Below, piece by piece: positions 1 through 64,000 of a stretch of DNA of 64,000 nucleotides (position 1 is its first letter; the number at the start of each line of letters is the position of its first letter). Below the pieces are notes generated by a model. It saw only the letters and a program-made list of their open reading frames with translations. It had not been told where the DNA came from and did not search any database. Origin of the DNA: Haloarcula laminariae. GTDB lineage: Archaea; Halobacteriota; Halobacteria; Halobacteriales; Haloarculaceae. A program made the position numbers and the translations under genes. The stretch spans positions 434,001 to 498,000 of the forward strand of contig NZ_JAMZFY010000001.1 of assembly GCF_025457605.1 (NCBI RefSeq), written 5' to 3'.

Positions 1-5
1 GCAGG

Positions 6-860
6 TTACTCCGCAGTGTTGACGAGTGCGCCCTTGTGGCACTCGGGGCAGAAATCGCCCGCCCGTAGCGAGCTGGAGGCCACGTCCGTGGTGAACTCAC
101 ACTCCGGACAGCGGAACTGGCCCTCGGGCACGGTGACGGCGCTGCCACCGAAGGGTTCGACCTCCGGCGACTCGTCGTCCTCGCTCGTGCCATCGTCGGC
201 CGACTCGCCGGTCTCGGGCGCCCAGCCATCACCGTCGTCGCTGGGCTCTTCCGGCCACTCGCCGGGCTCGCGGTCGTCGACCGGCGACTCGTCCTCGTCG
301 CCGTCGATTATCATCCCGTCGTCGGACTCCGGGTCGGTGGCGACCGCCGACTCCTCGGCGTCCAGCGCCGGCTCGGGCTCCTCGCTCCCGCCGACCGACA
401 CCTCGGTCGAGGGGTCGTCGAGTTCGCTGTCGCCGCTTCCCGCCCCGTCGTCGTCGAGAATCTCCGCATCGTCGGCGTCGGGGTCGACGGCGTCGACCAC
501 AGCGTCGTCCGTCTCGCTCTCCCCGCTCGGGGGCGCTGACTCCGCTTCGTCCGGCGCCGCCGGCGCTTCGTCGTCCGGTGTCGTCTCGTCCGACGCACTG
601 CCGGCCGCCGGTTCCCCGCTGTTGTCCCCGTCCTCGTCCGCCGCCGGGCCCCCCTCGTCGATCATATCGCCCGCGATGTCCGACGGCGTCTCGATGGCAG
701 TTACTTCCTTGTTCTCGGAGACGATACGCGTCTTCCCACAGCGCTCGCAGGTCTCCCGTTCCTGAATCGTGATGACGACCTCGCTGCCCTGTTCCTCCCG
801 CTCGCGTTCGACTTCCGCCTCACCGTACTTGTGCCCGATGACGGAGCATTTGAGACCCAT
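6..860 (-). CDS. Haloarchaeal protein with two zinc-binding ends and a long acidic linker
   Basis: A 284-residue protein of unknown function. The N-terminal 55 residues include a CERCGK knuckle (about residues 38-43). The C-terminal 35 residues hold a zinc ribbon with two CPEC knuckles. Between them lie about 170 residues rich in Asp, Glu, Ser, Gly and Pro, probably disordered. I recall it as a conserved haloarchaeal DUF family but do not trust the number. It could be a nucleic-acid or protein adaptor; nothing in the sequence assigns a reaction. The stop lies 5 bases inside the window edge, so the gene is complete. Confidence 0.8.
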   Translation of the reverse strand: MGLKCSVIGHKYGEAEVEREREEQGSEVVITIQERETCERCGKTRIVSENKEVTAIETPSDIAGDMIDEGGPAADEDGDNSGEPAAGSASDETTPDDEAPAAPDEAESAPPSGESETDDAVVDAVDPDADDAEILDDDGAGSGDSELDDPSTEVSVGGSEEPEPALDAEESAVATDPESDDGMIIDGDEDESPVDDREPGEWPEEPSDDGDGWAPETGESADDGTSEDDESPEVEPFGGSAVTVPEGQFRCPECEFTTDVASSSLRAGDFCPECHKGALVNTAE

Positions 861-971
861 TGTCAGTCAATGTTGCCGTGACCTACTTAAACCCTGCCCG
901 TCAGCCGCCGATGAGGACACCGCCGTCTCCGCCGATCCCGGCCTGTTCGTTTCTCTATCACCTTTCCGTAA

Positions 972-979
972 TTTTATAA
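972..979 (+). promoter_or_regulatory. TATA box for the PKD-domain gene
   Basis: TTTTATAA about 26-33 bases before the ATG at 1005, the usual haloarchaeal TATA spacing for a leaderless or nearly leaderless transcript. This supports the 1005 start. Confidence 0.55.
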
Positions 980-1004
980 CGGAGACCGTTCCCAGTGCCC
1001 ACCA

Positions 1005-2216
1005 ATGCGCTCGGGGACGCTCTGTCTGCTCGTGACCGTCGCCCTGTTGGCAACGGCCGGCACGGCTGTCGCAGCGGACAACACCGCTCCGCTGGCCGAC
1101 GCCGGTGTCGACCAGACGGTCTCGGTCAACTCGACGGTGTATCTCGACGGCAACGCCTCGGTCGACCCCGACGGCGCGATTACGCGCGTCGAATGGGCAA
1201 TCGAGGCGCCCGACGGCGCGACGACGACGCCCGACTGTGTCGACTGCCGGCGGACCGAGTTCGACGCCACCACCGCCGGTCAGTACACGGTCACGCTCAC
1301 TGTTACTGACGACGACGGCGCCGCTCGTTCGGACACGCTGTATGTCACCGTCACCGACGAGACCGGGCCCAACGTCACACTGTCGGGTCAGAGTTCGACG
1401 CGGCTAGGTACTAACACGACTATCGTCGCGAACGCCTCGAACGACGACACGCCGCTGCAGACGATTACGTGGCTGGTCAACGGGACCGTAGCCGAACGTA
1501 ACTCACTCAACGGGACAGGGGCCACCAGTTCGTTTACCCACTCCTTCGACAGCGTCGGTGAGGTGCCCGTCGCGGCGGTGGTGTACGACACGCTCGGCGA
1601 GCGTGGGCGTGCGACGAGACGGGTTCTGGTGGGTAACAACGGTGGGGACAGCTGCCACGCCATCTGGTGCGGGAGCGAAGCGGACATGCAATATTCGTAC
1701 GATGGAGAGCAGACCTTCGTCGATACTAACAACGACGGCAAGATTACAACTTATCAAGACAGCCAGCTCGTGGACATCGACCTGGAAGCAAGCAACGTGA
1801 AAGAGCTCGGCAGCAACAGATACAAAATTGAGGGCGGTCCTGAAGCCGTTAGCGACCAGCACAAATCTCCAGCTGATAGTGTGGGGATTGGAACTGGTGA
1901 TTCTGTTGATGACGTTGAAGACAATTCTGATGATGGAGGTAGATCCGATGACGATGACGGCAGTCATTCCGATGACAATGATAGTATTGGTTCCAACCCT
2001 ATCGGCGACAACCGCTCTAACGACGACAATGACGATAGTAGCTTTGACGATGGCAGTAGTTCCAATAATCCAATTGATATAGTTCGCGACGCTTCTGATG
2101 ACGACAACAGTGTTCTCGATGATGCCGCCAATATTGTCGACGGTGGCGACAGGGGGGAGTCTAACGACGATGGTGGTATCGGAGGTAGTAGTGGTATAGA
2201 CGGTAGCCTTTTCTGA
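1005..2216 (+). CDS. Secreted PKD-domain protein with Asp/Ser/Asn-rich tail
   Basis: 403 residues. A Sec-type signal peptide (hydrophobic residues 7-22, Ala-x-Ala cleavage near 23) is followed by a PKD/Ig-like beta domain (about 27-115, with DGNASVDPDG and TLTVTDDDG motifs). A second Ig-like segment spans about 118-210. The last 110 residues are a repetitive D/S/N-rich low-complexity tail. Such domains mediate extracellular adhesion or carbohydrate contact in surface proteins; the exact role is unknown. Codon use shifts to AT-rich from about base 1680 onward, unlike the GC-rich N-terminal half, which suggests a tail acquired or evolving separately. No C-terminal membrane anchor is visible. 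Confidence 0.75.
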   Translation: MRSGTLCLLVTVALLATAGTAVAADNTAPLADAGVDQTVSVNSTVYLDGNASVDPDGAITRVEWAIEAPDGATTTPDCVDCRRTEFDATTAGQYTVTLTVTDDDGAARSDTLYVTVTDETGPNVTLSGQSSTRLGTNTTIVANASNDDTPLQTITWLVNGTVAERNSLNGTGATSSFTHSFDSVGEVPVAAVVYDTLGERGRATRRVLVGNNGGDSCHAIWCGSEADMQYSYDGEQTFVDTNNDGKITTYQDSQLVDIDLEASNVKELGSNRYKIEGGPEAVSDQHKSPADSVGIGTGDSVDDVEDNSDDGGRSDDDDGSHSDDNDSIGSNPIGDNRSNDDNDDSSFDDGSSSNNPIDIVRDASDDDNSVLDDAANIVDGGDRGESNDDGGIGGSSGIDGSLF

Positions 2217-2358
2217 CCCCACTGATGGTCGCCAGTTGTCTGTATTACCGACAGTATGAGACGAACACTAAGGATTTTGGCCCAGGAAAAATTGGTACCA
2301 GTATTTTACAAGATTTATGTAGTAAGATAAACGAAAATGGTTGTAGACTATACCAAGA

Positions 2359-3507
2359 ATGCAGATATTAAATGATAGCGCGTTTCGACAGGTGGGGCTC
2401 ACCGCTTTCCTGGCAGTTCTTATCGCGACCGCTGGCTGTGCCGGATTCCTCTCGGACGAGGGCGGCACGAATGAGGTGGACACAGGCACGCCGAGATTAA
2501 CTGAGGGCGGAGAGACAAAACGTATCAACGGTACTGATATCCGAAGTATGTCTATTCCGGAGAACGGTAGTGTTACCGCCTCCGGCGAGCTTGACTACGG
2601 TGACCCGAACAAAGGTAGCAGGTTCTACGAGCCAGTCCAGATTGCCGCTGTCGAGGGACAGGTAGTGAATATCACGATGAAGGCAGAAAACGGGAGTCCA
2701 GGCCTTCGGGTCGTGAATCCCGATGGGAACGTAACTCAAGTTGTCAGCAACGAAGGGAGCAACCAAGTGCAGTTCATCGAGGGAGAGTTCGGTCAGAGTG
2801 GTCGCTACACGTTCGAGGCCACCTCAGCTGACCAAAATGCCACGTTCAACTACACGCTCACTATCGAACGTATCGAACAAAATGAGGGGCTGTTTGAAGG
2901 GGATCCAGAGCGGTGGAATGAGACAGAACAATATCTCAGATTCGGTCAGGACTTCGGCATCTTAGCGAATCTGACCTACGCAAAAGCGTTCCCATCTAAC
3001 AACTCATCAGTACACCTTCCCCAGAACGCTAACGAGAGCGGTTTGAAAGCGAATGCTACTGAAGACTATCTTATATACACCTATGAGATGCCTTCGGGAT
3101 TTAATTTCACCCAACGAAATAAGATAGATGTCGCACTTACACTAAAATATCCAAATGCTTTGAGTCGATATGAGGATTTTGGCAACAATACTGATACACC
3201 TACCAATAGGTCCTGGGCACCGGAAATCGTCTTCTTCAAGGCTGTCGATCCGGAGAGCGGCGAGCTCGTGAGTACTACGTTCATCACAAAAGAGTGGGCG
3301 TTACGGTACCAGGAGGACGGTGAAACTGACGAGGCGTTCTCCTACTACATGGGTGATTACTATTCGACGCTGCGCTACGGGCCGGGGCGTGGAGGCGACA
3401 ACTCGGAGCGTGACGACACGATAGCACCCGGTGAGATCCCGGAGGCGTACTACAACTACACGAACCCGCGGTACAACTCGACGCTGGCGGAGAAGTACGG
3501 GCTGTAG
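2359..3507 (+). CDS. Hypothetical secreted lipoprotein
   Basis: 382 residues with a lipobox (TAGC, Cys27) after a hydrophobic stretch, so probably a lipid-anchored outer-surface protein. The rest is soluble, Asn/Thr/Ser-rich with many N-x-S/T sequons, consistent with a glycosylated surface protein. Residues about 65-155 resemble a beta-sandwich of the pre-peptidase C-terminal kind (motifs such as SGRYTFEA and NYTLTIER), but this is a weak call. GC is lower than in neighbouring genes, like the preceding PKD tail and the 140-bp AT-rich spacer. No function is recognised. Confidence 0.7.
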   Translation: MQILNDSAFRQVGLTAFLAVLIATAGCAGFLSDEGGTNEVDTGTPRLTEGGETKRINGTDIRSMSIPENGSVTASGELDYGDPNKGSRFYEPVQIAAVEGQVVNITMKAENGSPGLRVVNPDGNVTQVVSNEGSNQVQFIEGEFGQSGRYTFEATSADQNATFNYTLTIERIEQNEGLFEGDPERWNETEQYLRFGQDFGILANLTYAKAFPSNNSSVHLPQNANESGLKANATEDYLIYTYEMPSGFNFTQRNKIDVALTLKYPNALSRYEDFGNNTDTPTNRSWAPEIVFFKAVDPESGELVSTTFITKEWALRYQEDGETDEAFSYYMGDYYSTLRYGPGRGGDNSERDDTIAPGEIPEAYYNYTNPRYNSTLAEKYGL

Positions 3508-3624
3508 ATGTCCGCCCGTTGCGATATCCAGTATGGCTCGGTCGACACGGATAGCCCGTCGCTGGTGACAACGAGTGGCCGGATGAGGGACAAAGCCAAG
3601 AGCCAGCCGGATTTAGAGGGGTGT

Positions 3625-3918
3625 ATGAGAGCGAAGCCGGAGTACCGCAATCGGGACGAGACGGAGGTTGTGGTACTCGACGCGCTCGCGGACCGCCACC
3701 AGGAGGGGATGACGGTGTTCGAGATTCGCTCGCGGGCCGACGTCACCATCGACCAGATCGAGGACGCGTTGGCTGCGCTGAAAGACGACAATCTCATCGT
3801 GATCGAGAAAGACGAGGAGCGGACGCTCATCCTGCCCGAGGAGGACGTGGTGGGGCCCGAGACGACCGACGGGGAGGTGTCGTTGTTCGACAAAATCCGC
3901 GGCGTGTTGCCGTTCTAG
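3625..3918 (+). CDS. Small winged-helix protein, haloarchaeal family
   Basis: 97 residues from the ATG at 3625; the open frame extends upstream, but the conserved-looking part begins MRAKPEYR. The pattern (VVLDALADRHQEGMTVFEIRS followed by IDQIEDALAAL and LIVIEK) is a MarR/ArsR-like winged helix with an acidic C-terminal tail. It probably binds DNA or a protein partner; no effector site is visible. It is convergent with the next gene, overlapping its end by 4 bases. Confidence 0.7.
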   Translation: MRAKPEYRNRDETEVVVLDALADRHQEGMTVFEIRSRADVTIDQIEDALAALKDDNLIVIEKDEERTLILPEEDVVGPETTDGEVSLFDKIRGVLPF

Positions 3919-5087
3919 AGCGGCGCCGCCGCACAGTTGTTCGGGCCCAGCTCCAGCTCGAAGGCGGTGTCGTCGTCGGCCGCGTCGGCGCCGAGGTTGA
4001 TGGCGACGATGCGCTCGAAGTTGGCGGGGCGGGGAGGGATATCGCTACAGATGCGCTCGACGAAGGTCTCGCGGTCGAGCCGGAGCGCCGGGAGCCGGTC
4101 CCGAAGTTCGCCGAGCCGAGCGGTGTAGCTCCCGTCGGCGTTCGCGTCGGTCGTCTCGCCGCGGTGGCCCGGCGCGACCAGGGTGTCCTCGGGGAGCGCA
4201 TCGAGGCGGTCAGTGAGCGTCTCGTACAGTGTCCGGGCGAGTTCCGGGGCGCCGCTGTCACCGGCTTCGAGGTCCGGGCGGGCGACGCTTTCGAGGAAGA
4301 TGCTGTCGCCGGCCAGCAACGCGTCGCCGACGCGGATGCCGGTCATGTCGGTGGTGTGGCCCGGAAGCGCGAGGGCGTCGAGACTGACAGAGCCGACCGA
4401 TAGCGAACCCTCGTCGGGGAGCTCCGTGACCGCGTACTCGACGCCGCGGTCGACGGCGCCGGCGGACACGACCGGCTCGATGTCGTGGTCGCTGGCGAGG
4501 GCTCGGAGCCCGCTGACGTGGTCGGCGTGGACGTGGGTGTCGATGGCGTAGCGGAGCGTCGCGTCGTGGTCGGCGGCGTCGGCGACGTAGCGGTCGGTGA
4601 AGGCGCGCAGGGGGTCGACGACGGCGGCGTCGCCGTCGCTGACAACGAGATAGGAGAGACAGCCGGTGGCGGGGCGCTCGTACTGCAGGACGGTCGCACC
4701 GTCGGCGGGGAGTTCGCGGGCCTCGTAGAGCCGGGCCCACCCCTCCATCCCGTCGGTCAGGTTGCGGGCGTCGACGCCGTGGTCGACCAGCAGACCGGCG
4801 ACGAAGGCGCTGGCCTCGCCGCGGGCACAGACGGCGGTGACGGGGCCCTCGCCGTCGATGTCGTCCAGCAGTCCCTCGACGTCGCCGGTCACCTTCGCCT
4901 GCAGGAACTTCGCGAACGGGAGCTGGGTCGCCGTCACCGACGGCCCGCCGATGTGCCACGCCTCGAACTCGTCGCGGTCGCGGACATCGAGCAGGCGGAC
5001 GGGGTCGCCGGCGTCGAGCCGTTCTTTCAGCGTCGCCGCCGTGAGCGAGGGGTGGTCAGTGGGCGGCTCCGGTGGGGTTTCGGCCAT
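3915..5087 (-). CDS. Rhodanese-metallo-beta-lactamase fusion hydrolase
   Basis: 390 residues. The N-terminal rhodanese domain (about 12-115) has the DVRDRDEF motif and the active-site Cys87 in VCARGEAS. The C-terminal metallo-beta-lactamase fold (about 125-390) has the zinc motif THVHADH, a LPGHT motif and APGHRGET. Known relatives with this pairing, in the reverse or same order, are persulfide dioxygenases and CstB-like sulfur enzymes, so a role in persulfide or thiosulfate handling is likely. The start was set at MAETPP (5087) because the upstream frame lacks domain sequence. It could be a generic MBL hydrolase. Confidence 0.8.
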   Translation of the reverse strand: MAETPPEPPTDHPSLTAATLKERLDAGDPVRLLDVRDRDEFEAWHIGGPSVTATQLPFAKFLQAKVTGDVEGLLDDIDGEGPVTAVCARGEASAFVAGLLVDHGVDARNLTDGMEGWARLYEARELPADGATVLQYERPATGCLSYLVVSDGDAAVVDPLRAFTDRYVADAADHDATLRYAIDTHVHADHVSGLRALASDHDIEPVVSAGAVDRGVEYAVTELPDEGSLSVGSVSLDALALPGHTTDMTGIRVGDALLAGDSIFLESVARPDLEAGDSGAPELARTLYETLTDRLDALPEDTLVAPGHRGETTDANADGSYTARLGELRDRLPALRLDRETFVERICSDIPPRPANFERIVAINLGADAADDDTAFELELGPNNCAAAPL

Positions 5088-5157
5088 ACCGGAGCGAGGT
5101 CCCGGACGCCGATAAATCGGGCGGAGGATGTATGTCTCGAGCCGCCCTGTTTCGGGT

Positions 5158-5784
5158 ATGGACGCCGCCGATACTATCGCGGCTGTCGAGGAGGCGACGG
5201 CGACCGAGCGCACTCGAATCGGCTCGGACAAGGCCCTCATCGCCGCCACGGGTGCGAATCTAGAGGCCGATGCAGTCTGGGCGACCGCGGCGACCCGGGA
5301 GGCCGGTGTCGCCGCGGCGCTAGACGGCTGGGCGAGCGACGCCGCCGACGGTGACGGTGCTCTCGCCTCTGACGACATCGTCGACGCGTTCGACCGGGCC
5401 GCGACGGCCGCGGGCGAACGGGCGGCCCGCATCGACGCGGCGCCGGCCGGCCCCGACGCGCTCTCGTCGCACCTCGATACCGTCGACGGAACCGCCGAGC
5501 GAGTCGGCGCCGGTCTCGTCGCCCCGGCGCTCGTGTTCGACCGGTTCTACCTGCAGGTAGTGAGCTTCTTCGTCAACGAGGCCGACGAGGGCAGCGCCGA
5601 CACGGCTCGGGAGCTCAGGAGCTGGGCGAGCGACCTCGGGCCGGCGCGGGACGCGCTCGCGGCGCTCGACGAGGCCGGGCGCGAGCGAGCGCAAGAGGCG
5701 GCCGTCGAGGCAGTCGGCGTCGCCTACGAGGAGTACGCGAGCGCGCTCGAATCGATGGGGCTTGACCCGAAGCCGGTCTGTTGA
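5158..5784 (+). CDS. Haloarchaeal rubrerythrin-family-like helical protein
   Basis: 208 residues, almost entirely alpha-helical. The opening (IAAVEEATATERTRIGSDK) resembles haloarchaeal proteins annotated as the rubrerythrin family. The classical E-x-x-H diiron ligands are not evident in the second helix, so metal binding is doubtful. It starts at the ATG at 5158, just after a cluster of in-frame codons lacking the family pattern. Divergent from the rhodanese gene with a 70-bp spacer. Function is unknown. Confidence 0.6.
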   Translation: MDAADTIAAVEEATATERTRIGSDKALIAATGANLEADAVWATAATREAGVAAALDGWASDAADGDGALASDDIVDAFDRAATAAGERAARIDAAPAGPDALSSHLDTVDGTAERVGAGLVAPALVFDRFYLQVVSFFVNEADEGSADTARELRSWASDLGPARDALAALDEAGRERAQEAAVEAVGVAYEEYASALESMGLDPKPVC

Positions 5785-5798
5785 CCGGCGGGAGCCGC

Positions 5799-7412
5799 TC
5801 ACTCCAGCCGGTAGCCGCCAACGCGGTTGGCGGCGTAGAGATACCCCATCGGCGCCGCGATAGCGGCGAGCAGGGCGGTGGCGGCGACGCCGCCGGCCAG
5901 CAGCCACGTCGTCGCGACCGGGACCGCCGATGGCGCGAGTATGGCCAGCGCGACGGCGACGGCGCCGGGAGCCGTGACAGCGGCGAGGACGAGAAGATAC
6001 AGCCCGAAGGCGAACCCGCTGGGGACCGTCACCGACGTGCCACGGACCGTGGACCGCTCGAACTTCGGGAACACGACGCCGGCCGCGGCGGCAACCCATG
6101 GCGCGGCGAGCGTCGCGACGAGCGCGGTCGCCAGCCCGGCAGCGAGCACTGCAGGCGGTGTGCCGGCGGCCAACCCCAGTCCGACGACGAGGAGCGCCAC
6201 CAGGCCGACGCCGGGGAGCAGCCCCGCCAGCGCGAGGCCGGTGACGAACTGTTTCCCGGAGACGTCTGCCGTCAGGGTCAGCGGGAGCACCCGCTCCTCG
6301 CCGCCCAGCGGGTTGAGCGAGAAGGCCGCGCCGGCGGCCGCGGCGGTCGCCAGCCCGGCGGTCAGCGGCAGCGTCGGCGGGACGGTCCGTTCGAGCAGGA
6401 GCGTCTGGAGCTGGATAACGAGCAGGAACGCCGGCGCGACCGCGAACTGGACGGTCAGGGGCGCGCGTTTCGCCCGGCGCCAGGACTTCTGCGCGACGAC
6501 GCGGGTGGCCGTCGAGACCCGGTCCCCAAGCAGCCGGTCGGACAGCGTCCGCTCGGTGGCGTCGAACTCGTGGTCGGGCTGGACGGCGTCGCCGTACCAC
6601 ACCCGCTCGGCCAGCCAGAGGCAGGCGAGGCCGGCGACCGGAAGGCTCCCCAGCAAGGCGACGGCGGCGACGGCGGCTGCCAGCGGCGCGGCGTCGACCG
6701 ACGGGACCGCGAGCAAGACGAGCTCGCCGACCCACGACAGCGGCGACTGCGTCGCGGCCCGCAGGATGGCGAGCTGGACCCCGCTCGTCCCCCACGCCAG
6801 CAGCCAGACGGCCACGACCACGAGCGAGGTGACGCCGCCGAGGACCGCCCGGTGACGGGCGATAAATGCCGACCGGGCGACGGCGAGCTTGACGGTCAGC
6901 CCGACGGCGTAGCTCGCCAGCAGCCCGAACAGGGTCACGAGCAGGCTCGTCACCAGCACCGCGAGCCCGAGCAGCGGCAGCCCGCTCCCCAGAGTCAGGC
7001 CGGCGGTGAGCGCACACAGCGGTATCGCGGCGACCGCGAGCAGGCGACCCCACTCGGCGGCCAACAGTCCCGCGAGGACGTCCTCGTAGGGAACGGTCGT
7101 CAGCAACCCGTCGGCGGCGTCGGGCTCCCCGTTCAGCTTGACCGTCCGCTGGAGGACGACGAAGCCGGGCAGCCCCAGGAGGAAGGCCACGAGACTGGTC
7201 GCCACGAGCCTGATTCGGTCGGGGCCGGCCGTGGCTATCTCGCGCCCGCCGAGATAGCCCATCCCGGCGATAGCGAGGCTGTAGAGCGGCACTACGAGCA
7301 GCCCCGCGATGAGCAGCAGGATACCCCGGTTGCTGTCTCGCAGCGAGCGCCACGTCCGGCGCAGCTCGACCCGGGCGATGCGGCCCGCCCGCTGTCGGTC
7401 CGGCCATCTCAT
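5799..7412 (-). CDS. ABC transporter permease
   Basis: 537 residues with roughly a dozen predicted transmembrane segments and Ala/Leu/Val-rich composition. It overlaps the upstream ATPase gene by 4 bases (ATG-stop coupling), so the two are translated together and form one ABC complex, probably an exporter since no binding protein is encoded nearby. The substrate is unknown; the gene pair with a divergent HxlR regulator suggests inducible export of a small molecule or redox-active compound. Confidence 0.8.
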   Translation of the reverse strand: MRWPDRQRAGRIARVELRRTWRSLRDSNRGILLLIAGLLVVPLYSLAIAGMGYLGGREIATAGPDRIRLVATSLVAFLLGLPGFVVLQRTVKLNGEPDAADGLLTTVPYEDVLAGLLAAEWGRLLAVAAIPLCALTAGLTLGSGLPLLGLAVLVTSLLVTLFGLLASYAVGLTVKLAVARSAFIARHRAVLGGVTSLVVVAVWLLAWGTSGVQLAILRAATQSPLSWVGELVLLAVPSVDAAPLAAAVAAVALLGSLPVAGLACLWLAERVWYGDAVQPDHEFDATERTLSDRLLGDRVSTATRVVAQKSWRRAKRAPLTVQFAVAPAFLLVIQLQTLLLERTVPPTLPLTAGLATAAAAGAAFSLNPLGGEERVLPLTLTADVSGKQFVTGLALAGLLPGVGLVALLVVGLGLAAGTPPAVLAAGLATALVATLAAPWVAAAAGVVFPKFERSTVRGTSVTVPSGFAFGLYLLVLAAVTAPGAVAVALAILAPSAVPVATTWLLAGGVAATALLAAIAAPMGYLYAANRVGGYRLE

Positions 7413-8146
7413 CGGTCTGGCTGTTCGCTCGTCACTTCGAGGAACACGTCCTCCAGCGTCGAGCCGGTCTCGACGCCCTCGGTCAGCTCGGCCGGGGACC
7501 CCTCGGCCACGAGTTCGCCGTCGTAGAGCACGCCGACGGCGTCAGCCAGCTCCTCGACGACCGGGAGGATGTGCGTCGAGAGGAACACGGTGGTGTCGGC
7601 GGCCGCGACCTCGTCGATGGTGTTCCGGACGGTGCGGGCCGCCCGCGGATCGAGCCCGCTGGTCGGCTCGTCCAGAAAGAGCACGTCGGGCTCGTGGACG
7701 AGCGCCTGGACCAGCCCGAGCTTCTGTTTCATCCCCTTGGAGTAGGTCTCGACACGGCGGTCGGCGTCCTCGTCGAGGTCGAACCGCTCCAGGAGCGACT
7801 CGACCCGGTCCCAGTCGTCGTGGCCGCGAAGCCCGGCGATGTACTCCAGCTGTTCGCGACCGGTGAGTTCGTCGTACAGCGGCGGTTCCTCGGGGAGAAA
7901 GCCGATGTGTTCGACCACTGCGCCCCGGTCGCTGACCGGCTGGCCGGCGACGTGGGCGCTGCCGGCCGTCGGCTCGGTCAGCGTCGTCAGGATGCGGATG
8001 GTGGAGGTCTTCCCGGCGCCGTTGGGGCCCAGGAAACCGAAGACGCTGCCGCGGTCGACGCTGAGGTCGAGGTCGGCGACCGCGACGGCGTCGCCGTACC
8101 GTTTCCGCAGGCCGTCCGTTCGGATGGCGGGCGTTGGAGGGCTCAC
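7409..8146 (-). CDS. ABC transporter ATP-binding protein
   Basis: 245 residues from a GTG at 8146 (VSPPTPAIRTDGL). Walker A is GPNGAGKTS, the signature is a YSKGMKQKL variant, Walker B is VLFLDEPTSGLD, and the switch His is in STHIL. The subfamily resembles DrrA/CcmA-type exporters. The open frame continues 61 codons upstream into the divergent regulator's gene, but that part has no ABC sequence, so the GTG start was preferred. Coupled by 4-base overlap to the permease. Confidence 0.87.
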   Translation of the reverse strand: MSPPTPAIRTDGLRKRYGDAVAVADLDLSVDRGSVFGFLGPNGAGKTSTIRILTTLTEPTAGSAHVAGQPVSDRGAVVEHIGFLPEEPPLYDELTGREQLEYIAGLRGHDDWDRVESLLERFDLDEDADRRVETYSKGMKQKLGLVQALVHEPDVLFLDEPTSGLDPRAARTVRNTIDEVAAADTTVFLSTHILPVVEELADAVGVLYDGELVAEGSPAELTEGVETGSTLEDVFLEVTSEQPDR

Positions 8147-8227
8147 GTCTCGGCTGGGGGCCGGAGGCGCCAAAGCGTTTGTCCATCGGCCCGTAACTAT
8201 ATTAGCCGCCGGCGGGAACGCGGGGAC

Positions 8228-8572
8228 ATGACTGGGCAGGGGGACTCGGCGGGCGCCCGCGGCCGGGGGGAGCGGCTCCGCCGGGCGACCGCGATACTCG
8301 GGAAGAAGTGGCACCCGGTGGTGCTTCACACCCTCCTCGCCGACGGGCCCCTCGGGTTCAGCGACATGAAGGGCCGAATCGACGGCATCTCGGACAAGGT
8401 CCTATCGGACGCACTGGACGACCTGCAGGAGGCCGGGCTGGTCGTCCGGGACGTGGTCGATGACAAGCCCGTCCGGGTGAACTACTCGCTGACCCCCGCC
8501 GGCCGGGACTTGGAACCCGTCATCGAGGGGCTGTTAGAGTGGAGCCGGAACCATCCCGCGGCGGGCCGGTGA
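8228..8572 (+). CDS. HxlR-type winged-helix regulator
   Basis: 114 residues. Family hallmarks are ILGKKWHPVVLHTL near the N-terminus, FSDMKGRIDGISDKVLSDAL in the recognition region, and YSLTPAGRDL. HxlR proteins are dimeric repressors or activators responding to redox or small molecules. It is divergent from the ABC transporter across 81 bp containing an AT-rich patch (CTATATTAG around 8200), so it is the likely regulator of that transporter. It ends 4 bp before the convergent RNB gene. Confidence 0.85.
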   Translation: MTGQGDSAGARGRGERLRRATAILGKKWHPVVLHTLLADGPLGFSDMKGRIDGISDKVLSDALDDLQEAGLVVRDVVDDKPVRVNYSLTPAGRDLEPVIEGLLEWSRNHPAAGR

Positions 8573-8576
8573 CGCC

Positions 8577-9893
8577 CTATCCGTCCTCCTCGACGACCTC
8601 GATACCGCGGTTGTTCACCGCCGAGGCGTCAAGCCCGACCTCCTCCAGGAACTTCTTGTACTCGCGTTCGCACTGCTCGGCGTCCTTCTGCCGGTCGCTG
8701 GCGCGGTCACACAGCGCGACGAGGTCCTCGGGCACGTCGTTGCTGTAGACGATCCAGTGGTTGATGAGGTCCGAGAGCCGCCGGATGGGCGAGGTGAAGT
8801 GGCCGTATATCTCGAAGTTCAGCGCGTGGTGGCCGCCGAACGGGTCGTTCATGTACTTCGCCCGGGGCATCACCTTCATCACGGCCCACTGGATTTTGTC
8901 GAGCTGCCGCCCGGGGGCGTCCTCCAGCGTCGCGTTGACGGCCTTGCGCGGGTCATCCCAGGCCGAGCCCGGAATCGAGACGCCGTCGAGCTCCTGAATC
9001 TCGACCAGGGCCTCGTCCCACTCGTCGGGGCTGGGCTGGGGGTGGACCCGGTACATCGCCTCGACCCCACGGTTCCACATCAGTTCGTGGGTGACCGCCT
9101 TGTTCGCTTTCAGCATGCACTCCTCGATGATGGTGTGGGCGCGGTCGCGGGCCGGGTTCAGGACGAGCGACCCCTCCTCCTTGCGCTGTTCGTGCATCCG
9201 GTCGGCCAGCTGCCAGACGAGCTCGGTCTTCTCGGCGAGGTCCACGCTGGCGTCTTCGAGCAGGTCGTCGGCGCTGTCCGGGTCGTCGAGGATGCGCTCG
9301 GCCTCCGTGTACGTGAGCCGGGCGTCGCTCTCGATGACGGACTTGTAGATGTCTATCTCCTCGTAGCCGAGGTTCTCCTTGTCGAGGTGCATCTCGACGG
9401 TGTGGGCGAGCCGCTCCTCGTTTGGCACCAGCGAGCAGACCGTCTCGGCGAGGACGGGCGGCAGCATGTGGATGGTGTAGTCCGGGAGGTAGACGGTGTT
9501 GCCCCGCTCGACCGCCTCTTCCCACATCGCCGTCTCCGGGTTGACGTAGTGGGTCACGTCGGCGATGTGGACCCAGAGGACGTACTCGTCGTCGCGCTCC
9601 TCGATAGAGATGGCGTCGTCGAAGTCCTGGGCGTCGATGGGGTCGGTCGTCCAGGTCGTCATCTCCCGGAGGTCCTCGCGCTCGTCAATCTCGTCCCGTA
9701 TCTCGGCCCGGACGTCCTGTGTCCGCTCTTCGGCCTCGTCGAGCACTTCGGGCGGGAACTCGTCGCGGATGCCGAACTTCTCGAACAGCTCCTCGCGCTT
9801 GTTCGCGAGGTGGCGGGCCATCTCCTCGTCGATTTCCACGGGACCTTGCCCCTCGGCGGTGCCGGCCGCCGACTGGGCGTCCTCGGTAGTCAT
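8577..9893 (-). CDS. rnr: RNB-domain exoribonuclease (RNase R/II-like)
   Basis: 438 residues. The catalytic RNB signature DPIDAQDFDDAISIEE, with its cluster of metal-binding Asp residues, lies near residue 75-90, and the HYVNPETAMWEEAVERG and LSDLINHW motifs follow. It lacks the cold-shock and S1 domains of bacterial RNase R, being essentially an RNB core with a short helical N-terminus. It would degrade RNA 3' to 5' in the cytoplasm. The ATG at 9893 was chosen because the 35 upstream codons are unlike the family. Confidence 0.88.
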   Translation of the reverse strand: MTTEDAQSAAGTAEGQGPVEIDEEMARHLANKREELFEKFGIRDEFPPEVLDEAEERTQDVRAEIRDEIDEREDLREMTTWTTDPIDAQDFDDAISIEERDDEYVLWVHIADVTHYVNPETAMWEEAVERGNTVYLPDYTIHMLPPVLAETVCSLVPNEERLAHTVEMHLDKENLGYEEIDIYKSVIESDARLTYTEAERILDDPDSADDLLEDASVDLAEKTELVWQLADRMHEQRKEEGSLVLNPARDRAHTIIEECMLKANKAVTHELMWNRGVEAMYRVHPQPSPDEWDEALVEIQELDGVSIPGSAWDDPRKAVNATLEDAPGRQLDKIQWAVMKVMPRAKYMNDPFGGHHALNFEIYGHFTSPIRRLSDLINHWIVYSNDVPEDLVALCDRASDRQKDAEQCEREYKKFLEEVGLDASAVNNRGIEVVEEDG

Positions 9894-9983
9894 GCCCCCG
9901 GCTACGCCCACGCCGTAGTTAGGGCTGTCGGGGTGACCACCCGCAGATAGAAATGGCGGCCGCCCATATATCAATTCAGAACA

Positions 9984-10556
9984 ATGTCTGCCCGTCACCG
10001 AACGTCGTCACCGAGCCGACAGACCGAGGACACCCTCCGCGTCCCGTCGCGCTCACGGCTGCTCCGGTCCGTCGCACGGGGCTGTGTCGGGGGGTTCGCC
10101 GCCACGGTCGCCATGACCGTCTATCGCATCCCGGGGTTCAAGGCCCTGCCACCGACGGCCGAGTTCTGGGCGCGCTACGTCGGCGGCGGCGACACGGAGG
10201 AGTACTTCCTCCCGGGACTCTTCTTGCACCTCCTCTACGGGGTCGTTGGCGGCGCGGTCTACGGGCTGGTCGCGAGTTTCGTCGACGTGTCCGACCCCGT
10301 CGCGCGGGAACGGCTGGGTATCCTGGGCGGGCTCGGGTACGCGCTCGCTCTCTCGGTATTTGGCTCCCGGGTCGTCTTCGTCCGCCTTCTCGGGCGGGAA
10401 CTCCAGCCCGAAGACGCGCTGGTGTTTCACGTCGGCCACGCCGTCTACGGAGCGACGCTGGGGACGTTCGTCGCCACGAGCGAGTCCGCCGGCGACGTCT
10501 ACCGCGAGAGCAGACGGACGCGACCGGACACGGCGACCCAGCGGGCGTCGGAGTAG
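9984..10556 (+). CDS. Conserved haloarchaeal membrane protein
   Basis: 190 residues. The N-terminal 30 are polar, then about four membrane segments follow (around residues 33-50, 78-98, 112-130, 147-165), with conserved-looking polar bits YRIPGFKALPPTAEFW and HVGHAVYGATLG. No catalytic motif is recognised and the function is unknown. An AT-rich patch (CATATATCAATT) lies 10-20 bases before the start. Divergent from the RNB gene. Confidence 0.6.
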   Translation: MSARHRTSSPSRQTEDTLRVPSRSRLLRSVARGCVGGFAATVAMTVYRIPGFKALPPTAEFWARYVGGGDTEEYFLPGLFLHLLYGVVGGAVYGLVASFVDVSDPVARERLGILGGLGYALALSVFGSRVVFVRLLGRELQPEDALVFHVGHAVYGATLGTFVATSESAGDVYRESRRTRPDTATQRASE

Positions 10557-10737
10557 CTGAACCGCTCAAACTAACGCCGCGCCGCACCCGATGGCCCGAC
10601 GAGGGACGAAGCCCCGTCGGCCGGAATCGCGACGACCGGACAGCAGACCCGACTGGCCGCTCGTCCCGACCTGCCGGCGGGAAGAAACTGACGTGGGCGA
10701 TGGGGCCCCTATCTCTCCGAACGGAAAGCCGACGGTC

Positions 10738-10926
10738 TCAACAGCTGCCGCCGGCACCGCAGACGTCGCCGTACTGAACCCCCGTCTCCTCGCTGATGGC
10801 CTCGTTGCACTGCAGCAGTACCGTCTGGAACTCGGCGGGGGACGCGTCGGACTCCATCGCGGCCAGTTCCTCGCCGAGCGCTTCCGCGGCCGCCAGCACG
10901 TCTTCCTCGGAGGCGCTCAACAGCAC
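10738..10926 (-). CDS. Small Cys-tailed protein of the arsenic locus (HcsS-like)
   Basis: 62 residues from a GTG at 10926, overlapping the end of the preceding HcsL-like gene by 10 bases. It is helical and acidic, ending in a Cys-rich tail (VCGAGGSC). I believe NCBI names such partners of haloarchaeal ArsA halo-CC-star proteins, but unlike its neighbour this one ends GGSC rather than Cys-Cys. The terminal cysteines could bind As(III)/Sb(III) or a metal and pass it to ArsA; this is inference from context. Confidence 0.55.
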   Translation of the reverse strand: MLLSASEEDVLAAAEALGEELAAMESDASPAEFQTVLLQCNEAISEETGVQYGDVCGAGGSC

Positions 10927-11282
10927 CCACCTCCCGTCGACTGGGCGAACTCACGGCCGATCTGCTCGCTTATCACGTCGTTCGTCTCCTGGAGGAGTTC
11001 GACCAGCGCTTCCTGTGCCTCGCGGTGGCGCTGAATCGTCTCGTTGTCGTCCATCTCCGACTGGAGCTCCTGGAGTTCGCTCATGAGCGACTGGTCGAAG
11101 TCGCGCTGCATCCGCTGTTGCTTTTCCTGGAACTCCCGGAGCAGCGCCGACGCCTCCGAGTCCTCGTCGAGCGCCTCGCTGGCGTCGACGAACTCCCGAT
11201 AGATCTCCGAGTCGGTCAGCGTCTCCATGAACGTCCGGAGCTGCTCCTCGACGTCTTCCTCGCTGGCCTGGAGTCCGCTCAT
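10917..11282 (-). CDS. hcsL: YlbF-like protein ending in Cys-Cys (halo-CC-star, HcsL-like)
   Basis: 121 residues, almost all helical, resembling the YlbF/YmcA fold (motifs SEIYREFVDASEAL, FQEKQQRMQ, ISEQIGREF). It terminates GGGCC directly before the stop. The ATG overlaps the arsA stop by 4 bases, so it is translationally coupled to arsA. Known: YlbF-family proteins in bacteria act as RNA-processing cofactors, and a haloarchaeal subset with a C-terminal Cys pair accompanies ArsA. Inferred: a thiol-based metalloid carrier or sensor for the ATPase. Confidence 0.65.
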   Translation of the reverse strand: MSGLQASEEDVEEQLRTFMETLTDSEIYREFVDASEALDEDSEASALLREFQEKQQRMQRDFDQSLMSELQELQSEMDDNETIQRHREAQEALVELLQETNDVISEQIGREFAQSTGGGCC

Positions 11283-13201
11283 GAGATAACCACCTCCTCG
11301 TCCCGCTTCAGCTCCGCGAGACCGGTTATCTCCTCGCCGAACGCGCTGAGTTCGTCGAGCCCGACCGGCTCGTCCCGGCGCAGCGGCGCGCACATCATCG
11401 GCGTCTCGAAGCGGTCCTTGATCTCGGTGAGGTACTTCTCCTGCTGGGCTCGGCGATTGGCGAAGAAGGCGTTGTCGCCGTACTCCTCGGGCAGCAGGTA
11501 GTTCGCGACGACGAAGGCCGTCTCGATGCCGACCTGGTCCCTGAGGTCCTCGGCCGCGCGATAGGCCTCCATCATCGGCGTGTATTCGGGGTACATGACG
11601 AACGCGAAGGAACTGCGCTCGGGGTCCTGCATCGTCTCGATGACCTCGTCGTACTGGTCGCCCTTCGCCGGCGCGGCCCCCTTCGTCAGCGACCCGAGGT
11701 CCATGAACCCCTTCCAGTCGGAGGGCAGCTCCAGCAACCTGAGCGTGTGGCCCGTCGGGGCCGTGTCGAAGACGACGACGTCGTAGCCGTCCTCCCCGAA
11801 GTAGCTCACGAACTTCTCCAGGGCGGCCATCTCCTCGGCACACGGGGACTCCAGCTCCTCCTCGACGTTGGCGATGGCGGCCTCGACGTCGATTTGGGTG
11901 TCCTCTTTGTCCTCGTACATCTCCCGGACGTGGCCCAGGACCTGCTCGCGGTACTCTTCGAGGGCCCGCTCCTGGTCGATGCGGGCCGCGTGGAGGTTCT
12001 CTTGGCTCACCGACGTGGGGTCGTGGCCGACCGGTTCGCCGAAGATGTCCTCCAGGTGTGCTGCGGGGTCGGTCGTCACGACGAGCGTCTCGTAGCCCGC
12101 CTCGGCGAGTTTCGTCGCCGAGGTCGCGGCGACGGTGCTCTTGCCGACGCCGCCTTTCCCGGTGAAAAACAGGTATCGGGTGTCGTCGCCGGGCGTCAAC
12201 TGCTCTGTGACCGACTCGGGGTCGGCAAGCGCCTCGACGTCGACCGACTGGTCGGTGTCGACGTCGGTGGCCGAGCCGACCTCGACGGTCGCCTCCTCGC
12301 CGTCGTAGATGACGCCGCCGACGTCCGACAGCAGGTCGAGGCCGGCGATTTCGCCGGGCTGGAGCGGATAGGTCGCCGTCGCGTCGGCGTCGAACTCCGT
12401 TCCGGCCCGCTCGATGACCGCCTGCTCGTCCTCGCGTTTCCCCTCGAAGAAGGGGTCCTCACAGACCGATTCCGGGAGGTAGCCGTTGACGACGAGCAGC
12501 TGCGACTCGATGCCCAGCTCGCCCAGGTCCGACGCGCTGCGTTCGATTTCGTCGAGCGAGGAGTCCTCGGGCTTGCCGACGAAGGCGAAGGTCGTCTGCG
12601 CGTCGTCCTGTAAGGTGTCGATTGCCCGCTCGTACTGGGCCTTCTTGTCCTCCATGGAGGCCGCGGGGCCGATACAGGTCGACCCGCCCTTCTCCAGTTC
12701 GGCGTTCCAGTCCGACGGCAGCTCCATCAGCCGGATGGTGTGGCCGGTCGGGGCGGTGTCGAAGACGACCACGTCGTACTCCGGGCTGTCCATGAAGTCG
12801 ACGAAGTTGTCGAAGGCCGCTATCTCCTCGACGCACGGGCTGTTGAGCTGCTCCTCGACGGTCTCGAGCTGTTCGTCGTCGAGCAGCTCCCGCATCGGCT
12901 CGATGGTCTCCTGGCGGTACTCCTCGGCGGCCTGGTCGGGGTCGATTTCGATGGCCGAGAGGTTGTCGATGTCGGCGATTTCGGTCACCTCGTGGCCGAT
13001 GTCCTGCTCGAAGATGTCCGAGAGGTTCGGCGCGGGGTCGGTCGTCACCAGCAGCGTCTCGTAGTCGTTGTCGGCCAGCCACGTCGCCGTGGCACAGCTG
13101 ACGGTGCTCTTGCCGACGCCGCCCTTCCCGCTGAAGAAGACGAACTCGGTGTCCTCGGAGCTCGGCTCGACTATCTCTCTGGCTCCGGTTTGCGTACTCA
13201 T
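11279..13201 (-). CDS. arsA: ArsA family arsenite-translocating ATPase, tandem-duplicated
   Basis: 640 residues made of two homologous halves. Each has a GKGGVGKST deviant Walker A (residues 25-33 and about 350), a DTAPTGHT motif and a switch region. The full-length two-domain form matches bacterial ArsA that powers ArsB, rather than single-domain Get3. Cys residues occur in the equivalent ESPCAEE/NSPCVEE positions of both halves, where metalloid-site cysteines sit in the family. It lies 3 bp after arsD. No ArsB or Acr3 pump gene is in the window, so its membrane partner must be encoded elsewhere or it has another role. Confidence 0.92.
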   Translation of the reverse strand: MSTQTGAREIVEPSSEDTEFVFFSGKGGVGKSTVSCATATWLADNDYETLLVTTDPAPNLSDIFEQDIGHEVTEIADIDNLSAIEIDPDQAAEEYRQETIEPMRELLDDEQLETVEEQLNSPCVEEIAAFDNFVDFMDSPEYDVVVFDTAPTGHTIRLMELPSDWNAELEKGGSTCIGPAASMEDKKAQYERAIDTLQDDAQTTFAFVGKPEDSSLDEIERSASDLGELGIESQLLVVNGYLPESVCEDPFFEGKREDEQAVIERAGTEFDADATATYPLQPGEIAGLDLLSDVGGVIYDGEEATVEVGSATDVDTDQSVDVEALADPESVTEQLTPGDDTRYLFFTGKGGVGKSTVAATSATKLAEAGYETLVVTTDPAAHLEDIFGEPVGHDPTSVSQENLHAARIDQERALEEYREQVLGHVREMYEDKEDTQIDVEAAIANVEEELESPCAEEMAALEKFVSYFGEDGYDVVVFDTAPTGHTLRLLELPSDWKGFMDLGSLTKGAAPAKGDQYDEVIETMQDPERSSFAFVMYPEYTPMMEAYRAAEDLRDQVGIETAFVVANYLLPEEYGDNAFFANRRAQQEKYLTEIKDRFETPMMCAPLRRDEPVGLDELSAFGEEITGLAELKRDEEVVIS

Positions 13202-13204
13202 GTA

Positions 13205-13534
13205 TTAGGCTTCCTGTGCGGTCGTCCGCGCCTCGCTTAGCTCGCTGGCGAGCTCGTCGTAGCCGAGATACTCCGATTTCGCGACGATGTCGCCGTCGAC
13301 AACGGTGATCGGGAGTACCGACGGGCCGTCCTCCTGGACCATGTCGTAGATCCGCTGGGTGTTCAGGAACTGGTCGATGTTGTGTTGCATGTTCGCTCGC
13401 GTTACCTCCACGTCGAACTCGTCTTCGAGCTGGTCCAGCGCGGCGCTGACCTCGACGAGTTCGTCGTCCGGGTCCGGTCCGCAGACGCCGGTGGAACAAC
13501 ACATCGCTTCTTCGTACAGGGTGAGTTCAGTCAT
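13205..13534 (-). CDS. arsD: ArsD arsenic metallochaperone
   Basis: 109 residues, thioredoxin-like fold. Cys12, Cys13 and Cys18 (CCSTGVC) occupy the same positions as the metalloid-binding triad of E. coli ArsD, which delivers As(III) to ArsA. It leads the arsD-arsA-hcsL-hcsS operon, divergent from arsR-arsC across 407 bp. Confidence 0.92.
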   Translation of the reverse strand: MTELTLYEEAMCCSTGVCGPDPDDELVEVSAALDQLEDEFDVEVTRANMQHNIDQFLNTQRIYDMVQEDGPSVLPITVVDGDIVAKSEYLGYDELASELSEARTTAQEA

Positions 13535-13941
13535 GGTTTCGTAGATCCGTTCAATCGAACGCCCGATACGTCCGGATTACTGCTCCGCGCTTTCGCCACC
13601 GTCCTGCCAATCTCAATTCAGTGTTCGTTCATATGTACTTCAACGCTTCGGTCAGCCGACGAAGCTGTCGGTCGCCCACGACTCGTCGTCGGGACTCACG
13701 CCGTCCGTTACCGGGGGGATAGACGCGACTCCGAGCGCTTGAGCGCTCCTATCAGGATAGTATTGCCCGCTCTCCCATCGATACCGAGCGTTCCCGTCGT
13801 ATCGAGTAACGCCGTCGGACTACAACACGGGATTCAATAACTGGGGATATTTGAGGAAGTGCTAAATCATTGGCCGCTCCACCGCTCGTTCCACTGAATC
13901 CGCTGCGCAACACTTACTTTACCACTCACTCAACTATTCGT
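13535..13941. promoter_or_regulatory. Divergent arsD/arsR control region
   Basis: 407 bp without a convincing gene. A 5-bp inverted repeat, CGTTC-AATC-GAACG, lies at 13548-13561, just upstream of arsD. A weak TATA-like stretch (CTTACTTTACC, about 13912) sits 25 bases before arsR. A self-complementary GAGCGC/GCGCTC cluster lies near 13733-13748. ArsR most likely acts here, but I cannot point to a confirmed operator. Confidence 0.4.
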
Positions 13942-14331
13942 ATGTCATCGACCGAGCGGCTACAGCGGTATCTCTCCGACGAACGAGGCGGCTGTGGGGA
14001 CGAGGAAGTGGCCCAGCGGCTCGCCGAACTGGAAGAACTCGACGCGGCCGCGGGCGGGCCCGACCTTGACGCGGACGTGGGCGTGCTGTCCGCGCTGGCA
14101 AACGAGACGCGGTACAAGATTGTCCGTATCCTGCACGTCGCCGACGGGGAACTCTGTGTCTGTGAGTTCTCGCCGCTGTTGGACGTCAGCGACAGCGCCA
14201 TCAGCCACGCGCTCTCCCAGCTCACCGACGCCGGGTTGTTGACCCGACGAAAGGACGGGAAGTGGCGGAAGTACCGGACGACCGCCCGGGCGAACGCGCT
14301 GCTCGTCGCACTCGACGGCTCCCGACGCTGA
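13942..14331 (+). CDS. arsR: ArsR-family arsenite-responsive repressor
   Basis: 129 residues. The winged helix spans about 45-115, with the metalloid-binding motif ELCVCEF in helix 3 (the classic ArsR motif is ELCVCDL), followed by ISHALSQL in the recognition helix. Starts at the ATG at 13942 with a possible TATA 25-30 bases upstream. As(III) binding to the two cysteines should release DNA. It leads the arsR-arsC transcript (77-bp gap) and is divergent from arsD-arsA. Confidence 0.92.
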   Translation: MSSTERLQRYLSDERGGCGDEEVAQRLAELEELDAAAGGPDLDADVGVLSALANETRYKIVRILHVADGELCVCEFSPLLDVSDSAISHALSQLTDAGLLTRRKDGKWRKYRTTARANALLVALDGSRR

Positions 14332-14408
14332 GCGAGTTATATAGAAATATAGCGGCCAACATAGGCCACATACGAGAACTCATCACTGACACGCCGAATA
14401 GAGCAGCT

Positions 14409-14837
14409 ATGTCTGCCGACTCGAAAACCACGTTCGGATTCGTCTGTGTACAGAACGCCGGCCGGAGCCAGATGTCGACGGCCTTCGCCGAGCGCGAACG
14501 GGAGCGGCGCGGTCTCGAAGACAGCGTCGAGATACTCACCGGCGGCACACGGCCGGCCGACCACGTCCACGATGAGGTAATCACCGTCATGCGGGAACTC
14601 GATATCGACCTCTCGGACCGGACGCCCCGCGAGGTTTCGACCGAGGAACTCGAATCCTGTGACGTGGTCGCCACGATGGGCTGTTCGACCCTGGAACTCG
14701 ACGCGAGCAGCGTCGACGTCCGCGACTGGGCGCTGGACGACCCCGACGGGCAGGACATGGAGCGAGTCCGCGAGATTCGGGACGACATCGCCGAACGCGT
14801 CTCGGCCCTCTTCGACGAGTTCTACCCCGACAGCTGA
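14409..14837 (+). CDS. arsC: Arsenate reductase, LMW-phosphatase fold
   Basis: 142 residues. The phosphatase loop C-x5-R (Cys13-Arg19, CVQNAGR) opens the protein, and the ESCDVVATMGC segment supplies further cysteines of the thioredoxin-coupled relay. The catalytic DP motif is in DWALDDPDG. It reduces As(V) to As(III), which ArsD/ArsA would handle. The start at 14409 was chosen by family length; the frame is open upstream. Confidence 0.88.
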   Translation: MSADSKTTFGFVCVQNAGRSQMSTAFAERERERRGLEDSVEILTGGTRPADHVHDEVITVMRELDIDLSDRTPREVSTEELESCDVVATMGCSTLELDASSVDVRDWALDDPDGQDMERVREIRDDIAERVSALFDEFYPDS

Positions 14838-14880
14838 GTCACGCGCTGTAGCAGGGCAGCGTGACGGCCGCTTTTTCTCT
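14838..14880 (+). terminator. Hairpin plus T-run after arsC
   Basis: GTCACGC (14838-14844) pairs perfectly with GCGTGAC (14859-14865), with an inner CTG/CAG pairing, followed by TTTTT at 14872-14876. It begins at the base after the arsC stop. The remaining 270 bases up to 15146 hold AT-rich sequence around 14985-15020 but no gene I can support. Confidence 0.55.
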
Positions 14881-15146
14881 CTTGCAGACTCGACTGACAC
14901 CGGAGAGCGCCGCTGACAAACCGCTCTGGGGCGGTTACGTTCTACAACGGAGCACAAAGGGGGAGTACCCGGAAGCGCCTATTTTATATCGCGATATTTG
15001 ATTTACTTTATGAATAGCTGTTCGGACTGATATCGGTATGAAAACCGCTCTACCGGCGTCAAACCAGTCTTCACCCGCTCTACGGTTCACGAGAATTCTA
15101 TCGAACCACTGGACCCGCGGTCCATGGACGGCTCGGCCTCTCGGCG

Positions 15147-15419
15147 TTACTGCCGGTCGTCCGAGAGCTCGTGGAACTGCCGCAGGAAGGTCTCGCGGTC
15201 GGTCTCGCCGGCATCGGCCGCCGCCAGCGTCGCTTCCAGCCCGTCCCGCGGCTGGCGGCAGGTCTCCGTGAAACACCCCTTGCAGAGATACTCGAAGGAC
15301 TTGTCCTGTCGGTCCCAGCGGTCGCCGTGCTTGTCGTACTCGCGGGCGTCCGACCGGGCACACTCCTCCCCGCAGGCGATGCAGGTCACCGTCTCCCCGT
15401 CGTGCCGGGACCCGAACAT
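15147..15419 (-). CDS. Small zinc-finger protein, haloarchaeal
   Basis: 90 residues from the ATG at 15419. CIACGEEC and YLCKGCFTETC form a four-cysteine treble-clef or zinc-ribbon unit in the first half; the second half is helical and acidic. I recall it as a haloarchaeal DUF. No function is assigned. Divergent from the Bat-like regulator, 129 bp apart. Confidence 0.65.
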   Translation of the reverse strand: MFGSRHDGETVTCIACGEECARSDAREYDKHGDRWDRQDKSFEYLCKGCFTETCRQPRDGLEATLAAADAGETDRETFLRQFHELSDDRQ

Positions 15420-15548
15420 GGGCGATGCTATGTGGCTGACAGGATAAATCGTTTTCCGAGCGGGCAAGCGGTTCCCGGGGCGGCCACACGTTTATCAAAC
15501 TGCCAGCACTAGCCCATACATCGGCTGTTACAGGCCAGAGAGCCGACC

Positions 15549-17126
15549 ATGCAACCACCTCAGACGCTCGTTCACTCGACGCTCGACACGCTCCCTATCA
15601 ACATCGCCGTCCTCGACGACGAGGGGACGATTCTCTTTACGAACCGCGCCTGGCGGGAGTTCGCTAGCGCCGACGAGGGCGAGATGCGGGGGATAAACTA
15701 CTTCGGCACCACCGACGTCGACGCCGACGAGTACGCCGGCCAGGCGGTCGAGGGCATCGAGGCCGTCATCGCCGGCGAGCGGGAGCTTTTCACCCTCGAA
15801 TACCCCTGTCACTCACCCGACGAGAAACAGTGGTTCCTGATGCGCGTCGCGCCGCTGCCCCCCGAGGAGGAGGGCAGCGCCGTCGTCGCCCACATCGACA
15901 TCACACAGCGGAAGCTAGCGGAGCTGGCCGCCGAACGCCGAAGCGAGAAGCTCAGGGCCGAGCGGTCGAACCTCCAGCACCTCGTCGACCGCGTCGAGGG
16001 GCTCATCACCGCCGTGATGGACGACGTGATGAACGCGGACTCGCGGGCCGCCATCCAGGGGACGGTCGTCGACCGGCTCGCGACCGTCGACTCCTACCGG
16101 TTCGCCTGGGTCGGGGAGTTCGACCTGCGGGACGAGACGGTGCGGCCGGCGGCGTTGTCGGCCGACCGCGAGACGGAGATGGCCGTTCCGGTCGAGGCCG
16201 ACGACCCGGTCGCGCTGGCGGCGCGGACCGAGGAGATACAGGTCACCGACGACTTCGGCCCGGACCACGCCGCGCTGGCCGGCGCCGACGTCGAGAGCCT
16301 CGCGGCGGTGCCCCTGGTCGCCGGCGAGTCGCTCTACGGCGTCCTGACGGTGTACGCCGACAGCACCGACGCCTTCGACCCCCGGGAGCGACCCGTGCTG
16401 GGCGCCGTCGGGCAGGCCGTCGCCACCGCTATCGACGCCACCGAGACCAGCCGGCTGCTGACCGCCGACAACGTCACCGAACTCGAACTCCAGATTCAGG
16501 ACGAGGACGTCTTCTTCGTCTCGCTGGCCCGCGAACTGGGCTGTCGGCTGGAGTACGGCGGGAGCGTCGCCGGCGACGAGGAGACGGTGATGTTCTTCCT
16601 GGTCGAGAGCGACGACCCCTCGACGGTGTGTGCCGCCGCCGCCGACCACCCGGGGGTCAGCGCCGTCACCCACGTCTCGACCGCCGAGTCGACCGCCCTG
16701 TTCGAGTTTACCGTCTCGGACCCGCCGGTCGTCTCGCTGCTCGCCGACCGCGGGGCCGAGACGCGCGACATCGTGGTCACGCCCGAAAACGCCCGCTTTA
16801 CCGTCACGCTCCCCTCGACCACGGAGACCCGAAGCATCGTCGAACGGGTGCGGGACCACTACCCGGGGACCGACCTCCTCTCGGTCCGGGAGCGCGACGA
16901 GCCGCCGGTCTCCCGCCAGGCGTTCCTCGGCGACCTCGAGGAGCACCTGACGAACCGACAGCTCACGGCGCTCCGGAAGGGGTATCTCGGCGGGTTCTTC
17001 GACTGGCCGCGGGACGTCTCCGGGGAGGAGCTGGCCGAGTCGATGGGTATCTGTCCCTCTACTTTCCATCAGCATCTCCGGGCCGGCGAGCGGAAGCTGC
17101 TCGAAGCCATCTTCGAGACCTGGTGA
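15549..17126 (+). CDS. bat: PAS-GAF-HTH_10 regulator (bacterio-opsin activator type)
   Basis: 525 residues. The PAS domain (about 10-115) ends in the typical HIDITQRK. A short coiled segment leads to a GAF domain (about 140-300, YRFAWVGEFDL and YGVLTVYAD). A Bat-associated region spans about 310-450, and the C-terminal HTH_10 (about 465-525, LTALRKGYLGGFFDWPR then FHQHLRAGERKLL) binds DNA. Bat of Halobacterium activates bop, brp and crtB under low oxygen and light. Here the gene lies directly upstream of crtB-crtY-blh, so it is the best candidate regulator of retinal synthesis. Orthology to bat itself is not proven. Confidence 0.8.
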   Translation: MQPPQTLVHSTLDTLPINIAVLDDEGTILFTNRAWREFASADEGEMRGINYFGTTDVDADEYAGQAVEGIEAVIAGERELFTLEYPCHSPDEKQWFLMRVAPLPPEEEGSAVVAHIDITQRKLAELAAERRSEKLRAERSNLQHLVDRVEGLITAVMDDVMNADSRAAIQGTVVDRLATVDSYRFAWVGEFDLRDETVRPAALSADRETEMAVPVEADDPVALAARTEEIQVTDDFGPDHAALAGADVESLAAVPLVAGESLYGVLTVYADSTDAFDPRERPVLGAVGQAVATAIDATETSRLLTADNVTELELQIQDEDVFFVSLARELGCRLEYGGSVAGDEETVMFFLVESDDPSTVCAAAADHPGVSAVTHVSTAESTALFEFTVSDPPVVSLLADRGAETRDIVVTPENARFTVTLPSTTETRSIVERVRDHYPGTDLLSVRERDEPPVSRQAFLGDLEEHLTNRQLTALRKGYLGGFFDWPRDVSGEELAESMGICPSTFHQHLRAGERKLLEAIFETW

Positions 17127-17188
17127 CGCCATCGGCCGGACCCGACGAGCCGGCCGTCGCGGCGTTATCCGACCAGTTTGGCAGATGA

Positions 17189-17194
17189 TTTAAA
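17189..17194 (+). promoter_or_regulatory. TATA box upstream of crtB leader
   Basis: TTTAAA, about 30 bases before the ATG at 17223 and 172 bases before crtB. If used, the transcript starts at or within a few bases of 17223, giving crtB a leader of about 145 nt that is itself an open frame. Confidence 0.5.
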
Positions 17195-17222
17195 CCGCTC
17201 CTACCCCACTATCGAACATACG

Positions 17223-17366
17223 ATGCGTCACCTGGGTCCGACGAGCGAACCGCGGTCATCCTCTCTGCCGGCGGCCCGTCCACGCTCGTCTCCGCGCCCC
17301 GCCCGCGCCTCGGGGCGGCGTGTGAGCCGCGGAGCGCCGAACAACCAGCCAATCCTGTCGAGATAA
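17223..17366 (+). CDS. Possible leader peptide overlapping crtB start
   Basis: A 47-codon frame rich in Arg, Ser and Pro that begins about 30 bases after the TTTAAA box. It fills the whole leader, and its TAA stop shares one base with the crtB ATG (TAATG). The composition (basic) is unlike normal haloarchaeal proteins, so the product may not matter. The arrangement would allow termination-reinitiation control of crtB. It could equally be a chance open frame in GC-rich DNA. Confidence 0.3.
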   Translation: MRHLGPTSEPRSSSLPAARPRSSPRPARASGRRVSRGAPNNQPILSR

Positions 17367-18337
17367 TGCAATCTGACAATATCCGAACCAGCAAGTCGAT
17401 TCAACAGCAGACCGGTCGGACGTTCCATCTCGCGACCCGCCTCCTCCCCGAGCGGATTCGCCACCCGACGTACGTGATGTACGCCTTCTTCCGGGTCGCC
17501 GACGACGTCGTCGACCAGCCCGACGGGCCGGCGCCGACCGTCCAGCACGAGCGCCTGGAGGGAATTCGGGAGACCGCGCTCGGCAACCGCGACCCCGACG
17601 AAATGCCGGATGGCGAGGTGCTCTCGGCGTTTCAGGAGCTCCGAGCGGCCCACGACATCCCGGACGAAGAAGTGAACGTCTTCGTCGACGCGATGGAGAT
17701 GGACATCGACCAGGCCCGCTACGACACCTTCGAGGACCTCCGAGAGTACATGCGCGGCTCCGCCGTCGCCGTGGGGAACATGATGACGATGGTGATGGAC
17801 CCCCCCGAGGCAGAGACCGCGCTCCCCCACGCCCAGGCCCTGGCCGAGGCGTTCCAGCTCTCGAATTTTCTCCGCGACGTCCGCGAGGACATCCGCGACT
17901 ACGGTCGGGTGTACCTCCCCCAGGAGACCCTGGAACGCCACGGCGTCACCGAGGAGCAACTGGCGGCGGCCGAGGTCGACGACGGCTTCCGCGCGGTGAT
18001 GCAGGAGGAGCTGGCCCGGACCGAGGACCTGTACCGGGAGGGCGTCGCCGGCATCCGCTATCTCCCCGACGACTGCCAGTTCGCCGTCCTGCTGTCGGCG
18101 GTGCTGTACGCCGAACACCACCGGCTCATCCGCTCGCGGGGGTACGACGTGCTCACCGAGACGCCGGAGCTGACCCGGCGCCGCCGGCTCTGGCTGCTCG
18201 CGAAGACCTGGTGGCACTGGCGGCGCAACGGCGACCCCGAAGCGACGTTCTACGCCGTCAGCGCCGTCTCGGAGCGCGGCTCCGGGACCACACAGACCGG
18301 CCGGACCAGTCACGGCCAGCCCACGTGGCGGGGCTGA
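17366..18337 (+). CDS. crtB: Phytoene synthase
   Basis: 323 residues of the squalene/phytoene synthase family. Both Asp-rich Mg-binding motifs are present: ADDVVD (about residue 45) and the LRDVREDIRDYGRVYLP block (about 170). It condenses two geranylgeranyl-PP into phytoene at the head of the C40 carotenoid pathway, feeding bacterioruberin and retinal. It is followed after 16 bp by crtY and blh, all plus strand and probably one operon. Confidence 0.92.
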   Translation: MQSDNIRTSKSIQQQTGRTFHLATRLLPERIRHPTYVMYAFFRVADDVVDQPDGPAPTVQHERLEGIRETALGNRDPDEMPDGEVLSAFQELRAAHDIPDEEVNVFVDAMEMDIDQARYDTFEDLREYMRGSAVAVGNMMTMVMDPPEAETALPHAQALAEAFQLSNFLRDVREDIRDYGRVYLPQETLERHGVTEEQLAAAEVDDGFRAVMQEELARTEDLYREGVAGIRYLPDDCQFAVLLSAVLYAEHHRLIRSRGYDVLTETPELTRRRRLWLLAKTWWHWRRNGDPEATFYAVSAVSERGSGTTQTGRTSHGQPTWRG

Positions 18338-18353
18338 TGCCCGCCCGGCGTCG

Positions 18354-19130
18354 ATGACCGCCGGCATCGACTACCTCGTCTTTCACGCCGTGGCGCTCCT
18401 CCCCGTCGTCGCCGCGCTGGCGCTGCTGGCCCGCTACCGCCTCGGGGCCCGGGGCGACGTGCTCGCGGGGACGCTGGTGCTCTCCGGGCTGGCGCTGGTG
18501 TACACGACGCCCTGGGACAGCTATCTCATCACGCGTGGCGTCTGGTGGTACGGCGACGGCGCGGTCCTCGTGCGGTTTGGCGCCGTCCCGCTGGGCGAGT
18601 ATCTGTTCTTCGTCCTCCAGCCGCTGCTGGTCGCGCTGTGGACCGCCCGGTTTCCGGTCGAGACGGCGCGGCCGCTGTCGGTGCCCCTGCCCGAGCGGGC
18701 CCTGGGGCTGGCCGCCGCCGGCGCGGTCGCCGCCGCGGGACTGGCACTCCTCGGTGCGGACAGCGGCCTGTACCTCGGTTCGCTGCTGGTGTGGAGCGCC
18801 CCAATCCTGGGCATCCAGTGGGCATTCGGCTGGCCGTTTCTGGTTACGGAGTGGCGTACCGTCCTGGCCGGGACGCTCGTGCCGACGCTGTATCTCTGGG
18901 TGGTCGACCGGGCCGCCATCGAGGTCGGGCTCTGGACGCTGTCGGAGCGCTACACCACGGGCGTCGCCGTCCCGCTGCTGGGGCTCCCGATAGAGGAAGC
19001 CGTCTTCTTCCTGCTGACCTCGCTGTTCGTCGTCCAGGGGCTCGTGTTGTACGTCTGGCTCGTCGCCAGGGTGCGGGCGGCCGGACACCGCGGACTGAAC
19101 CCCCTCTCGACGCTGTCGGGAGGGCGGTGA
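18354..19130 (+). CDS. crtY: Lycopene beta-cyclase (CrtYcd type)
   Basis: 258 residues with about seven membrane segments and two copies of the lycopene-cyclase-domain pattern: YTTPWDSYL and PLGEYLFF in the first half, LPIEEAVFFLL in the second. This is the fused form of the heterodimeric CrtYc/CrtYd cyclase used by haloarchaea to make beta-carotene. It ends 3 bp before blh, so lycopene is channelled to beta-carotene and then to retinal. Confidence 0.88.
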   Translation: MTAGIDYLVFHAVALLPVVAALALLARYRLGARGDVLAGTLVLSGLALVYTTPWDSYLITRGVWWYGDGAVLVRFGAVPLGEYLFFVLQPLLVALWTARFPVETARPLSVPLPERALGLAAAGAVAAAGLALLGADSGLYLGSLLVWSAPILGIQWAFGWPFLVTEWRTVLAGTLVPTLYLWVVDRAAIEVGLWTLSERYTTGVAVPLLGLPIEEAVFFLLTSLFVVQGLVLYVWLVARVRAAGHRGLNPLSTLSGGR

Positions 19131-19133
19131 CGC

Positions 19134-20153
19134 GTGGCGACCCGCACCGCCCGCGAGACGCTCCGGCCGCTGGTGTTCGCCTCGGGATGGGCCGGCCTCG
19201 CCGTGGCCGTCCTCCCGTCTCTCGCCGGCTTCCGCCTCCCGGTCGTCGTCCAGTACGCGCCGCTGGTCGCCAGCGCCCTCCTGTTGGGGTTGCCCCACGG
19301 CGCCGTCGACCACCTCGCCGTCGCCCGTACTCGCGGTCGGCGACCCGACCGGCGAGCCGTCCTGCGTGTCGTCGCCCTCTACGTCGCCGTCGGTGGCGCC
19401 TACGCCGTCGGCTGGTTCCTCGCGCCCGCGGCCGCCTTCGCCCTGTTCATCCTCGTCACGTGGTTCCACTGGGGGCAGGGTGACCTCTACGCGCTCGTGG
19501 CGCTGGCCGACGCCGACCACCTCCGCTCGCGCGCCCAGCGCGCCGGAACCGTCGCCGTCCGCGGCGGCCTCCCGATGCTCGTTCCCCTGCTCGCCTTTCC
19601 CGAGTGGTACCGGCGGGTCGCGACGACGCTCGTGGGTCTGTTCGCCCCCGACGCCGTCGCCGCGCTCTCGCCGGCCTTCCGCCCGGACGTCCGCCTCGCG
19701 CTGGGCGTCGGCTACGGCGCCGTCGTCCTCGTGACCCTGGGCGTCGGCTACGCCCGCGCCCGGGACCGCCGTCCCTGGCGCCTCGACGCCGCCGAGACGC
19801 TCGGGCTCGCCGCCTACTTCGCCGTCGTCCCGCCGGTGCTCGCCATCGGCGTCTACTTCTGTCTGTGGCACTCGCTGCGCCACATCGCCCGCCTGCTGCT
19901 CGTCGACGCCGAGGCGACGGCGGCGCTCCGGGCGAGCGAACCGACCGCCGCGTTCGCCCGCTTTGCCAGGGACGCCGCGCCGCTCACGCTGGTTTCGCTC
20001 GCCCTGCTCGCCGGCCTCGCCCTAGTCGTCCCGAACCGCCCCGAGACCGTCCCCGAGTGGGTCGGGCTCTATCTGGTCTTTATCGCCGTCGTCACGCTCC
20101 CGCACGTGGTCGTGGTGACGATAATGGATAGGGAGCAAGGCGTCTGGGCGTAG
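19134..20153 (+). CDS. blh: Brp/Blh beta-carotene 15,15'-dioxygenase
   Basis: 339 residues from a GTG at 19134, with about eight membrane segments. The iron-binding His pattern of the family is seen in GLPHGAVDH, TWFHWGQGD, LWHSLRHI and LPHVVV. It cleaves beta-carotene into two retinals for rhodopsins. No opsin gene lies in the window, so the retinal must serve a rhodopsin encoded elsewhere. Starts 3 bp after crtY. Confidence 0.9.
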   Translation: MATRTARETLRPLVFASGWAGLAVAVLPSLAGFRLPVVVQYAPLVASALLLGLPHGAVDHLAVARTRGRRPDRRAVLRVVALYVAVGGAYAVGWFLAPAAAFALFILVTWFHWGQGDLYALVALADADHLRSRAQRAGTVAVRGGLPMLVPLLAFPEWYRRVATTLVGLFAPDAVAALSPAFRPDVRLALGVGYGAVVLVTLGVGYARARDRRPWRLDAAETLGLAAYFAVVPPVLAIGVYFCLWHSLRHIARLLLVDAEATAALRASEPTAAFARFARDAAPLTLVSLALLAGLALVVPNRPETVPEWVGLYLVFIAVVTLPHVVVVTIMDREQGVWA

Positions 20154-20184
20154 CCGGCAGGCTGTACGTGGAACGACTGCCGAG

Positions 20185-20448
20185 TTAGTTCAGGTACGTG
20201 AGGGCGACGCCGACCGTCGACAGCACCGCTGCGAGTGCCACGAGGCGCGTCGCTCCGGCGGAGACTTCTTCGGTCGCGCCGTCGGCTAACGTGTACCCGC
20301 TCGTCGCACAGAGCAGACCGCCGCCGACTATCGCGAGCACGCCGGCCAGGTCGCTGGTACCCGGTTCGAGCAGCGTCCCGACACCGTTTACAGCGATAGT
20401 GAGCCCGACCACGGCCATCGAGCCGTGGTAGACGACTGGCCTGTTCAC
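20185..20448 (-). CDS. Small membrane protein, unknown
   Basis: 87 residues with three hydrophobic segments (about 12-28, 36-52, 66-84) and no charged pocket or motif that I recognise. Convergent with blh, separated by 31 bp. Confidence 0.5.
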   Translation of the reverse strand: MNRPVVYHGSMAVVGLTIAVNGVGTLLEPGTSDLAGVLAIVGGGLLCATSGYTLADGATEEVSAGATRLVALAAVLSTVGVALTYLN

Positions 20449-20493
20449 GTCCGAAAATGTAGATACGACAGAAAAGCTCTTCCGGTGGCCCAG

Positions 20494-20625
20494 TCAGCTG
20501 ACCAGTTTCGTTGTCTCCATATAGCGGTTACAGATGTCACAGAAGGCGCTGTCGTTCGCTTCGATGATCGGATTGTTCTCACACTCCGGGCACGCTTTGT
20601 CGGTCGCGCGGTTTTCTTTCGTCAT
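20494..20625 (-). CDS. 43-residue zinc-ribbon microprotein
   Basis: A short gene reading MTKENRATDKACPEC then FCDICNRYMETTKLVS. Two C-x2-C knuckles (CPEC and CDIC) are 14 residues apart, a compact zinc ribbon. A TATA-like GGTTTAATGTA lies 24-33 bases upstream on the minus strand (20648-20657), fitting a leaderless transcript. Haloarchaea encode many such small zinc proteins; the role is unknown. The plus-strand frame across it is a shadow. Confidence 0.65.
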   Translation of the reverse strand: MTKENRATDKACPECENNPIIEANDSAFCDICNRYMETTKLVS

Positions 20626-20777
20626 ACATCGCTGTTGGAACCTGCGTACATTAAACCTATTATATGTCTGTCATGTTTGTTCCTGTAGCTCACGGAAGCG
20701 CTATATAGCCGCGACGGAACCGCGAAAAACAGCCGGCGTACCCGGCTCGCTCGCTTCGAGGCGCTTCGGGCCTCGGT

Positions 20778-21368
20778 TTACTTGCCTTTGCCCTGGTTCG
20801 AGCGGATGGAGGGACGGGTCTTCTCCGAGCCCTTGCCCTTGCCGCTCAGCCCGCGGTTCCGGCGGCCGGCGCCGGTCAGACCGCGGAAGACGCGGTCGTT
20901 CTGGTCGGGCTCACAGATCCAGTTGAGGTCGTCGTCGTTCTGGATGGCGGGGTGCTCCGGGTCCACGAGGATGATTTCGTGCCACTTCTGGCGGCCGTCC
21001 TGGCCGACGGAGTAGCTGTTGAGGACGCGGAGGTTCGGGTAGACGCGGGCGGCGCGCTCCTCGGCGACGCGCTGGAGGTTCTTCCGGCGGGTGATGCGGG
21101 TGACACCCTGGCGCTTCGAGCGCCGGCCGGCTTTGTGTCGCTGCTTGCGCGCGCTGCCCTTGCGGACGGAGACGCGGGCGACGACGACGCCCTGTTTCGC
21201 CTTGTACCCCTGCGAGCGGGCCTTGTCGAGTCGGGTCGGCCGCTCGATGCGGACGACCGACCCCTCGTCGCGCCACTCCTGCTGGCGCTGCCACTGCAGT
21301 TCAGCTAGTTTCCCCTCTTTGGGGGTCTGCCATGCGTCTCGGATGTACGAGTATGCACTTCGTGCCAT
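20778..21368 (-). CDS. rpl15e: 50S ribosomal protein L15e
   Basis: 196 residues, basic for a haloarchaeal protein. It begins MARSAYSYIRDAW and carries the family motifs RPTRLDKARSQGYKAKQG and GLTGAGRRNRGL. Archaeal/eukaryotic-type large-subunit protein bound to 23S rRNA. It stands alone here rather than in a ribosomal operon. Confidence 0.97.
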   Translation of the reverse strand: MARSAYSYIRDAWQTPKEGKLAELQWQRQQEWRDEGSVVRIERPTRLDKARSQGYKAKQGVVVARVSVRKGSARKQRHKAGRRSKRQGVTRITRRKNLQRVAEERAARVYPNLRVLNSYSVGQDGRQKWHEIILVDPEHPAIQNDDDLNWICEPDQNDRVFRGLTGAGRRNRGLSGKGKGSEKTRPSIRSNQGKGK

Positions 21369-21599
21369 TGTGTTTCACCACGGGCGTTGCGTGGTTCAAG
21401 CCCCGTCGAGGACTCACATCCCGACCTGCACACGCAGGTGCCCGCTGGTGCCCGTCGTCCAGCGAGTTGTCGACTGTTCCACAGTCGCGGCCTTAAACGG
21501 TTCGAAGCCACGCGACCGTGTGTGTGGTGCCCATACACGCGTTCCTACGCGCTGGGAACCCCCTCGAACGTTATAACGACTGTACCCGTATCGGGGCGT

Positions 21600-22556
21600 A
21601 TGGACCGCGTAGTCGCAACCGACGACCCGATGATAGACGTCGACGTGCTTCGCGACGAACTCGATGCCGAGGTCGCCGTCGTCGACGACAGCGAGGCCGC
21701 GTTGCTGGCGGCCACCGACGCCAACGCGTTCGTCGTCAACGTTAACACGCCCGTCACCGCCGAGGTCCTCGACGCCGTCGACGACCTGCGAATCGTCGCC
21801 AGAGCCGGCGTCGGCATCGACAACATCGACGTGGCCGCGGCCGCCGACCACGGCGTCGCCGTCACCAACGCGCCCGACTACTGCACCGACGAGGTCGCGA
21901 CCCACACCGTCGCACTCCTGCTCGACTGTATCCGGGGTGTCGCCGCCTACGACCGCGACACCCGCGCCGGGAACTGGGGCTGGGAGCGGGGTCGGGAACG
22001 CCACCGACTGCGCGGAACCACGGTCGGGCTGGTCTCTTTCGGCCCGATAGCCCGCCGGGTCCGCGAGCAGCTCCGGGGCTTTGCGGTCGACGTTATCGCC
22101 TACGACCCCTACGTCGACGCCGACGCGATGGCCGAGGCCGACGTCGAGAAGGTGGGGCTCGACGAGCTGTACGCCCGGGCCGACCATGTCTCCCTGCACG
22201 CGCCGGTCACCGACGAGACCCGCGGGATAGTCGACGCCGACGCGCTCGACGCGATGGACGACGGGGCCGTCCTCGTCAACACCGGCCGCGGCGCGCTCGT
22301 CGACGAGGACGCGCTGGCCGCGGCGCTGCGCGAGGGGACCATCGCCGCCGCCGGGCTCGACGTGCTCGGGACGGAGCCCCCCGAGGCGGACCACCCGCTC
22401 CTGGGACTGGACAACTGCATCGTCACTCCCCACGCGGCGTGGTACTCCGAGGAGGCTCGCGACGACCTCAACGCCACCGTCGTCGAGAACGTCCGGGCCG
22501 GACTGGCCGGCGAGACGCCGCCGAACTACATCGACCCCGAGACCGACTGGCTGTAG
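21600..22556 (+). CDS. D-2-hydroxyacid dehydrogenase (CtBP/PGDH-like)
   Basis: 318 residues. The substrate domain flanks a Rossmann NAD domain (VGLVSFGPIARRV near residue 140). The catalytic Arg, Glu and His are visible in NTGRGALVD, DVLGTEPPE and TPHAAW. No C-terminal ACT/ASB domain, so it is not a full SerA. It would reduce a 2-keto acid or oxidise a D-2-hydroxyacid; the substrate is unknown. GTTATAAC about 30 bases before the ATG is a likely TATA box. Confidence 0.85.
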   Translation: MDRVVATDDPMIDVDVLRDELDAEVAVVDDSEAALLAATDANAFVVNVNTPVTAEVLDAVDDLRIVARAGVGIDNIDVAAAADHGVAVTNAPDYCTDEVATHTVALLLDCIRGVAAYDRDTRAGNWGWERGRERHRLRGTTVGLVSFGPIARRVREQLRGFAVDVIAYDPYVDADAMAEADVEKVGLDELYARADHVSLHAPVTDETRGIVDADALDAMDDGAVLVNTGRGALVDEDALAAALREGTIAAAGLDVLGTEPPEADHPLLGLDNCIVTPHAAWYSEEARDDLNATVVENVRAGLAGETPPNYIDPETDWL

Positions 22557-22617
22557 GGGCGCGACGGGCCGGTGTCCGGCGGCTGTCGTAGCTCGGTCTC
22601 GGTACGGGACTCGAAAA

Positions 22618-23004
22618 CTAACAGTCGAACCGCGTCCGCCCGTTCCCCAGCGGCTCCCGCGCGATGAGCGTCGTCAACAGGTCACGAGCCAGGTTTCTGC
22701 CGTACGCCACGAGGCCCGGAGCGCACGCATCGGCCGCTCTGGCCTGGTGGTAGTCACAGTACAGCGCGACCGGGAGCACCGGCGCGACGAACACGCCGGC
22801 GACGGTGACGCCGAGTTCGACCGGTCCGCCCTGTACGACCGTGGCGGCAAGTCCGACCAGCAGCCACGCAGCGGCGCCGTGGACGACCGTCGGGCGCCAG
22901 TTGTGGGCTGGCGCGCCTTCGGTGACGCGTTCGCTGCGTTTCGACGACTGACACGACATATCCGATGAACGGGTCTCACCGGCATCACTGGACGTTCGGC
23001 GCAT
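22618..23004 (-). CDS. Hypothetical haloarchaeal membrane protein
   Basis: 128 residues (or 113 if it starts at the ATG at 22959). Two hydrophobic helices at about 45-60 and 66-85 are followed by YCDYHQARAADACAPG and a basic amphipathic end. No family is recognised. It is divergent from the HTH_10 regulator, and a TATATAAG-type box between them could serve either gene. Confidence 0.5.
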   Translation of the reverse strand: MRRTSSDAGETRSSDMSCQSSKRSERVTEGAPAHNWRPTVVHGAAAWLLVGLAATVVQGGPVELGVTVAGVFVAPVLPVALYCDYHQARAADACAPGLVAYGRNLARDLLTTLIAREPLGNGRTRFDC

Positions 23005-23020
23005 GCCGAAATCTACCGGG

Positions 23021-23028
23021 GATATAAG
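23021..23028 (+). promoter_or_regulatory. TATA box for HTH_10 regulator gene
   Basis: GATATAAG centred about 27 bases before the GTG at 23052, the exact spacing for a leaderless haloarchaeal mRNA; it supports the GTG start. Confidence 0.55.
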
Positions 23029-23051
23029 CCACTCCCCCGCATACCCCCGCT

Positions 23052-23837
23052 GTGCGCGAGTTCATCTTCACTATCGACTACGACCGGAACGTGGACCCGC
23101 TGATGGACGTGTTCATCGACTACCCGGAGACCCACTCCCGGTCTATCGCCTGCAACGTGACCGAGGCGGGGATGTGGCGGCTCGAACGGGTCGCCGGCCC
23201 CGAGGCGGCGCTGGAACAGCTAGACGACGTCTACGAGAGCCCGGTGCAGTGTACGGAGTGTATCGGTACCCGCGACTGCGTGACAGACTGGTACTACGAG
23301 GTCATCTCCCGCGAGTCGGGCCGCCGAACGGTGTACAGCTACCGTTCGGAGGCCGGCGACTGCCACTCCATCCCCAGGCTCGCCATCGAACACGTCGGCC
23401 AGGGGGTCCTCGTCGAGACCGAGCGCCGGGGGAGCCGCTGTGAGTGGCGGCTCCTGCTCTGTTCGGACGAGGGCATCGACGACCTCTTTTCTGCCCTCGA
23501 AGCGGAGCTTCGGCCCGGGCTCACCGTCGAGTTCCGCCAGCTCGGCGAGCCGGCCTACTGGGCCGACGAGGCCGTCACGCTCGCGGAGCTCCCCCCGGAA
23601 CAGCAGGCCGCCGTCGAGGCCGCCGTCGACTACGGCTACTACCGCACCCCCCGGGACGTCTCGCTTTCCGACCTCGCGGAGCGCCTCGACATCTCCCGGT
23701 CGACGCTGCAGTACCGCCTCCAGCGCGCCGAGTCGTGGATCGTCCGCTCGTTCGTCACCCGCTCGATGGGACCTGTCGAGGCCGACGAGGCTGTCGCCGA
23801 GGGGAGCCGGCTCCGGGTCGGCCGCTCCAGTGTGTAA
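23052..23837 (+). CDS. HTH_10 (Bat-type) transcriptional regulator
   Basis: 261 residues starting with GTG. The N-terminal 200 residues are a ligand- or partner-binding region with four Cys (YESPVQCTECIGTRDC, about 58-75), possibly redox or metal sensing. The C-terminal HTH_10 (about 195-245) has QQAAVEAAVDYGYYRTPRDV and ISRSTLQYRLQRAE. The regulon is unknown; tfb lies immediately downstream. Confidence 0.78.
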   Translation: MREFIFTIDYDRNVDPLMDVFIDYPETHSRSIACNVTEAGMWRLERVAGPEAALEQLDDVYESPVQCTECIGTRDCVTDWYYEVISRESGRRTVYSYRSEAGDCHSIPRLAIEHVGQGVLVETERRGSRCEWRLLLCSDEGIDDLFSALEAELRPGLTVEFRQLGEPAYWADEAVTLAELPPEQQAAVEAAVDYGYYRTPRDVSLSDLAERLDISRSTLQYRLQRAESWIVRSFVTRSMGPVEADEAVAEGSRLRVGRSSV

Positions 23838-23850
23838 CTGACTCACATCA

Positions 23851-23904
23851 TTTGGCGTGTGCCAACCGAGTTCTGATACCCGATGGGCGTGTTCGTATGA
23901 ACAC
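23851..23904. promoter_or_regulatory. Two palindromes upstream of tfb
   Basis: TTGGC-GTGT-GCCAA at 23852-23865 and GTGTTC-GTAT-GAACAC at 23889-23904, both perfect inverted repeats within 90 bp of the tfb start. The first, as TTTGGCGTGTGCCAAC, matches 14 of 16 bases of the element at 36811-36826 before the oxidase locus. Confidence 0.5.
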
Positions 23905-23939
23905 ACGCGAGCCGCGACCCACGCTCGCACTCTATCCCC

Positions 23940-24932
23940 ATGACTACACTCAGCACCTACGACGCCCACGAGCGCGAAACCGACGAGGAGGACGCAGTCG
24001 CTGACGAGCACCGCTGCCCGGACTGTGGCGGCTCTCTCACCAGTGACGCCTCCCGTGGCGAGACGGTCTGTGGGGACTGCGGTCTCGTCGTCGCGGAAGA
24101 CGAGATAGACCACGGCCCCGAATGGCGCGCGTTCGACTCGGCAGAGCGCGACCAGAAGTCCCGCGTCGGCGCTCCCACGACCAAGATGATGCACGACGAG
24201 GGGCTCTCGACCAACATCGGCTGGCAGGACAAGGACGCCAACGGCAACGCGCTGTCGGCGAGCCAGCGCGAGAAGATGCAGCGCCTGCGGACCTGGAACG
24301 AGCGCTTCCGGACCCGCGACCACAGCGAGCGCAACCTCAAGCAGGCGCTGGGCGAAATCGACCGGATGGGCTCCGCGCTGGGCGTCCCCGAGAGCGCCCG
24401 CGAGACCGCGAGCGTCGTCTACCGGCGCGCGCTTGACGAGGGCCTGCTCCCGGGCCGCTCCATCGAGGGCATCGCCACCGCCGCGCTGTACGCCGCCATC
24501 CGGCAGGCGAACCTCCCCCAGACCATCGACGACATGGTGCTCGTGAGCCGCGTCGACGAACAGGAGTTCACGCGCGCGTACCGCTACATCAACCGCGAGC
24601 TCGCCCTGGAAATCGGCCCGCCGGACCCGGCCGACTACCTCACGAAGTTCGCCTCGCAGGTCGACGCCAGCGACGAACTGGTACGCCGGGCCCGCGAACT
24701 CATCGAGACGGGCAAGGCCGCCAACGTCCACAGCGGCAAGAGCCCCGTCGGCCTGGCCGCAGCGGCCATCTACGCCGCCGGCCTGCTCGTCAACGAGGAA
24801 CTCACCCAGGAGACGGTCAGCGAGGCCACCGACGTGAGCACGGTCACCATCCGCGACCGCTACCGCGAACTCCTCGAAGCCGAGTCCGCCCGCGACACCA
24901 CCGCGACGAGCGGCTCCAACGCCAGCGCCTGA
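23940..24932 (+). CDS. tfb: Transcription initiation factor IIB (TFB)
   Basis: 330 residues. An N-terminal zinc ribbon (CPDCGGSL and CGDCGLVV, about 23-48) is followed by the B-reader/linker (EWRAFDSAERDQKSRVG, STNIGWQDKDANGN). Two cyclin repeats (about 125-210 and 220-310) contain TIDDMVLVSRVDE and ATDVSTVTIRDRYREL. It bridges TBP-TATA complexes to RNA polymerase. Haloarchaea carry several TFBs, so this may be one specialised copy; it has its own palindromic control region. Confidence 0.95.
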   Translation: MTTLSTYDAHERETDEEDAVADEHRCPDCGGSLTSDASRGETVCGDCGLVVAEDEIDHGPEWRAFDSAERDQKSRVGAPTTKMMHDEGLSTNIGWQDKDANGNALSASQREKMQRLRTWNERFRTRDHSERNLKQALGEIDRMGSALGVPESARETASVVYRRALDEGLLPGRSIEGIATAALYAAIRQANLPQTIDDMVLVSRVDEQEFTRAYRYINRELALEIGPPDPADYLTKFASQVDASDELVRRARELIETGKAANVHSGKSPVGLAAAAIYAAGLLVNEELTQETVSEATDVSTVTIRDRYRELLEAESARDTTATSGSNASA

Positions 24933-25018
24933 GAAGCGGAAACGGGGTTGCACCGCTCCAGATACTTAATTGTTCGACCGACCGGACCTATTTATCCCCG
25001 CCCCGCCCACTGCCGGGT

Positions 25019-25933
25019 ATGACGGCTACTGTGACCGGCAAGACGGTTCTCGTCACCGGCGGCGCTGGCTTCGTCGGGAGTCACATCGCCGACGCCCACC
25101 TCCCCGACAACGACGTCCGGATTCTCGACAACTTCTCCAGCGGCCGGCGGGCGAACGTCCCCGACGCCGCCACGCTCGTCGAGGGCGATATCCGCGACGA
25201 CGCGGCCCTCTCCGAGGCCATGGACGGCGTCGACGTTGTCTTCCACCAGGCGGCCATCGTCAGCGTCGCCCGCTCGGTCGAGGACCCGACGACGAGCGGC
25301 GCGGTCAACGCGAACGGGACCCTTGCGGTTCTGGAGGCGGCCCGCCGGCAGGACGCCCGCGTCGTCTTCGCCTCCAGTGCGGCCATCTACGGCACCCCCG
25401 AGACGCTCCCGATAACCGAGGGCGAATCGAAGGAGCCGGCCTCGCCGTACGGCCTGGAGAAGCTCACGAGCGACCACTACTGCCGGCTGTACGACGACCT
25501 CTACGACCTCCCGACGGTCGCGCTGCGCTATTTCAACATCTACGGGCCGCGCCAGTCCGGCGGCGACTACGCCGGCGTCATCAAGGCATTCACCGAGCAG
25601 GCCCGTGACGGCGGCCCGCTGACAGTCCACGGCGACGGCGAGCAGACCCGGGACTTCGTCAACGTCGCTGACGTGGTGCAGGCGAACTGCCTCGCCGCCA
25701 CCACCGACGCCACCGGCGAAGCGTTCAACGTCGGCACCGGGACGCGAACCTCGGTCCGACAGCTCGCGGAGATAATCCGGGACGAGGTCGACCCGACCGC
25801 CGAGATAACCCACGTCGACGCCCGCGACGGGGATATCCGTCACTCGGCCGCCGACATCGCCAAGGCCCGGGAGCGCCTGGGTTTCGAACCCACGATCTCG
25901 CTCGCCGACGGCCTGCACGACTATCTGAGCTAG
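25019..25933 (+). CDS. galE: NAD-dependent epimerase/dehydratase (UDP-glucose 4-epimerase-like)
   Basis: 304 residues, extended SDR fold. NAD motif GGAGFVGS (about 14-21), catalytic SSAAIYG and Y-x3-K (YGLEK, about residue 145), and FNIYGPRQ near 180. Most similar in pattern to GalE/GlmM-type sugar nucleotide epimerases feeding glycoprotein or S-layer glycans; substrate not determinable. TATA-like CTATTTATC lies about 25 bases upstream. Convergent with the halocyanin gene, overlapping by 4 bases. Confidence 0.82.
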   Translation: MTATVTGKTVLVTGGAGFVGSHIADAHLPDNDVRILDNFSSGRRANVPDAATLVEGDIRDDAALSEAMDGVDVVFHQAAIVSVARSVEDPTTSGAVNANGTLAVLEAARRQDARVVFASSAAIYGTPETLPITEGESKEPASPYGLEKLTSDHYCRLYDDLYDLPTVALRYFNIYGPRQSGGDYAGVIKAFTEQARDGGPLTVHGDGEQTRDFVNVADVVQANCLAATTDATGEAFNVGTGTRTSVRQLAEIIRDEVDPTAEITHVDARDGDIRHSAADIAKARERLGFEPTISLADGLHDYLS

Positions 25934-26355
25934 TCTTCGACGACCACGGTGCCTTTCATCCCGGACTCGTGGGGGATACAGAAGTACGGGAACTCCCCCG
26001 TCGTCTCGAAGGTGTGTTCGTAGCTGTCCTCTGAAGCGACGGCCCCCTCGCTGGGGTAGGCCTCCCTGGCGGCCGACTCGCTATCGAACTCGCCGGACGC
26101 GAAGTACGTCCCCCCGTCGGGGAGCTGTTCCTCGTACGCGGTGACGCTGTGTGGGACCGAGCCGGTCGTCGTCCAGGTGACCGTGTCGCCGACGCTGACG
26201 GTGATATCCGCCGGCTCGAAGTTGAGGTCGTCGGTCATCTCGACCAGGTTGTCCGTGTCTCCCCCGGTCGGCGTGTCGGAGCCGGACCCACCACAGCCCG
26301 CGAGTCCCCCTGCCAGTGCCACGCCACTCATCCGTAGGACGGTCCGTCTGTCCAT
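25930..26355 (-). CDS. Halocyanin-like blue copper lipoprotein
   Basis: 141 residues. A twin-arginine signal (MDRRTVLRMSG) with lipobox LAGC gives a lipid-anchored outer-face protein. The plastocyanin fold spans about 50-141, with type 1 copper ligands His in VPHSV, then Cys, His and Met in YFCIPHESGMKG. It carries electrons between membrane respiratory complexes. An extra frame upstream of the chosen ATG is short and unlike the family. Confidence 0.9.
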   Translation of the reverse strand: MDRRTVLRMSGVALAGGLAGCGGSGSDTPTGGDTDNLVEMTDDLNFEPADITVSVGDTVTWTTTGSVPHSVTAYEEQLPDGGTYFASGEFDSESAAREAYPSEGAVASEDSYEHTFETTGEFPYFCIPHESGMKGTVVVED

Positions 26356-26573
26356 ACTCCGAGCTTCGGCTTTCGACACTTACGTCGCCCGGTTTCGCTC
26401 GGCTGGCCCGCTCCGGAGCGTGAACGGCCACTCCAGCGGTGTCTCGCTGTATGGGGACTGAAGCGGTAACTCACCATTTACTATCGCGTTATATGATTTA
26501 TCAGAGGGCCAGCGAACGCCCTCCCGTATCGCTACGTACCATCGCTGTCGGCGAAGAATAGCGTCGAACGGCC

Positions 26574-27482
26574 TCAGACGGCGTATGCCGCCACGGTCTC
26601 GAAACTGCCGTCGGTCAGTGCATCCGTCAGGGCGTCGGTGTCGACCTCGTCGACGTGTGCGGGGTATTTCCGCCCGAAGTAGTTCACGATGTTCTCGACG
26701 TCACGTGCCAGCAGCTCCTCGCTGTTCTCGTGGTCGGTCGGCACGGCCTGGGGCCAGTCGAAGACGACGACTCCCTGGGTCGTGACGAAGACGTTGTACT
26801 CGCTCATGTCCGCGTGGACGAACCCGGCGTCGTAGGCCGTCTGCATCTCGTCCAAGACGAGGTCCAGCACGGGGACGACTTGCTCGGGTTCGAGGCCGGT
26901 CCGGGAGAGTTCCACGCCGTCGACTTTCTCCATGACGATGGCGTGGCGGTTCGTATCGATGGGCTGGGGGACCGAGACGTCCGGATACAGCGTTTCGAGG
27001 GCGTCGTACTCCCGTTCGGCGGCTTTCCGGGCGGTGTAGAGCCAGGAGACGTGGTCCCGGTCGGACGTGTACTCCCGCTCTTTCATCACCTCGCGGAAGT
27101 TCGTGTACCCCTCGCGGTGGTACTTGAGCGCCAGCGGTTTGTACGACTGGACCTCGTAGACGTCGCTCTCTTTGCCGACGCCCAGCGGGGCCCCAAAGCC
27201 TTCCAGGGTGTCCCGCTCGACGAAGGTGTGCAAGGCGAGCGCGTCGTACCCCTCGAAGGTGAGCTTGAACCCCTCGTACTGGATGGTCTTTCGCTCGACT
27301 AACCCGCGGTCCTCACACCGGTCCAGCCGGTAGTCGACGTTCTCCTCGCTCAGCCGGGAGAAGTCGGTGAGCTTCTCGCGGTTGACGTACTCCGAGAAGC
27401 GCATCCCCTGTTCGACCCCCGAGAGCAGGTGGAAATCCTCCGGCTCCAGCTCGCCCATCACCGAGGCCACGTTCTGGACCAT
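26574..27482 (-). CDS. rio2: RIO2-type serine/threonine protein kinase
   Basis: 302 residues. The N-terminal winged helix (about 10-85) is the RIO2 hallmark. The kinase part has the ATP loop GVGKESDVYE, Lys in LALKYHR, catalytic HADMSEYNVFV and a metal Asp in FDWPQAV replacing DFG. RIO2 acts in small-subunit rRNA maturation. The preceding 218 bp up to the halocyanin start (26356-26573) hold AT-rich patches but no gene. Confidence 0.92.
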   Translation of the reverse strand: MVQNVASVMGELEPEDFHLLSGVEQGMRFSEYVNREKLTDFSRLSEENVDYRLDRCEDRGLVERKTIQYEGFKLTFEGYDALALHTFVERDTLEGFGAPLGVGKESDVYEVQSYKPLALKYHREGYTNFREVMKEREYTSDRDHVSWLYTARKAAEREYDALETLYPDVSVPQPIDTNRHAIVMEKVDGVELSRTGLEPEQVVPVLDLVLDEMQTAYDAGFVHADMSEYNVFVTTQGVVVFDWPQAVPTDHENSEELLARDVENIVNYFGRKYPAHVDEVDTDALTDALTDGSFETVAAYAV

Positions 27483-27664
27483 TAGCGGCGCCTAGACGCC
27501 CGCACCGTAAAAGTTCGACGCGTCGGCGGCGACCGGCCGATAAATCACACTGCGCTATACAGAACTGGGGCTCGGTCGCCCGGCTGTCGCTGTGGCACAA
27601 CCGCTGTATACGGACGCTGGACGGACAACACCGGCGTATCGAGCCGCAAATACACTGTTCGGCT

Positions 27665-30025
27665 TCAGTCGTCGGCGTTCGCGGGCGACGCCTCGACCGA
27701 CGTGTCGACGGTCGCCCCGTCCCCCGTTACCGGCGTCCACGACAGCGCTCCGGCGTAGTGGAACGCGGCGTGGTCCTGGGTCGGGTCGACGACGGTCAGG
27801 GAGAGCCAGCCGTTGTCGAGCAGCTGGGCGACGTCCTCGTTGTCGGCGAGGATGTCCTCGACGGTATCGACGGGGGCGTGGATGACCGTCGAGAGGCGCA
27901 GCGGTTGGTGGTAGGGCTCGTCGTCGGCCGCCATGAGCGACTGCAGCGGGAGGCCGGTCATCAGGTCGCCGCCGTTGCCCTGGTAGACGCCCACGTTGCC
28001 GACGGGGTTGTGGGTTATCTTCGACCCGCTGCCGTAGGTGCCGGTGTCGACCGTCGAGAAGTAGTACTGGGCGTTGATCCACTGCGTGACGACCATCGGC
28101 GCCGTCATGATAGCCTCCAGGGCGTCGCCGTAGGGGTCGGTCGTCCAGTCGTAGGAGTGGAGGAACGCGCGACCGTCGAGGTCGAGCCCGGCGGCCAGCT
28201 CGCTCGGGCCGACGACGAAGCCGGCGTTGCCGGCCAGCCCCCACTCGGGGCGGGTCTCGGCCCAGTCGGCCGCCTTGCGTTCGGTCTCCCGGGCGGCGTC
28301 GGCCGCGTCGGTCCGCTCGGCGGTCGCCCCCTCGCGGGCGGTCCCGAGGTCCTCGCGGAGCTGCTGGAGGTCCGCCTGGTGGCTCTCCGGTACGTCGCCG
28401 TCGTACAGTTCGACCTCGTCGGTCGTGGTGTTGTGCTGGCCGGCGAGGAACACGGTGTCCTCGGGGATCTCGACGCCGCGGTCGCGGAGTTCGGCCCGGA
28501 CGGCGTCCTCGTTACAGATGGCCGCCAGTACGCGGGCGCTCGGGCCGCCGGGGTTGCCGGCACAGGCCCCGCAGTCCAGGCTCGAATCGAACGGGTTGTT
28601 CGCGGTCTGGCTCGCGTGGCCGGTGAAGACGACGAGGCGGGCGAAGCGGTCCCACCCCATCAGGTCGAAGGCGGTCTCGGCGTAGCCGACCTTCTCGCCG
28701 AGCGTGAGGTCGTCGACCGACGGGCGACAGAAGTCGTGTTCGTCGGGCACCGTGTCGTCGACGCTGTCGAGGAAGTCGTGGACGCGCCCGGGCACCAGCG
28801 TGCGGCTCGCCAGCGCGAGCCCGTAGCCGCTCCCGGCGCTCTCGACGAAGCCGTAGGCGGTCGCGGCGTTGGTCTCGATGGACTCGACTATCTCGGCCGC
28901 GGCCTCGCGGATGCCGGTCAGGTAGTCGTACTCGGCCTCCTGCTCCGCGTCGACCGGTTCGTCGGTGATGTGGTGCTGTGCGTTCGCGATGGGCGGACAC
29001 GCCGTGACCGAGACCTCGGCGTCGTACCCCTCGTACTCCATCGGGATGCCGAAGAAGCCGGCGTAGCCGTGGGTCTCGTAGTCGCCGGCGTCTTCGAGGT
29101 GGCGACGCAGGACTTCCGAGCGCGTGTCGATACAGAAGACGAGCTGTGCGTCCGGACGGCCCGACGGCTCGCTGCCGGCCAGCGACTCGCTCTCGGCCGC
29201 GACGCTCTCGACCAGCTCCTCGCGGTAGGTCGCCTCCCACGCGGTCAGGAACGCCTCGCTGAGCTGGTCGGTCTCGCGTTCGCCGTCGGGGTCCTCGGCG
29301 GGCGCGAGGTCTGCGCCGACGGCGTCGAGTAGCGCCAGCCGCGCCGCGAGGTAGCCGGTGAGCGTTATCGGGTACCGCGACTGCCACTGGCCGCCGTTCG
29401 CGGCGCGCTGTTTGATGAACCCGGTCCAGCCCGGGAGCGCGGCCAGCTGTTCCTCGAAGATGGTCGGCCACTGGTCCTGGGGGTACGGCTCCAGCACCGC
29501 CTCGATCGTCTCGGTCGGTGTCGCCGGCAGGTCCGCGACGACGCCCGCGTCGGGAATCTGGCCGTCGTGGGCGGCGAACGTGCGGAAGACGCCGTAGAAC
29601 CCGAGGTCCCTGTCCGGCAGCGACCAGTGGGCCCGCCCCTCGTCGAGGAACGACGAGAGCCACTTCGTCAGCACGTGGTCGACGCGCTCCTCGGCGGCGT
29701 CACGGTCCGGGCTCTCCGTCCCCGCTGTGGTGTCCATGCGGGAAAGCAGCGCCTCGGGGTCGGCGTCGTAGCCGGCCGCGGCGAGTTCGGCGTCGAGGAT
29801 GTCGCGGTCTATCTGGCCACGCGCCAGCGCCTGGCGGAACGTCTCCGGGCTGGGATACCCACGGCCGCCCAGGATATCGGCGGCCTCCGCGACCGCCTCG
29901 GCGAAGGGCTGGTCCTCGAACCCCGAGAGCGGGTTGGCCGTCACGAACGAGTGGATGGGCCAGACCGAGCCGACGGCCGCCGCGGCGTCGTCGACGCTGT
30001 CGCGGATGGCTTGCTCAGTACTCAT
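27665..30025 (-). CDS. dabA: DabA, inorganic carbon transporter large subunit (DUF2309)
   Basis: 786 residues. It has the beta-carbonic-anhydrase-like zinc site of DabA: Cys298-x-Asp300 (FCIDTRSE), His470 (FTGHASQ) and Cys485 (DCGACAGN). The His-Cys spacing of 15 equals that published for Halothiobacillus DabA. With DabB it forms the DAB complex that couples cation flow to one-way CO2 hydration, accumulating bicarbonate. It overlaps the dabB stop by 11 bases. The haloarchaeon would use it to supply carboxylases rather than a full Calvin cycle (inference). Confidence 0.92.
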   Translation of the reverse strand: MSTEQAIRDSVDDAAAAVGSVWPIHSFVTANPLSGFEDQPFAEAVAEAADILGGRGYPSPETFRQALARGQIDRDILDAELAAAGYDADPEALLSRMDTTAGTESPDRDAAEERVDHVLTKWLSSFLDEGRAHWSLPDRDLGFYGVFRTFAAHDGQIPDAGVVADLPATPTETIEAVLEPYPQDQWPTIFEEQLAALPGWTGFIKQRAANGGQWQSRYPITLTGYLAARLALLDAVGADLAPAEDPDGERETDQLSEAFLTAWEATYREELVESVAAESESLAGSEPSGRPDAQLVFCIDTRSEVLRRHLEDAGDYETHGYAGFFGIPMEYEGYDAEVSVTACPPIANAQHHITDEPVDAEQEAEYDYLTGIREAAAEIVESIETNAATAYGFVESAGSGYGLALASRTLVPGRVHDFLDSVDDTVPDEHDFCRPSVDDLTLGEKVGYAETAFDLMGWDRFARLVVFTGHASQTANNPFDSSLDCGACAGNPGGPSARVLAAICNEDAVRAELRDRGVEIPEDTVFLAGQHNTTTDEVELYDGDVPESHQADLQQLREDLGTAREGATAERTDAADAARETERKAADWAETRPEWGLAGNAGFVVGPSELAAGLDLDGRAFLHSYDWTTDPYGDALEAIMTAPMVVTQWINAQYYFSTVDTGTYGSGSKITHNPVGNVGVYQGNGGDLMTGLPLQSLMAADDEPYHQPLRLSTVIHAPVDTVEDILADNEDVAQLLDNGWLSLTVVDPTQDHAAFHYAGALSWTPVTGDGATVDTSVEASPANADD

Positions 30026-31493
30026 TGTACTCCCCCGTGTCGGTCACCAGCGTGTCGGTCGGCGGCTGGCTGGCGTTCAACAGCGCCACGTAGAGGCGTC
30101 GGCTGTGCCGGTGAACACCGGTCTCGATGGCGAGGTAGACGCCGACGAAGAAGACGGCGACGGCGACGTGGAGCAGGGTCAGCTCGGTCGTCGCCGTGCT
30201 CACCGACAGGAGCTCCGAGATAGTCTCGTAGACCATCGCATAGATGACGAGGGCCGGGAAGAAGACCAGCGGGACGGCCCCGTAGCGGGCTCTCGGGGGC
30301 AACTCGGTGTGGGTGACCGCGTTGCGAGCCGCGTGCAGCGTGGTGAACACGACGAAGAAGGTGAGCAGGAGGCCGCTGTCGACTTTCGCGCCCTTCCCGG
30401 TCAGCGCCGCGAACAGCAGGCCGCCGGCCAGCGCGGTCAGCAGCGTCACGGCGATGCCGCCGAGGCTCTCGCGCATCCCGATTTCGCCGGTCGGGCTGTT
30501 GTGTTCGACGCCGTCGCCGGCGGAGAGGAACTGGTAGGCCTTGTAACAGCCGTGCAGGATGAGGTGGGTGATGGCGGCCCCGAAGAAGCCGAGGCCGGCC
30601 TGCATTATCATAAAGCCCATCTGGCCGACCGTCGAGCAGCCCAGCTTGCTCTTTACGTCCGTCTGGACCATCTTCAGGAGCTTCCCGCCGAGGGCGCTGG
30701 CCGCGCCCACGCCGACAATCACGAGCATGAGCCCCGAGTCGACGGTGATGACGGGGGCAAAGCGGGTCAGCAGGACGCCGCCGGCGTTGACGAAGCCGGC
30801 GTGCATCAGCGCCGACGCCGGCGTCGGCGCGGTCATCGAGGAGAGCAGCCACCCCTGGAACGGGATGAGTGCCGACTGAATCATCGCCGCGAGCACGAGC
30901 GCGCCGGCGGCGACGAGCCACACCGGCCCGCCGAGCGTGTCCGACGCCGCGCCGATGCCCGATACCGTCGTCTCGCCGGTCGCCCACCACAGCGCCGCGA
31001 GCGCGACGCCCAGCAGGGCGCTGCTCGCGAGGAAGTACTTGCGAGCGACCGCCGCGGCCGCCCCGGCCTGTTTCCACCCGCTGATGACGCCGATGAGCTG
31101 TGCCATGACCAGCCCCATCGTCAGCCACAGGAGCCCGAACAGGGCGACGTGGTTCGCCGCGACCAGCGCCATCACCACGACGGTGAAGCCGAACACCGCC
31201 ACGAAAAACCGCGTCTGGTGGGCACTGCCGGCCATGTAGCGTCGGGAGTAGCTGTGGACGATGCCCGAGAAGAACGTGACGACCGTCCACATCAGGACGG
31301 TCAGCCCGTCGACGGCGACCAGGTCGCCCAGCGCCGGGGCCCAGCCGGTCACGGCGTGGCCGACCAGGGCGACCAGACTCAGCCCCCACAGTAGCCAGAC
31401 GGCCCGGGTCAGTGCCTTCGGCGTGGCGGGTGATTGCTGCCCGATACCGCTCGGAAGCGGTCCGACCGTCGTGCGTTGTGTCTCGTCTCCCAT
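30015..31493 (-). CDS. dabB: DabB, proton-conducting membrane subunit (NuoL-like)
   Basis: 492 residues with about 13 membrane helices of the complex I / Mrp antiporter family. Conserved polar residues occur in the middle helices (SALMHAGFVNAGG, SKLGCSTVGQMGFM). It is paired with dabA and not in a nuo or mrp operon, which identifies the DAB partner. Transcription probably starts in the 252-bp spacer after lrp, where a perfect inverted repeat lies. Confidence 0.9.
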   Translation of the reverse strand: MGDETQRTTVGPLPSGIGQQSPATPKALTRAVWLLWGLSLVALVGHAVTGWAPALGDLVAVDGLTVLMWTVVTFFSGIVHSYSRRYMAGSAHQTRFFVAVFGFTVVVMALVAANHVALFGLLWLTMGLVMAQLIGVISGWKQAGAAAAVARKYFLASSALLGVALAALWWATGETTVSGIGAASDTLGGPVWLVAAGALVLAAMIQSALIPFQGWLLSSMTAPTPASALMHAGFVNAGGVLLTRFAPVITVDSGLMLVIVGVGAASALGGKLLKMVQTDVKSKLGCSTVGQMGFMIMQAGLGFFGAAITHLILHGCYKAYQFLSAGDGVEHNSPTGEIGMRESLGGIAVTLLTALAGGLLFAALTGKGAKVDSGLLLTFFVVFTTLHAARNAVTHTELPPRARYGAVPLVFFPALVIYAMVYETISELLSVSTATTELTLLHVAVAVFFVGVYLAIETGVHRHSRRLYVALLNASQPPTDTLVTDTGEYNEY

Positions 31494-31562
31494 CGTTGTG
31501 TTCGGTGACGGTTCGGCTCGAGGGGTGCCTACCCCGAACGACCCGTCCTCTTACGAAAAGAA

Positions 31563-31607
31563 CGAACAGACTGGTTATTAAGTCCTTCTATATTACCAGT
31601 CTGTTCG
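31563..31607. promoter_or_regulatory. 13-bp perfect inverted repeat at dabB promoter
   Basis: CGAACAGACTGGT (31563-31575) and ACCAGTCTGTTCG (31595-31607) with a 19-bp AT-rich spacer. TATA-like CTTATAGG lies just upstream on the minus strand (31608-31615), placing a start site inside the repeat; another AT box lies in the spacer. An operator for dabBA, perhaps bound by the adjacent Lrp protein, is likely. Confidence 0.6.
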
Positions 31608-31745
31608 CCTATAAGGTGATTAAAGAACATTATGGTTTTTAATCCGTTCGCCGGAGTGTTCCGACAGAACTGCCGCCGTTCGCGTCGCTCCGTCGGGCCT
31701 CTGCGGTGGCACGACGCGTATCGCCGCTCGCCGTCGCTGTTGCCC

Positions 31746-32210
31746 CTACTCGCCCGCGAACCCGCCGAAGGGCGTCGTCTCGTGGCTCCGGACGAGCACC
31801 TCGTCGACGACCTTCAGCCCCATGTCGAGCAGCGCCTGGGCGACCGGCGTGATGTCGCTGTCCGTCTCCCCGACGGCGGTCACCAGGAGGTTCTGTTCGC
31901 CGGTGACCAGTTCCTGGACCGAGACGACGCCGTCGATGTCGAGAATCGCCGGAATCTGTTCGCCCCGCTCGGGAATCGGCGCGGTACAGAACAGCAGCAT
32001 TCGAAGGGGGTAGCCGGACTGTTGGTAGTCTATCTCGGCGCTGTATCCCTTGATGACGTCGTTTTCCTCCAGTCGCTGTATCCGTTTCCGGACCGTACTC
32101 CCCGACGTGCCGGTCCGCTCGGCGATGTCGCCCGAGGAGAGGTTGCGCGCGTCCTCCTGGAGGGCGTGGAGGATGGCCTCGTCGACGTCGTCGATAGCGT
32201 CGTCTCCCAT
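31746..32210 (-). CDS. Lrp/AsnC family transcriptional regulator
   Basis: 154 residues. N-terminal winged HTH (DAILHALQEDARNLSSGDIA, GTSGSTVRKRIQRLEE) and a C-terminal RAM ligand domain (VVSVQELVTGEQNLLVTAVG). The start at 32210 was chosen at MGDDAIDD; a longer frame runs upstream. It is upstream of and co-oriented with dabB-dabA, so it may sense an amino acid or carbon signal and control carbon uptake. Confidence 0.85.
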   Translation of the reverse strand: MGDDAIDDVDEAILHALQEDARNLSSGDIAERTGTSGSTVRKRIQRLEENDVIKGYSAEIDYQQSGYPLRMLLFCTAPIPERGEQIPAILDIDGVVSVQELVTGEQNLLVTAVGETDSDITPVAQALLDMGLKVVDEVLVRSHETTPFGGFAGE

Positions 32211-32390
32211 ACGCCGTGTAGAACCGTCGCTGTCAAAGGGACTTCGCCTGCTGCGCTGGCCGAGTTCTACCGCATGGGCCGTCGAGAGCGTGACCCCTTC
32301 GGCTCTGCCTGTGTAGCTCGCCCAATAGCTACGGGCTTTCCGGCTGCTCACCGTCTCGGCCGCTCAGCTACAACAGGGGCGATAGAACCG

Positions 32391-32804
32391 TCACTCCCCG
32401 AACTCGAACTCGCTGATGGCGTCCCGCCAGGGCTCGGGGATGGGCTGGGGTTCGCCGGCGGCCCGGTCGTAGGTCACGACGGTCGTCTCGCCGGTCGCCG
32501 CGACCGCGTCGCCGTCCCGAACCTCGTACTCGAAGGGGAAACTCGTCGTGCCCAGTCGGGGTACCCGGACGCCGACGGTGACGCTGTCGGCGGTCCGAAT
32601 CGGCCGCTCGAACTCGATGTCGAGCGTCTTGATGACGATGCCGTCGTCGCTGTCCGCGAGAAACGCCCGGCTGCCGCCGCCGACGACCTCGGCGAGGTAG
32701 TCGATGCGGGCCTCCTCCAGATAGGTACCGTAGCGGACGTTGTTGACGTGGCCGTAGGTGTCGAGGTCGTCGAAGCGCAGGTCGACCTCGGTCTCGAAGC
32801 TCAT
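32391..32804 (-). CDS. Acyl-CoA thioesterase, hotdog fold
   Basis: 137 residues of the 4-hydroxybenzoyl-CoA thioesterase type: FDDLDTYGHVNNVRYGTYLEEARIDY carries the catalytic Asp and His region. It hydrolyses an acyl-CoA of unknown chain. Its ATG overlaps the msrA stop by 4 bases, so both are co-translated, though the pairing has no obvious metabolic logic. Confidence 0.85.
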   Translation of the reverse strand: MSFETEVDLRFDDLDTYGHVNNVRYGTYLEEARIDYLAEVVGGGSRAFLADSDDGIVIKTLDIEFERPIRTADSVTVGVRVPRLGTTSFPFEYEVRDGDAVAATGETTVVTYDRAAGEPQPIPEPWRDAISEFEFGE

Positions 32805-33325
32805 GCCAGTAGCTCGGCGTGTTTCTCCCGAAGCTTGTCGAGCTTGGGCGGGATGGTCATCTGGCAGTAGGACTGGTTGGGATTCTTCTCGAAGTAGTCC
32901 TGGTGGTACTCCTCGGCGGGGTAGAACGCCTCCAGGGGCTCGACCTCGGTGACGATGTCGTCGTCGTAGGCCGGCCCGATGTCGTCGATAAAGGCCTCGA
33001 CAATCTCGCGCTGCTCGTCGTCGTGGTAGAACACCGCCGAGCGGTACTGGGTCCCCACGTCGTTGCCCTCCCGGTTCAGTGTCGTCGGCGTGTGCGTCGA
33101 GAAGAACACCCCCAGGAGTTCCTCGTAGCTCACCACCTCGGGGTCGTAGGTCAGCTGGACGCACTCGGCGTGGCCCGTCTCCTCCCGGCAGACGGCCTCG
33201 TAGCTCGGGTTCTCGACGTGGCCGCCGGCGTAGCCCGAGACCACCTCCTCGACGCCCGCGACCTGTTTGAAGACGGACTCGGTACACCAGAAGCACCCAC
33301 CCGCGAACGTCGCGTGCTCGGTCAT
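32801..33325 (-). CDS. msrA: Peptide methionine sulfoxide reductase MsrA
   Basis: 174 residues from MTEHATFAGG. Active site GGCFWC (Cys about 12), then GYAGGHVENPSYEAVC and the YHQDYFEKNP region. It repairs Met-S-sulfoxide after oxidative damage. An in-frame ATG 9 codons earlier lacks family sequence. Confidence 0.93.
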   Translation of the reverse strand: MTEHATFAGGCFWCTESVFKQVAGVEEVVSGYAGGHVENPSYEAVCREETGHAECVQLTYDPEVVSYEELLGVFFSTHTPTTLNREGNDVGTQYRSAVFYHDDEQREIVEAFIDDIGPAYDDDIVTEVEPLEAFYPAEEYHQDYFEKNPNQSYCQMTIPPKLDKLREKHAELLA

Positions 33326-33441
33326 CACTCCCAGTAGGTGTGGGACGTACAAAAACGGCCGGCCGCGCTCGTACTGGTGGCTGTACGTTCGTAGAGATAT
33401 TCGCGGCGGCGAATTAGTTCAGTTTGGTGTAGCCACCAGTA

Positions 33442-35829
33442 TCAGTCTCCTGCCGCTGGCGCCGCGGGCGCTGTGGCCCCCTGGTCGGCCGCGACGGCGT
33501 CATCGCCGCCGAGCGAGCGTGCGGAGTTTGCCACCACGAGCAGGCTGGAGGCGGTCATCGCGACGGCGGCAAACAGCGGGTTCAGCAGGCCGGCGAGCGC
33601 GAGGGGGAGCGCGACGGCGTTGTAGCAGAACGCCCACGCGAGGTTCTCGCGGATGCGCCGCCGGGTCCGGGTCGTCAGGTCGAACACCCGCGGGACGGCG
33701 GCGAGGTCGTCCGTGGTCACCACCGCGTCGGCGGCGTCGGCGGCCAGCGCCGTCCCCGAGGACAGCGAGATGCCCAGGTCCGCGGTCCCGAGCGCCGGCG
33801 CGTCGTTGGTGCCGTCGCCGACCATCGCGACGGTGCCCCGGGATTTGAGTCGCTCTACCACCTCGGCCTTCGCGTCCGGCGGGACGCCGGCGAACACCTC
33901 GTCGACCGCATCGTGGCGCTCGAAGGGCGCGGCCGCGGCCGGGCCGTCGCCGGTGATGACGACGACCTCGCGGGGCGCGAGCGCCTCGACGGTGGCCGCC
34001 CACCCCGCTCGGGGTTGGTCGCCCCCGACCACGACGTCCCGGGCGCGGCCGTCCCAGCCGACCAGCGCGGGAATCTGCCCGTCCGACCGCGCTCGCTCGC
34101 ACCTGTCGGCCAGTTCGTCCGGCACCGACAGCCCCTCGTCGGACAGCAGCGCCGGCGTCCCGACGACGACGCGCTCGCCGTCGGCCGCCTGCGCGCTCGC
34201 TTCGACGGTCCCGCTCACGCCGCGGCCGGGGTGGTGCTCGACGTCCTCGACGACGGCGTCGGACGCCTCCGTGGCCGCGGTGACGGCCGCGGCGAGCGGG
34301 TGGTCGGCGAACTGTTCGAGGGCCGCGGCCCGCCACAGCGCGTCGTCGTCGGGCCGCTCGACCAGCTGCATCTCGCCGGTGGTGAGCGTCCCGGTCTTGT
34401 CGAACGCGACCACGTCCACTTCGGTGGCGGTCTCGAAGGCCGACCCGTCGGTAACGACGACGCCCTCGTCCAGCGCCGCCCGGACCCCGGCGGCCGTCGC
34501 CAGCGGCGTCGCCAGACCGAGCGCGCAGGGGCAGGAGACCACGAGCACGGCCAGCCCGGTCAGCAGGGCGTCCGTCGGCGCCGCCCCGCCCGCCAGGTGA
34601 CCGACTCCCGCGAGGACGGCCAGCCCGACCACCAGCGGGACGAAGACGGCCGCGATGCGGTCGACGAGGCGCTGGACGCCGCCGCGCTCGCTCTGGACGC
34701 TCCAGAGCAGTTCCGTGAGGCGGGAGACGGTGCTCTCGGCCTCCGGGCCGACCTGGACTACGAGTCCGCCTTCAGCCACCATCGCCCCGCCGACCACCTC
34801 GTCGCCCGCGGTCTTCCGGACCGGCAGTGACTCGCCGGTCACCAGCGACTCGTCGACGCCGGCGGTCCCCTCGGCGACGGTCCCGTCGACGGGGATGCGC
34901 TCGCCGGCTCTGACCACGACCTCCTCGTCGGGCACGAGCGCGTCGATGTCGACCGTCTCGGTGCCGGACTCGGTCCGCCGCCGGGCCTGTTCGGCCCGCT
35001 GGCTGGTCAGCTCCGTCAGCCGCCCCGTCGCGGCCCGGCGGACCCGGTCGCGGTAGTAGTCGCCGACGGAGACGGCCAGCACGATGACCGTCGCTACGTC
35101 GAAGTACACCTCCGTCCGGCCCAGGATTACCGCGACGACGCTGTAGGCGAAGGCCGTCGTCACGGCCATCGCCACCAGCAGGTCCATGTTGGGCCGGCGG
35201 GTACGCAGACTCACCACCGCGCCCCGCAGCATCGGCCAGCCGGTGTAGCCGACCACGACGCCGGTCATGACTGCCGTGTTCCAGAGCAGGTAGGCGCCGG
35301 CGGGGCCCTGGAGGTCGACCAGCCCGAAGTCCAGACCGAGATACGCGGGATAGAGAAAGAGGACGTACCACAGCATGGTCATCATCCCGAAGAAGCCGCC
35401 GACGAGCAGCCGCCCGACCTGCTCCGAGTCGTCCGCCTCGTCCGGCTCGCGGCGGGAGACCTCGTAACCCGACCCGGAGAGCCGGTCGGGCAGGGCGTCG
35501 GCGTCGGCCCGGTCGGGGTCGTAGGTGACTTTCATCGTCCCCGTCGCGTAACTGGCCGACGCGCCGGTGATGCCGTCGTGGGCAGTCGCCCGCCGTTCGA
35601 GGAACAGCTCGCAGGTCGCACAGTGCATCCCCGACACCGAGCAGAAGGCCGTCTCGCCCTCGGCCTCGTCGGGGTCGGGGCCGGTCTCGACGGCCGCCGA
35701 GTCCGTCCCTGCGGGGTCGTCCAGCGTCCGGGCGACCTCCAGACACCCCCGACAGCAGAAGGCGCCGGCCACGTCGCTGTCGGTGACGGGGTCGTCGGTC
35801 GCCAGTCCACAGAGGGTGCAGTCGGTCAT
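33442..35829 (-). CDS. Copper P1B-type ATPase, CcoI/FixI-like
   Basis: 795 residues. The N-terminus has a Cys-rich ribbon (CTLCGL and FCCRGC, about 4-30), then a heavy-metal domain with GMHCATC (about 72). Eight predicted membrane helices, the metal motif SCPCAL, phosphorylation site DKTGTLTTG, and [10 protein letters not shown] follow. The extra N-terminal Cys ribbon is typical of CcoI/FixI, which supplies copper to cytochrome oxidases. Its start overlaps the SafE-like stop by 4 bases, and the locus is divergent from the oxidase genes. A detoxification exporter is the alternative. The long frame upstream of 35829 is a shadow. Confidence 0.88.
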
Positions 35830-36599
35830 GTCCAGGGCATCGGCAGCGGCGGTTTCGGGACGGTGACGCCGAAGGCCGCCAGTCCGTTCGCGAGCGGTAC
35901 CAGCGCCAGCACGAGGAACAGCGCCCCGAGGACGCGATGCAGCGACGCGCGCCGCCCCGGCGAGAGCGTGCCGAACGCGGTGCCGTAGGCGAACACCAGC
36001 GGGACGGTGCCCAGTCCCAGCGCCGCCAGCGAGACGGCGCCGGTCACCGCCGAGCCGGTAGCCGCGGCGTAGAGGAAAGCCGGGTACAGCAGCGGGCAGG
36101 GGAGCAGTCCGTGTATCGCCCCCAGCGCGACCATCCCCGGCCCGTCGACGAGCCGGTCGAGCCGCGCCACCAGCGCCGACGAGACCCGGTCGAACCAGGC
36201 GCCGACGACGGGGAGCCCCCTGGCGAGGTCGACGGCCCGACCCCGGGTCAGGTAGCCCAGCCCGACGGCCACGATGGCGAGGCCGACGAGGACGCCGGCC
36301 CCGCCCCGGACCAGGGTTCCGACCCGAGCGAGCGCCGCCAGGTCGTACACCAGCGCGCCCGCGGCCCCGAACAGGCCGCCGAGCAGCGTGTAGCTCGCGG
36401 TGCGGCCGAGGTTGAACAGCGACTGCTGGCGTATCTCCGTCAGCGACAGCGGCCCGCCGTCGTCGAGCCGGTCGGCGTAGGTCGTCACGAGCGGCCCGCA
36501 CATCCCGAGACAGTGGACGCTCCCGACGAGCCCGAGGCCGACCATCGCCGCGAGCCCGGTGGTCTCGCCCGCCGACAGCCCGGCGGTCCCGAGTCCCAT
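35826..36599 (-). CDS. SafE/TauE-like membrane protein near oxidase copper genes
   Basis: 257 residues, six to seven membrane helices. The start has [11 protein letters not shown], whose HC-x2-MC could bind copper, and a second motif is [15 protein letters not shown]. Related proteins sit in ccoGHIS-type clusters and are linked to copper insertion or cytochrome biogenesis. Coupled to the ATPase by 4-base overlap and 1 bp after the tiny membrane gene. Sulfite export is a less likely role here. Confidence 0.78.
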
Positions 36600-36600
36600 C

Positions 36601-36777
36601 TCAGGCGGCCTGGCCCTCGTGGTCGCCGGTCATCAGGAAGAGACTCGCCGCGATGATGCAGATACTGACCAGCGAGAGGGCGACGATGTTCCGACCGGTA
36701 CCGAGGATGTAGTAGCCGATCGGTGCTAGTCCCAGCAGTGCAAGCAGCGTCACGAGTCGCGGGCTGGATGCTGACAT
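36601..36777 (-). CDS. 58-residue membrane protein of the oxidase locus
   Basis: Starts MSASSPRLVTLLALLGLAP and has two hydrophobic helices (about 7-24 and 30-49) with a GDHEGQ tail. A TATA stretch lies 21-31 bases upstream, so the mRNA is probably leaderless. I recall similar tiny proteins listed as cytochrome ba3 oxidase subunits in haloarchaea (CbaE-like), but I cannot confirm this. One base separates it from the SafE-like gene. Confidence 0.65.
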   Translation of the reverse strand: MSASSPRLVTLLALLGLAPIGYYILGTGRNIVALSLVSICIIAASLFLMTGDHEGQAA

Positions 36778-36790
36778 GGCCGAGAGTTAG

Positions 36791-36826
36791 GCCAACCGTA
36801 TATAAAAATGGTTGGCGTGTTCCAAC
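36791..36826. promoter_or_regulatory. Operator-like repeats around the oxidase-locus TATA box
   Basis: GCCAACC (36791-36797) and GGTTGGC (36810-36816) are perfect inverted arms flanking TATATAAAAA. The right arm also starts GTTGGCGTGTTCCAAC (36811-36826), giving three CCAAC-type half-sites. The TATA sits correctly for the minus-strand small membrane gene. The second element recurs before tfb. The T-run at 36848-36854 is of unknown use. Confidence 0.6.
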
Positions 36827-36934
36827 TGCGCAGGAATCCCGTAACCCCTTTTTTTGATTAGGGTGAAACCGGTCGACTATGGTATCGTTCAGTAGCGGTA
36901 GCGTGTGGACGACCAGGACGACGGGAGGTGGCCG

Positions 36935-38122
36935 ATGACTGTCGGTCGGCGGCAGTTCCTCACGGCGACCGCCGGGGCCGCGGCGCTCGGCGTGGCCGGG
37001 ACCGCGAGCGCACAGAGCGAACCGGACTACGGCGGCTGGTTCGACAACGTCTCGAACTACGAGGAGACTGTCGACAAGCGCGGCCAGGACAGGGTAGAGA
37101 TATCCGTCGGCGCGGAGGGGAACAACGGGAACTACGCCTTCGACCCGCCGGCGGTGCGGGTCAACCCCGGCACCGAGGTCGTCTGGACCTGGACCGGCCA
37201 GGGGCAGGCCCACAACGTCGTCTCCGACGGCGACGGGCCGCTCGACTCGGGCGAGGCGGTCGCCGAGGAGGGGACCACGTACAGCCACACCTTCGAGAGC
37301 GAGGGCATCTACAAGTACGTCTGTGTCCCCCACGAGGGGCTCGGGATGAAAGGCGCCGTCGTCGTCAGGCCCGGCACGCCCGGTCCGGAGGGGCCGCCGG
37401 CCAACCCCGACTACGAGGGCTGGTTCGACGACGTCTCGAACTACGACGGGAACACCGTCGACCAGACCGGTTCCGACAGCGTCGATATATCCGTCGGCGC
37501 GGATGGGAACAACGGTGCCTTCGCCTTCGACCCGCCGGCAGTCCGTGTCACGCCCGGGACCGAAGTCACCTGGACGTGGACGGGCAACGGCGGCGGCCAC
37601 AACGTCGTCTCGGACGGCGACGGCCCGCTTGACTCGGGAGACGCTGTCGCCGAGGAGGGGACGACCTACAGCCACACCTTCGAGGAGTACGGCATCTACA
37701 AGTACGTCTGTTCCCCCCACAAGGGGGTCGGGATGAAAGGCGCCGTCGTCGTCGGCGGCCCGCTTTCCGAGGGCGGCAGCGGCGGCGAGGGCGGCGCCGA
37801 CATCTCGATGTCGGGGCCGGGCTGGCTGCTCGCGGGGTCGGTGCTCGCGGCCTTCTTCTCGCCGCTACTGCTGGCCGCGGTGATGCGTCGGCGTTACCGC
37901 GAGCGGCCCCCGGAGCCGTCCGACTCGGACCTCGAACTCGCGAGCGGTCCCACCCCGGTCGAGGAGGCGCCGGCGACGGAGCCGGACGTCGAGGTCGGCC
38001 ACGACGAGTTCGACCCGACGGGGACGGCCTCGCTCATCGCGTTCTACTTCGTCCTCATCGTCCTGCTGTGGGTGTTCATGTACTTCGTGGAGTTCCTCGG
38101 CCGCGTCTCGGTGATCGGGTGA
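36935..38122 (+). CDS. Double-halocyanin membrane protein of the ba3 oxidase operon
   Basis: 395 residues from an ATG with a good GGAGGTG ribosome site 5 bases upstream. A twin-arginine signal (GRRQFLTATAG) is followed by two near-identical halocyanin domains (about 30-140 and 145-255). Each has intact copper ligands: His in HNVVSDGD and Cys/His/Met in YVC-x-PH-x4-GMKG. A membrane helix (about 290-312) and a final helix (about 362-388) anchor it. In Natronomonas a halocyanin is part of the ba3 oxidase; here two copper centres would carry electrons to the CuA subunit. A GTG start 30 bases earlier is possible. Confidence 0.85.
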   Translation: MTVGRRQFLTATAGAAALGVAGTASAQSEPDYGGWFDNVSNYEETVDKRGQDRVEISVGAEGNNGNYAFDPPAVRVNPGTEVVWTWTGQGQAHNVVSDGDGPLDSGEAVAEEGTTYSHTFESEGIYKYVCVPHEGLGMKGAVVVRPGTPGPEGPPANPDYEGWFDDVSNYDGNTVDQTGSDSVDISVGADGNNGAFAFDPPAVRVTPGTEVTWTWTGNGGGHNVVSDGDGPLDSGDAVAEEGTTYSHTFEEYGIYKYVCSPHKGVGMKGAVVVGGPLSEGGSGGEGGADISMSGPGWLLAGSVLAAFFSPLLLAAVMRRRYRERPPEPSDSDLELASGPTPVEEAPATEPDVEVGHDEFDPTGTASLIAFYFVLIVLLWVFMYFVEFLGRVSVIG

Positions 38123-38126
38123 TACA

Positions 38127-38660
38127 ATGCAGGTTCACAACTTCGAGAAAGTCTGGCTCGGCGCAGCGCTCCTGCTCATCGTCGGCTTCATCGCCACCAT
38201 CGCCTACGGCACCGTCGGTGCCGGCGTCCAGATGGTCGACGACTCGGGCGGCGAAATAGACCCGCAGGCGGTCCAACAGAGCAACACCGGGACCGGGTTC
38301 GACGACCCCGGCGTCGTCAAACAGAACGACAGCCACTACGTGGTTTACGTGGTGGCCCAGCAGTTCCAGTTCTCCCCGGGGACCGGCGACAACCCGATTC
38401 GCATCCCCGCGGACACGCGGGTCACCTTCCGCGTGACCAGCGCGGACGTGACCCACGGGTTCTCCATCGTCGAGACGAACATCAACACGATGGTCATCCC
38501 CGGGCAGGTCTCGGAGGTCACCGCCCGGTTTGACAACCCCGGTACGTACGGCCTCGTTTGTCACGAGTACTGCGGGGCCGCACACCACGAGATGGGCGGG
38601 TCCGTCGAAGTGGTGCCCCAGTCAGAGTACACGTACAACGAAACGGAGGTGCAAAACTGA
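38127..38660 (+). CDS. cbaB: ba3-type cytochrome oxidase subunit II
   Basis: 177 residues. One N-terminal membrane helix (about 9-30) and a CuA cupredoxin domain. CuA ligands are visible as His in VTHGFSI and Cys-x3-Cys-x3-His with a Met in CHEYCGAAHHEM. It takes electrons from the halocyanin and passes them to subunit I. Stop and next start overlap (TGATG). Confidence 0.93.
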   Translation: MQVHNFEKVWLGAALLLIVGFIATIAYGTVGAGVQMVDDSGGEIDPQAVQQSNTGTGFDDPGVVKQNDSHYVVYVVAQQFQFSPGTGDNPIRIPADTRVTFRVTSADVTHGFSIVETNINTMVIPGQVSEVTARFDNPGTYGLVCHEYCGAAHHEMGGSVEVVPQSEYTYNETEVQN

Positions 38661-40348
38661 TGGTTTTCGTCGATAGCTATCCAAAGACGTCGAAACTCGT
38701 TCGGAGCCAGTTCATCGTTTCCTTTGTCGCGCTGGGTATCGGCGCGCTCTTCGGCATCGTCCAGGCGCTGCATCGCACCGGCATCTTCCGGGGATTCATC
38801 AGCTCCGCGGACTACTACACCATCCTGACGGGACACGGCGTCCTGCTGGCGCTGGTGTTTACGACCTTCTTCATCGCCGGGCTGTTCGGCTGGGCGGTGA
38901 CAAAGAACCTGGACCGGGAGCTCCCACAGCGGATCTCCTGGGGCGCGTTCTGGCTGATGCTGTTTGGAACGGTGCTTGCCGCCGTCGCCATCCTGGGCGG
39001 AATCATGGGCGCGCCCTCGATTCTCGGCCAGGAGCTGAGCGCGGACGTGCTCTTTACGTTCTACGCGCCGATGGGGGCTCACCCGTTCTTCTACGTCGGG
39101 GCGGCCCTGCTCATCGTCGGCTCGTGGATCGCCGGCGGCGCCTACTTCAAGTCGCTGTGGGACTGGCGCTCCGAGAACCCCGACGAGCGCATCCCGCTGC
39201 AGGTGTTCATGGTCGTGACGACGATGCTGATGTGGTACGTCAGCACCCTCGGCGTCGCCGTCGAGGTGGTCGCCTTCCTCATCCCGTGGTCGCTGGGACT
39301 CATCAGTCAGGTCGACCCCCTGCTGACCAGGACGCTGTTCTGGTACTTCGGCCACCCGGTCGTCTACTTCTGGCTGATGCCCGCCTACCTGGTGTGGTAC
39401 ACCATCCTGCCGAAGCTGGCCGGCGGGCGGCTGTTCAGTGACCCGCTCGCCCGCGTCGTCTTCGTCCTGTTCCTGCTGCTGTCGACGCCGGTCGGCTTCC
39501 ACCACCAGTACGTCGACCCCGGCATCCCGGAAGGGTTCAAGGCCATCGCGATGACGAACACGATGTTCCTGCTGTTGCCGTCGCTGTTGACGGCGTTCAC
39601 CGTCGTCGCCAGCGTCGAACACGCCGCCCGACAGCGGGGCGCGACGGGATACGTCAGCTGGATCCGTGAACTCCCCTGGGACAACCCGGCCTTCACCGGC
39701 TGTATGCTGGCCGGCCTGATGTTCGCCGCCGGCGGCTTCTCGGGGATGATAAACGCCGGGATGAACATCAACTACCTCATCCACAACACGCTGTGGGTGC
39801 CCGGTCACTTCCACCTCACCGTGGGGACGGCCTTCGCCCTGACGGCGATGGCCATCAGCTACTGGCTGGTCCCCCAGATTACCGGCAAGCAGCTCAAGCG
39901 CCGGTCGGTCGCGGTCGCCCAGCCGTACGTCTGGTTCATCGGTATGGCCCTGATGTCCAACGCGATGCATCGGGCGGGGCTGGCGGGCGTCCCCCGACGG
40001 ACCGCCGAGCCGACCTACGACGAGTTCGCCTTCAGCGGCGTCGCCGGGAGCATGAGCGAGATGCGCATCCAGATCGCCATCGGCGGCACGCTGCTGTTCC
40101 TCGGCGCGGCGATGTTCCTGCTCGTGATGGCCGAGACGTGGCTCGCCCACCGGGGCGGGACCCTGTCGGTCAACGGGACGATTCCCGACCCGCTCTCGGG
40201 CGCCGACCACAGCCCGCGCATCCTCGATAACTACAAGCTCTGGACGGCCATCGCGCTGGTGCTCATCGTCATCGCCTACGGGCCGCCGATCTGGAGCATG
40301 GTCGCCGACGGCATCACCGCGCCGGGGAGCCCGCCGATTTCGGTCTGA
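38660..40348 (+). CDS. cbaA: ba3-type heme-copper oxidase subunit I
   Basis: 562 residues with about 13 membrane helices. Heme and CuB ligand motifs are TGHGVLLALVF (low-spin heme), YFGHPVVYFWL, HHQYVDPG and PGHFHLTVG. The B-type oxidase pattern (GHPVVYFWLMPAY, HHQY) matches Thermus/Natronomonas ba3 enzymes, which have high oxygen affinity. It reduces O2 to water and pumps protons. It shares TGATG overlaps with both neighbours, so the genes are tightly coupled. Confidence 0.94.
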   Translation: MVFVDSYPKTSKLVRSQFIVSFVALGIGALFGIVQALHRTGIFRGFISSADYYTILTGHGVLLALVFTTFFIAGLFGWAVTKNLDRELPQRISWGAFWLMLFGTVLAAVAILGGIMGAPSILGQELSADVLFTFYAPMGAHPFFYVGAALLIVGSWIAGGAYFKSLWDWRSENPDERIPLQVFMVVTTMLMWYVSTLGVAVEVVAFLIPWSLGLISQVDPLLTRTLFWYFGHPVVYFWLMPAYLVWYTILPKLAGGRLFSDPLARVVFVLFLLLSTPVGFHHQYVDPGIPEGFKAIAMTNTMFLLLPSLLTAFTVVASVEHAARQRGATGYVSWIRELPWDNPAFTGCMLAGLMFAAGGFSGMINAGMNINYLIHNTLWVPGHFHLTVGTAFALTAMAISYWLVPQITGKQLKRRSVAVAQPYVWFIGMALMSNAMHRAGLAGVPRRTAEPTYDEFAFSGVAGSMSEMRIQIAIGGTLLFLGAAMFLLVMAETWLAHRGGTLSVNGTIPDPLSGADHSPRILDNYKLWTAIALVLIVIAYGPPIWSMVADGITAPGSPPISV

Positions 40349-40878
40349 TGCTCGAGGACGCCGACCCGCCGGACGTGAGCATGGTCCGGGTCCTGATCGT
40401 CCTCGCCATCGCCGTTCCCATCGTCATCGAGCTGGTGACCTTCGGCGGTCTCATCGGCCACTACGCGACCGGCGGCGGGCCGGGGGCCGCGGCGACGCCG
40501 ACCCAAGCGCCCGAGACCGGCGGTGCGACCGTCGGCGACGAGATACTCTCCGGGACCCCGGCCACCGAGCGGGTCGACGAGGCGACGCTCACGGACGACG
40601 ACAACGCGACGCAGTTCGTCCTGACCGTGACAGTCTCCGACCCGGTCGACGGCTACGAACTCCGGCTCGGGGCGGTCACCACCAGCGGGGGCCGGACCGT
40701 CGAGGGGTCGGGAGCGACGACCGGAACGCTCGACACCGGCGAGGACGGGCTCGTCACCGGAGTGTGGAAACTGCCCCCCGGCGACCGGCCGGACACGCTC
40801 TCGGTGACCGTTATCTCGGCGCCGGGCAACGACACGCCGACGCCCCGCGCGTTCACCGTCGACCTGGGCGACCTCTAG
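40348..40878 (+). CDS. Membrane-anchored partner of the ba3 oxidase operon
   Basis: 176 residues. One N-terminal helix (about 12-34), a Pro/Thr-rich linker and a C-terminal beta-sandwich-like domain (about 75-176, ATQFVLTVTVSD, TLSVTVISAPG). Start overlaps the cbaA stop (TGATG). It probably stands on the outer face next to the oxidase; function unknown. Confidence 0.65.
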   Translation: MLEDADPPDVSMVRVLIVLAIAVPIVIELVTFGGLIGHYATGGGPGAAATPTQAPETGGATVGDEILSGTPATERVDEATLTDDDNATQFVLTVTVSDPVDGYELRLGAVTTSGGRTVEGSGATTGTLDTGEDGLVTGVWKLPPGDRPDTLSVTVISAPGNDTPTPRAFTVDLGDL

Positions 40879-40881
40879 AGG

Positions 40882-42522
40882 TTACCGGTCGACCTCGCCC
40901 ATAATCGTGTCCAGGCTCCCCAGCGTCGCCACGAGGTCGGCGACGTACTCGCCTTCGGCCATCTCCGAGAGCGCCTGGACGTGCGAGAAGGAGGGGCCGC
41001 GAATCTTGAACCGGGCGGGCGTCTCGGTGCCGTCGGACCGGATGTAGATGCCGAGTTCGCCCTTGGCGGCCTCGACCGCCCGATATATCTCGGTGTCCGG
41101 TTCCGGTCGGAGCGTCCGGGGAACGTTCGACTGTATCTCGCGGTCGCTCTCGGGCCACTCTTCGAGCAGGTCGACACACTGCTGGACGATTCTCGCGGAC
41201 TCCTCGACCTCGCGCAGGCGTACGAGCACGCGGGCGAAGTTGTCGCCGTCGTCCTCGGTGACGACCGACCAGTCGAGCTCGTCGTAGTAGCCGTACGGGT
41301 CGTCGCGCCGGAGGTCGTAGTCGACGCCAGAAGCCCGCGCGACCGGGCCGGTACAGCCGTAGGCCTTCGCCGTCTCGGGGTCGAGACACCCCGTGTCGAC
41401 GGTGCGCAGCTGCAGTATCTCGTTGCCCGTCAGCATGTCGTGGTACTCGCCGAGTTTGCGTGGGAGCCCGTCGAGAAACGCCTGGACAGTCTCGAAGAAC
41501 TCCTCGCGGGGCTCGGGCAGGTCCCACGCGACCCCGCCCAGGCGGAGGTAGTTGAACATGAGCCGCTGTCCCGTCAGGTCCTCGAGGATGTCCTGGACTA
41601 TCTCCCTGTCCCGAATCCCCCACTGGAAGGCGGCGGCGAACTCCCCGACCACGTCCAGGGCGTAGGTGGCGACGGCGAGCATATGCGAGAGGATGCGGGC
41701 GAGCTCGCCACACATCGTCCGGATGACCTGGGCGTAGTCGGGCACCTCGATGCCGGCGAGCGCTTCCGCCGTCCGCGCGTAGGCCCACTCGTTCAACAGC
41801 CCGGCGCCGCCCCAGTCCCAGCGGTCGGGGTAGGGCATAATCTGGTGGCGGTACGTGCCTTTCTGGCACATCTGCTCCTCGCAGCGGTGGATATAGCCGA
41901 TGTCGGGGTCGACGGCCGCGACCTGCTCGCCGTCGAGCTCGACGTTCAGGTGGAGCACGCCGTGGGTCGAGGGGTGGTGTGGCCCGACGTTGATGTGCAT
42001 CGTGTCGGGGCCGACGCGCTCGTCTTCCAGCAGCTGCCGGTGCTCGCGGAAGGGGACTATCTGTGGCCGGCTCTGGTCGTACGCCCGGCGCAGCGGGTGG
42101 CCCTGCCAGGTCTCGGGCAACAGAATCCGTCGGAGGTCCGGGTGGTCGTCGTAGCTGATGCCGAGCAGGTCGTAGGCCTCCCGCTCGTGCCACTCGGCGG
42201 TGCGGTAGACGGGGGCCGCCGACTCGCTGTGGGGGTCGTCGTGTGCGGTGGGTACGACGACCGACAGCTCTCGGGTCGGGTCGTCGTAGCTGCGCAGGTG
42301 GTAGATGGTCTCGAAGCGGTCGGCGTACTCCTGGGCGGTGACACAGGCACAGTGGTCGAGCCCCGACTCGGTCCGCAGGGTCGAGAGGGCCTGCTGGACC
42401 TCGTCGGCGCGAACCACGACCGCGGGCGCGTTCTCGTGGCGCTCCTCGCGGACGACGTGGTCCCGAATCGGCTCGGCGAGGTCGGCTGTCGGTTCGGACG
42501 GTCTGGCGACGGCGTTTGACAT
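40882..42522 (-). CDS. nuoCD: Orphan fused NuoC-NuoD subunit of complex I
   Basis: 546 residues. The N-terminal NuoC part (about 40-165, YHLRSYDDPTRELSVVV, EREAYDLLGISY) is joined to NuoD (about 175-546, MHINVGPHHPSTHGVLH, DPDIGYIHRCEEQM, SFSHVQALSEMAEG). The last motif resembles NuoD's quinone-site end. No other nuo gene is near, unlike the usual haloarchaeal nuo cluster. It may be a second copy, or the subunit may be separated from its operon. Upstream 43 codons of the frame were excluded. Confidence 0.9.
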   Translation of the reverse strand: MSNAVARPSEPTADLAEPIRDHVVREERHENAPAVVVRADEVQQALSTLRTESGLDHCACVTAQEYADRFETIYHLRSYDDPTRELSVVVPTAHDDPHSESAAPVYRTAEWHEREAYDLLGISYDDHPDLRRILLPETWQGHPLRRAYDQSRPQIVPFREHRQLLEDERVGPDTMHINVGPHHPSTHGVLHLNVELDGEQVAAVDPDIGYIHRCEEQMCQKGTYRHQIMPYPDRWDWGGAGLLNEWAYARTAEALAGIEVPDYAQVIRTMCGELARILSHMLAVATYALDVVGEFAAAFQWGIRDREIVQDILEDLTGQRLMFNYLRLGGVAWDLPEPREEFFETVQAFLDGLPRKLGEYHDMLTGNEILQLRTVDTGCLDPETAKAYGCTGPVARASGVDYDLRRDDPYGYYDELDWSVVTEDDGDNFARVLVRLREVEESARIVQQCVDLLEEWPESDREIQSNVPRTLRPEPDTEIYRAVEAAKGELGIYIRSDGTETPARFKIRGPSFSHVQALSEMAEGEYVADLVATLGSLDTIMGEVDR

Positions 42523-42577
42523 ACCCAAAGCGTCGCCCCCGCCGCCCCTCGCCGTGGTGCCCCAGCGGCGAGGCGCA

Positions 42578-42584
42578 TTTATAT
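42578..42584 (+). promoter_or_regulatory. TATA box between nuoCD and the HTH_10 regulator
   Basis: TTTATAT, about 21-27 bases before the GTG at 42605, which fits a short-leader or leaderless mRNA and supports that start. Confidence 0.45.
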
Positions 42585-42604
42585 TCGGGGGTTCGATAGC
42601 CGGT

Positions 42605-43276
42605 GTGAAGTACGTCAGGCTCTCGCTGTCGCTGCCGCCCGACGCGCGCAACCCGATGCACCAGTTCGTCGTCGACCACGACGGCTACGAGGCGAGCTAC
42701 CTGCTCCGGGGGAACAACATCGACGCCGACGTCCACACGATGCTGTTCTACGTCGACGGCCACCCGGTCGCCCCCTATCGCGAGGCCCTGGAGGCGACCG
42801 AGTACGTCATCGAGTACGCCATCTCCACGTGTCCGGACGACTCGTTCTATCTCTACGTCCGGGACCGGTTCTCCGAGACCGGCCGGGGTATCGTCGACGC
42901 GGTCACCGCCGCGGGGCTGGTGGGCGTCTCGCCGGTCGCGTTCCGGGCCGACGGGACGATGGCGCTCACGCTCGTCGGGCCGGGTGAGACCGTCCAGCGC
43001 GCCGTCGAGGCCGTCCCGGACGGCATCGGCGTCGACGTCCGCGAGGTCGGCGAGTACGTGAACCACCGCTTCGAACCGACGGCGGCCCTGACCGACCGCC
43101 AGTTCGAGGCCGTCGCCGCCGCCGTCGACTGTGGCTACTACGAGGAACCCCGCGAGGGGTCGACCGCCGACGTGGCCGAGGCGCTGGGTTGCTCCCCCGG
43201 CACCGCCGCCGAACATCTCCGGAAGGCCGAAAAGCGGGTGATGGGCCGGCTCGTCGACGGCGGCGGTCCGGCGTGA
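42605..43276 (+). CDS. HTH_10 (Bat-type) regulator
   Basis: 223 residues from a GTG. The sensor-like N-terminal region (about 1-155) has PMHQFVVDHDGYEASYLL and VEYAISTCPDDSFYLYVRDR. The C-terminal HTH_10 (about 165-215) has DRQFEAVAAAVDCGYYEEPR and GCSPGTAAEHLRKAEKRV. Divergent from nuoCD, 82 bp apart, so it may control nuoCD. Regulon unknown. Confidence 0.8.
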   Translation: MKYVRLSLSLPPDARNPMHQFVVDHDGYEASYLLRGNNIDADVHTMLFYVDGHPVAPYREALEATEYVIEYAISTCPDDSFYLYVRDRFSETGRGIVDAVTAAGLVGVSPVAFRADGTMALTLVGPGETVQRAVEAVPDGIGVDVREVGEYVNHRFEPTAALTDRQFEAVAAAVDCGYYEEPREGSTADVAEALGCSPGTAAEHLRKAEKRVMGRLVDGGGPA

Positions 43277-43331
43277 GACGCTCGCGGCGGCAGTCGCAAC
43301 GGCTAATCCACGCGACCGCCTACCGGCGCCA

Positions 43332-44126
43332 ATGACACTCGCGGAGCTGGACTGGCGGGTCGTCGGCGAAGCCACCGACGACGGCCCGATGACGATGGCA
43401 CTGGAGGAGATTGCCGCCGAGACGGCCGCCGACGGCGGCCCGGCGACGGTCCGGGTGTACACCTGGCCCGACGTGCTCTCGCTGGGGTACAGCCAGGACC
43501 CCGACACCGTCGACTGGGACTACTGCGAGCGTGAGGGCGTCGGCGTCACCCGCCGGCCGACGGGCGGGGGCGCCATCTACCACGACCGCTACGCCGACAT
43601 CTCCTACAGCATCGTCGCGCCGGCCGAGGCCGTCCCCGGCGACCTGATGGCGTGTTACAAACTGTTCTGCGAACCGATACTCGATGCCTTCGAAGGGATG
43701 GGCGTCGACGCCAGCTTCGTCGACGCGGAACGGGACGCGGTCCACCAGCCCGCCTGCTACCTGCGAGCGCTCCATCCCGCTCACGACATCGTCGGTCCCG
43801 ACGGGCGCAAAATCGGCGGCAACGCCCAGTACCGACGGAACGACGCGGTCGTCCAGCACGGCTCGCTGTCGCTGTCGCTCCGACCCGACCGTCACTGTGG
43901 CTGTTTCACGGCCAAACCGGACCACGACGCCTTCCGCGAGCGTGTGGGCGCGATAGACGAGTACGCCGACTGCGAGCGGGACACGGCCGTGGCCACGCTC
44001 GGCGAGACGCTGGCCGACTGGGTCGACGCCGACGAGGGCGGGTGGACCGACGACGAGCGGTCTCGCGCACGCGAGCGCGCGGACTCGAAGTACGCGACCG
44101 ACGAGTGGGTCCGCCGGACGCCCTGA
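43332..44126 (+). CDS. Lipoate-protein ligase A family protein
   Basis: 264 residues, biotin/lipoate ligase fold. RRPTGGGAIYHD and GRKIGGNAQYRRN are the family motifs, with the catalytic Lys in the latter. It attaches lipoate, or transfers octanoate, to E2/GcvH proteins. The C-terminal accessory domain of classic LplA is not present; the end is acidic, so a partner may be encoded elsewhere. Confidence 0.85.
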   Translation: MTLAELDWRVVGEATDDGPMTMALEEIAAETAADGGPATVRVYTWPDVLSLGYSQDPDTVDWDYCEREGVGVTRRPTGGGAIYHDRYADISYSIVAPAEAVPGDLMACYKLFCEPILDAFEGMGVDASFVDAERDAVHQPACYLRALHPAHDIVGPDGRKIGGNAQYRRNDAVVQHGSLSLSLRPDRHCGCFTAKPDHDAFRERVGAIDEYADCERDTAVATLGETLADWVDADEGGWTDDERSRARERADSKYATDEWVRRTP

Positions 44127-44204
44127 GCGGGGCATCGCCGGTCCGGACGGTTCGCGCTGACGAATGTCGGAACCCCTTTTATCCGGCGCCCCCCACCGCT
44201 GTCC

Positions 44205-45038
44205 ATGGTACGAGTCGGTGCACACACCTCTATCGCCGGCGGCGCCTACAACGCCGTCGACGAGCAAGTCGAGTACGGCGGCAACTGCGGCCAGATATTC
44301 TCCCACTCCCCGCAGGTCTGGCAGGACCCCAACATCGAGGACGACGAGGCCGCGAAGTTCCGCGAGCTGAGCGAGCAAAACGGCGTCGGCCCGTGGGTCA
44401 TCCACTCCTCCTACCTCGTGAACCTCTGTACGCCGAAAGACGACCTCCGCGAGAAGTCCCTGGACTCGATGCAAAAGGAGGTCGACGCCGCCGACAAACT
44501 CGGTATCGAGTACGTCAACGTCCACCTGGGCGCCCACACCGGCGCCGGCGTCGACGGCGGGCTCGACAACGCGGCGAGCGTGCTGGACGACCTGGACGTG
44601 CCCGACGGCGTCACCGTCCTCATCGAGTCCGACGCCGGCAGCGGGACGAAGCTGGGCGGCCAGTTCGAACACCTGGCGACGGTTCGGGAACGGACGAGCC
44701 TCGACATCGAGTTCTGTCTCGACACCGCCCACATGTTCGCGGCGGGCTACGACCTCTCGACGCCGGAAGGGGTCGCGGAGACCTTCGCCGAGTTCGACGA
44801 CGTGGTCGGCTTCGAGGACCTGGCCTGCATCCACCTCAACGACTCCAAACACGACTGTGGGACCAACAAGGACGAACACGCCCACATCGGCGAGGGCGAA
44901 ATCGGCGAGGCCGGGATGGAGGCGTTCGTCAACCACGACGCCGTCGAAGACGTTCCACTCGTGCTGGAGACGCCCACCGAGGACGGCAAGAGCTTCGCGT
45001 GGAACATCGAGCGGGTGCGGGAGCTGCGCGCCGACTGA
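44205..45038 (+). CDS. nfo: Endonuclease IV (deoxyribonuclease IV)
   Basis: 277 residues, TIM barrel. The three-zinc site motifs are all seen: [41 protein letters not shown] and [10 protein letters not shown], with Glu in LETPTEDG. It cuts abasic sites in base-excision repair. Starts [13 protein letters not shown], exactly as the family. It ends 38 bp before a methyltransferase gene. Confidence 0.95.
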
Positions 45039-45076
45039 CCGCGAACTTTTTGCCGCTGTCCCGACTGCGTTCTCGC

Positions 45077-45865
45077 GTGCGACGCTTCTCCGCCGACTAC
45101 CTCGAAACCACCCGCACGGGGATGTGGGCCGACTCCCGCGAGGCGCTCGTCGACCTCGACCTGGCGTCGTGTGACCGCGTCCTCGACGTCGGCTGTGGCA
45201 CCGGCGAACTGACGCGTGTCTGCCGCGAGGAGAGCGACGCCGACGTGGTGGGGCTGGACGCCGACGCCGGACTCCTGTCGTCGGTTCCGGGGCAGACCGT
45301 CAGGGGCGACGCGACGCGGCTCCCCTTCGACACCGACAGCTTCGACCTCGTGGTGTGTCAGGCGCTGCTCATCAACCTCCCGGACCCGGTCGCCGCCGTC
45401 CGGGAGTTCGCCCGGGTGGCCACCGACCGCGTCGCGGCCGTCGAGCCAAACAACGGCGCGGTCACGGTCCGCTCGACCGTCGACAGCGAGCCGCGGCTGG
45501 CCCGGCGCGCCCGCGAGCGCTTCCTCGACGGGGTCGACACCGACGTGGAGCTCGGTGCCGACGCCGCCGACGTATTCGAGGCGGCCGGCCTCGACGTCGT
45601 CTCGACTCGACGGTACGACCAGGAGCTACGCGTCGAGCCGCCCTACGGCGACGGCGCCGTCCGCGCCGCCCGACGGAAGGCCACCGGCGAGGGGCTGGCG
45701 ACCGACCGGGAGACCATCCTCGACGGCGAGACCACGCCCGAGGAGTACGACGCCCTGCGCGAGCAGTGGCGCGAGATGGGGCGGGACGTGGTCGACCAGA
45801 TGCGGACCGACGACTACGAGCGCCGGGAGACGGTCCCCTTCTTCGTCACCGTCGGTCGGGTTTGA
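45077..45865 (+). CDS. Class I SAM-dependent methyltransferase
   Basis: 262 residues from a GTG (VRRFSADYL). Motif I is VLDVGCGTGEL (about 33-43), motif II VVGLDAD, and DLVVCQALLINLPDP precedes a post-motif region. Substrate unknown; the N-terminal YLETTRTGMW resembles UbiE/ArsM-like small-molecule methyltransferases. Cysteines for metalloid binding are not clustered, so it is not a typical ArsM. Confidence 0.8.
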   Translation: MRRFSADYLETTRTGMWADSREALVDLDLASCDRVLDVGCGTGELTRVCREESDADVVGLDADAGLLSSVPGQTVRGDATRLPFDTDSFDLVVCQALLINLPDPVAAVREFARVATDRVAAVEPNNGAVTVRSTVDSEPRLARRARERFLDGVDTDVELGADAADVFEAAGLDVVSTRRYDQELRVEPPYGDGAVRAARRKATGEGLATDRETILDGETTPEEYDALREQWREMGRDVVDQMRTDDYERRETVPFFVTVGRV

Positions 45866-45890
45866 CCGCCCGCCCCCGGACGGACAGCGC

Positions 45891-46637
45891 TCACTCCGTC
45901 CCCGGAATCGGTACGACGCCCTCGCCGGCGGCGACGTTCCAGCGCTCGTCCGGCGCGACGGTCAGGCTGACGACGCCGGTCTCGACCGTTTCGGGGCGCT
46001 CGAAGCGGACGGCGGTCGTCCGCGACGTGTAGTCGTCCGTCACGATACAGGGGTCGCTGTGGCAGCCGAAGGCGTGGACGCCGTCGTCGGTCGCCTCCAG
46101 GCGTTTGACGTGCGGATACACCGACCCCGACCCCCAGCCGGACTCGACGACGAGGACGGCGTGGGTGGCGACATTCGTCTCCCGAATCAGCCGGGCGGGC
46201 TCGCTGTCCGCCTCGCTGTCGACTCTCTCGAGGTCGGACGCGTCGGTCAGGAGCGCCGCAAACAGCTCGTCGCCGCTGTCGTCGTCGGACAGTTCGAGCC
46301 CCGACTCGGCCAGGACGCTCCCCCTGGCGTGTGCCTGTTCGAACGACAGCGACGGCTCCGTCGCCATGTTCGCACAGAGATACAGCGGGTCCCTCCCGCC
46401 GTCGGGGCCGTCGCCACAGTCGGGGACGGCGATATCGTAGGGCGGCTCGTCGACCCGCTCCAGGCCCGGGGGGAGCTGTCCGTTCGTGGGCGGGTCAGTC
46501 GGGGTCTCTGTCGGCGTCTCGCTCGGCTGGTCGGTGGGCGTGCCGGCCGGGGTGTCCGCGTCGTCGAGACAGCCGGCGGCCAGCGCTGCCACCGACACGC
46601 CGGCGAGTCGGAGGGCGTCGCGTCGCGTGCGTTCCAT
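45891..46637 (-). CDS. Hypothetical Tat-type lipoprotein
   Basis: 248 residues. Twin-arginine-like signal (MERTRRDALRLAG) with lipobox AAGC (about 22), then a Thr/Pro-rich linker (about 30-50). The mature part has several Cys (VPDCGDG, LYLCANMA, FGCHSDPC) that could form disulfides. No fold recognised. Likely anchored outside the membrane. Confidence 0.7.
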   Translation of the reverse strand: MERTRRDALRLAGVSVAALAAGCLDDADTPAGTPTDQPSETPTETPTDPPTNGQLPPGLERVDEPPYDIAVPDCGDGPDGGRDPLYLCANMATEPSLSFEQAHARGSVLAESGLELSDDDSGDELFAALLTDASDLERVDSEADSEPARLIRETNVATHAVLVVESGWGSGSVYPHVKRLEATDDGVHAFGCHSDPCIVTDDYTSRTTAVRFERPETVETGVVSLTVAPDERWNVAAGEGVVPIPGTE

Positions 46638-46677
46638 ACCGGGGCGTGACGTGGTTCAGATAAAGCTCTTGTAGTGG

Positions 46678-46746
46678 CTCAAACGGCGGTTTGAGTGTGC
46701 AGTGGCTGGAGTTCGCTTCGAGAACCCTCGCTCCGCTCGGGTTCTC
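46678..46746. repeat. Two short hairpins between minus-strand genes
   Basis: CTCAAAC-GGCG-GTTTGAG (46678-46695) and GAGAACCC (46720-46727) with GGGTTCTC (46739-46746). They lie between two minus-strand genes. They could be a terminator for the gene at 46764-47417 or control sites of the lipoprotein; no clear T-run. Confidence 0.35.
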
Positions 46747-46763
46747 GCTTTGCTCGGTGTCTC

Positions 46764-47417
46764 CTACACCACGTCGCCCCGAACCGTCGCCCCCTCCTGC
46801 CGATTCCGGTAGGCCCGCACGGCGTCGGCGGCCTCGTCGGCCTCGCCGGTGTCCATTCCCAGCATCTCCAGGGCCCCCGACAGCGTCGGCAGGACGAAGT
46901 CGCCGTCCCGGAGCTTCCTGAACGCCTCCTCGGACCGCTGTCCCTCTACCCACAGACACGCGCCGCGGGGGTCGAGAATCTGCTCGTAGTCCTCGCGGGC
47001 CATCGCCCCCTTGAGCCGCTGGGTGACGTTGTCGTCGAAGGAAGCGTTGCACACTTCCAGATGAATCGGCTCGTCGCTGTCGGGCAGCAGGTGGGCGGCG
47101 AGACACTTCTCGGGCGCGGCGTGCCCGTTCGCGTTGGCCCGGAGGTAGTCGGGGTGTTCGTCGGCCCACTCGGCCCGGACGGTCTTGCCCACGCCGTCGA
47201 CGCCGTGGCTCCGCTTGAACTCGTCGCTGCGCTCCGGGGCGTCCTTGAAGAGGATGTCCTTGGTGACGTAGACGTCCAGCCGCTCGACGGGGTCGAGCCC
47301 CAGTGCCACGTCGCCGTAGACCCACACCTCCCGGACCGGGACGGGCATAGTCTCGGACTCGACAGTCTCGACGATATCCTCGACGCGGGCGACGGCGGCC
47401 GCGCGGTCCATACTCAT
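46764..47417 (-). CDS. Conserved haloarchaeal protein of unknown function
   Basis: 217 residues starting MSMDRAAAV (an ATG two codons later is also possible). The pattern VREVWVYGDVALGLDPVERLDVYVTKD resembles a nucleotidyltransferase-like beta-strand opening, but the GS motif is missing. The rest includes HLEVCNASFDDNVTQRL and GACLWVEGQRS. I recall a haloarchaeal DUF, number not trusted. Divergent from the hydrolase gene by 125 bp. Confidence 0.6.
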   Translation of the reverse strand: MSMDRAAAVARVEDIVETVESETMPVPVREVWVYGDVALGLDPVERLDVYVTKDILFKDAPERSDEFKRSHGVDGVGKTVRAEWADEHPDYLRANANGHAAPEKCLAAHLLPDSDEPIHLEVCNASFDDNVTQRLKGAMAREDYEQILDPRGACLWVEGQRSEEAFRKLRDGDFVLPTLSGALEMLGMDTGEADEAADAVRAYRNRQEGATVRGDVV

Positions 47418-47542
47418 TGCCCCCCGATAGTGGGCCGGCGGGCAAAACGCTGACTCTCCGCGGGCGGGACCACCATCGGGGACGGGTGTGGCGCGACCAG
47501 TACGTGCCGTGGAGTTTTCCCTCCCTCCGGCGAACTCGGTGT

Positions 47543-48274
47543 ATGCGGATTCGGATTTACGACGACGGCGCCGGCGCTGACGAGGCGGTGCGGGACTGCC
47601 TGTTCGTCCTCGGCTGGGGCAACCGCTGTCGCCACGACAACGTCCAGTGGCTCGTCGACCGGCTGGCCCGGCGGTACCGCGTCCACGTCGCCGAGCTGCC
47701 GACACACATCACCGACTTCGAGCGCGAGTGGGTCGCGCCCCTCGAATCCTACGCCGCCGACCTCGACCGCTTCGACCTCCTGGGTCACAGCGCCGGCGGG
47801 CTGGCGGCGGCCCACCTCGATGCCGACGGCGCGGGCAACCGCGTCTATCTCAGCCCGTGGTGGGGCAGCGACTACCCGCTGCCCGACGCCGTCTTCCGGG
47901 CGGTCACCTCGCTTCCGATATCGACGCCCGTCCTTCCGTTCAGCGACCTCGGAGCCGACGCGCTTGGCGCTCTCGCCACCGACCAGCAGCTCGCGGACGG
48001 CCCCGCGGCCGCCTCGCCGGCCTTCCTCCGGACCGTCGACCGCGCACAGCGGCGGCTCCCGCCGGCCCGCGAGGACGCGGTCGCATTCTGTACGCTCACC
48101 GACGCCATCGTCGACCCGCGGGCTATCGGTCACCGGCTTCCGGCCGACCGCATCCGGCTGTACGACGGCGGCCACGAGCTGTTCTCCTCGCCCGCCAGGG
48201 AGTCGCTCACCGGGACGGTCCTCGACAGTCTCAGCGAGGGGCCATCGGCCCTCGGCTCCGGGCCGGCTCCGTAG
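47543..48274 (+). CDS. Alpha/beta-fold hydrolase
   Basis: 243 residues. The nucleophile elbow is LLGHSAGGLAA (Ser about 83), and the catalytic His may be in YDGGHELFSS near the end (about 215). The start begins with a strand (MRIRIYDDG) and VLGWGNR oxyanion region. Esterase or lipase-like; substrate unknown. Confidence 0.75.
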   Translation: MRIRIYDDGAGADEAVRDCLFVLGWGNRCRHDNVQWLVDRLARRYRVHVAELPTHITDFEREWVAPLESYAADLDRFDLLGHSAGGLAAAHLDADGAGNRVYLSPWWGSDYPLPDAVFRAVTSLPISTPVLPFSDLGADALGALATDQQLADGPAAASPAFLRTVDRAQRRLPPAREDAVAFCTLTDAIVDPRAIGHRLPADRIRLYDGGHELFSSPARESLTGTVLDSLSEGPSALGSGPAP

Positions 48275-48324
48275 GCCGGGGCCACCGGCGGAACGATTAT
48301 CTCCTTCAATACTGTTGACACTAT

Positions 48325-50139
48325 ATGGAGTACCGACCGGCGCTCGACGACATCTACGCCGAGACGCTGCAGGTGTTCACCGACAGCGACGAGCCGACGG
48401 CGCCACGGACCACACCGGAAGTCACTGCGGAGCTGGACTGCGGTCGCCGCGCGACCCACAAACGCCTCCAGTATCTCGCCGAGACAGGGGAGCTCCGAAC
48501 GAAGAAGGTCGGCGCCGGCGCCCGCGTCTGGTGGTGTCCGGCCGGCGTCGACCCGCCGGACGAGCGCCGGCTCAGGGAGCTGCTGACCAACGCCGAGCGG
48601 CTGGGCGACGTCGGCGCCTGGGAGTACGACATCGACGACGGCGAGCTGTTCTGGACCGACGGCGCCCGCCGGATACACGGCGTCGAGAGCGGATACGAAC
48701 CGGAGCTGGAGACGGCCCTGGACTTCTTCCACCCCGAGGACCGGCCGACGATGCGGCGGCGGTTCGAGACCTGCGTCGAGACGGGCGCGCCCTACAGCGC
48801 GGAGCTGCGCCTGATTACGGCGGCCGACGAGGAACGCTGGGTCCGCGTCTCCGGGGAAGCCATCTCCGGGGCCGGCCACGAGTTAGTCCGTGGCTACCTC
48901 CAGGACATCACCGCCAGGAAACACCGCGAGCGGCTCCTGGAGAGTCAACGCGACAACCTCGAGGTGTTGAACAACCTCAACGCCGTCGTCCGACAGCTCA
49001 CCGACGCCGTCATCGACCAGTCGACCCGCCCCGAAATCGAGGCCGCGACCTGCGAGCAACTGAGCGCCTCCGACTCCTATCGGTTCGCCTGGATTGCGAC
49101 GATAGACCCGGTCACCCTCGAACTCGTCCCGCGGGTGGAACACGGCTGTGACGGCTACCTGTCCGACGCCGGCCTGACCTCGAACCCGACGGAACCTGGC
49201 GGACAGGGGCCCGCCGGCCGGGCGGTCAGAACACGGGAGATGCAGCTCTCGCGCGACGTCTACGCCGACCCGGACTTCGAGCCCTGGCTCGACCTGGCCG
49301 AACGCTACGGCTACCGCTCGATGGCCGTCATCCCCATCGTCTTCGGGGAGACGCTGTACGGCGTCCTCGGCATCTACTCCGAGCGGGTCGACGCCTTCGG
49401 CGCGGCCGAGCGCGAGGTGCTCGAAGGCATCGGCGAGATAGTCGGACACGCCATCGCCGCGGTCGAACGCAAGCAGGCGCTGCTCTCCGACGAAATCGTC
49501 GAGCTCTCCTTCCGGCTCACCGACACCCGCGGCAGAATCGGCATCCCGGAGTGGTTCGAGGCCACCGTCGAGTTCGACAGCATGCTGTCGCTGGGCGACG
49601 GTGTGTTTCTCGTCTACGGGACAGCCACCGGCGTCGAGCGGTCGTCGATAGAGCGGCTCACGGAGACGGCGTCGCTCCGCTACATCGACGACATCACCGT
49701 GCTCAGGGCGCGGGGCGAGGGGTACGATATCGAAATGACGCTCGTCGACCCGCCGGTCCTCTCGACCGTCGCGAGCGTCGGCGGCTACGTCTCGACCGTC
49801 ACCGTCACCGGCGACAGCACCACGATGACCGTCCACCTCGCGGCCGACGGGGACGTCTCCGGGGCCATCGACCGCATCACGGGCGTCGAGGCCGACATGG
49901 AGATGCTCCGGCGCCGACAGACGACTCGGTCGCCCCGCTCGCTCGACTCGCGGCTTCTCGACTCGCTGACCGACCGCCAGCGGGCGGCCTTGGACGCGGC
50001 GTACTTCATGGGCTATTTCAACTGGCCCCGCGAGAACGCCGGTCCGGCGGTGGCGGAGCGGCTCGGCGTGAGCTCGTCTACGTTCCACCAGCACCTCCGG
50101 AAGGCCGAGTCGAAGCTGCTCGACGCCGTCTTCGAGTGA
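48325..50139 (+). CDS. wHTH-PAS-GAF-HTH_10 regulator (Bat-type)
   Basis: 604 residues. N-terminal winged helix (about 5-72, TPEVTAELDCGRRATHKRLQ), PAS (about 85-195, ending QDITARKH), GAF (about 215-385, YRFAWIATIDPV, YGVLGIYSE) and C-terminal HTH_10 (about 548-604, RQRAALDAAYFMGYFNWPREN, FHQHLRKAESKLL). It has an extra winged helix that the other large Bat-type gene lacks. Signals and targets are unknown. It may respond to redox or light by its PAS/GAF. Confidence 0.8.
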   Translation: MEYRPALDDIYAETLQVFTDSDEPTAPRTTPEVTAELDCGRRATHKRLQYLAETGELRTKKVGAGARVWWCPAGVDPPDERRLRELLTNAERLGDVGAWEYDIDDGELFWTDGARRIHGVESGYEPELETALDFFHPEDRPTMRRRFETCVETGAPYSAELRLITAADEERWVRVSGEAISGAGHELVRGYLQDITARKHRERLLESQRDNLEVLNNLNAVVRQLTDAVIDQSTRPEIEAATCEQLSASDSYRFAWIATIDPVTLELVPRVEHGCDGYLSDAGLTSNPTEPGGQGPAGRAVRTREMQLSRDVYADPDFEPWLDLAERYGYRSMAVIPIVFGETLYGVLGIYSERVDAFGAAEREVLEGIGEIVGHAIAAVERKQALLSDEIVELSFRLTDTRGRIGIPEWFEATVEFDSMLSLGDGVFLVYGTATGVERSSIERLTETASLRYIDDITVLRARGEGYDIEMTLVDPPVLSTVASVGGYVSTVTVTGDSTTMTVHLAADGDVSGAIDRITGVEADMEMLRRRQTTRSPRSLDSRLLDSLTDRQRAALDAAYFMGYFNWPRENAGPAVAERLGVSSSTFHQHLRKAESKLLDAVFE

Positions 50140-50206
50140 GCGGCTGGCGCCTCCCTTTCGGGTGCGAGACGAAACCCTCAGGGCGACCCGGACGTACCTC
50201 AACCTA

Positions 50207-51199
50207 ATGGAGTGTGACAAGTGCGGGTCCGACGCGGTGTTGCACGCGGCCTATTCGGGGCTCTATCTCTGTGAGGACCACCTCTGTCGGGCCGTCGAGA
50301 AACGGCTTCGTCGGCGGGTGCGCGAGGACGGACTCGTCCCCGACGACGCGACGCCCGAGGACCCCGAGACGTGGGTCATCGGGCTCTCGGGCGGCAAGGA
50401 CAGCGTCGTCCTCACCCACATCCTCCACGACGTCTTCGAGCGGGACCCCCGAATCGAACTCGTCGCGCTCTCCATCCACGAGGGCATCGAGGGGTACCGC
50501 GACAAGAGCCTGGAGGCCTGCGAGGAGCTGACCGACGACCTGGGAATCCGCCACAAGGTCGTCTCCTACGAGTCCGAATTCGGCGTCCAGATGGACGACG
50601 TCGTCGAGGACGACCCCGAGGGGATGGCCGCCTGTGCCTACTGCGGCGTGTTCCGGCGGGACGTCCTCTCGCGGTACGCCGAGGAGCTGGGCGCGGACAA
50701 ACTGCTGACCGGCCACAACTTAGACGACGAGGCCGAGACGGCGCTGATGAACTTCCTGGAGGGCGACGTCGACCAGATAGCCAAGCACTTCGACGCCTCG
50801 CTGGGCCCCTTCGAGGGCGGTGACGCCCCCACGGACCGGACCCGGGCGAACCAGGACCACCACATCCCCCGAGCGAAGCCCCTGCGCGACGTACCCGAGA
50901 AGGAGATAGCCCTCTACGCTCGCTTCCGTGACCTCCCGGCTCACATCACCGAGTGTCCCCACTCCTCGGAGGCCTACCGCGGCGAGATTCAGGAACTCAT
51001 GCTCGGTCTGGAGGAGAACCATCCGGGCACGCGCCACTCCATCATGGCCGGCTACGAGAAACTCGCCGCGCTGGCGGCCGACGCGTTCGGCGGCGAAGAC
51101 AGCGCGAAAGACTTCGGCGAGTGCGACAACTGCGGCGCGCCCACCGCTCGCGACATCTGTCGGAAGTGCAACCTGATTGAAGCGCTGGAAGCGGTCTGA
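50207..51199 (+). CDS. ncsA: tRNA U34 2-thiolation protein NcsA (CTU1 family)
   Basis: 330 residues. N-terminal zinc finger (CDKCGS and CEDHLC), PP-loop GLSGGKDSVV (about 64-73), catalytic Cys in CAYCGVFRR, and C-terminal zinc site (CDNCG and CRKC). It adenylates and thiolates wobble uridine using SAMP2-type sulfur carriers in haloarchaea. Start ATG at 50207 begins at the finger. Confidence 0.92.
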   Translation: MECDKCGSDAVLHAAYSGLYLCEDHLCRAVEKRLRRRVREDGLVPDDATPEDPETWVIGLSGGKDSVVLTHILHDVFERDPRIELVALSIHEGIEGYRDKSLEACEELTDDLGIRHKVVSYESEFGVQMDDVVEDDPEGMAACAYCGVFRRDVLSRYAEELGADKLLTGHNLDDEAETALMNFLEGDVDQIAKHFDASLGPFEGGDAPTDRTRANQDHHIPRAKPLRDVPEKEIALYARFRDLPAHITECPHSSEAYRGEIQELMLGLEENHPGTRHSIMAGYEKLAALAADAFGGEDSAKDFGECDNCGAPTARDICRKCNLIEALEAV

Positions 51200-51301
51200 G
51201 ACCGCCACACGCGACCCGCGGACCGAAGCCGAGTTTCGGGCGGCGCTACCGCCGGCGCGTCTCGGAAAGCCATATTATCTCGGAGACAAATATCCCACGG
51301 G

Positions 51302-52591
51302 ATGGGTCCTCAGCTCTCCACTGCGTCCAGCGAGCGAGCGATATCTCCGGTCGTCGGCACCGTTCTGTTTCTGGCCGTCGTCCTGCTGTTGGTCGCCATC
51401 TCGGGCGCGTTGTTCCTCGGACTGACCGAGGAGCAAGACCCGGCCCCGCAGGCCCGACTGGCGCTGGAGCCGATAGAATCGGCCGACGACTACCGACTCG
51501 TCCACGAGTCCGGCGACTCGATTACCGGCAGCCGCGTCCGAATCCGTGGTATCGAGGACCCCGATACGCTCGCGGGCACCGAGCTGACCGCCGGGAGCGA
51601 GATACGCGTCACTCCCACCAGCGAGACGGTCCGTATCATCTGGGAGGAACAACGGCAGCAGCCCTCGTCGTACATCCTTTCGACGTTCGATACGACGCTG
51701 TCGTCGTCTTCCTCCAGCGCGTCGCTTCCCGACGGCGTGGTGTTTACCGGCGCGACCAGCGGAATCCTGAACGTCTCGGGCGACGGCGGGTCGAAATCCG
51801 TCATCCCGACCCCGTCCGCTCCGCAGGCGCTCGGCCCGGCCAGCGATGTCGACGGCGACGGCACTATCGAGGTGCCGTATGCGAACAGCGCCGGGGAGAT
51901 TCGGCTCGTTGACGCCGCCGGCAACACGGAGACGGTCGCCTCGACTATCCCGTCGGGCTCCGGTATCGATAACAACAAGACACGGCTGACGACCGGGAGC
52001 TGGGACGGGTGTTCCGGCGTCCTCTTCGCCGGCAACGACAGCCGGTTCTACTGTTCGTCGGTCGGCAATGCCACGGCGGAGATCGCCGACCCCGGTGACG
52101 GTTCGGACGCGGTGGCCGGCGTCCGTGACATCGACGGCGACGGCGACGACGAGTTCGTCTTCGTCGACGGGAGTCAGACGCTCCAGTACTACGACACGCC
52201 GGGCGGAACGCCGACCGTGCTCAGCACGACGACACTCGGCTCCAACACCGGCGTCGGGGGCGGGTCGTTCGGTGACTTCGACGACGACGGCCAGTTGCGG
52301 GTGGCGTACGTCGACGGCAGCACCAACATCCACCTGGTCGATGCTGGGTCGGACACGAAAATCCAGGGGACCGACATCGACAGCGGGACCACGCCGACGG
52401 CCGCGAAGTCGCCCGTGACTGCGGCCGACGTCGACGGCGACGGGCTCGACGAACTGGTGTACGTCGACGCGTCCACTGGCGACCTGCGATACATCGACGA
52501 ACTGGACCGACCGGCGGGTAACTGGGAACTGCAGTTCCTCACTGCGGACGGGAGCCGGGTAGGGGGCGACGTGGCGACGGGTACTGTCTAA
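51302..52591 (+). CDS. Pilin-signal protein with beta-propeller-like repeats
   Basis: 429 residues. The N-terminus has a class III pilin signal (SERAISPVVGTVLFLAV), like archaeal type IV pilins processed by PibD. The rest is not a normal pilin. At least four calcium-loop repeats occur (DVDGDGTIEV, DIDGDGDDEF, DFDDDGQLRV, DVDGDGLDEL), resembling FG-GAP/VCBS blades that form beta-propellers. It may be a surface adhesin or pilus-tip protein; no experimental counterpart is known to me. Confidence 0.72.
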   Translation: MGPQLSTASSERAISPVVGTVLFLAVVLLLVAISGALFLGLTEEQDPAPQARLALEPIESADDYRLVHESGDSITGSRVRIRGIEDPDTLAGTELTAGSEIRVTPTSETVRIIWEEQRQQPSSYILSTFDTTLSSSSSSASLPDGVVFTGATSGILNVSGDGGSKSVIPTPSAPQALGPASDVDGDGTIEVPYANSAGEIRLVDAAGNTETVASTIPSGSGIDNNKTRLTTGSWDGCSGVLFAGNDSRFYCSSVGNATAEIADPGDGSDAVAGVRDIDGDGDDEFVFVDGSQTLQYYDTPGGTPTVLSTTTLGSNTGVGGGSFGDFDDDGQLRVAYVDGSTNIHLVDAGSDTKIQGTDIDSGTTPTAAKSPVTAADVDGDGLDELVYVDASTGDLRYIDELDRPAGNWELQFLTADGSRVGGDVATGTV

Positions 52592-52619
52592 CGGCTCGGA
52601 AAAAACGGATTGTTGAGGT

Positions 52620-53828
52620 CTACTCGCTCGTCCGGACGACGTCGAGACCGTTGTTCTTCTCCTTCTGGCTGCGGCCGCCGTCGGTCTCGCCGTAGCCGGC
52701 ACTGCTGCCGGCGCTGCTTGGCTCGTCGAAGTTCTCGGAGGCGTCGAAGGAGGTGTCGTCGCCGACCTCCTGAATCGCCTCGCGGGACTTGTTGGCCTGC
52801 TTCTGGGTGGACGGGCCAAGCACCTGTGCGGACTGGACGCCGGTCATGATGGCCATGACGCGGACCTTGCCCTTGTACTCCTCCTGGATGCGGGCGCCCC
52901 AGATGACGTTCGCCGAGGCTTCCAGTCGCTCGGTGATGTTCTGGGCGATGCCCTCGGCCTCCTTCAGCGTGAGGTCCGGGCCGCCGGTGATGTGGACGAG
53001 CCCGCCGCTCGCGCCGCGGTAGTCCACGTCCAGCAGGGGGTGGTTCATCGCGTCCTTGACCACTTCCTCGGTCTTGTTCTTGTCCTGGGTCTCGCCCACC
53101 AGCATCACCGCGACGCCGCCCTGGTTCATGATGGATGTCATGTCGGCGTAGTCGAGGTTGATGAGGCTGGGCTGGGTAATCGTCTCCGAGATGCCCTTTA
53201 CCGTCTCGGCGATGATCTGGTCCATCACCGAGAAGGCCTTGCCGATGGGCAGGTTCGGGACGTAGTCCAGCAGGCGGTTGTTGTCCAGCACGATGATGGA
53301 GTCGGCCTCGTTGCGGAGCTTCTCCAGGCCCTCCTCGGCTTTCACCGTGCGGGCGCGCTCGACGTTGAACGGCGTCGACACCATGCCGACGACGATGGCG
53401 CCCTGTTCCTTGGCGATTTTCGAGACCACGGGGGCTGCGCCGGTCCCGGTCCCGCCACCCATGCCGGCGGTGACGAAGACGAGGTCGGCATCGCCCAGCA
53501 CTTCCTTGATGGTCCCCTGTGCCATCTCGGTCGCGCGCTCGCCCATCGAGGGGTCGCCGCCCGCGCCGAGCCCGTTGGTCAGGGATTTGCCGACGAGTAT
53601 CTTCGTGTCGGCCTCGATCATCTTGAGGTGCTGCTTGTCCGTGTTGATGGCCACGGTGTCGGCGCCCTCGACGCCGATGTTGTACAGGCGGTTGACGGTG
53701 TTGTTGCCGGCGCCGCCGCAGCCGACGATGACGATTCGGGGGTCGCCGAACCCGTCGATGTCCTCGTCGGACAGCTTCTGCTGTTCCTGCTCGTCGCGTT
53801 CGAGGGCTTCGTTGACGATGTCCTGCAT
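52620..53828 (-). CDS. ftsZ2: Cell division GTPase FtsZ2
   Basis: 402 residues. GTP-binding tubulin signature [10 protein letters not shown] (about 125-134), [11 protein letters not shown] at the start, and T7-loop [11 protein letters not shown]. The N-terminus MQDIVNEAL and the upstream cdrS gene match the ftsZ2 locus of Haloferax, where FtsZ2 drives constriction. The Ser/Gly-rich C-tail (about 360-402) is longer than the core. It lies 2 bp after cdrS in one operon. Confidence 0.93.
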
Positions 53829-53830
53829 CG

Positions 53831-54016
53831 TTACACCCTCGCCCAGGTCCGCTTCTCGTTTTTCTCGGAGGTGCGTTCCGAGCCCTCTTGCTCGGATAGC
53901 ATCTCCCGGACGGCCGACCGGATCGCCTCACTCCGGTTGGGGTACTCCCCCGTCTCGACCATCTGTTCGACCTCTTCAATCTGCTGCTTCGGAATCCGTA
54001 GTGTCACACGCTCCAT
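53831..54016 (-). CDS. cdrS: CdrS, ribbon-helix-helix cell division regulator
   Basis: 61 residues from the ATG at 54016. Ribbon ([10 protein letters not shown]) and helix-helix ([20 protein letters not shown]) of the RHH fold. In Haloferax and Halobacterium CdrS controls ftsZ2 transcription and cell division. A GTAAGACG site and a palindrome lie upstream, fitting autoregulation. Confidence 0.9.
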
Positions 54017-54032
54017 GGTTGTTTCCCTTTGG

Positions 54033-54040
54033 GTAAGACG
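54033..54040 (-). promoter_or_regulatory. GTAAGACG half-site near cdrS start
   Basis: One copy of GTAAGACG, 17 bases before the cdrS ATG. It equals the left arm of the palindrome at 54131-54148, so it may be a second regulator contact. Confidence 0.4.
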
Positions 54041-54130
54041 ATCCAAACGCCCCGTGTTTACGGCGCGCGTGTCTGTTTACACAGCGAAATCGCCCGATGG
54101 CGGCCGGTGTGCCGCCGCGACCCCTACTGT

Positions 54131-54148
54131 GTAAGACGGTCGTCTTAC
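54131..54148. promoter_or_regulatory. 8-bp palindrome at cdrS promoter
   Basis: GTAAGACG-GT-CGTCTTAC, perfect arms. On the minus strand a TATA-like TTTTATTATGCC lies at 54171-54182, about 25-30 bases before the palindrome, so the repeat covers the predicted start of the cdrS-ftsZ2 mRNA. Probably an RHH-protein operator. Confidence 0.6.
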
Positions 54149-54229
54149 GCACGATGTACCACAGACTATGGCATAATAAAACTTCCGCCGAGTGTATGAC
54201 AAATCCACGTTTACGGCGGTAAGGCGATG

Positions 54230-54871
54230 CTACTCCCTGTTTGCGCCACTTCTGGACTGCTCCAGCACGTCCGCTGCGGGGGTCCGTCGTCCGCAGCCGG
54301 GACAGAATCCCCAGTCGGAACGGAGCTCGTCGCCGCAGTCACAGAACACGCGCCGGGAAGCCTTCTCCCCGCAGTTCGGGCAGTAAACGTGGGAGGACGC
54401 CAGGTTCTCGCCACATTGGGCACACGCGGAGTCGGTCTCCGACCCCGTCTTCTTCCGGGTCGTGTCCGCGTTTTCACGACCGTCGGCCGCTGTCTTACGG
54501 CCCTCGCGGTCGTGTGATACACCCGTCGTCTCACCCTCGGCGGCCGTGTCTGACGCGTGTCTGCTGTCGGCCGATTCTTCGCGTACAGCCCCGCTATCGG
54601 CGTCGAGCGTGATGTTTACATTTACGTCCTGGGGCTGGCGGCTCGCCCTCGGAGGTTCCAGCCGGTCGGCGATGAGCGCGTCGACGCGGTCGGCGATGAG
54701 CGCGTCGATGCTCTCGGTGTCGGTGACCGGTTCGTCCGCGTCCGACGACGACTCGGACTCCTCGTCGAGATACGCACGGAGCGCCTCGCGCATGACCTGG
54801 CTCTTCGAGGCGTCGAACTCCTCGAGGCGGTCGACGAGGGCGTCGTCGGCGCGGAACGTTATCTTGCTCAT
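54230..54871 (-). CDS. cdrL: CdrL, RHH protein with C-terminal zinc ribbons
   Basis: 213 residues from MSKITFRADDALVDRL. N-terminal RHH (about 1-45), acidic linker (45-140), then zinc ribbons with CAQCGENL, CPNCGEK, FCDCGDEL and CPGCGRR. Haloferax cdrL lies next to cdrS and its product binds the cdrS promoter. The 213 bp between cdrL and cdrS hold the palindrome. An ATG 4 codons earlier (54883) is an alternative. Confidence 0.85.
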   Translation of the reverse strand: MSKITFRADDALVDRLEEFDASKSQVMREALRAYLDEESESSSDADEPVTDTESIDALIADRVDALIADRLEPPRASRQPQDVNVNITLDADSGAVREESADSRHASDTAAEGETTGVSHDREGRKTAADGRENADTTRKKTGSETDSACAQCGENLASSHVYCPNCGEKASRRVFCDCGDELRSDWGFCPGCGRRTPAADVLEQSRSGANRE

Positions 54872-54943
54872 CCGACTCGTCATACAGGTCGTCGCCCGGG
54901 TATTTCAATCTTCCCGCTGTGTCTGACGCCTGTCGGCTCGGCG

Positions 54944-55159
54944 TCAGCGCGGGTCGTAGCTAGCGCTCCAGGAGCGGTCACAAAACGGGCATTCGATGCG
55001 GTAGTTGTTCGAGCCGAGCAGCTTCGACTCGACCGTGACCGAGAGGTCGCCCGCCTCGCGGGCGCACTCGACGTGGAACCCCTCCCCACAGTGGTCACAG
55101 GACACCGACTGGAGCTCGCTGGTGAGCGGGTCACCACAGTAGTCACAGTCTCCAAGCAC
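54944..55159 (-). CDS. Small zinc-finger protein
   Basis: 71 residues from a GTG at 55159, chosen because a TATA-like ATCTAAAC at 55184-55191 sits about 28 bases upstream. Cysteine knuckles CDYCGD, CDHCGEGFHVEC and CPFCDR suggest a two-zinc treble-clef or RING-like fold. In-frame starts at 55177 and 55210 would give longer proteins. Function unknown. Confidence 0.6.
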   Translation of the reverse strand: MLGDCDYCGDPLTSELQSVSCDHCGEGFHVECAREAGDLSVTVESKLLGSNNYRIECPFCDRSWSASYDPR

Positions 55160-55281
55160 GCCCCACCCTACGCTCACCTCCGGTTTAGATATTGTGTGCG
55201 AGCCACACATGTCACGGGACCGCGAACCCTCCGTGAATAACAACCCTTAAGTCCGGACCGCGGGCTATTTTCGACTGCAGA

Positions 55282-55355
55282 CCGCCCTTAGCTCAGACTG
55301 GTAGAGCAGTCGACTGTAGATCGACTTGTCCCCCGTTCAAATCGGGGAGGGCGGA
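55282..55355 (+). tRNA. tRNA-Tyr (GTA anticodon)
   Basis: A 74-nt cloverleaf. The acceptor stem CCGCCCT pairs with AGGGCGG with A73 discriminator; D arm GCTC/GAGC; anticodon stem GTCGA/TCGAC around CTGTAGA with anticodon GTA; T arm CCCCG-TTCAAAT-CGGGG. No intron. Its 3' end is repeated downstream. Confidence 0.95.
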
Positions 55356-55358
55356 CTT
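55334..55358 (+). repeat. 25-bp direct repeat, copy 1 (tRNA-Tyr 3' end)
   Basis: Covers the T arm and acceptor end of tRNA-Tyr plus CTT. The identical copy lies 123 bp downstream. Repeats of tRNA 3' ends of this kind mark integrase attachment sites. Confidence 0.75.
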
Positions 55359-55456
55359 GTTCTGTCGGAGCGACGTGACGACTGACAAGTCCAACCGACA
55401 CGATTTGAGCATGGAAGTCGCAGCGGCCGAGCGAAGCGAGGCCGACCGTCTTCCTT

Positions 55457-55481
55457 CGTTCAAATCGGGGAGGGCGGACTT
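55457..55481 (+). repeat. 25-bp direct repeat, copy 2 (possible att site)
   Basis: Exact copy of 55334-55358. Its TCAAATCG (55460-55467) also pairs with CGATTTGA at 55401-55408, and GGAAG/CTTCC (55413-55417, 55450-55454) pair within, so the intervening DNA can fold into a hairpin. No integrase gene is in the window. Confidence 0.6.
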
Positions 55482-55508
55482 CTCCTGCGAACGAAGTGAG
55501 CACCAGTC

Positions 55509-56687
55509 TCACCGGCGCCACGACAGCTCGTTTCTGACTCCCCGGATGAACGGCCCGGGGTCGTCGAGCGTGAGATAATCGAAGTTGGGCTCGCGCAGAC
55601 AGGAGACGAGTATCTCCCGCGCCCGCCGTGTGATGGGCGGCTTCGCCACGACCGACGAGTCGGTCCGAACGATACTCAGGAGATGTCGAAGCTCTCCGTG
55701 GAGTGAATGGGTCCCGACACCGAGGTCGTAGCTACAGTCTATCTCGTCTTCCCGACCGCGCGCGGCGAGCCAGTAGTACAGCGGGAAGTCGGCGCCGGCC
55801 CGGACGGTCGACGGGAGCGACTGCCACATTCTGGGGTTGATCTCGGTGAGGTAGAACTCCCCAGTCTCCTCGTGGCGCATGTACTCGATGCAGGCCAGCC
55901 CGTGCCAGTCGAGTTCGTCGAGCAGCGCCCGCGCGGCCGCTTCCAGTTCGGGAATCGCCACCGACTCGCGGTAGACGCCGCCGCCGCCGGCGTACGTGTC
56001 GCCCCGAATCTGGCGGTGCTGGAACATCGCCAGCGGCTCGCCGTGGTCGTACAGCGCCCCGATCATGTACTCCGCCGTCGACGGGATATACTCCTGGACG
56101 ATGGGTTCGTGACCCATCGCCCCGGACAACGCCTCGGCGTCGGGGGCCTCGCCCGCGGCGAGATGTGTCAGGGACTTTTCGACTGTCATGTCGGTCGGCT
56201 CCCTGTCCGGGACGACGCCCTCGGCGAGCACGTTGTACCGGGACTTGACAATCTGTTCGCCCGACCACTCCTCGACCTCGCCGAGCCTGGCCGTCGACGG
56301 GACCGGGACGCCCCCGCTCTCGGCCGCCTCGACGAGCCGCAGTCTGTCGGCCACCGTGCGGAACTGGTCGAACGAGGGGACGAAGAGGTCTGTGGCGGCC
56401 TCGAACTCGTCCCGGTAGCGCGAGAGGAGATAGGCGCCGTCCGGTCGGATGGGGACGACCGTCTTTACCGCCGGTCGTCGAGCGAGTTCGAGCAGGTCGT
56501 CCCGGTACGCGAGCAGGTCCGCTCGCGGGTCACTGACCGATAGCGACTCGGTACAGTGCCTGGATGCGCCCGCCGGCACCCTCGGTTTCTCCGATGCGAT
56601 GATGGTATCGATACCGTGGCGTGAGAGGGACTGCACACACGTGTAGCCCTGTGTCTCGTACCCAGTCGGAATGAGCGCGGCAGTCAT
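55509..56687 (-). CDS. ATP-grasp enzyme (carboxylate-amine ligase-like)
   Basis: 392 residues. ATP-grasp parts: N-terminal Rossmann-like (about 1-100), ATP-binding QIVKSRYN and PIVQEYIP, and the Mg-binding EINPRMWQSLPS (about 295-306). It probably links an acid to an amine, or activates a carboxylate; substrate unknown. It sits beside the tRNA-Tyr attachment-like repeat and AT-richer spacers, so it may be an acquired gene. Confidence 0.8.
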   Translation of the reverse strand: MTAALIPTGYETQGYTCVQSLSRHGIDTIIASEKPRVPAGASRHCTESLSVSDPRADLLAYRDDLLELARRPAVKTVVPIRPDGAYLLSRYRDEFEAATDLFVPSFDQFRTVADRLRLVEAAESGGVPVPSTARLGEVEEWSGEQIVKSRYNVLAEGVVPDREPTDMTVEKSLTHLAAGEAPDAEALSGAMGHEPIVQEYIPSTAEYMIGALYDHGEPLAMFQHRQIRGDTYAGGGGVYRESVAIPELEAAARALLDELDWHGLACIEYMRHEETGEFYLTEINPRMWQSLPSTVRAGADFPLYYWLAARGREDEIDCSYDLGVGTHSLHGELRHLLSIVRTDSSVVAKPPITRRAREILVSCLREPNFDYLTLDDPGPFIRGVRNELSWRR

Positions 56688-57041
56688 ATTCCCCCTTCCT
56701 GAAACCTCTCTCGACGAACAGTATCAGTATGGGGAGCGTATCGACGGTAACACGGCTTTATCCGGGCCTCGCAGAGCATGGGTTCGACCCCGTGGCGCGA
56801 CTGCCTCGCGTGTTCGTCCCTCGGATTCATTATGTATGTCTGACGTATCCCCGCCGGCGCGCGGGCTCGTCGGTCGCTCTCGGAAGGGCCGCTGACTCGG
56901 GGGACCTCGTTTCGATAGTACCGGCCGACCGAACGGCTGTGACTTCTATCTGGCAAAACCGCAAGACTGCGCCGGGTGAAATGGCGTGAACTATCAGCAC
57001 TCTTTTTGGTCGTATGGGCCGATTACTCTCCGTGGTCGCCG
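56688..57041. other. 354-bp spacer
   Basis: Short frames on both strands lack domains or coding bias, so I report no gene. No clear TATA box for either flanking gene was found. Confidence 0.5.
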
Positions 57042-57200
57042 ATGGGAGTCTTTGACAAAGCACGCAGCGTTTCCCACCTCGGGGAGCCAACGGGACGCCC
57101 GTACATCTGTCTAGAGTGTGAGGCGTCATTCGACCTCCAGCACCACACCTGCCCGGACTGTGGCGGGTACGACATCCGCCGTGCGAAGTGGGTCGAGTAG
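57042..57200 (+). CDS. 52-residue zinc-ribbon protein
   Basis: Starts MGVFDKARSVSHLG and has YICLEC and CPDCGG knuckles, 15 residues apart, then GYDIRRAKWVE. A compact zinc ribbon, typical of haloarchaeal small zinc proteins. Function unknown. Confidence 0.6.
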   Translation: MGVFDKARSVSHLGEPTGRPYICLECEASFDLQHHTCPDCGGYDIRRAKWVE

Positions 57201-57520
57201 CCGTCGGCGCCCACACTGGCACGTCCGCTTCGCTATCGGGCCTTCGCCCATTTTTCACGCCGCTGCCGACGGTGGCGAAACGGCCTACCGGCGTTGATTC
57301 TCATACGTATCGGTATACAAATGATTGGTCTGGCCGACACATGGGGGAGCCCGGCGGCGGAACCGGATTGGGTAACTACCATGTCTCCACACTGCAGTCT
57401 TGCGGTTAATGTATGGAATCTAACTGTAAACACTGCTATCTGTATAAGAACTCTAACACTAATGCCAGGTGGAAATATCGGAATAATAGTATGTGCAAGA
57501 CGGATGTGTGACGCACTGAT
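57201..57520. other. AT-rich leader region of the cobalamin operon
   Basis: 320 bp, visibly lower in GC than the genes. GAATAATAG (57481-57489) lies about 32-40 bases before the GTG at 57521 and may be the promoter. I see no B12 riboswitch-like box. A short plus-strand frame at 57294-57524 has no coding signs. Confidence 0.45.
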
Positions 57521-58189
57521 GTGACCACACAGTTCAAGTGTGATTGCAGTAACTACACGGATGTGGCTGTTTCGTTCGACCTCTTCGGGACGCTCGTCGC
57601 GGCCGACCGGCCCGACGAGCCCTGGGACGCCGTGGCCGCCAGTCTCGACCGGCGCGGAGTCGCCGTGCCCGCAGACTGGGAGGCGGCCTACCGGTCCGCC
57701 CACCGCGAGTACGACCGCGGTCGGGAGGCACCGCTCGACGAACACGTCCGACTCGCTCTGGACAGCCGCGGCGTCGAGGTCACGGCAGCGACCGCTCGCG
57801 AGGCCGTCCTGGCAGCCTTCGACGGGCCGGTGTCCCGACGCGACGGCGCTCACGACGCGCTCGCGGCGGCGGCCGACCGCGGCCCGGTCGCCGTCTGCTC
57901 GAACTGCAGCGTCCCGGGGCTGGTCGAGCGGACGCTCGCACGCGTCGACTTCGCCGGCGACGCGCTCGACGCCGTCGTGACGAGCGTGGCCTGTGGCTGG
58001 CGCAAGCCCCACCCCCGAATCTTCGAGGCGACTGCCGACGCCCTCGGCGTGCCCCTCTCGGCCCTGGTCCACGTCGGCGACGACGCCCGCACGGACGGGG
58101 GCGCGGGGCGGGCGGGCGCACGGTCGGTACTGCTCGCCGACACGCCGCTTCCGACCGTCGCGTCGCGGCTCCGGGAGGGGCGGCTGTGA
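57521..58189 (+). CDS. HAD family hydrolase at head of cobalamin operon
   Basis: 222 residues from a GTG (a GTG 14 codons later, V-A-V-S, is an alternative). HAD motifs: DLFGTLV (nucleophile Asp), CSNCS (motif II region), GWRKPHP (Lys) and HVGDDARTD (acidic). Its end overlaps the cbiB start (GTGA), so it belongs to the operon. A phosphatase removing phosphate from alpha-ribazole-5'-phosphate or a precursor would fit the missing step; this is inference. Confidence 0.8.
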   Translation: MTTQFKCDCSNYTDVAVSFDLFGTLVAADRPDEPWDAVAASLDRRGVAVPADWEAAYRSAHREYDRGREAPLDEHVRLALDSRGVEVTAATAREAVLAAFDGPVSRRDGAHDALAAAADRGPVAVCSNCSVPGLVERTLARVDFAGDALDAVVTSVACGWRKPHPRIFEATADALGVPLSALVHVGDDARTDGGAGRAGARSVLLADTPLPTVASRLREGRL

Positions 58190-59124
58190 CGCCGGTTCCG
58201 GTTCTCGTCGCGGGCGCCCTCGAAGCGCTCGTCGGCGAACCGCCCACGCGATATCACCCGGTCGCCTGGTTCGGCCGGCTGGTCGCGCCGCTGGACCGCG
58301 AGTGGGCCCGCCCGCTCGCCGTGGGCGCGCTCGGTGCGTTCGCCCTCCCACTCGCCGCCGCGGGCGCGGTCGCGGCTGCCGTCGTTCTCGCGGGGACCTG
58401 GTCGGCGCTCTCCGCGGCTGCCCTCGCGGGGGCGGCCCTGTTCCTCTCGACCAGCCTCCGGGGATTGTTAGCCGCGGCCGCCGCGGTCGTCGCCGACTCC
58501 GACACCGACCCCGACGCGGCCCAGGACGGACTGCTCGCGCTCGCCGGGCGGGACGCGAGCGCGCTCTCGCCCGGCCAGCTCCGCAGCGCGGCCGTCGAGA
58601 GCGCCGCCGAGAACCTGGCCGACGGGCTGGTCGCGCCGCTGTCGGCGTTCGTCGTCGGAGCGGCGGTCGCCGCGGTCGCCGTGGTCCCCGCGCTCCCGGT
58701 CGCGGCCGCGGCCGCGACGTGGGTCAAGGGCGTCAACACCATGGACTCGATGCTGGGTTATCCCGACAAGCGGGTCGGAACTCCGGCCGCTCTGCTCGAC
58801 GACGCGGTGATGTGGCTCCCGGCCCGTCTGAGCGCGCTCGTCCTCGCGGTCGCGCTCGTGGACCTGCGCTCGCTCGCACGCACGCGGGAGTGGCTCGACG
58901 GCGTCCCCTCGCCGAACTCCGGGTGGCCGATGGGCGTCGCCGCCGCCGGGCTGGCCGTGCGTCTGGAGAAACCGGGCGTCTACGTCCTCAACCCCGAGGC
59001 CGGCCTCCCGGACGCGGCGGCCGCCCGCCGCGGGGTCCGCGCCGTGGTCGTCGCCGGCGTCCTCAGCTACGCGCTCGCTGCCCTGGCCCTGACCGCACTC
59101 GGGGAGGTGACGGCGTGGTCCTGA
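58186..59124 (+). CDS. cbiB: Adenosylcobinamide-phosphate synthase CbiB
   Basis: 312 residues, integral membrane. Family motifs GEPPTRYHPVAWFG, AENLADGLVAPLSAF and WVKGVNTMDSMLGY. It joins aminopropanol phosphate (or threonine product) to cobyric acid. GTG start overlaps the HAD stop; its end overlaps cobS by 10 bases. Confidence 0.92.
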   Translation: MTPVPVLVAGALEALVGEPPTRYHPVAWFGRLVAPLDREWARPLAVGALGAFALPLAAAGAVAAAVVLAGTWSALSAAALAGAALFLSTSLRGLLAAAAAVVADSDTDPDAAQDGLLALAGRDASALSPGQLRSAAVESAAENLADGLVAPLSAFVVGAAVAAVAVVPALPVAAAAATWVKGVNTMDSMLGYPDKRVGTPAALLDDAVMWLPARLSALVLAVALVDLRSLARTREWLDGVPSPNSGWPMGVAAAGLAVRLEKPGVYVLNPEAGLPDAAAARRGVRAVVVAGVLSYALAALALTALGEVTAWS

Positions 59125-59885
59125 GCGCGCTCCGGGGCGCCCTCGGTTTCCTCTCCAGGCTCCCCGTCGGTCACGACGAGGACGCCTGGACGGCGTTCAC
59201 CGCGACCCCGGCGGCGTTCCCGCTCGCGGGCTACGCCGTCGGCGCGCTCGTGGCGCTGCCGTTCCTGGCGGTCGGCCGCCTGCCCGGGGCCGTCGTCGCC
59301 GCCGCCGCTCTCGCCGCGGTGGTCACCGTCACCGGCGTCAACCACGCCGACGGACTGGCGGACCTGGGCGACGCGGCGGCGGTCCACGGTACGCCGGCCG
59401 AACGCCGCGATGTGATGCGGGACACGACTGTCGGCGTCGGCGCGGTGCTGGCACTCGGGACGGTCCTCGTCGCGCTCGCGCTCGGCTTCCTGGCGACGAC
59501 GACACTGCCGGTCATCGCCGCCGTCGCCGTCGTCCTCGCGAGCGAGGTCGGCGCGAAGCTCGCGATGGCGACGCTGGCCTGTCTGGGCGAGCCGAGCCAC
59601 GAGGGCTTCGGTTCGACGATGCTCGACGGGAACGGGCCCGCCGATTTGCTGGTCGCGCTCGCCGCGACCCTTCCGATAGCCGCTGTCGTCGTCCCGGTCA
59701 CCGCTACCGCCCTCGTTGCCGCCCTCGCCGTGGCGCTGCTGGTCCGACGGTGGGCACGGCGGACGCTCGGCGGCGTCGGCGGCGACGTCTTCGGCGCGAC
59801 GAACGAACTCGCCCGCGTCGCCGCGCTGCACGGCGCGGTCGCCGCGTGGCACCTCCTGGGGGGGTCGGTGTGGACGCTCTGGTGA
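59115..59885 (+). CDS. cobS: Adenosylcobinamide-GDP ribazoletransferase CobS
   Basis: 256 residues from a GTG. Membrane protein with NHADGLADLGDA (Mg-binding DGLxD region) and GFGSTMLDGN. It joins alpha-ribazole to adenosylcobinamide-GDP to make cobalamin. Overlaps cbiB and cobY. Confidence 0.9.
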   Translation: MVLSALRGALGFLSRLPVGHDEDAWTAFTATPAAFPLAGYAVGALVALPFLAVGRLPGAVVAAAALAAVVTVTGVNHADGLADLGDAAAVHGTPAERRDVMRDTTVGVGAVLALGTVLVALALGFLATTTLPVIAAVAVVLASEVGAKLAMATLACLGEPSHEGFGSTMLDGNGPADLLVALAATLPIAAVVVPVTATALVAALAVALLVRRWARRTLGGVGGDVFGATNELARVAALHGAVAAWHLLGGSVWTLW

Positions 59886-60424
59886 TGTGTGGCGGCCGCG
59901 GGACGCGCCTCGATACCGACGCGGAGAAACCCCTGTTTCGTGTCGGCGGGGTCCCGATGGTCGACCGCGTGCTCGGGGCGCTCGACCGGAGCCGAATCGA
60001 CACCGCCTACGCGGTCACCTCTCCCGCCGCGCCCGAGACGCGGGCTCACCTCGACGGCCCCTGTATCGAGACGCCCGGCGAGGGGTACGTCGCGGACCTC
60101 GACGCGGCGCTGGCCGACCAGCGAGTGTCGACGCCCGTTCTCACCGTCGCGGCCGACCTCCCGCTGCTCGACGGCGCGATACTCGACCGCGTGCTCGACG
60201 CCCACGACAGCGGCTCGCTCTCGGTACTCGTCCCGGCCGCCCGCAAGCGCGAGCTGGGCGTCAGCGACGACACCACCTTCGAGCGCGATGGCCGCGAGGT
60301 CGCACCGACCGGGGTGAACGTGGTCGGCGACGCGGGCGACGACGCCTGGCTCACCGACGACTTCCGGGTCGCGGTCAACGTGAACACGCTCGCTGACGCT
60401 CGGGTGGCCGAGGGGTTACTGTAG
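59870..60424 (+). CDS. cobY: Adenosylcobinamide-phosphate guanylyltransferase CobY
   Basis: 184 residues from a GTG. The nucleotide-binding signature VMCGGRGTRL opens the protein, with VAADLPLLDGA in the middle. This is the archaeal CobY rather than bacterial CobU. It makes AdoCbi-GDP for CobS. Overlaps the cobS end by 16 bases. Confidence 0.88.
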   Translation: MDALVMCGGRGTRLDTDAEKPLFRVGGVPMVDRVLGALDRSRIDTAYAVTSPAAPETRAHLDGPCIETPGEGYVADLDAALADQRVSTPVLTVAADLPLLDGAILDRVLDAHDSGSLSVLVPAARKRELGVSDDTTFERDGREVAPTGVNVVGDAGDDAWLTDDFRVAVNVNTLADARVAEGLL

Positions 60425-60546
60425 TTGCTTCTCTCGCGGCGGTCCTGACTTCGAGAGCCGGAAAGCCGCCCGCGCTCTGACTGGTCCCTGTTTCAGGACC
60501 ATAAGCTACGGAAAGCTTCTCCATGCCGCCGTCCCTCGTCGCTGCT

Positions 60547-61593
60547 ATGAATCCCGACAGCGTCGCGGCGCTGCGCGCCGCCGGCGAGAGCGACCCCCAC
60601 ATCGGCGCGGACGGGCGCGTCCCCCACGGCAGCAGCGACGACCCCGACCTGCTGGACTTCAGCGCGAACACGAACCCGCTGGTTCCGCCGGGCACGCGCG
60701 ACGTCTTCGGGGCCGCCTTCGATGCGGCACGCTCCTATCCCGACGACGGCTATCCGGCGTTCCGCTCGGCCGCGGCCGAGTTCGTCGGCTGCGACCCGGC
60801 CGAAGTCGTCCCCACTGCGGGCGGGCTCGAAGCCATCCGGCTGGCTATCGGGACCACGGTTCGGCCGGGCGAATCGGTGCTCGTCCCGGCGCCGAGCTTC
60901 GGCGAGTACGCACGCGAGGTCCGCCTGCAGGGGGGCGAGCCGGCGTTCGTCGACCACGACGCGATTCTCGACGCCGACCCCGCCGGCCACGCGATGGCCG
61001 TCGTCTGCAACCCTAACAACCCGACCGGGGCGTGCTACGACGCCGATAGGCTCCGGACCTTTGCCGACCGCTGTCGCGAGGCCGGGACGACGCTGCTGGT
61101 CGACGAGGCCTTCCTCGGCTTCACCGACCAGCCGTCGCTCGCGGGCCGGCCGGGCGTCGTCGTCGCCCGCTCGCTCACGAAGCTGTTCGGCCTGCCGGGG
61201 GTCCGGATGGGGTATGCCGTCGGGACCGGCGACGCGCTCGACCGCCTCGCGACCGCTCGGCGGGCCTGGTCGATGAGCGCGCCGGCGGCCGCCGTGGGCG
61301 CGCACTGCTACGGCGCCGAGGCGTTCGTCGCCGAGACCCGTGAGCGGGTTGCCCGCGAACGAGAGCGTATGCATGAGCGACTCGACGCCCGCTTCGACGT
61401 GTTCCCGTCCGACTCGCCGTTCCTCTGTTTCGACGCCGGGGAGGCCGGCGTCGACGACCTGCTCGCGACGGCCCGTGAGCGGGGTATCGCGCTGCGGGAC
61501 GCGCGGACGTTCCGACGCCTCGATGGCCACGTCCGCGTGGCCGTCCGCCTACCGGACGAAAACGACCGGCTGCTGGAGGCGCTGGATGTTTGA
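60547..61593 (+). CDS. cobD: Threonine-phosphate decarboxylase CobD (PLP fold type I)
   Basis: 348 residues from MNPDSVAAL. Aminotransferase fold: FSANTNPLVPPG, PNNPTGACYD, and the PLP Lys in SLTKLFGLPGVR (about 219), then YAVGTG. It makes the (R)-1-amino-2-propanol phosphate used by CbiB. A histidinol-phosphate aminotransferase is possible, but the operon favours CobD. 122 bp from cobY; overlaps cbiZ. Confidence 0.83.
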   Translation: MNPDSVAALRAAGESDPHIGADGRVPHGSSDDPDLLDFSANTNPLVPPGTRDVFGAAFDAARSYPDDGYPAFRSAAAEFVGCDPAEVVPTAGGLEAIRLAIGTTVRPGESVLVPAPSFGEYAREVRLQGGEPAFVDHDAILDADPAGHAMAVVCNPNNPTGACYDADRLRTFADRCREAGTTLLVDEAFLGFTDQPSLAGRPGVVVARSLTKLFGLPGVRMGYAVGTGDALDRLATARRAWSMSAPAAAVGAHCYGAEAFVAETRERVARERERMHERLDARFDVFPSDSPFLCFDAGEAGVDDLLATARERGIALRDARTFRRLDGHVRVAVRLPDENDRLLEALDV

Positions 61594-62284
61594 GACGACC
61601 CGCCGGGACGGCGTCACCCGGGTCCGACGGGCGGGGACGCGCTGGCTCTCGACCGCGTGGGACGGCGGCTACCGCGAGGCGGACGCGGCCTACAACGTCA
61701 CCGTCCCGACCGGCTTCGACCGGACCGACCTCGACGACTACCGCGAGCGGCGGCTGGCCCAGGTCGGCTTTGAGGTCGGGCCGACGCTGCTTACCGGCGT
61801 CGCGATGGACCACGCCCGCGTCGCCACGAGTGGGCCGGTGACGGTGCTTTCGACCGCGGGGCTCTCGAACCCGGCGGTGTTGCCGGTCGGGACGGACAGC
61901 GCGGCCGCCGGTGGTGCCGGCGACGACACCGGGCCGTGGCGACCCGGGACGGTCAACCTCCTCGTCGGCGTCGACCGCGCGCTCTCCGACGGCGCGCTCG
62001 CGACGCTGCTCGGGACCGTCGTCGAGGCGAAGGCGGCGACGCTGCTTGCCGTCGCCGACGTGCCGGGGACCACCTCGGACGCCGCCGTGGTCGGTGCTGA
62101 CCCGAGCGCCGAGCGGGCCGAGTTCGCTGGCAGCGCGACCGACGTGGGGTCGGCCGCGCGGGCCTGTGTGCGCGACGCCGTGGTGGCGAGTCTCCGCTCG
62201 CGATACGACGACGGGCCGCCCGCGCCGGCCGACGCGACGTACGGCGTCGTCACCGACCGCCAGAGCGATGTTCGTGCCCCCTAA
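61586..62284 (+). CDS. cbiZ: Adenosylcobinamide amidohydrolase CbiZ
   Basis: 232 residues. Family pattern: AAYNVTVPTGFD, GVAMDHARV, VTVLSTAGLSNPA, GTVNLLVGVDRALSDGAL. It cleaves aminopropanol from adenosylcobinamide to salvage cobinamide into cobyric acid. Start overlaps the cobD stop by 8 bases, 9 bp before cobO. Confidence 0.88.
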   Translation: MFETTRRDGVTRVRRAGTRWLSTAWDGGYREADAAYNVTVPTGFDRTDLDDYRERRLAQVGFEVGPTLLTGVAMDHARVATSGPVTVLSTAGLSNPAVLPVGTDSAAAGGAGDDTGPWRPGTVNLLVGVDRALSDGALATLLGTVVEAKAATLLAVADVPGTTSDAAVVGADPSAERAEFAGSATDVGSAARACVRDAVVASLRSRYDDGPPAPADATYGVVTDRQSDVRAP

Positions 62285-62293
62285 TCTCCCCCC

Positions 62294-62944
62294 ATGAGCG
62301 ACAACACCGCCGGCCCGACAGCGGAGCCCATCCAGCCCAGCGCGCCTGAGGAGTTCGGCCTCGTGCAGGTGTGGTGGGGCGACGGGAAGGGCAAGACGAC
62401 CGCGGCGCTGGGGATGGCGACCCGCGCGGTCGGCCACGGCTATCGGGCCCACCTCCTGCAGTTCATGAAAGGCGGGACCGGGACCGTCGAGGACGTCCGG
62501 GGCGAGTACAACGCCATCGCGGCGCTGCCGGGCTTTTCCTACGAGAACGCCGGCCACTACGGCTGGCACGGCTTCATGGACGGCAGCGACGACGACGAAC
62601 ACACGGCCCGCGCGAAGGGGGCGCTCGACCGGGCCCACGAGATTCTGGCCGCCAGCGCCGAGGCGGACCTGACCCGCCCGCTCGACGCCGACGGCCCGCC
62701 CGAAGCCGGCGTCAATATGCTCGTCGTCGACGAGATACTGTACGCCGCGAACCGGGGGCTCGTCGACCCAGAGGACGTGGTCGAACTCATCGAGGCCAAA
62801 CCCGACAACGTCGAACTCGTTCTCACAGGCGGTCACGACGCGCCCGAGTACGTCTTCGAGCACGCCGACCTCGTCACCGAGGTCGGGAAGGTGAAACACC
62901 CCCTGGACGCGGGTCACTCGGCGCGGAAGGGCACCGAGTACTAG
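62294..62944 (+). CDS. cobO: Cob(I)yrinic acid a,c-diamide adenosyltransferase
   Basis: 216 residues. P-loop WGDGKGKTTAALG (about 29-41) with VDEILYAANRGL as Walker B region. It adds the 5'-deoxyadenosyl group to the corrin cobalt. The N-terminal 24 residues are a variable extension. Confidence 0.92.
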   Translation: MSDNTAGPTAEPIQPSAPEEFGLVQVWWGDGKGKTTAALGMATRAVGHGYRAHLLQFMKGGTGTVEDVRGEYNAIAALPGFSYENAGHYGWHGFMDGSDDDEHTARAKGALDRAHEILAASAEADLTRPLDADGPPEAGVNMLVVDEILYAANRGLVDPEDVVELIEAKPDNVELVLTGGHDAPEYVFEHADLVTEVGKVKHPLDAGHSARKGTEY

Positions 62945-63213
62945 CCCTCGTCGGGCAGCAGCTCCTCGACAATAGTCCTCGCGGCCGCGACGTGTTCGTC
63001 GGCGGCCTCGTCGCCGGTCGATTCGACGTTTGCAAGCAGGTGCCCGACTTTCTCCAGCCGCTCCCGTCGTACCGGCGCGTCCATGTTCCCGTCGGCGACC
63101 TCGCCCGCGATGGCCTCGGCCTCGCCGAGCCAGCGACTCGCGGTGCGCTCGACCGGTCGCTCCGCAGTCGCAGCTAGGTGGTCGTACAGGTCCCGCAGAC
63201 GCGTCTCGTTCAT
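62941..63213 (-). CDS. Small helical protein, haloarchaeal
   Basis: 90 residues from the ATG at 63213, helical and acidic (LRDLYDHLAATAERPVERTA, DEHVAAARTIVEELLPDEG). Opposite strand within the cobalamin cluster; its end overlaps the cobO stop by 4 bases. No family known to me. Confidence 0.55.
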   Translation of the reverse strand: MNETRLRDLYDHLAATAERPVERTASRWLGEAEAIAGEVADGNMDAPVRRERLEKVGHLLANVESTGDEAADEHVAAARTIVEELLPDEG

Positions 63214-63288
63214 ACGGCAGCCAGACGCGCCGACCCGAAATAACCGCCGCCGAACCACTCATGTCTACGGCGCTCCCAGTCCCGATAG

Positions 63289-64000
63289 ATGGCGACGACT
63301 CTCCTGGTCGCTGGAACTGCTTCACACGTGGGAAAGAGCACGGTAGCGGCCGGGCTCTGTCGCCTGCTCGCCGACCGTGGCGTGTCGGTCGCGCCGTTCA
63401 AGGCCCAGAACATGAGCAACAACGCCCGGGCGACCCCGGGCGGTGAAATCGGCGTCTCCCAGTACGTTCAGGCCCGCGCGGCCCGGGTCGCTCCCTCGAC
63501 CGACCACAACCCCGTCCTGCTCAAGCCCCGCGGCGACGGGGAGTCACAGCTGGTCGTCGACGGGACGGCGGTCGGCAACTACGCCGCCGGGAGCTACTAC
63601 GAGGATCACTGGGCGGATGCGCTGGCCGCGGCCGAGGCCGCTCACGGACGGCTCGCCGCCGACCGCGACGTCGTCGTCGCGGAGGGCGCCGGCTCCATCG
63701 CCGAGATAAATCTCCACCACCGGGACCTCGCGAACGTCGAGACGGCCCGCTTTGCTGACGCCGATATCCTCCTCGTAGCGGACATCGAACGGGGCGGCGT
63801 CTTCGCCTCGCTCGTCGGGACGCTCGAACTCGTCCCCGAGGACATCCGCGAGCGAATCGCCGGCGCCGTCGTCACGAAGTTCCGGGGGGACAGGTCGCTG
63901 CTCGACCCCGGTCTCGACGCCTTCGAGGAGCGAACGGGCGTTCCGGTGGTCGGCGTGCTCCCCTACGACGACCCCGGCCTCCCCGAGGAGGACAGCGTCG
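63289..64000 (+). CDS. cbiP: Cobyric acid synthase CbiP (partial)
   Basis: Open to the window end, 237 codons seen. Starts [22 protein letters not shown] (P-loop), then [22 protein letters not shown] and [14 protein letters not shown], the amide-transferring ATPase half of CbiP/CobQ. The glutaminase half lies beyond the edge. It amidates adenosyl-cobyrinic acid a,c-diamide. Confidence 0.92.

Follow-up and report, generated by a model that had tools for sequence, protein, structure and literature searches.

HcsL and HcsS, two Cys-tailed small proteins, are near-obligate companions of the haloarchaeal arsenite ATPase ArsA_halo

Introduction

In Halobacterium NRC-1, the arsADRC region of plasmid pNRC100 has the gene order arsD-arsA-hcsL-hcsS, with arsR-arsC divergent from it. 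The plasmid record places hcsL and hcsS immediately after arsA, and the published name arsADRC leaves out both genes. Deletion of arsADRC increased the sensitivity to arsenite and antimonite, deletion of arsB was without effect, and a novel arsenite pump has been inferred for this organism in reviews (PMC1447603, PMC3600143). Acr3, ArsB, ArsP_1 and CstA were proposed as partner transporters of ArsA by Castillo and Saier (PMC2963123). In the Ric complex of Bacillus, cysteines in the C-terminal tails of RicA (YmcA) and RicF (YlbF) are joint ligands of an Fe-S cluster held by a further protein, RicT, and almost no case is known of adjacent cysteines ligating one cluster (PMC6751060).

The families HcsL (NF041416) and HcsS (NF041415) have already been named by NCBIfam, with the label halo-CC-star, next to ArsA_halo (NF041417). 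A full-text literature search revealed no paper on the function of HcsL or HcsS, and a search on archaeal YlbF proteins with arsenic gave nothing relevant. Here, an ars locus of Haloarcula laminariae that carries both genes was compared with these systems.

Results

The stretch of DNA analysed, hereafter the window, comprises 64,000 nucleotides (contig NZ_JAMZFY010000001.1 of assembly GCF_025457605.1, positions 434,001 to 498,000 of the forward strand), and coordinates without a locus or contig prefix refer to it. The locus contains the following features:

arsD, 13205 to 13534, minus strand: metalloid chaperone, 109 aa (NCBIfam NF033727, 113 bits; Pfam PF06953)
arsA, 11279 to 13201, minus strand: two-domain arsenite ATPase, 640 aa (NCBIfam NF041417, ArsA_halo, 1163 bits)
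hcsL, 10917 to 11282, minus strand: YlbF-fold protein, 121 aa (NCBIfam NF041416, 161 bits; Pfam Com_YlbF)
hcsS, 10738 to 10926, minus strand: protein of 62 aa, GTG start (NCBIfam NF041415, 92 bits)
Intergenic region between arsD and arsR, 13535 to 13941, no strand assigned: probable divergent promoter/operator, with conserved blocks and a palindrome
arsR, 13942 to 14332, plus strand: divergent ArsR/SmtB regulator, 129 aa (NF033788, 75 bits)
arsC-like gene, 14409 to 14837, plus strand: low-molecular-weight phosphatase fold of the arsenate reductase type, 142 aa (PF01451, 105 bits)

The order on the minus strand is arsD-arsA-hcsL-hcsS, with spacings of +3, -4 (an ATGA overlap) and -10 bp. The preliminary description of this DNA had linked arsD, arsA, a YlbF-like gene and a gene for 62 residues by overlaps or gaps of up to 3 bp, and had read a Cys-Cys end in the third protein and GGSC in the fourth. 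The coordinates agree with this linkage, and both tails are found directly before TGA. Among 64 loci, 49 share the -4 bp spacing of arsA/hcsL, and 53 of 66 share the -10 bp spacing of hcsL/hcsS, which argues that the four-gene linkage is not accidental. The window proteins score over the cut-offs of all three NCBIfam families and stand in the same order. At pNRC100 an arsM pair follows the operon, which is absent from the window's locus.

Alignment with close relatives revealed conserved blocks at both ends of the arsD/arsR intergenic region, and a repeat search located the short palindrome GTTCATATGTAC at 13627-13638. Judged by these features, the region is probably a shared promoter/operator. 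In the named loci arsR was found in 54 of 65. The arsC gene is exchangeable between loci, and the divergence of ArsC is hardly correlated with that of ArsA (r = 0.12). The window's ArsC-like protein scores 63 bits with TIGR02689, under the cut-off of that family.

ArsA consists of two P-loop halves. Its residues Cys123, Cys176, Cys454, His154 and His485 align with C113, C172, C422, H148 and H453 of E. coli ArsA (1f48), and these metalloid-ligand positions were invariant in 57 of 57 sequences. ArsD aligns with solved ArsD structures and has Cys12 (13499-13501), Cys13 (13496-13498) and Cys18 (13481-13483) in a CC-X4-C motif that is kept across loci. The window proteins thus keep the equivalents of ArsD Cys12/13/18 and ArsA Cys113/172/422 of the E. 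coli R773 arsRDABC operon; compared with R773, the cassette lacks ArsB and has two extra Cys-tailed proteins. The genome has its own single-domain Get3-type ATPase elsewhere (C1:799754), which identifies the window's ArsA as the arsenic-type protein.

HcsL scored 161 bits, above the curated cut-off of 140 bits, and is placed by Pfam in the YlbF family. It ends in GGGCC followed by TGA, Cys120 and Cys121 being encoded at 10920-10925. Tail statistics were taken from loci found by profile only, leaving out the 65 named loci, whose scan pattern contained GGGCC. The preliminary description held that homologues without Cys tails in the operon would speak against its proposal. For HcsL none was observed, the GGGCC terminus being present in all 34 loci. 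The AlphaFold model has a pLDDT of 87 with a disordered CC tail, and its top Foldseek matches were Bacillus RicA/YmcA and RicF. HcsL shares with these proteins the fold and cysteines near a flexible C-terminus; it differs in its vicinal CC and in its operon with ArsA, and a search of 59 haloarchaeal genomes for RicT (PSP1 domain) returned none. A search of IMG/VR returned no HcsL.

A general YlbF paralogue is present in most haloarchaeal genomes, at C1:1521870 in this one, and no ars linkage was seen in the copies examined. All 20 of its sampled sequences ended in CC followed by two further residues. The Cys-Cys tail alone is therefore no proof of a role in arsenic handling, and the shared ending suggests that the Cys pair is probably older than the link to ars genes.

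HcsS of the window scored 92 bits (curated cut-off, 55 bits), carries Cys40, Cys56 and Cys62, and ends in GGSC. Among 37 profile-found HcsS proteins the terminus was CC in 32, SC in 3 (the window's included), CG in 1 and SR in 1. A lone terminal Cys is thus a minority form, and with GGSC in place of Cys-Cys the membership of the window's HcsS rests on profile and gene order; the Cys-Cys end is a feature of the family name and lies outside the NF041415 profile cut-off. A Cys occurs within the last two residues in 36 of 37 sequences, the exception (SR) being a remnant without hcsL. The argument from tail-less homologues touches HcsS only marginally. With a probability of 92.5% (E 5e-7), the HcsS profile matches the last helix of HcsL together with its tail, and on this ground HcsS is probably a shortened relative. 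Its model shows two helices (pLDDT 78) and gave no match in a structure search. Both proteins are predicted from their models to be soluble and helical.

The search for the tail proteins beside arsA in other haloarchaea, as the preliminary description had proposed, covered 145 haloarchaeal genomes, with HcsL counted at 134 bits or more. ArsA_halo was found in 32 genomes; 31 of these contain HcsL, which occurs in none of the other 113. HcsS was found in the same 31 genomes, strong extra copies being limited to two (G060 and G068), where the stray HcsS look like orphans or remnants. One genome (G129) has an ArsA of the ArsA_halo clade with neither HcsL nor HcsS. In the genome of Haloferax volcanii, which served as a control, neither HcsL nor HcsS scored over its cut-off. 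The order arsD-arsA-hcsL-hcsS was observed in the 65 named loci, truncated or contig-edge copies aside, and in about 35 further ones, so that it is near-invariant. HcsL and HcsS are thus near-obligate companions of the ArsA_halo clade: two overlooked genes of the arsADRC-region operon of NRC-1 accompany ArsA almost without exception. Mean divergence was far higher for HcsL (0.40) and HcsS (0.44) than for ArsA (0.16). The divergence of HcsL and that of HcsS are correlated with r = 0.89, equal to the value for ArsD and ArsA (0.89).

Several loci showed further features. Decaying cassettes were seen in L052 9063-10947 (G065) and L055 9287-9520 (G068), where arsA survives as its C-terminal half or as a short piece next to hcsS. 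In L034 (9711-10016), L086, L096, L101, L103-L105 and L112, a gene downstream of hcsS encodes an Rdx/SelW-family protein whose tail is likewise rich in Cys (CSPGCC in L034) and which is a third Cys-tailed neighbour of ArsA. A respiratory complex of the molybdoenzyme type, which may reduce arsenate or tetrathionate, has its NrfD and 4Fe-4S subunits encoded next to ArsA in L053 3528-10644 (G129), where ArsA stands alone, and in L035 1-5015 (Natronorubrum bangense), where ArsA is part of a cassette.

Related cassettes were also found beyond the haloarchaea. A phylum-wide search detected HcsS in four non-haloarchaeal genomes. Two of the loci (L178 and L179) contain an almost gapless operon of arsD, an AhpD-like gene, arsA, hcsL, hcsS and acr3, with arsR immediately upstream in L179. 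The scores in L179 were 1156 bits for ArsA_halo and 453 bits for Acr3, with HcsL (100) and HcsS (54) under their NCBIfam cut-offs; in both loci the tails of HcsL and HcsS contain Cys. The HcsL-HcsS pair is therefore not restricted to haloarchaea, and in these operons it is placed between the ATPase and the pump. The genomes G400 and G453 (loci L180 and L181) have duplicated HcsL-HcsS pairs whose tails read GGC followed by a single residue; within about 20 kb of them no ars gene was found, one side in G453 being shorter owing to a contig end. This indicates that HcsL-HcsS is not linked to ArsA everywhere. A large gene for a CPA2-like antiporter lies close to these tandem pairs (L180 8429-9701, L181 8785-10057), and the HcsL tails in L180 are GGCY or GGCR.

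No pump had been in view in the preliminary description, and for three families this extends to the whole genome, in which no Acr3 (E<=1e-20), ArsB or CstA was detected. The genome has one distant ArsP_1 permease (C1:114236), about 330 kb away, and two generic SBF-family proteins. In five cassette-bearing genomes (G013, G018, G033, G038 and G141) none of Acr3, ArsB, ArsP_1 and CstA was found at the thresholds used. Acr3 above the cut-off was less frequent in genomes with the cassette, 8 of the 32 having it, than in the remaining 113, where it was present in 69 (Fisher p = 5e-4, uncorrected for phylogeny). In several haloarchaea acr3 lies in an operon divergent from the cassette.

The idea that the tail proteins are a substitute for the membrane partner is weakened: acr3 directly follows the cassette in the two non-haloarchaeal operons and is divergent from it at the haloarchaeal loci just mentioned, so HcsL and HcsS do not simply replace a pump, and their models are soluble.

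Other membrane partners were considered. ArsP_1 as a universal partner of ArsA was rejected, as such a permease occurs in 101 of 145 genomes irrespective of the cassette, and neither ArsP_1 nor Acr3 is present in 8 of the cassette genomes. The convergent membrane gene of the window (9984-10556) was likewise discarded, no homologue being present next to other cassettes. Clustering of ORFs from 67 loci, carried out in search of a conserved neighbouring membrane gene, brought up no types other than Acr3 and ArsP_1, and these in a minority of loci. In several Halorubrum loci, among them L123 (4778-5767), the gene for an ArsP_1-type permease is flanked by the cassette arsR and another arsR-like gene, and the permease is a candidate exit route there.

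Discussion

HcsL and HcsS could be accessory subunits of ArsA that pass As(III)/Sb(III) to an exit route through their tail thiols, a reading to which we assign a probability of about 0.5. The ArsR-regulated operon would detoxify As(III)/Sb(III), with the ArsD chaperone delivering the metalloid to the site in ArsA of the Cys113/172/422 type. HcsL and HcsS would dock on ArsA as a pair, HcsL being a helical scaffold of YlbF fold that carries the flexible GGGCC tail, and the tail thiols of both proteins would take or guide the metalloid during ArsA cycling towards the exit route. This route may be Acr3 in some archaea and, in the present genome, perhaps an unrecognised permease. We infer the physical complex, the binding of metalloid by the tails and the direction of transfer; by analogy, the tail cysteines of the Ric proteins offer a precedent for tails that meet at the metal site of a partner.

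Extra metalloid carriers, as the preliminary description had suggested, are made plausible by the near-obligate companionship with ArsA, the invariant Cys pair of HcsL and the intact ligands of ArsA and ArsD; the tail itself, shared with the general YlbF paralogue, is no proof. Against an accessory role, that paralogue's CC ending may point to another function of the tail. Furthermore, HcsS tolerates the loss of one terminal Cys, ArsA occurs alone in G129, and the pairs of G400 and G453 are without ars genes. If the accessory reading is right, HcsL and HcsS would provide a testable entry to the way in which ArsA acts where no pump is recognised, and a YlbF-family protein would be assigned a function in archaea for the first time.

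A bolder reading, in which ArsA would energise an unrecognised transporter or a pump-free route by means of HcsL and HcsS as its dedicated adaptors, is doubtful at present. If true, it would account for the missing arsenite pump of Halobacterium.

A redox or Fe-S role might have been inherited from YlbF/Ric proteins, with the tails serving as ligands of an Fe-S cluster or as a disulfide switch and taking no part in metalloid transfer; such a switch would sense thiol stress or regulate RNA or protein partners. The RicA/YmcA fold of HcsL, the cluster ligation by Ric tails (PMC6751060) and the CC tail common to the general paralogue agree with this. We consider both the role and the switch unlikely, however, since the cluster-holding partner RicT was not found in the haloarchaeal genomes searched for it, adjacent cysteines on one cluster are almost without precedent (PMC6751060), and the linkage to ArsA is close.

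Cytosolic sequestration would dispense with transport: without a recognised pump, ArsD-ArsA would load As(III)/Sb(III) onto HcsL/HcsS for storage. The five cassette genomes without any of the four transporter families and the lower frequency of Acr3 in cassette genomes would fit, but the two thiols of HcsL are a weak sink, acr3 lies beside or inside the operon at some loci, and passive storage requires no ATPase, which makes storage rather improbable.

Finally, a lipid-modified C-terminal CC, resembling Rab-type prenylation, that anchors ArsA at the membrane by the pump is highly improbable: the tail forms the very end of the protein, owes flexibility to its GG and has no ordered structure in the model, and we take XXCC of HcsL and CCXX of the YlbF paralogue both to fit Rab-type motifs, but we know of no archaeal Rab-type prenyltransferase, a literature search gave nothing relevant, and HcsS has a single Cys in some species.

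Elsewhere in the window, the clustered genes at 17366-20153 resemble in sequence those for phytoene synthase, lycopene cyclase and Brp/Blh-like proteins, the route to carotenoids and retinal. An eL15-Euryarchaeota ribosomal protein leader was detected at 21388-21438 (Rfam match, 37.6 bits).
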